23,348 nt of DNA, from the NCBI GenBank assembly GCA_013416795.1, contig RQSC01000023.1, positions 91,861-115,208 of the forward strand, given 5' to 3'. Positions 1 through 23,348 of this stretch are shown in pieces. Numbering within the stretch: position 1 is the stretch's first letter; each line of letters opens with the position of its first letter. The translations under genes were made by a program, and so were the position numbers. The notes under the pieces were generated by a model. The model worked only from the letters and a program-made list of their open reading frames with translations. It did no database searches and was not told the origin of the DNA. Source of the stretch: Prasinococcaceae sp. CCMP 1430. Its lineage: Eukaryota > Prasinodermophyta > Palmophyllophyceae > Prasinococcales > Prasinococcaceae.

Positions 1-168
1 GGCCAGCTACGAGGTGCCGCAGGAGAGCGCGGAACGTGCCCGCGCGGGGTCAGCCGGGGCCGGGCGCGCGCCGAACGTCGGCGCGATACGCGGGGAGCGC
101 GCCGCGGGGGACGGGCGGGCGGCGCTGCGAGCGAGGGGAGCGGGCGGTGCTCGTCTGACCCGGCGGAG

Positions 169-1040
169 ATGTCGGCGGCGGGCATGAAGGTGGCGGAATT
201 GCGCGAGGCTCTCGCGTCGCGTGGCCTCTCCACAACGGGGCTCAAGGCGGCGCTCGCCGCGCGCCTCGAGGTCGCGCTCGCCGAGGAGGCGCTCGCCGCC
301 AAGAAGGGCGTCCAGGCGGCCAAGCGCGGCAAGGCCGGCAAGGCCGAGGCCCCTGCGAGTGCCGGCACAAAGGCGTCTGCGCGGAGCGGTGGGGTGCTTG
401 CCGGGATCGGTGGCGGCGACGCCGATGGCGACGACAGCGACGACGCGCCTGAGGCGGTGTCGGCAGGCGCGGGCCGCGCGGCCGCGCGCGCGGCACGGCC
501 GGCGAGGCGCGCGCAGCGGAGCGCGCCGGCGCCAAGGCGAAGCGCAAGGCGCGCGCGGAGGCGGAGGAGCAGCGTGCTGAGGAGAGAAAACGGCAGCGCG
601 AAAAGAAACAGAGGGCAAAGGAGGAGGAGGAGGCGAGGGAGAGGGAGCTCGAGGCGAATGAGGCGGGCACCCGCGGCACTGACGCGGCCGACGACCTGAT
701 GCTCCCCCCCGAGGTGGTGAGTGCGATGCTCGCGCAGGAGAAGGCCGAGCGCGAGCGGCGCTTGACAACGGAGGCGTTGCGCGGCGCGCACCGCCGAGCG
801 GGCGACGGTCCGCGCGCGCCCGCGGCCGCCGGCGGCAAGAAGCGCGCGCGCTCGGGACCCAAGCTTCCCAGGGGCATGGAGGTGGCGGTGCTCAGCGGGG
901 ACTCCGTTCTCGACGCGCGTGGCAAGGACGACACGAGCTCCAGAGAATTTCTCGCTCGCGCGCGTGGTCGACACAAGAGGTCGCGCGACATGCTCCGCCC
1001 CTCGAGGGGCTTCGCGCCCGCGGCCGGATTCGCGCGCTGA
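169..1040 (+). CDS. SAP-domain protein resembling NOL7/UTP16 (U3 snoRNP-associated), frame broken near 465-500
   Basis: The ATG at 169 opens a SAP motif (residues about 6-35, MKVAELREALASRGLSTTGL), a DNA/RNA-binding helix-turn-helix. An acidic GDDSDDAPEAVS stretch follows. The frame then changes from the 169 frame to the 699 frame. In the new frame it reads a charged KAKRKARAEAEEQ coiled coil, LPPEVVSAMLAQEKAERE, and a basic C-terminus with FLARARGRHKRSRDML, ending at the TGA at 1038-1040. The order acidic DDAPE motif, Lys/Glu coiled coil, LP.xV..ML, and a C-terminal FL...R..R..ML...AP.A.F motif recalls NOL7/UTP16, a nucleolar factor in 18S rRNA processing. That assignment is from memory of the family and tentative. 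The frame break equals one missing base. It lies in a CG-only stretch (gggccgcgcggccgcgcg), so a base-call error is likeliest. A 50-nt GT-AG intron at 457-506 would also restore the frame but would remove the VS of the acidic motif. Confidence 0.6.
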
Positions 1041-1240
1041 GGGTGCCGCGGCGAGGCGCGAGCGCGCGCGTTGGGATGCGGTAAAAGCGACTCTGCGTTA
1101 CAGCTGCGCCTCCTCCGCACACACCTTGGCAGTCGGCGCGTGCTCTGCGGCGGCCCGCTACGGGCCGCGCGCCCAGGTAATTCTCGCCGCCGTAGTGTAG
1201 TCGTGCATGCTAGCGTCGCCTCCCGGGCGCTCTAGCTCTC

Positions 1241-4200
1241 TCACGCAGCGTCGGCCTTCAGCTCGTCCGCGAGCGCTTTGACAGCCTGCGCGCGCTTGCG
1301 CATGGTCGCCTTGATGGCAGCAAGCTTGGCCTCAGCGGCTTCCGCCCTGGACTCCGCCTTCACAGCCTTGCCCTCTGCGGCGCTCGCGGTTCTCTCGGCA
1401 GCCACCGCGCGACGATCGGCCGCCTTGGCGACTGTGCGAGCGTCGCGGAGCTCGCAGCGCACCGCAGCGAGCTCCGCGGCATGTGCGTCGGCGGCAGCCG
1501 CCGCAGCCTCGTCAGCCATGATCTTGGCGGTGTTCGATGCTTCCAACTGTGCGCGCAGCGCAGCTATCTCGTCGCGCGCAGACGACAGCTCCGCCGCGGC
1601 CGCGGACTGCGCCTTTGCGGCCTTTGCAGCCGCTGCGGCAGCCTTTGCCTTAGCTTTGGAAGCGTCTGTCGCAGCCTTGGCCTTGGCCTTGGCCGCCTCG
1701 GCGTCCGCCTTAGCCTTGGCTTTTGTTTTTGCAGCCTCGGCGTCGGCTCTAGCCTTGGCCTTGGCGGCAGCTGCGTCGGCAGCGGCCTCATCTTCAGCTT
1801 CCGCTGCTGCCTGAGCTTCGGCCTCGGCCTTGCGCTTTGCTTCATTTTCGGCAGCAGCAGCAGCCGCCTCTGCCTCCGCAGCTACCTTGATGTCCTGGTC
1901 ATCGGCGACAGCCTCGGGCGGTGGCTGCGACTTGGACCGCGCCTTCAAGGTCCTGCTCGATCGAGTCGCCCGACCCCTCGAGGGAGCAGCCTCAGCCTCA
2001 GCCGCGGCCTCCGCCGCCGCCTCGTGGGCGTCCTTTGCGCTCGCGGCCGCCGTGCGTGATCGTGAAAGAGTCCTCGTGGGTGCTGATGCGGAGGTTTCCG
2101 CGCCTGGCTTGGTGCCAGCGCCGCTGGCTCCAACCAGCTTGCTTAGCTGCGCCTCCTTGGCGACGGTGGTGGCCGCGGCCGCTGCGCCGAGTGGTGAGAT
2201 GGCGCTCCTGGCAGCCCCCTTCGGCGCGGGCGACATCCTCTCGAGGCATGCCGCGAGCTCGTTGGAGGGCGCGAGCAGGCTCTTTCCCTGCCAGCCGCCG
2301 GTGAGCAAGGCCCCCCCTACTGATTTGCGGCTCTTGCGGCGGTCGCGGCGCGCCTTGCGCGCAGCCTCGGCGTCGACCACCTCGTCCGCGCCCGCTCCCG
2401 CTCCTGCGTCCGTGCCGAAGGCAAACAGCGGGTTGCTCGACATGGCTGCAGACGCATCGTCGCAGGCTTCCCCCTGCGCCTCTCCGCCCGCGAGCGTCCC
2501 AACACCGACCGGTGCGAGCAGCTCCGAGATCGTCTTTCGCCGCGCGGATTTGCCCTTGGGTGCAGCCGCGGCCGCTTTGGTCTCGTCGACCTGTTGCGGC
2601 ATCTCCCGCACCAGGGGTGATTTGCCACCGGCGATGCTCATCTGCAAGCGATCGTAGTAGCTCGCGCCGCCCCACGCCTAACAGAGCGTGTAAATGCGAG
2701 AGCGGGCGAGCGGCGGGCGAGGTGATGCGAGGGGGGGGGCGGAAGCGTTCAGTCGCCGGGCGTGAGGGCGCGCATCGCGTCAGCGTGAAAGAATGCCCGG
2801 TACGACCGAGCGACGCACGCGCTTCACGAGCTCGTGGCGCGCGCGAGCGCCCCGCAGCACTCACATCCTTGAGCTTGTCGTGGAGCGTTGCGTCGTCCTC
2901 TGGCTTGCCCTCCGGCGAAGGCTCTGCGCTTGGCAGCATCTGGTCGGCCATCGCCAGCAACTCCTTCACAGCGGTTGGCGGCCCCTCCTGCAGCGCATGC
3001 GGTGCCTGCACGGGCGCCGCCGCTGGCGAGGGGGTGCTCTCCACGCCCGCGAATGGAACAGGGTCGGGAGGTGCGCCCTCGCCCTCCCTCTGCTGCTTGG
3101 CACTGCTCCCTTTCGCAGCCGAGTGCAGCATGTCACCCGGCGAGTCCGGGAAGAAGAGCATGTCGTCGAAATGCACGGTCTTGCGGCGCTCGCGGCGCTT
3201 GAGCGCGCTGCGGCACGCGATCGCCTGCTCCGGCGCGGCCTCGTTTGCCTTTCGCGCCGGCTTGGTCACGGCCTTGCTCGCAGCTGGCTTGGGAGCCGGC
3301 TTGACGGCGCGCGCTGCCGGTGCCGCTTCCATCGCGTTCTCATCGGCCGGCGCGAGCGGCGACTTGGGCGGCTTGGCGGCGGTCTTCTCCGCTGACGCCG
3401 GCGGCGCTGCACTCGTGATGCCGCCAACGCCCGCTGCCGCAGACTTCTTGAGCTTTGGCACCACAAAGGAGGAGTTCTTGGACGCCGCGAGCAGCGCCGC
3501 GGCCTTGGCGGCCGTGGCGCCCCCCATCGACTTCCGGCCCGCCGGCATCGCTCCTCCGCTTCGGCCGCGCGGCGGCTCCCTCCTCGCCTCCGCCCGCGCT
3601 GCGCGCGCGTCGGCTGTGCGGCGCTCCGACTCTGCCTCGCGGCACGTGGCCGCCGCCGCCGCAGCAGCAGTAGCCGCCTCGCCCGCCGCAGTCGCCAGGC
3701 GGACGTGCGTGGCCGGGTCTGCGTCAGATCCTTTGTGGGTGTGCGTGTCGCGTTCGGTGGGATGTGCGGGGACATGTTTGGAATGTAGGGGTGGATGCTC
3801 GGGGTTTGTGTGTGGTTGCTTGGTGGCTTCTGTGGTTGGTGGGCCTGCATGCGTGGGCGGTTGCTCGGGGTGAGTAGGCGGGGCGCGATGGACGACGTGC
3901 GCGGGTTCGGCCTCAGCCTGCGCCATGGCCTGCAACATGGCCTGCGCTCGCGCGATTCTCTCCAGAAATCGCTCCGTGCTCGAATGTGAGCGCTCCAGCA
4001 GGTCGGCGGTGGTCGGCGCGGACGCGTCCGCGCGCATGTCAGCACCCAGACTCTCCGTGGTCGCGCCGGCACTGCCGCTCTTGGCATCCATGTCGAGGCC
4101 ACGCGCCGCTTTAGCCTTAGGGACGAAGTCGTCGCTCTCGTCAACAGCTGCAGCCGCAGCGGCGGGCGCGGTGCCGAGGGCCAACTCAATGACCTTATCT

Positions 4201-5249
4201 ATATCGGCGGTTGCGGCGGCGGCCTCCAGGCCGTCGGGAAAGAGTGGCGCTGCCGATAGCGCCGCTGCGGTCGTCGGAATCGCCGTCGCCGAGGTCCTCA
4301 CCGCCGACGTCGCCGAGGCCGCCGAGCCGGCTGGCACTGAAGCCGCTGCCGAGAACGTGAAATCGAACCCGCCCACGCCTGCACGGATGGCGCCACCGCC
4401 TTTGCTCTCCGCGAGCGACGGAGTGCTCCCAACGAGAGACGCCGAAGTTCCGGCGAGCGATGCAGATCCCGACACCGAGCCTGTCGAGCTGTCTGCCAGC
4501 GACGGCAAGCCTTCCCCGGCCTCTGAGCCCGCGGCACGTGCCACCATCGAGTCCGATCCGAGCGCCACTACGTCATCCGCGGCGATCGCCGCCAGGCGAT
4601 CGGCGAGCCGCGACGCCGCTCGGCTGCCTGACGCGGTGCTGCCGCGCGCTGGGAGGTGTACCTGCGCGTCGGGCACGTCGCCAACGACCGGCGCACGCGG
4701 CGCATGTTCATTGGCGGGAAGCGGCTCGGGCTCGGCGGCGGCAGCGGCGGCGAGCCTGTCCGCAAAGGTCGCAGCGGGCGGCGGCTCGCGCGTCTTCTCC
4801 GGCGCACGCGACGATTCCTTTTGGCAAGCCTTTAATCGTACCAGCGAAGCAGCTGACTCCGCGGGCGCTGCCGCCGCGGGCGCCCTCCGGTGCCGCGCGA
4901 GAGCCTGGAGAGCGGCCACGCCGGGTGGCTCCGGCGCCGAGGACACCGAGGACAACACCGAGGGTGCCGCCGCAGCCGTACCTGCCGATGCCGGCTCAAA
5001 AGCCTGTGCCACCGACGTCGTGGGCGTCGGCAGCGTCGTCGACGGCGTGACGTACGCCGTCGAGCTGCTAGCCACGGTAGCGGGCGCCGGCACGGCCACC
5101 GGCCCCGGCCCCGCCGCCGTCGCCGACGCCGGCGAGTGCCCGGGCGAGGGCGCCACTTCGGCGATGCCCAGCTTGGCACGCAGCGCCGCCAGGCGCGCCC
5201 GCGAGCTGCCGCATCCCGCCGCCCCCGCAGCGGAAGCAGCTTCCGACAT
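1241..5249 (-). CDS. Large low-complexity protein with PP1-docking motif KTVHF and C-terminal Ala-rich coiled coil
   Basis: There are two exons. Exon 1 runs 5249-2865 (795 codons from the ATG at 5249). The intron is 2864-2642, with donor GTGAGT and acceptor TTGCAG, in phase 0. Exon 2 is 2641-1241, giving 1261 residues in all. The N-terminus has a short helix (SRARLAALRAKLGIAE). Most of exon 1 is Ala/Ser/Pro-rich and probably disordered, with repeated FADRLAA and RLADRLAAI segments. Residues 690-694 read KTVHF in the context RERRKTVHFDDML, a good match to the RVxF consensus that docks protein phosphatase 1. Basic Ser/Thr sites such as RRKTISELL, RKSRKSVGG and GRKSMGG resemble Aurora/PKA targets. 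The last ~250 residues are an Ala/Lys/Glu coiled coil with AKAKA repeats. A PP1-targeting scaffold of chromosome, microtubule or nucleolus is an inference. I recognise no family. It is convergent with the SAP gene, 200 bp away. Confidence 0.8.
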
Positions 5250-5279
5250 CGATCCTTCCTCCCCACACACACGCCGCAG

Positions 5280-5384
5280 CCGCCGAGCGCCAGCCTGCGC
5301 GGGCGCTGCTCGATGGTGCGCGAGCTGCACGTGTACGGCGCCGCGGTGGGCGTTGGGGGGCGCGACGAGGAGGCCCAGCAGCAC
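5280..5384 (+). pseudogene. ELP3: Orphan fragment of ELP3 (Elongator catalytic subunit) GNAT domain, cut by an N
   Basis: In the frame of the ATG at 5313 the sequence reads SLRGRCSMVRELHVYG, then AAVGVGGRDEEAQQH. This is the highly conserved C-terminal segment of ELP3, the radical-SAM/acetyltransferase subunit of Elongator, normally followed by the QGYG acetyl-CoA loop. The reading stops at the N at 5385, and the bases beyond belong to an unrelated membrane protein in another frame. A pyrimidine/CA tract ending CCGCAG at 5279 looks like an intron acceptor. Upstream ELP3 exons are absent, because 5249 and below is occupied by the opposite-strand gene. Either the rest lies left of this window around nested genes, or this is a pseudogene scrap, or a contig join. 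The family match is confident; the gene status is not. Confidence 0.6.
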
Positions 5385-5385
5385 N
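5385..5385. other. Single N, probable contig join
   Basis: An isolated N separates an ELP3-coding stretch from an HTTM-coding stretch in a different frame. The gap length behind it is unknown, and the two sides should not be assumed contiguous. Confidence 0.8.
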
Positions 5386-7775
5386 GCGCTGGGCGCGCTG
5401 CGGGTGGCGCTCGGCGCGTTCGTGCTGCGGGACCTGCGCGAGCGCACGCGGGAGGGGGCGTTCTCGCTCGCATGGTGCGCGCGCGCGCGCGCCTCCACAC
5501 GCGCCCACGCGCGCATCGCGGGCGCAAGTATGCGCGCGGTGAGCGCTCGCGCGCATGCGCTCTCTGTCTGTTGTGCGCGAACACTGACGTGCGTACTCTC
5601 GGGCGCAGGTACACGAGCGAGCCCGCGTACGCGAGCATGCTCGCACCGTCGGACACGCCGCACGGCGCGTGGCTGCACGTGGCCGTGTGGTTCGCGCGTG
5701 GCGGCACCGTGGCGCAGGCGTGCGCCTTCGGCGCGACTGCAGTGCTCGCGGCGGCATTTGCCGCGGGCGTGGGCGCCGGGCCGCTCGGGCCTACGAGCGT
5801 TCTGCTGTGGCTGGCGGTGACGGCGATGCACGGCCGCTGCGAGGCAGTGTGCGACGGCGCCGACCACTACCTCCGCGCGGTGCTGTTGTGGTGCATGCTG
5901 CTGCCCATGGACCGTGCTCTCACGCTGCGCGCCACGTGCGCGAGGTTGCGCTCGCACGCGGGCTCGCATGCGCGTGCACGCACGCGCAAACGAGCGCACG
6001 CGAGTGTGGGCGAGGAGGATGTGTCCGAGGCCGACGATGGTGGTGAGGGTGCCGAGGGCCCCATCGTGCGCGGCTATGCGGTGTGTGGCCTATGCCTGCA
6101 GATGTGCTTCATGTACTGGGGCACCGTGATGCACCGCTGGGAGGGACAGAGGTGCGCGCGCGCGCACTCGCAGGCACATGCGTATGCACGCGCGCGCACA
6201 CGCCCGTGCACACGTGCACCACGACACACACGCATGCACATGCACGCAAACTTACGCAAACACGAGCGCACACGCGCGCACGCTCGCGCTTGCACATGCT
6301 CGCGCGCGCAGCTGGTGGCTGCCCCGCCTGGACGCTGTGTACTACGCGCTGGCGTCGAACTTCGGCACGCGCGCGTGGGTGAGCGCGCTGGTGCTGCCTC
6401 GGCCGTGGCTGTGGCGCTTTATGACGGCCTCCGCGGTGTGCGTGGAGGGCCTCGCACCGGTGTTGCTAGTGGTGGGCGTGTGTGCTTGCGGTCGCGCGCG
6501 CGAGGGCGCTGGTGGGCGAAAAGAGCGCGCCCCCTCTCGCGTGCACCTGGCCGCGCGCAGGAGAGACGGAGGAAGTGTGTCCGCAGGCGGCGGCTTCGGC
6601 GAGCGGACTGCGCTCGCCGCGCGCACAGCGGGGGCGCTCGCGCTCGCGGCGTTGCACGCGGGCCTCATGGTCGCCATGCGGCTTGCGAACTGGCAGGTGT
6701 GTATTTGTGTATGTGCTTTAGGTTGCGTTGTGCGACACGTGTGTATGTGCATGTCCGCTCGCGCGCCTACGTGCGTGCGCTGACCCGCGCGTGCTCGCGC
6801 GAGCGCGCACACCAGATGCTCGGAGCCACAGTCGCGCTTGCCTGGCTGCCCACATGCGCTTGGGACGCCGCGCAGGACGCGCTTGCGCGGCTCCTGCCGG
6901 GTGCACTGGTCGCGCGGCCCGGCGAGCGAGCCAGCGCTCGCGCGCACGCACAGACGAGCGCGCGCGCGCGCGCGCCCAGGAATGAACGCGCGGCCTCACG
7001 CGTCGCTGCGTGCGCGCTGGTGTACATGACCGCGCTGTGGGCGGGCGAACGTGGCTGGGTGCCGAAAGTTGACGGTGGAAACGTCGGCGAGGCGCTCCGC
7101 TTGAGTCAGTACTGGGTCATGTATGGCCCCAACCCGCCTCGCGAGACGACGACGGTCACGCTCACCGCCGAGCTCGCGGACAGCACTGCGCGCCTGGACG
7201 TGCTTCGCGCGCTACGCACGGGTGACTGGGGGCCGGCATCCGAGGTCCGTGCGCGCGCGCAGGAGCGAGCAGAGCGCACGCGCGCGCGCGTGCGCGAGCA
7301 GGAGAGAGAGAGCACCTGCCGGAGGGCACGCACAAAGCGCGCCCTGGCATGGCACACACACACACATGATGCGTGCCCGCGCGCGCGCACTTGTATGCTC
7401 ACACGTGTCCACACGCGCCACGCGCAGGTCACTTCTGACGAGCTCGCGGCGATGCTCGAGGAGGACGCCGAGGACATGAGCGAGCGCTACCCAAGCATGC
7501 GCTGGGAGCGTGCGCTGCACCGCTGGGGGCGGCGCGAGGGCGCGCACGGTGCTCGAGGGAGGCAGCCGCTGCGAGACAGGGGGCACAGGCTCGCGCGCGC
7601 GGTGTGCACCCACGGCCTGGCGCTGCGGCCCGACCTGGTGGGGGTGCACGTCACGTGGCGTGGCGCCACTATCCTGCCGCCGGGGGCGCCGGCGCGGTTC
7701 GAGCACGCCAGCGCCATGGACGAACGCGCGCACGCGCGCTGCCGCGGGTCAGAGGAGGCGCACGCGCTGCCTTAA
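5386..7775 (+). CDS. HTTM-domain (vitamin K gamma-carboxylase-like) multi-pass membrane protein, 5' end missing
   Basis: Five exons rejoin in phase: 5386-5474, 5609-6151, 6312-6696, 6816-7244 and 7428-7775 (597 residues from the N). The introns are 134, 160, 119 and 183 nt, GT-AG, ending in CAG. Helix 1 reads ALGALRVALGAFVLRDL. Further membrane segments include AWLHVAVWFARGGTVAQA, the DHYLRAVLLWCMLLPM region, GYAVCGLCLQMCFMYWG and CVEGLAPVLLVV. After YYALASN comes the soluble end SQYWVMYGPNPPRETT. This order (LRI.LG, W...H, LL...W...LP, LQ....Y, W....A..Y, LE...P, then QYW.MF.P.P) is that of the HTTM superfamily. Its best-known member is the vitamin K-dependent gamma-glutamyl carboxylase of the ER membrane. 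The carboxylase catalytic regions are not evident, so the reaction is unknown. An extended Arg-rich loop at about 6480-6590 could hide a further intron. The N at 5385 truncates the start. Confidence 0.85.
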
Positions 7776-7779
7776 CATC

Positions 7780-9480
7780 TCATTGATCGCATGCGAACGC
7801 TGCCGGGTGGTAGAGCCCATCGACGTGCTGCGCCCTGCGCCGCGCCTCGCCCACGCGCGCGGCCTCGAGCGCCGCCGCCTGGGCGCGCTGCCGCGCTGGC
7901 GGCTGCGCGCCCAGCGCAGTGCGCGCCTCGAGCGCACCGCGCAGTGACGCCACGGGTGCGAGCAACGCCTCGCCGGAGCACTCGCCCCATTCCGCAGCGG
8001 CGATCGTCGCCGCAGCGTCGGCCGCCGGTGCGTCGCTCTCCTTCGTGCTGGTCGCTGCCGCGCGGGCCTCAAACAGGCGCATCTGTGCGCGAGCGCGCGG
8101 GTGCGCGCGGGCGCATGCGCGAGGGAGTCAGTGCGCACGCAGCCGTGCGCGCATGCGTGTGTGAGTGTGTGGGTGTCCTCGCGCGCGCGTGCATGCCGCG
8201 TCGCGTCTCCCACCTCGGCAACGACCAGTCGTTCCACTGCTTTGGCGTGGTCTCGGCCTGCACTACCAGCGGCGAGCACTGCCGCGTGCACCGCTCCCTC
8301 CGCTTTGGGCAAGGCAGAGCCTCCGATCGCCACCGCCCCCCTCTTCTGCTCCTCCGCGCGCACCTGCCGCACGTCCGCAATCGCCTTCGCTGCCTCTGCG
8401 AGCTGGACGGAGTCCCTGGCGGCCGTGGCAGCCTCCTCTAACTCCGCCTCGGCCGCGGCAGCCTCCAGGGCGGCTGCCACGCGCGCGGCCCGCGCGTGAA
8501 GCGGTGGCTGCGCGCCTGGGGCCGCGCCCGCGCCTGTACCCGCGCCGCCCAGCGTGGCGAGGGCGCGCTCAGCAGCAGCGAGCGACGCGCATCCCACCCG
8601 CGGATCGCCTGCTCCGCACGCGGCGTCCCACGCGTACTCGACGACCTCGCGCTGCTCCGCGAGTGCCCTCGCGTCGCAGTCAACTTCACGCACGTCACCG
8701 TCGGCCTCGCGCAGCGCGCGCGCGACGGCGGCCTCCGCGGCGGCCGCGAGCGCGCTGCCGCCGCTGCAGTCCGCCGCGTCGAACGCAACGAGCGCGTGAG
8801 CGCCTGCGAAGAACGCGCGCGCGTCCGTGCCGAACGCATCGTCCGCCGCCGCCTCGGCAGCACTGGGCGCCGCCGAATCTGATACGTCGGCCATGGGCTC
8901 GTCGACCTCGGTGTCAGCCTCGCCAGGCGTGAGCGCGAGCGCGACGAGGCGCTGCGCGACGGCGCCTGCCGGAGCCAGCGACACGCACACCCGCACGCCT
9001 GCGTAAAGCCGTGTTTGCTCGTCTCCGCGCTTGACTGCCGGGGCGCAGAGGGGTAGCGTGCGAAATGTGCGCGCGAGCGTGCGTACGTCGGGCCATGTGC
9101 ACGCGTGCGTGGCGCGGGACCGAGTCAGCGCGACGTGGGCGGGCGCGAATACTCACACACTTGCACGCGCTTGCGCGCTCGCTGTCGTGCGCACAGATGC
9201 GCGTCTTCCGCGCTCGCCCCGCACCTGCGCCCTCCGCTGCCTCGCGCATGTGCCCCATCGCTTGCGCCACGCCGCCCGGCCCTAGCGCCAGCAGCTCGGC
9301 GCGCCCCTCGACCGCGTCAGCGGCGACGACGACGTAGCCCTCCTGGAAGCATGGCGACGCCACACGCTCCCACGGCGAGGGCGCCGTCAGGCGCGACACT
9401 TCGGGCCAGCCAGGCGCGTGCGCCTGCGTGCGGGCGGCGGCGGCCGGTGGGCGCGCGCAGAAGTGGCCGCGCCCGCTCAT
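7780..9480 (-). CDS. Hypothetical Ala-rich protein with helical/coiled-coil C-terminus
   Basis: Exons 9480-9225, 8998-8214 and 8082-7780 join in frame (447 residues). The introns are 226 and 131 nt, with donors GTGCGG and GTGGGA and acceptors ACGCAG and CACAG. The N-terminal part looks folded: GYVVVAADAVEGRAELLALG, then a helix with AMGHMREAAEGAG running into VRVCVSLAPAGAVAQRLVAL. The middle is an Ala/Asp/Glu-rich region around FGTDARAFFAGAHALVAFD, and the remainder predicts long helices (AEAELEEAATAARDSV). The ATG at 9480 was chosen because the protein-like sequence starts there. An in-frame ATG at 9609 would add an Arg-rich stretch that may be 5' UTR or a targeting peptide. I do not recognise the family. 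The gene is tail-to-tail with the HTTM gene with only 4 bp between stops, and sits head-to-tail after the oxygenase gene. Confidence 0.7.
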
Positions 9481-9691
9481 CGCGCCGCGCGCGGGGGCGA
9501 TACGGGCGCCGCGCGCAGCGTCGCGCCAAGCGCGCCGTGTGTGGCACGGGCGCGCCGCGCTGCTCGCGCCGTGTGTGGCACGCACGCGCTGGGGCATTGG
9601 GAGGGGCATGCGTCCGTTTTTTTGCGACACTGCTCTGAACGCATCCGCTTACAATACTAAGGTGTGTGGGTGGTGGTGCAGGAGAAGCGAG

Positions 9692-11012
9692 CTAGCGGTG
9701 GCGCGCCTCGCGCGACCACTGGAGCATGGTCACGCCCGGCAGCACGGGCGGCGGGGGGGCGGCACACCAAGCCGCGACGTCCTCCGCAAGCGGCTCCACG
9801 TCGAGCACGAGCGCGACGCGCCCCCGCGAGGTGTCGTGCGGCATGACGCAGTGCTCCTCCTCGATGTTCGTGTACTGCGGCGCGCAGTCCGTGCCGAAGC
9901 ACATGATGGGGATGAGGTGATGGCGCGGCAGCGCATTCCGGTCAGCGCCGCACATGCGCATTGCGCTCTCTGGCTAGAAAGCTGAGACGATGCAATCAGC
10001 GTGTGCGACACACACAACAATGTCAGCGTCTACTGTGACGGCCGCTCACGCCACGTACATACAGATGCCCAGTCTCGAGCGTCCTGCAACGGCTTGCATT
10101 GGCACAAAACGTCGTCGGGTTGTCGATGGGCACCGTCAGACGCGCCAGGGTGACCATCGGCTGTGGCGGTGGCGTGTGGAACGCCGCCGCATCATCCTCG
10201 CCCGCATTGCTCCCGGACGCCGCGGTGCCGCTGCCGAGCGGCGGGGCGGCGTAGTCCGACGCGGCTGCCATCACGCGCGTCGGGTCCCGATGGCAGTCAA
10301 CGACGGCACCGGGCTTGACGTGCAGCAGTTTGACGCCACGCAGAGCGCCTCCACCCACCGCGCCGCCTCGGACGGCCACCGCGCGCACCCAGCCGGCAAT
10401 GACGGGCGCCGCGCGGGCGTGCGGGGTCTCCGCGAATGGGACCGCGCGCGTGGTGAGGTTGAGGGCCTGAAAGGACACCGATAGTGGGTCGACGCGCCCG
10501 CGGTCGGAGCGCAGCGCCAAGCCATCCCATGCGTCCGTTTTGTGGACCCAAGGGTCGCCCTCCTGTCCCAGTGCTCCCACGCCGCTCTCGTCGCCGCCAC
10601 TGCCACCGTCACGCATCGCAGCCAACAGCGCGGCTACCTCGCGCAGCGCATCGCCAAGGGGAAAGGGCGGCGTCGCCGGTAGCGCGCGGACAGGCTCGGC
10701 GTCCAGGTCCCCCCACGCCGCGGCCGAGCCCGCGGGGCAGGGAAGAAGCCCTCGGCCGTCCGCAGTAACGGCGCCCGCCGCCGCTCGCTCCGCAGCCGGC
10801 GCCGGCGCGCTCTGCGCTCTCGCGCGCGCGTGCGCTCCTCCCTCTCCTTGTCGCTGGTGGTGCCCGAGGCGTCGCCTCAATAGAGCACCCCCGCTGGCAC
10901 CGCCCGGCAGGAAGCTACCACGTATCGACGGCGCGAGGAGCATCAGCACAGTCGTGCACGCTCCGGCGGCGAGGAGCTGCAGCGCAAGCATGGCCGCCGA
11001 TCGTCCCGGCAT
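9692..11012 (-). CDS. Membrane-anchored 2OG-Fe(II) oxygenase, Asp/Asn/Pro hydroxylase-like
   Basis: Exon 1 is 11012-10059 (318 codons) and exon 2 is 9967-9692 (92 codons including TAG). The intron 10058-9968 starts GTACGT. The N-terminus MPGRSAAMLALQLLAAG continues as a hydrophobic helix to about residue 30, consistent with a type II signal anchor facing the ER/Golgi lumen. A low-complexity stem follows. The catalytic-looking part has VKPGAVVDCHRDPTRVM (first metal His, His-x-Asp-like), ARLTVPIDNP, TGHLY, then RNALPRHHLIPIM and TSRGRVALVLDVEP. The layout is like aspartyl/asparaginyl beta-hydroxylases (PG..I..H, LR.H.P, G..Y..D...H, R.HLI). The expected second metal His between TGHLY and RNALP is not seen in this joining, so the 91-nt intron may hide part of an exon or the acceptor may differ. 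An in-frame ATG at 11078 is an alternative start. Family confidence is moderate. Confidence 0.65.
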
Positions 11013-11633
11013 CCTCGCAGACGACCTCGGCGCTCTCCGCCGCGCCGCGCCGCGAGGGATGGCGCCCTCGCCGCGCATCGTCGGTGCGTGCGAGGACCAG
11101 CCTGAGCCGCGGTTGCCTCCTCTTTCTCGACCGCAACCGAGCGCGCGCGTCCGTTGACAAGGTCGCACACGTGCAGCCAGCCAGAGGCGCTCCTCCCACC
11201 TCTGGCTGTCGCGACTATGTGGAATATGCGGCGCAGTCACGCGAGAACAATCGCCCGCGCGTGGCGTGCAAACGCCGCTCCCACGCGCGCGCGTGGTGCG
11301 TCTAGTGGCGCGTCGAATGTGGCAAGTGCTCGTGAGCACGGGAGGGTGTTAGGCACTCCGCGGTGTTTTTTGGGAAAAAGAAATGCACACGCACTCAGGC
11401 CACACCGCACGCGCGGCGCGCCTCCAGGGGGCGCGAAGGGACGCCTCCTGCTGCAGAGGTGGAGCGCCGGCGCTGGCTGGCGCTGCGCGTGCCCCGCCTG
11501 AGGGCGGGGCGGGGCCGCGCGCTTTTCGCAAGTAGACGAGACGTCGCGCGCGGCGACTGCGAGCCAATCAACGCCAGGATTTCAGAGCTCAGGGGGGCCA
11601 TACACTACGAAGTCGCTGACTACTGACACCGAC
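11013..11633. promoter_or_regulatory. Divergent promoter region with GC box, CCAAT box and inverted repeat
   Basis: No gene is supported between the oxygenase start and the TLC gene start, which point away from each other. The stretch holds a perfect 8-bp inverted repeat GCCCCGCC/GGCGGGGC (11491-11498 and 11503-11510). It overlaps a GC box gggcggggcggggcc at 11502-11516, and a CCAATCA box lies at 11564-11570, about 65 bp before the ATG at 11634. GC and CCAAT boxes are common promoter motifs in eukaryotes; use here is inferred from position only. Confidence 0.4.
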
Positions 11634-12491
11634 ATGAGCGCCTTCGCCGTGTACCCGTGGGCAGTGCTTCTAGGAGAGTTTATCGTCGCGATTTCCATCG
11701 GCTTCGCCCTCAACGCCGCCGCTGCTGCGCTCTTCGCCGGAGGACCGCCCGACCGCTTTAATAACCCAAGATGGAGCCTCAAGCTGGCGCTCGTCTTCCA
11801 GGCGGCCATCTTCCCGGCGCTGTGCGCGCTTTCTTTTGCAAGCTGGCGCGCAGCAGCAGGAGACAGCGCCGCGGCGGCCTGCCTGCCGCACCGGGACGCT
11901 GAGGCAGGAGGGATGGGATTGGACGCCGACCTGAGCTGCGAAGTGGCCACTCCTTCGCATTCGGACTGGCGGTCCGAGGCACTCGAGTGGATGGCCGAGG
12001 CCTGGAGCGACGCGTCTGTGAACCATTCGGGCGTGTACGACCGCTGGTATTTGGTGGTGCTGCTCAGCTACATGACCAAGGACTTCTGCGGTGTCATGCC
12101 AGATCGCCTCCTCGTGCTGCATCACATCGTGTGCGCCACGGGTGCGCTCGTGGCCTTGGCGCAGCCCGCCGGCGTGCGCTTCTTCCTCGTCGGGACCACG
12201 GCGCTCGAGCTCGGCTCCGGCGCCATGAACGTCGCGAGCCTCAGTGCCAAGCACAGCCGCAGGGGCAAGATCGAGAAGGCCTTCGTCCTGCTTAGCTTCG
12301 TGATCATCACGCTGTCGCACGTCGTGGCGGCGTGGGCGTGCATCGGCCTCTGGCGGGTCGCGCTGCCGGCCTTCTTCTTCGTCTGGTGGAATGTGTGCAC
12401 GTGGCCGCTGATGGCCCTGAGGCAGAAGACGGTGGTGGAGGAGCTCTTCGCGGTGTTTAGGCGCTACCGGCCGGTGGTGAAAGCCGAGTAA
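11634..12491 (+). CDS. TLC (TRAM-LAG1-CLN8) domain membrane protein, intronless
   Basis: This is one uninterrupted frame of 285 residues from MSAFAVYPWAVLLGEF to RPVVKAE. About seven hydrophobic segments are visible, including residues 10-35, 48-70, YDRWYLVVLLSYMTKDF, FFLVGTTALELGSGAMNV, AFVLLSFVIITLSHVV and LPAFFFVWWNVCTWPL. The hallmark is the double His in VLHHIVCATGA (residues 163-164), 15-20 residues after a Lys-Asp-Phe, followed by a Glu-Leu in TTALELGSG. This matches the TLC fold (TLCD/TMEM56-type proteins, with ceramide synthases as distant kin), which acts in membrane lipid sensing or synthesis. The ceramide synthase Lag1 motif with its extra Asp pair is not present, so a TLCD-like regulator of membrane composition is the better guess. 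An Asp/Ser-rich loop containing a glycosylation sequon (VNHSG) precedes helix 3. A CCAAT box lies upstream. Confidence 0.65.
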   Translation: MSAFAVYPWAVLLGEFIVAISIGFALNAAAAALFAGGPPDRFNNPRWSLKLALVFQAAIFPALCALSFASWRAAAGDSAAAACLPHRDAEAGGMGLDADLSCEVATPSHSDWRSEALEWMAEAWSDASVNHSGVYDRWYLVVLLSYMTKDFCGVMPDRLLVLHHIVCATGALVALAQPAGVRFFLVGTTALELGSGAMNVASLSAKHSRRGKIEKAFVLLSFVIITLSHVVAAWACIGLWRVALPAFFFVWWNVCTWPLMALRQKTVVEELFAVFRRYRPVVKAE

Positions 12492-12799
12492 ATTCGCAAT
12501 GTGGTAGGAGCGCGTACGTACCTAGCGCCATCTCGCGTGCGAGCAAACAACTTTTTTTGGAACATGGCGGGGGTGTTGAGGGAGGGGCCGTTGGCAGTCA
12601 TTGCGCCACACCGCCTCTCCAGATCGCCGCGCCTTTCTGGCAGCGCACGTGCGAGGGTGGAAGGGGAGGGATCGGGCGGCGGGCGGCACCGCAAGGCCTC
12701 ACGAATCTCGCCGAGACGCTGCAGGCGTCCCCGCCCCACGCGGCTCGCGCTGCATCCACACTCGATCGATTGTTGCGTCGCCGCCCGCAGGCGACATCG

Positions 12800-14499
12800 A
12801 TGCCGCAGAAGCGCGCCCGCGGCGACGTGCCCGAGGAGGCGCCCGCTGATGGCACGGCTGGCGCCGGGAGCCCCGCGGCTCGCGCCGGGCCGGCGCCGTC
12901 GTACCCCTACTGGGCGAGCGCTGACTGCCGCGGCGTGCTGACCAACGGAGGCGGTTTCCCAGAGGTCGGCATTCCGCCCTCCCACGCATACGATCGCGTG
13001 CGTCAGTACAGCCTGCTGGACTTCCAACCCTCGCTCAACACGTCGTCATACGTGAACGTCATGGCCGATCAGTACGAGCACGAGCTCTTCGCGCTGGGCA
13101 GCCGCATCAACATAGCCGATCAGACCATTTATACGGGCTCGTTTGAGCTGCACAACGACGCGCTGGCAATGGTCGCAGACCTTTGGAACGCGCCCATGGG
13201 CGCGCGCGTCGACGGCGGGCCATACCCCGGCTCGCAGACCGTGGGCTCGACGGAGGCGTGCCTGCTCGCCGGCCTTGCCCTCAAGTTTCGCTGGCGTGCC
13301 TGGCGCGCCAAGCTCCATCCCGGCGAGGAGCAGCCTCCGATGCCCAACCTGGTGATCAGCACTTGCTTCCAGGCGTGCTGGGAGAAGCTCTTCAAGTACA
13401 TGGACATCGTCCCGCGCATAGTCGCGCCCACGATGGACATGACGCTGGATCCCGCAAAGGTGGCCGAGGCGTGCGACGAGAACACCATGGGCGTCGTCTG
13501 CATTCTAGGCAACCATTATTCTGGAGCCTACGATCCGGTGAAGGAGGTGTCGGACGTGCTCGACAAGTTGAACGCCGAGAAGGGCTGGCAGATCGGCATC
13601 CACGTCGACGCGGCGTCCGGTGGCTTCATCGCCCCCTTCATCGCCAAAGACCTCGTGTGGGACTTCCGCGTGCCCAACGTGCTATCCATCTCGGCCTCGG
13701 GCCACAAGTTCGGCCTGTCGTGCTGTGGCACGGGCTGGGTGGTGTGGCGCCAGCGCGAGGACCTCGCCGAGCACGTGGCGATCTCAGTGAGCTACCTCGG
13801 CGGCGTCGGGGAGTCCTACACGCTCAACTTCAGCCGGCCCGCGACTGGAAGCTACGTGCAGATGTACAAGTTCCTGATGCTGGGGCGCGAGGGCTACTCC
13901 ATGGCCGTGAGGAACCAGATGGACACCGCCGCGCGCATTCGCGCGGGGCTCAAGGCCATGATGGGCCCCGACGGCGTCACGCCGCGCTTCGTCATCCTGG
14001 ATAAGAGCGACAGAGCCCCCGACGGCTGCCTGCCCGTCGTCTGCGCGATGCTCAACCCCGATCTGAAGTTGCCCTACGACGACTGCGACCTGTACGTGCG
14101 CCGCAACGCCGCGCCCGCACGATGGAGTGCGCGCACGTCGCGAAGGGCGTGCTCACCCTGACGCTCTCGCCGCCGCCCCTTTCGCTCCCTTTCCGCCAAT
14201 GCGCCTACCGCAGGCAGCACGTGTGCGCCGAGCGCCACTGGTACATATCGGGCTATCACTTTAGCTACAAGCACCCCATCACGGAGCAGACGCTGCCGCT
14301 CTGCAGCGACGTGCCTGCGGAGCAGTCGCTCTTCCGTGTGGTTGTCAAGGCCAACCTGACGCGGCAGCTCGCCGAGGATCTGTTGGTGGCCGTGCGCGAG
14401 ACGGTCGTGCTGATGGACGAGGCCGGCGCCGGCTTCCGCGATATGCACCGCAAGAAGGTGCCGCGCCCCGTTCGCGGGCGCCACGTGGCCGCGTGCTGA
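12800..14499 (+). CDS. GAD: Glutamate decarboxylase (PLP-dependent, group II)
   Basis: This enzyme decarboxylates L-glutamate to GABA and CO2 with pyridoxal phosphate. Exon 1 is 12800-14091, the intron 14092-14213 (donor GTACGT, acceptor CCGCAG), and exon 2 is 14214-14499; together 525 residues. After a ~40-residue low-complexity N-terminus, the protein follows the family closely. It shows SLNTSSYVNVMADQYEHEL, the segment GSTEACLLAGLALKFRWR, ISTCFQACWEKLFKYMDI at the cofactor ring, and HVDAASGGFIAPF with the pyridine-N Asp. The PLP Lys is K303 in SISASGHKFGLSC, followed by the mobile YLGGVGESYTLNFSRPA segment. These strings match the bacterial GadB/plant GAD type better than animal GADs. The chosen donor gives DCDLQHVCAERHW, which keeps family spacing (DL...LRERGW); the alternative GTGCGC donor would add one residue. 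The ATG at 12800 follows a CAG and may be preceded by a 5' UTR intron. No plant-like C-terminal calmodulin-binding domain is evident. Confidence 0.93.
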
Positions 14500-14812
14500 C
14501 CTAGCTATTATACCGCCTGGAAGGCCGTTGATCCTACACATCCGGCGCTACGGCGCGCGCTGTGGTGCGGCACAGCCGCGCGTGTAGGCGCTTTGACCCG
14601 CGCGCAGTCTCGCGACGCTGACGCGGTGCGTGGTGGCGTGTACGACAAACGTGAGTAAGTTAGCGTACTTGACTTGTAGTCGGTCTCTCTGGCTGATCCT
14701 TAGGCTCTTGCTCGTTCGGCGTGGGCGTCACGAATTTCACGCTCAGATCGCGCACGAGTGTTGAAAACTGCCGCGCCCGCGTGGCTCGCGCCACTGGCGG
14801 CGGGCGCCCTAT
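14500..14812. other. Intergenic 3' regions of convergent genes
   Basis: This stretch lies between the GAD stop and the stop of the opposite-strand Cys-rich gene. I see no coding pattern, structured RNA or repeat in it. Both 3' UTRs should be here, and it is AT-richer than its flanks around 14640-14700. Confidence 0.5.
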
Positions 14813-15421
14813 CTACTCCGCGCAGAAGGGGCTGAACGGCTCGCTCGCGGAGTTGCACAGCGCGTCCTCGCACACCTCCTCGAAGTCGTGCAGCGCCACC
14901 TCGAGGGTGATCGGCAGCAGGTCCTCGTCGCACGTGTCGTGCGCCATCAGCACCGACTGGAACGCCGCCGCGCACGCGTCGGACGAGCAGTCCTCAATGC
15001 ACTGGGTGTCGAGGATGGCGATGTCCGCGAGCAGCTTGGCGCTGTCGCTGCAGTCGGCGACCGGCGGGCAGGCCTCGAGGTCCTCGTCGAACTGCCTGGC
15101 GATCTCGCAGTCCTCGAAGTTGTCCTCGTACAGGTGCAGCTTGGTCTCCGCCTCGAGCGGCAGGTCGTGGTGGGGGCAGAAGTCGTGGTGCGACTGAAGG
15201 ATGTAGTAGTTCATGTGGCACACCTCCTCGTCCGCCTCGCTCTTGGAGACCAGCATCTCCGTCTGGCAGTTGGCCTCGAGGTAGTCCAAGGCCGCCACCA
15301 CCGGCGCGGTGTTCTCGCAGTCGATCGCGAAGCCCATCTCGTTGGCGACGCACGCGCACGACTCGCCGTGCTCGTGCTCGTCGGCGGGGTGGGGCCCGGA
15401 GGCCTTCTCCTCGTCGTGCAT
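14813..15421 (-). CDS. Cys-, His- and acid-rich protein, probably secreted, unknown family
   Basis: The frame is open from a TAA at 15509-15511 (minus strand) to the TAG at 14815-14813. The first ATG is at 15421, giving 202 residues. The frame also stays open 5' of that ATG, with Ala-rich sequence resembling the end of a signal peptide (VVSAAATSGAAAAAPAV), so a further 5' exon carrying the start is quite possible. The N-terminus is His/Asp/Glu-rich (GPHPADEHEHGESC), suggesting metal binding. The rest has regularly spaced cysteines with helices between them: CACVANEMGFAIDC, NYYILQSHHDFCPHHDLPL, FEDCEIARQFDEDLEAC, CIEDCSSDACAAAFQ, FEEVCEDALCN. An even cysteine pattern with acidic helices implies an extracellular or vesicular disulphide-rich protein. 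I do not recognise a named family. It converges on the GAD gene. Confidence 0.75.
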   Translation of the reverse strand: MHDEEKASGPHPADEHEHGESCACVANEMGFAIDCENTAPVVAALDYLEANCQTEMLVSKSEADEEVCHMNYYILQSHHDFCPHHDLPLEAETKLHLYEDNFEDCEIARQFDEDLEACPPVADCSDSAKLLADIAILDTQCIEDCSSDACAAAFQSVLMAHDTCDEDLLPITLEVALHDFEEVCEDALCNSASEPFSPFCAE

Positions 15422-16606
15422 GTCGTGCCCGTCCGCGTCGAGGTGGTGCGCGGCGCGCACGGCGGGCGCCGCGGCGGCGGCCCCGGAGGTGGCGGCCGCG
15501 GAGACGACTTACAGGGCGCCGAGCGCGCCGAGGCAGGGGGAGGTGTGGGCGCGGCTGGCGAAGTCCCGCGCTGAGTTCCCCGTCGGCGGCGATCGCTTCG
15601 GCCGCTCCGAGGCTGCCGCTGCCGCGCGCGACGAGGCGATCGCCACTCGGACGGCCAACGCGGGCTTCGGCAAGTCCGCCGCGCACCGCAAGCTGCAGGA
15701 AGGTGCGGAGGTGGGAAGGGAGAGGCGTGCACGCGCGTCGCTCCCTGGCACGAGCGCGCGCCGATCGCGCCCTGCGGGATGCGCGCGACGCGCACGCGAC
15801 CCTCGCGCTGACAGGTGCCCCCGCACCTCTCGCTCACGCGCGCAGCCGACGGCCCCTTCGGCAAGTCAGCCGAGCACGAGGCGGTGCGCCAGGCCAAGGC
15901 CGTGCAGCTCGACCGCCTGGCGCCGTGGCTGGACTCGGCCACCGCCGTGCACGCCGCGCCGCACGTGATGTGCGTGGGCCCCCGCGAGTGGGCGCTCTCG
16001 CTCGTGCGGCTCACGTCGGACGGCGGCGGGCGCTCGGCCGCCGAGCGCGCACGCGCCGACCCGAGTCCAGGGGGGGGGGGGGGGGGGGGGGGGGGGGGGC
16101 GGGGGCAAGGGGCAGTGTTGTGGCGCGGGAGCTGGACCCTCCCACCCCCCCGCGCGGTGCCGGCTGGGCGCTGGGCGGCGCCGCCGATCGGCGCGCGCGC
16201 CGGATAAAAGATGAAACGTATTCGCGCTGCGCAATCACGCGCACGCACACATACGCACACACTCACACACACAACACACAAAACGTGTGTTTGTGTGTGT
16301 GCACGCACACACACGCTCACACACGCACACACACGCACACACACGCACACACACGCACACACACGCGCAGACACACACGGGATCTTCGCGCCCGCCTTCG
16401 ACCCCTCCGAGCCTCCGACGTACCAGCGCCGTCCGTTTCGACAGCGGCGAGTCCTCCGATGCGCGCAGGGTGCGGCGCTGTGCCCGGCGGGCGCTCCGGG
16501 GTCCCACCCACCCCACGTGGCGCGGGCCGCGGCGCGAGGCCACGTGGCGGTGAACGAGCTACGCGCGCTGCGGGAGGAAATATCTCCGGACTGCGCCGAG
16601 GACTAT
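15420..16606 (+). CDS. Unknown protein with FG[KR]S repeats, partial (3' end lost at microsatellite/N)
   Basis: A tentative first exon ATG at 15420-15442 (MSCPSAS) splices through a 72-nt intron (15443-15514, acceptor TTACAG) in frame into 15515-15702. The next intron, 15703-15845, joins in phase to an exon from 15846 to about 16065. The protein then shows three related units: DRFGRSEAAAAARDEA, GFGKSAAHRKLQEA and GPFGKSAEHEAVRQAKA. It continues LDRLAPWLDSATAV and GPREWALSLVRLTSDG. A 30-G run and CA repeats (16070-16378) interrupt it. A later open stretch, 16380-16606, contains IFAPAFDPSEPPTYQ and VNELRALREEISPDCAEDY and ends at a GTGTAC donor; how it is joined is unresolved. No terminating exon appears before the N at 16732 or the next gene. 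I recognise no family. Its start would share CATG with the opposite-strand gene. Confidence 0.5.
16070..16099 (+). repeat. Run of 30 consecutive G
   Basis: Thirty uninterrupted G residues are followed by C and five more G, lying in what seems to be an intron of the FG[KR]S-repeat gene. The run has strong G-quadruplex potential. Its true length is likely uncertain, because homopolymers are poorly sequenced. Confidence 0.95.
16229..16378. repeat. Imperfect CA/TG microsatellite
   Basis: A mixed tract of CA, CGCACA and TGTG units lies within an apparent intron, downstream of the G-run. It is continuous enough to give spurious Thr-His and Val-Cys reading frames on both strands. Confidence 0.9.
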
Positions 16607-16663
16607 GTGTACCGCACGCGTGCGCCACACGCACGGGCGGGCATGCACCACACGCGCGTGTAC

Positions 16664-16668
<5 letters not shown>

Positions 16669-16731
<63 letters not shown>

Positions 16732-16732
16732 N

Positions 16733-16787
<55 letters not shown>
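16669..16787. repeat. (CA)n microsatellite containing a single N
   Basis: This is a nearly pure CA tract of about 60 dinucleotides. The N at 16732 sits where the two CA arms are in phase if it is dropped, so it looks like a gap placeholder inside an unresolved repeat. Array length and anything collapsed inside it are unknown. Confidence 0.95.
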
Positions 16788-16789
<2 letters not shown>

Positions 16790-17097
16790 GCCTTTGAGCG
16801 CCAGGAAAATGGCACGCCGCATCGTTGACAGTGCAAACGACAGGCTGCGCAACCTTTTCTGCAAGGTTTTGTTTTTGCTGGGTTTGGGTGTGGTCATTAG
16901 GGTTTGTGGTCGTATTGATTTGATGAGACGTGCTCGCGCTCGCGCTCGGGGCGTGACTGCCGTGCAGTGCGGCGTGCATCGGGGCCGAGGCCGGGGCTGG
17001 CGGGGGGCAAGGGGCCGCAGGACGCGCGCTCGGCGCTCGCTGCCACACCACACGCCGCGCGCGGCCCTGGCGCACGCCCAAGCGCGGCGCGGCCGCC
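16788..17097 (+). promoter_or_regulatory. Upstream region of the glutathione peroxidase gene
   Basis: No gene is supported here. A T/G-rich patch at 16852-16920 stands out against the GC-rich surroundings. It is followed by a G/C-rich stretch leading to GCCGCCATGG at the start codon. The promoter and 5' UTR of the peroxidase are expected here; the evidence is position only. Confidence 0.35.
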
Positions 17098-17963
17098 ATG
17101 GCGTCGCCCGCGCGGACGCTCTACGACTTCGAGATAGGGAGGCTGGGCGCGGGCACGCGCGAGGCGCCCGTCGCGGGCGGGCCGCTCGACCTCGGGGCCG
17201 CCAAGGGCAAGGTGGCGCTCGTGGAGAACGTCGCCGGCCTATGAGGCACGACCGTCAAGGACTATCTCGACCTCGGGGCCGCCAAGGGCAAGGTGGCGCT
17301 CGTGGAGAACGTCGCCGGCCTATGAGGCACGACCGTCAAGGACTATCTCCAGATGAACGAGCTAGTCGACAAGTTCGGCAGCGAGGACTTCACCATCCTC
17401 GCGTTTCCGTGCAACCAGTTTTACCGCCAGTCGCAGGACACCGACCTCGAGACGCTTTCCCTGCTGAAGCATGTGCGCCCCGGCAACGGCTACGTGCCGA
17501 AGTTCGAGCACTCCACCAAGATTGACGTCAACGGCGCGAATGCCCACCCCATATTCAAGTGGCTGCGCGAAACGCTGCCGACCCCGGTCGACGACGCTGG
17601 CAAAGTGATCATGCGAGACCACACGTGCATTGCGTGGGACCCCGTCGAGCGCAACGACATGTGCGTCGCGCAGCTCGCTCCGCCACCGCGCGCGTCGGTG
17701 GAATTCGCTGGCGCGTGCCGCGACGCCTCGCGCGCAGTAGGCTCCCTCTGACATCTCGCTTGTGGTCCCGCACGCCGCGTGCGTCGCTGGCGCCTGGTGT
17801 GCTTTGCGCTCGCTGCTGCGCGCAAAGCTCGTGGAACTTCGAGAAGTTCCTCGTGAACCAGAAGGGCGTGCCCGTGCGCCGCTACTCGCCCAAGTTCGCC
17901 ACCATCGACATCGCTGCCGACATTGAGGCGCTCATCAAGGGCGGCCCCGATGCGCTCGCCTAA
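17098..17963 (+). CDS. GPX: Selenocysteine glutathione peroxidase (GPx1-like) with duplicated active-site segment
   Basis: This enzyme reduces hydroperoxides with glutathione. The ATG at 17098 lies in GCCGCCATGG. Exon 1 ends at 17660, the intron is 17661-17827 (donor GTGCGT, acceptor CAAAG), and exon 2 ends with TAA at 17963. The frame reads through UGA at 17242-17244, in NVAGL-U-GTT, exactly where GPx selenocysteine lies. The same segment is repeated, giving a second UGA at 17323-17325 (codons 49 and 76). The remaining tetrad residues follow: Gln107 in FPCNQF, and Trp190 and Asn191 in [37 protein letters not shown] and [13 protein letters not shown] match animal GPx1-type enzymes. They include the HPIF.WLRE loop that monomeric GPx4/plant types lack. 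Genomic length is 232 codons; removing one 81-bp copy gives 205, the normal GPx1 size. No transit peptide is evident, so the cytosol is likely. A SECIS candidate lies 200 nt past the stop. Confidence 0.93.
17185..17346 (+). repeat. Exact 81-bp tandem duplication (2 copies) spanning the Sec codon
   Basis: Positions 17185-17265 and 17266-17346 are identical by eye and encode [27 protein letters not shown] twice in frame. The unit includes AAG|GTGGCG. The interval 17212-17292 therefore begins GT, ends AG and is exactly one unit long. Confidence 0.97.
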
Positions 17964-18164
17964 GCGTCGCGAGGCGGCGTGCCCGGGGCGATTACTTGCC
18001 TCGATGCCAATGCCGCGCGCGACCCAGCAGGGACATTGCTCATGCGGCGGGGCTTGTCCGGAATAGGCGCTGTACGCAACGCTCAAGTCCTCTGCGCGGG
18101 ACACCCCTGCGCACAACTGCCAGCTTCAACGTACGTGAGCCGATCTCATACGCCACGCGACCAC

Positions 18165-18208
18165 ATGACGGCACCGCCACAAATCCTCAGAGGACGGCGG
18201 ACGCCCGA
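18165..18208 (+). promoter_or_regulatory. Candidate SECIS element (form 2) of the glutathione peroxidase mRNA
   Basis: A SECIS recruits SBP2/EFSec so that UGA is read as selenocysteine. Here the quartet ATGA is at 18165-18168 and the matching GA at 18207-18208. Helix II pairs GGC (18170-18172) with GCC (18203-18205), and CCGCC (18174-18178) with GGCGG (18196-18200). The unpaired AAA is at 18181-18183, 12 nt after ATGA, the usual spacing. A mini-stem TCCT/AGGA (18184-18187 with 18191-18194) caps it, as in form 2 SECIS. Lower-stem support is ACCA (18160-18163) with TGGT (18216-18219). It was found by eye, with no energy calculation. Confidence 0.75.
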
Positions 18209-18219
18209 CAAGTTATGGT

Positions 18220-18781
18220 GACGGGCCGCGCGGCAGTAATACGAGGCCGGCAGCATTCAGCAGGGAATCCGGCCCGCCAGTAGTTGCAATGCGGGAAAGG
18301 AAAGTAACAAAGATGCAGATACTTCGCCGAGAAGTAGTACTACTGGAAGTACAGATGGGGAGGGCACTGGCAGGTCACCGCGCCTAGATTTATCGGCAGG
18401 AATGAGGTTAGGTGGGCGCAGCGGCGTGTGGCGGCTGGCTGGAACCTAGGAAAAGTTTGTACAGTACACGTGCGCATGCAACCGAGATCGAAGGCTGATA
18501 ACGGTCGCGCGTGTGAGCATGCGGGGAGTGTGTGCTCCGACGCATGAGCGCGTGCCACGTGCACACAAGCATGTGGCAGTTGATTCGGATTCGAATAGCA
18601 GCCCAGTGTGGTAGTTGCCGGCGCGGGTGCGCCCATGCGTTAGTTGATTGGATGGATGTGGTTGAGTGGGACCGAGGAGCGTGTCGGTGCGCCGGTGCGC
18701 TGCGGCGGGTGCCACAACGCCTGCTCCGCGCATCCGCAGCCCCACTTCCTGCCCCGCTTCGCAAGCCTTTCCGCAGCGATC
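18220..18781. other. Intergenic region, nothing recognised
   Basis: This lies between the selenoprotein 3' UTR and the SnoaL-like gene. It is less GC-rich than the genes, with a purine-rich stretch around 18295-18360. No ORF with protein-like composition, RNA gene or clear repeat is visible. It should contain the peroxidase polyadenylation site and the promoter of the next gene. Confidence 0.5.
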
Positions 18782-19901
18782 ATGGCAGCAGCGACTCGGA
18801 TGCGCGCGACGTGCGCCGTGCCGCGGCCCGGAGCGCGCGGCGCGCGGCGCGCAGCGACCCGCGCAGTGACTGGGGCGCCTGGGGCAGAGGTGTCGACAGG
18901 CGCCGCGTCGGACTTCTCGGACGAGCGGCTGCTCGAGATGACTGTGGCATTCAACGACGCGCAGCGGGGTGCCAAGGACCCGTCCTTGCTGGGTGCGTTC
19001 GTGCGAGCGTGGGGGGAGCCCGCGTGGCGCGCCTGACGACGCTCGCGCGGATCCTGTCCGTGCCCTGCCCTCCCTTGAGCACAGCGCGCAGCAGCTCTGA
19101 CGCGAGCGACCGCACGCTCGAACGCGCTCGCAGCCGACAAGTTCTTTTTCATCGGGTCGGTGGTCGACCCGCTGGATAAAGACGCGTTCCTGCGCGCATA
19201 CAAGAGGTGCGTGCTCTCAGGCTGTGTGGTCTCCCTTATCGCTCCATGTGTTGTGTATCGCGTACGAGCGCGCGCTCTCCTTCCTCGAGTCCCCCCTGCT
19301 ATCGCGCACCCCCGCATGTGCATATGCGGTGCTGACAGGTCTTGCCGCGCCGCTCATCTCCGCGCGAGCTGACACACAAACAGCTTCGGCTTTGAGGACG
19401 CCTTTCCCGACAATGAGGAGAACGTCTTCGGAATGACGGTCGACCCGCTGGTGCCCAACTGCGTGTGGTTCATGACGCGCTTCAAGGTACGCAGTGCAGG
19501 CGCTCACACGTGCTGCGCATGGATGGATCCATCGCTGTGCCTCGCCGAACTGCGCGGGCGCGGGCGCCGACGCGCGGGCGCTGTGCTAACGGCGCGGCTC
19601 GCGCGCGCAGGGCACGCATACCGGCACGCTGTCTGGGTCCTTCGAGGCAACCGGTAAGTTCGTCGAGCTTCCTCCCACCATCTCGAGCGTCCACTTCGAC
19701 AGCGAGGGAAAGGTGACCAAATTTACATCAGGCTACCCCGCCGACCGCACGCAGGGCAACAGCGGCGGGCTCACGGGTTTCTTCGGCATCCTGTATGCCA
19801 TCGGCAAGCCGCTGCCCTTCCGCGAGGCCCGACCCTACAAGCCCTCACTGCGTTTCCGCTTCTTCCGCGCATTCGGCCAGCTCTTCCAGCGGGACGACTG
19901 A
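18782..19901 (+). CDS. SnoaL-like (NTF2-fold) protein, probably plastid-targeted
   Basis: Four exons join in phase to 225 residues: 18782-18992, 19134-19206, 19384-19486 and 19611-19901. The introns are 141, 177 and 124 nt with donors GTGCGT, GTGCGT and GTACGC and acceptors CGCAG, AACAG and CGCAG. The first ~45 residues (MAAATRMRATCAVPRPGARGA) are Arg/Ala/Thr-rich and poor in acids, as in transit peptides. The body reads ADKFFFIGSVVDPLDKDAF, FGFEDAFPDNEENVFGMTVD and WFMTRFKGTHTGTL, then ATGKFVELPPTISSVHFDSEGKVTKF. It ends GGLTGFFGILYAIGKPLPF. The order W...F..THTG......TGK.V..P....F....GKV is that of SnoaL-like/NTF2-like domains, a cone-shaped fold used by cyclases and small-ligand binders. 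The GGL.G.FGILYAIGKPLPF tail is, from memory, typical of algal members. The substrate is unknown. Confidence 0.78.
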
Positions 19902-20859
19902 GCGCGGCCCCGAGCGCACGCACGCTGCCGCCACCGACGCGGCAGCGCGCTCCCGCCGTACCAAGCGCCGCCGCCCGATCACAAGCCCCCTAGGCCGCGC
20001 GTACATTGATCGCTTGCTTCCCCTGTGTGGATATCATCAACGTATTTATTGTCCCGACTGAAGCACAGCCGCCTCTGGACTGCCCATAGGCCACACCCAC
20101 AGGAGCGGCGCGGCGCAGGCGGCGCTGCGCGGCACTGCTGCCGCCAGGCCGAGCAGTCGGCGAGCACGGCGCCTCACTACCTCCCAACAGACACGCTCGG
20201 GGTGGGGGTGGAGGAGGATGGTGTAGTCGAAGGTGAGAGGAGCGGCCCGGAGCCTGGCTGGGGAGGGGCCGGGGGGGGAGCGGACGCCCGCGCTCTCGGA
20301 CGCACACCCCCTCCGCCTCGTCCGAAATTTGCGCGGCGAGTCAGCGGCCTGTTTACCTGCGCAACGACCCGTCGCAGCGCCCCGCGCGCGGCGATCGGAT
20401 CCCGCGCCGGGAAAAAACGGAGCCCGCCGCGGACCCAAAACGCCGCGCAGGCACCACGTACATACGTACGTTCGCACAGGTACGCTGTAGAATTCCTAGG
20501 TCAAATCGAACGTATTTCAAAACACGCAAACGAATGAGGGAGGTCCGCACGTCAAAGCGCATTGGGAGAGCGGAGCGCAGGTCAAATCGCATTGAAGTCC
20601 GAGAATTTATTTGAGTTCCCTCGGGCAAGTCCGCGGGGCCGCGGCCGATGGGGAACGCGCGCGCCGGCATGCCGGGCGCGGGGCGGGCGCGCGATGCGTG
20701 TGAGTGAGCGCACTCACTCCCGCGCGCGCGTGCTCCCCCTCTCCCTCGCTACCCCTCTTTTGCGCGCTGGCGGCGCCGCGGTGCCACACGGGGCGGCAGG
20801 CACGGGGCGTGCCCCGCCCGGCCACAGCAGCAGTGCTCTGGTCTGTCTCGCTTCGCGCA
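19902..20859. other. Intergenic region with short GTCAAA repeats
   Basis: No supported gene lies in this ~960 bp between two plus-strand genes. A lower-GC patch at 20450-20610 holds three related short repeats: ggtcaaatcg at 20499-20508, gtcaaagcgcattg at 20551-20564 and gtcaaatcgcattg at 20581-20594. The last two are 30 bp apart with one mismatch, and they may be promoter elements of the next gene. A G-rich tract is at 20262-20282. Confidence 0.45.
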
Positions 20860-22348
20860 ATGCCCGGCGTGCGCGGGCCAGTCGCGCTCGCGGCGCTGTT
20901 CTGCGCGGCCGCGTGCGGAGCGGCCGCCGGCGAGCAGCTGCCGAGCAGCTCGTCCGAGGACTGCTCGAACCCTTTCGGGCCCGAGCCCAGCGAGCGCGCA
21001 CGGCTGATCAGCTGCTTTGACGACGCCTCGATCGTCGCGCAATATGACAGCGACCTCTTCCTGGCCGAGGCCGTCACCGGCGCGATCGAAGAGATCGAGG
21101 GCACCACCAAGGGGCTCATGTTCGCCTTTACAGTGCAGGTGCGCGAAGAACGAACGAGCCAGTGGCGTCGCCGCGCTGGCGCCGTTGCCGTCAAGGGCAA
21201 CGGAGACGCGCTGCCTTTGTTTGCGTGCGCGCCAGGGCGCAGCCGGCCCGTGCACGTATGCGCGCTGCTCGCGCGGCTCCTCTTTCTTCGTCGTCGTCGT
21301 GCGAGCGCCTGCTCGCTGACTCAATGTCCTGCCGCACATCACGCCTCTCGTTGCGCAGGCGGACACGGGCGCATGCAACAGCACGACTCTGGGCATTCCG
21401 AGCAAGTTGTGCACCCTGGTCGAGTGCCTGGCAACCACAGAGGCTGCCCTGGGCGACTTCTCGACCTCGCTGCTCGCCGACCCGGCCCAGCTGCCGATCG
21501 GGCCAATTAAGCGCATGTGCGAGGACTGCGTCGACGCCTACCTGAGCCAGCACATCCGATTGGGCACGGGCCCCTTCGAGGGCGGGGCAGGCAGCGGCGC
21601 GGGGTGGCAACTCTACTGCGTGAAGTCCTCTCCCAAGAAGGCCGTATCTCTCCTGACGGCCGGCGGCGGCGGCGGCGGCGGCGCCGGCCCGCGCACCAGC
21701 GCCGGCTCAGGCGGCGGCGCGGGCATGCAGGTCCTCCTCCCGCGCATCGACCCGACCATCGCATGCAGCGGTGGCGGGTGCGGCGTCGAGTCCGACATGG
21801 GCGAGACGAACGCCACCGGCATCGTCAAGGACGCGTGCGACGAGGAGCAGTTCGTCGACGGCATCCGCCGCGTCGAGCGCAGCATCCGCAACTGCGCCAA
21901 CATCGGACGTCTCAGCCTGCGCGGCGGCGGCGGTGCCGGCGGCGGCGTGGAAAACACCGAGGATGGCGCTGACGCGCTGCTCTACCGCTTCAGCACCGGC
22001 TTCTCCTTCGGCTTCGGGCCGAACCCGATTCCGGGGGGAGGCGGCGACGGCAACCAGACGTGTGCCCAGTTGTACAGCACCCAGCTGTGCGACAACGCCG
22101 GCTTCCCTCCGTCGGGGCGTGACTCCTACCAGCTGTGCGAATGCCCCGTCACGCAGCTCTACTCGCCGCCCCCGTACGCGTACAACTGCACCAACGGCCC
22201 CATCCCGCCGCCCGAGCAGCCCGTGACTGCCGCCGAGATCGCCGCCAACTGCGAGGAGTGGTGTCCAGGCGTGGTCATCGATCCGGACACCAATGAGCCG
22301 TGCGCTCCACTCCCCGAGTGTGCGAACTGCCCATATACGTTTGAGTGA
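20860..22348 (+). CDS. Secreted Cys-rich protein with Gly-rich linkers, unknown family
   Basis: Exons 20860-21138 and 21359-22348 join in phase 0 (422 residues). The 220-nt intron has donor GTGCGC and acceptor TTGCGCAG. The N-terminus MPGVRGPVALAALFCAAACG is a clear signal peptide, cut probably near AAAGEQL. The mature protein begins with helical segments ending in cysteines (CFDDASIVAQYDSDLFLAEAV, CNSTTLGIPSKLC, MCEDCVDAYLSQHI). It then alternates with pure Gly linkers (TAGGGGGGGAG, LRGGGGAGGG, GGGGDGNQ) separating small Cys-containing modules. The C-terminal ~90 residues are Cys/Pro-rich (QLCECPVTQLYSPPPYAYNC, CEEWCPGVV, CANCPYTFE). Several N-x-S/T sequons are present (CNST, NAT, NQT, NCT). 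A cell-wall or extracellular matrix role is plausible but inferred from composition. An upstream in-frame ATG at 20704 would bury the signal peptide and is less likely. Confidence 0.8.
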
Positions 22349-22618
22349 TAGAGCTATTGCCCGCGCCCGAAGGAGAGCTGCCTGCCCAGGCGCTGCCGGC
22401 CAGCACTGGCTTGAGGGTCATGAGTGCTTCAGTAAGCCTCCGTGACATCGCGCGAGTGCACACGCACGCACGCGAGCGTCTAGAGCGAACGGTCCGCGCT
22501 CGTGCTCACAGACACGCACGCACGCACAACAATCGCAAGACAGACGCACGCTTGCCCCTCCGAGGGTGTACGCGCCAGCCAGCGCTCGTTCGCGCGCGCC
22601 GCGGACGCCGGGCGTCGC
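22349..22618. other. Short convergent intergenic region
   Basis: This lies between the stops of the Cys-rich gene and the cupin gene. It contains short CACGCA/ACGCAC runs at 22455-22530 and no coding pattern that I can support. Confidence 0.5.
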
Positions 22619-23047
22619 TCAGAAGGGCCCCGGAGCGTCGACTGTGGGCGCGAAGTCCGCGCACTGCACGATGAGCTGGCTGCAGCCCTCCTCGCCGCAG
22701 CCCGAGTAGTGCTGCGGGACCTTCGCGGCGGGGCTGGCCGCGACGTTGTCCTGGAAGAGGAGCGAGCCCGCGGGGAGCTCAACGCGCGTGCCGTCGCTCA
22801 CCTCCACCCACCACGACCCCGCGAGCGTGACCACCCACTGCGCGGCCGGCGCGGGGTGCCACGGGTTGTCAAAGCCGGGCGGCAGCGTCGTGAACACGGT
22901 GGAGCTCGCCGCGGGCAGGCCGTCCGTGCGCACGCGCTGCGGGGCGTTGGAGTACGCCGCGTCGGCGAGGCCGCCCATCTCGCAGCGCGACACGTGCGTC
23001 TCGCCCGCGGCGTCCGCCCACAGGTGCACGTACCGCACCGCGTCCGC
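22619..23047 (-). CDS. Cupin-domain protein, 3' exon (5' part not resolved)
   Basis: The stop TGA is at 22621-22619. Reading from about 23047 the exon encodes ADAVRYVHLWADAAGETHVSRCEM, a linker, FTTLPPGFDNPWHPAPAAQW, VVTLAGSWWVEVSDG, VELPAGSLLFQDNVA and HYSGCGEEGCSQLIVQC. The beta-strand pattern, with W-H-x-A-P..QWVVTL.G...V..SDG......PG..L...D, is that of a single-domain cupin (RmlC-like barrel). The usual HxH pair is reduced to one His, and the second motif has QDN instead of H..N, so metal binding and catalysis are doubtful. A weak acceptor (GCGGAG at 23048-23053) follows a CA-repeat intron. The first exon could lie at 23275-23348 (reading SHTSPLARALCGAD before a GTGCGC donor) or outside the window. 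Confidence 0.7.
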   Translation of the reverse strand, partial: ADAVRYVHLWADAAGETHVSRCEMGGLADAAYSNAPQRVRTDGLPAASSTVFTTLPPGFDNPWHPAPAAQWVVTLAGSWWVEVSDGTRVELPAGSLLFQDNVAASPAAKVPQHYSGCGEEGCSQLIVQCADFAPTVDAPGPF

Positions 23048-23100
23048 CTCCGCCGCCCCCGCCGACGGCCGGCACGCGCCGCGCGATCGCGCGCGCGGGG

Positions 23101-23265
23101 GCGTGCGTGCGTGCGTACGTGCGTGTGTGTGTGTGTGTGCCTGTGTGTGTGTGTGTGTGCCTGTGTGTGTGTGCGTGCGTGCCCGTGTGCCGTGTGTGTG
23201 TGCCTGTGTGTGTGCGTATGTGTGTGTGTGTGCCTGTGTGTGTGCGCGTGCGTGTGTGTGCGCGC
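23101..23265. repeat. GT/GC microsatellite in an apparent cupin-gene intron
   Basis: A tract of GT repeats is regularly broken by GCCT units (gtgtgcctgtgtgt), giving interspersed CACAG on the minus strand. Each CACAG is a potential 3' splice acceptor for the cupin gene, so acceptor choice there is ambiguous. Confidence 0.9.
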
Positions 23266-23348
23266 GCGCGCACATGTCGGCGCCACAGAGCGCGCGCGCG
23301 AGCGGCGAGGTGTGCGACTGGCGCCGGCGCCGGGACGGGGCGGGCGCA

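Follow-up and report, generated by a model that had tools for sequence, protein, structure and literature searches.

GPX1-type selenium-dependent glutathione peroxidases (GPx; PF00255; PDB 2f8a and 1gp1) have a selenocysteine (Sec) in the motif ENVAxLUGTT, a Gln in FPCNQF, a Trp-Asn pair in WNFEKF and the region KHVRPG-GY-P-F. A single SECIS element is able to serve several Sec residues that lie in one region (PMC3737529), and in SelL one SECIS serves more than one Sec (PMC3316567). In ATP2A1, in fission yeast genes and in potato RdRp, introns have arisen where an exon segment containing AGGT was duplicated in tandem in the genome (PMC4974935). Here, we describe a GPx gene that shares the above motifs with GPX1-type enzymes but, unlike them, has strand beta-1 and the Sec loop twice, with a second UGA 27 codons upstream.

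The gene lies in a window of 23,348 nucleotides (the whole stretch of DNA that was analyzed), which covers positions 91861-115208 of contig C68 in a 24.5-Mb eukaryotic assembly of 145 contigs. The GC content of the window is 66-73%, and the genome encodes chlorophyll a/b-binding proteins of the green-lineage type. In genome size, GC content and selenoprotein richness, it is similar to Prasinoderma coloniale (25.3 Mb, 69.8% GC; PMC7455551), but the two assemblies have different numbers of contigs. Single N characters occur at window positions 5385 and 16732 and are also scattered over other contigs. A gene for a pyridoxal-dependent (glutamate-type) decarboxylase occupies window positions 12557-14490, with an intron at about 14095-14219.

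When UGA was read as Sec, exon 1 of the GPx gene was open from the ATG at 17098 to 17660 (all features of this gene are on the + strand) and matched PF00255. A spliceosomal intron was placed by homology at 17661-17827 (CAT|GTGCGT...GCAAAG|CTC), a position common to the gene and a paralogue described below, and homology and translation placed exon 2 at 17828-17963 (SWNFEKFL...GGPDALA, stop TAA). The two exons joined give a conceptual protein of 232 amino acids, in agreement with the chain of about 232 residues in the original prediction. Translation from the ATG put the first in-frame UGA at 17242-17244 (Sec 49) and the second at 17323-17325 (Sec 76), the spacing of 27 codons that had been predicted. 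The assignment to the GPx family also held: the PF00255 match scored 113.7 bits against a curated cut-off of 27, and both UGAs fall at the Sec position of the family.

The conceptual protein has the catalytic residues in LUGTT, FPCNQF (Gln) and SWNF (Trp-Asn). The Gln and Trp-Asn motifs occur once each, and the Sec strand-loop occurs twice. The Pfam GPx domain was aligned at residues 56-157, that is, on the second copy of the doubled segment. AlphaFold2 models of exon 1 only had a mean pLDDT of 41.8 for the tandem form and 51.1 for the single-unit paralogue, values too poor for judging the thioredoxin fold, which has one catalytic strand-loop; in this modeling the alignment itself favored copy 2. 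Foldseek returned GPX1 first for both of these poor models, from which the placement of copy 1 is not reliable.

The doubled segment is an 81-bp unit, both copies of which lie in exon 1. Copy 1 was placed at 17185-17265 (residues 30-56) by repeat search and translation, and copy 2 at 17266-17346 (residues 57-83), where it adjoins the downstream alpha-1 helix, by repeat search and the Pfam alignment. TRF gave the 81-nt units 100% matches and a score of 330, which bears out the two identical, in-frame units of the original prediction. The repeat match is 84 nt long because copy 2 is followed by CTC (17347-17349), the same 3 bases with which the unit starts. From the repeat match and comparison with the paralogue, this CTC was assigned as microhomology at the duplication breakpoint. 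The single unit of the paralogue also has CTC at both ends, and the CTC...CTC arrangement has the look of a microhomology-mediated duplication.

The single-unit GPx paralogue (203 amino acids) was identified by homology at positions 156-917 of contig C3, where the gene starts 156 bases from the contig end, and its SECIS lies at 1116-1178. Its intron position and SECIS are as in the window gene. The closest solved structure to this paralogue by sequence was human GPX1 (2f8a, E 1e-39), aligned over the KHVRPG-GY-P-F region. The coding sequences of the window gene and the paralogue are 89% identical, with a dN of 0.08 and a dS of 0.29 (NG86), which indicates that both lines have been under constraint by purifying selection. 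Since the paralogue has one unit within the same gene structure and the same SECIS arrangement, the extra unit appears to have arisen at the window locus.

The two copies in the window differ from each other at 0 of 81 positions and from the unit of the paralogue at 8 of 81, so the duplication would be much younger than the paralogue split unless the copies have been homogenized. This supports the earlier suggestion of either a very recent event or an assembly artifact. Across the genome, the search returned only three copies of the Sec-loop sequence, two at the window locus and one in the C3 paralogue; thus, no second, single-unit version of the window locus was found in the genome. Taken as a whole, the 81-bp doubling is most likely a real, recent, in-frame duplication and probably a young mutation.

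One rival, which we consider unlikely, is an assembly or sequencing artifact in which one real unit of 81 bp was doubled by an unmerged overlap or a misplaced join. Such an error would fit the exact identity of the units, and their length equals 81, a common assembly k-mer length. The single Ns, both in the window and in other contigs, resemble scaffold joins and so mark the assembly as a scaffolded draft. However, no N lies between the two units, and the single-N joins that were examined had no flanking duplicated segment, low-complexity sequence aside. Nor did we find another exact tandem duplication with a period of at least 25 in the 203 kb of the assembly sampled (about 178 kb readable), so that the repeat exceeds what chance would give. 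The 3-bp microhomology at the breakpoint is also expected of a biological duplication, whereas in an artifact it would be coincidental.

Alternatively, the duplication may have produced a nascent intron, in which case 81 nt would be spliced out and the product would be an ordinary one-Sec GPx of 205 amino acids. The original prediction had considered neither this potentially spliceable AG|GT nor the single-unit paralogue. Each unit has one AGGT (at 17210 and at 17291), and the duplicated AG|GT provides a candidate donor at 17212 in copy 1 and a candidate acceptor at 17292 in copy 2. When GT..AG pairs were enumerated, the candidate intron at 17212-17292 (AAG|GTGGCG...GGGCAAG|GT) was the only pair that restores the exact single-unit protein, and its removal returns the ancestral frame and sequence. 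An alternative acceptor at 17286 would give an in-frame intron of 75 nt (17212-17286) and the single-unit protein with two extra residues, GK. The mechanism has the precedents cited above (PMC4974935), and the neighboring intron of the window gene also ends in AAAG. In another GPx gene of this genome, on contig C11, the corresponding Lys|Val site is interrupted by a real intron (AAG|GTGAGA...CGGCAG|GTT). That gene is of the Cys type and lies on the minus strand of C11:238300-240300, around 1514-1278 of that segment.

The splice signals, however, argue against removal of the 81 nt. With a donor matrix built from 9 introns only, the candidate donor AAG|GTGGCG scored -2.85, while the 9 matrix introns, each left out in turn, scored from -1.1 to 7.9. 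All 10 homology-placed donors in this genome have G at +5, most of them being GTGCGT, whereas the candidate has C. The candidate donor is thus without the strength usual in this genome, and no clear pyrimidine tract is present. The presence of AGGT is itself weak evidence, since 31% of the 84-nt segments drawn at random from the paralogue coding sequence (162/529) contained it. On this evidence, we regard splicing of the repeat as unlikely, and the weak donor was counted in favor of both units being kept.

A eukaryotic SECIS was found at 18157-18219, where the original prediction had located none; it has ATGA, an apical AAA with a small upper hairpin, and GA, and was recognized by RF00031 and by conservation in the paralogue. 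Its score was 18.7 bits over the full model, under the gathering score of 35, and the SECIS at the same place in the paralogue scored 20.6 bits. The two elements are 90.5% identical, compared with 77.5% and 56.5% for the flanking 3'UTR. GPx genes with an in-frame TGA at the Sec position are also present on contigs C89, C135, C76 and C75, which brings the Sec-type GPx genes in the genome to at least 6, counting the window gene and the C3 paralogue. The genome also encodes the Sec synthase SepSecS.

A tRNA-Sec was not found in the genome by an RF01852 search and a pattern search (with ARAGORN run on most pattern matches), a tool set that can miss it. Because several GPx genes here have an in-frame UGA at the Sec site, we took the missing tRNA-Sec as a limit of the search. 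Four RF01852 matches were rejected as tRNA-Sec since ARAGORN identified them as Leu and Ser tRNAs. These false matches came from a tRNA gene cluster (Leu, Ser, Cys, Asp, Trp, Glu, Asn and Gly) at about 218000-296000 of contig C136, which is probably organellar or bacterial. A pair of pattern matches recurs on contigs C41 (13568-19462) and C98 (217560-223454), unchanged in sequence and in its 5,860-base spacing, which suggests that this segment was duplicated or assembled twice and is perhaps organellar.

The combined evidence supports the window GPx as a putative selenoprotein gene. The weakest reading, that the UGAs are chance or stop codons in a region that is not a selenoprotein gene, would fit the SECIS score under the Rfam threshold and the tRNA-Sec that was not located, but it is very hard to reconcile with UGA at the GPx Sec site in the window gene, the paralogue and several other GPx genes, with a SECIS conserved between the paralogues and with the presence of SepSecS.

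To the reading in which both units are kept, we assign about an even chance: a recent, microhomology-mediated duplication of 81 bp in the first exon of one member of a GPX1-type paralogue pair of a GC-rich green alga, with both units retained in the mRNA. In the proposed mechanism, the 3-bp CTC microhomology would have led to the tandem duplication inside exon 1, and the mRNA would carry both units. The single SECIS would then direct Sec insertion at both UGAs, with a lower total yield, because the efficiencies of the two readthrough steps would multiply. By analogy with the systems described above, one SECIS serving both UGAs is possible in principle. Since the UGAs are upstream of the exon junction, the mRNA may also be degraded more readily. 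In the protein, copy 2 would form the catalytic strand-loop-helix because this copy continues without a break into alpha-1 and the remainder of the domain; the 27 residues of copy 1 would be inserted before it.

The likely outcome of this retention of both units would be either a two-Sec protein at low abundance or an impaired gene, and the doubled gene would be tolerated because normal enzyme would still be made from the single-unit paralogue. Most of the weight given to retention goes to a gene that is impaired or gives a low yield and has the paralogue as backup. That the gene is in fact translated into a GPx with two active-site Sec residues 27 residues apart, served by one SECIS and with the extra Sec strand-loop as an insertion, seems to us improbable. 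No paper on a GPx with two Sec residues was found in the open-access literature, where absence is not proof.

If the duplication is real, the locus would capture an internal duplication in a selenoprotein gene at a very early age, and the same genome would provide a single-unit control. It would test how one SECIS handles two nearby UGAs and whether a GPx can still fold with its active-site segment present twice. If the repeat is spliced, it would show the birth of an intron from coding sequence.

As in the known tandem-duplication introns, the segment duplicated in tandem in the exon at this locus contains AGGT and could be removed without a change to the peptide. Unlike those introns (PMC4974935), the candidate intron in the window has a donor that is weak for its host genome. 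SelL, the two-Sec SelW and the two-Sec MSP, in all of which the Sec residues are near each other, and the E. huxleyi GST-MSRA fusion have more than one in-frame UGA per mRNA, as the window gene does, and SelL, like the window gene, has one SECIS. The E. huxleyi GST-MSRA selenoprotein is a gene fusion, unlike the internal duplication in the window. Unlike in these multi-Sec selenoproteins, the second UGA of the window gene, a putative Sec codon, comes from an exact internal duplication of the active-site segment.
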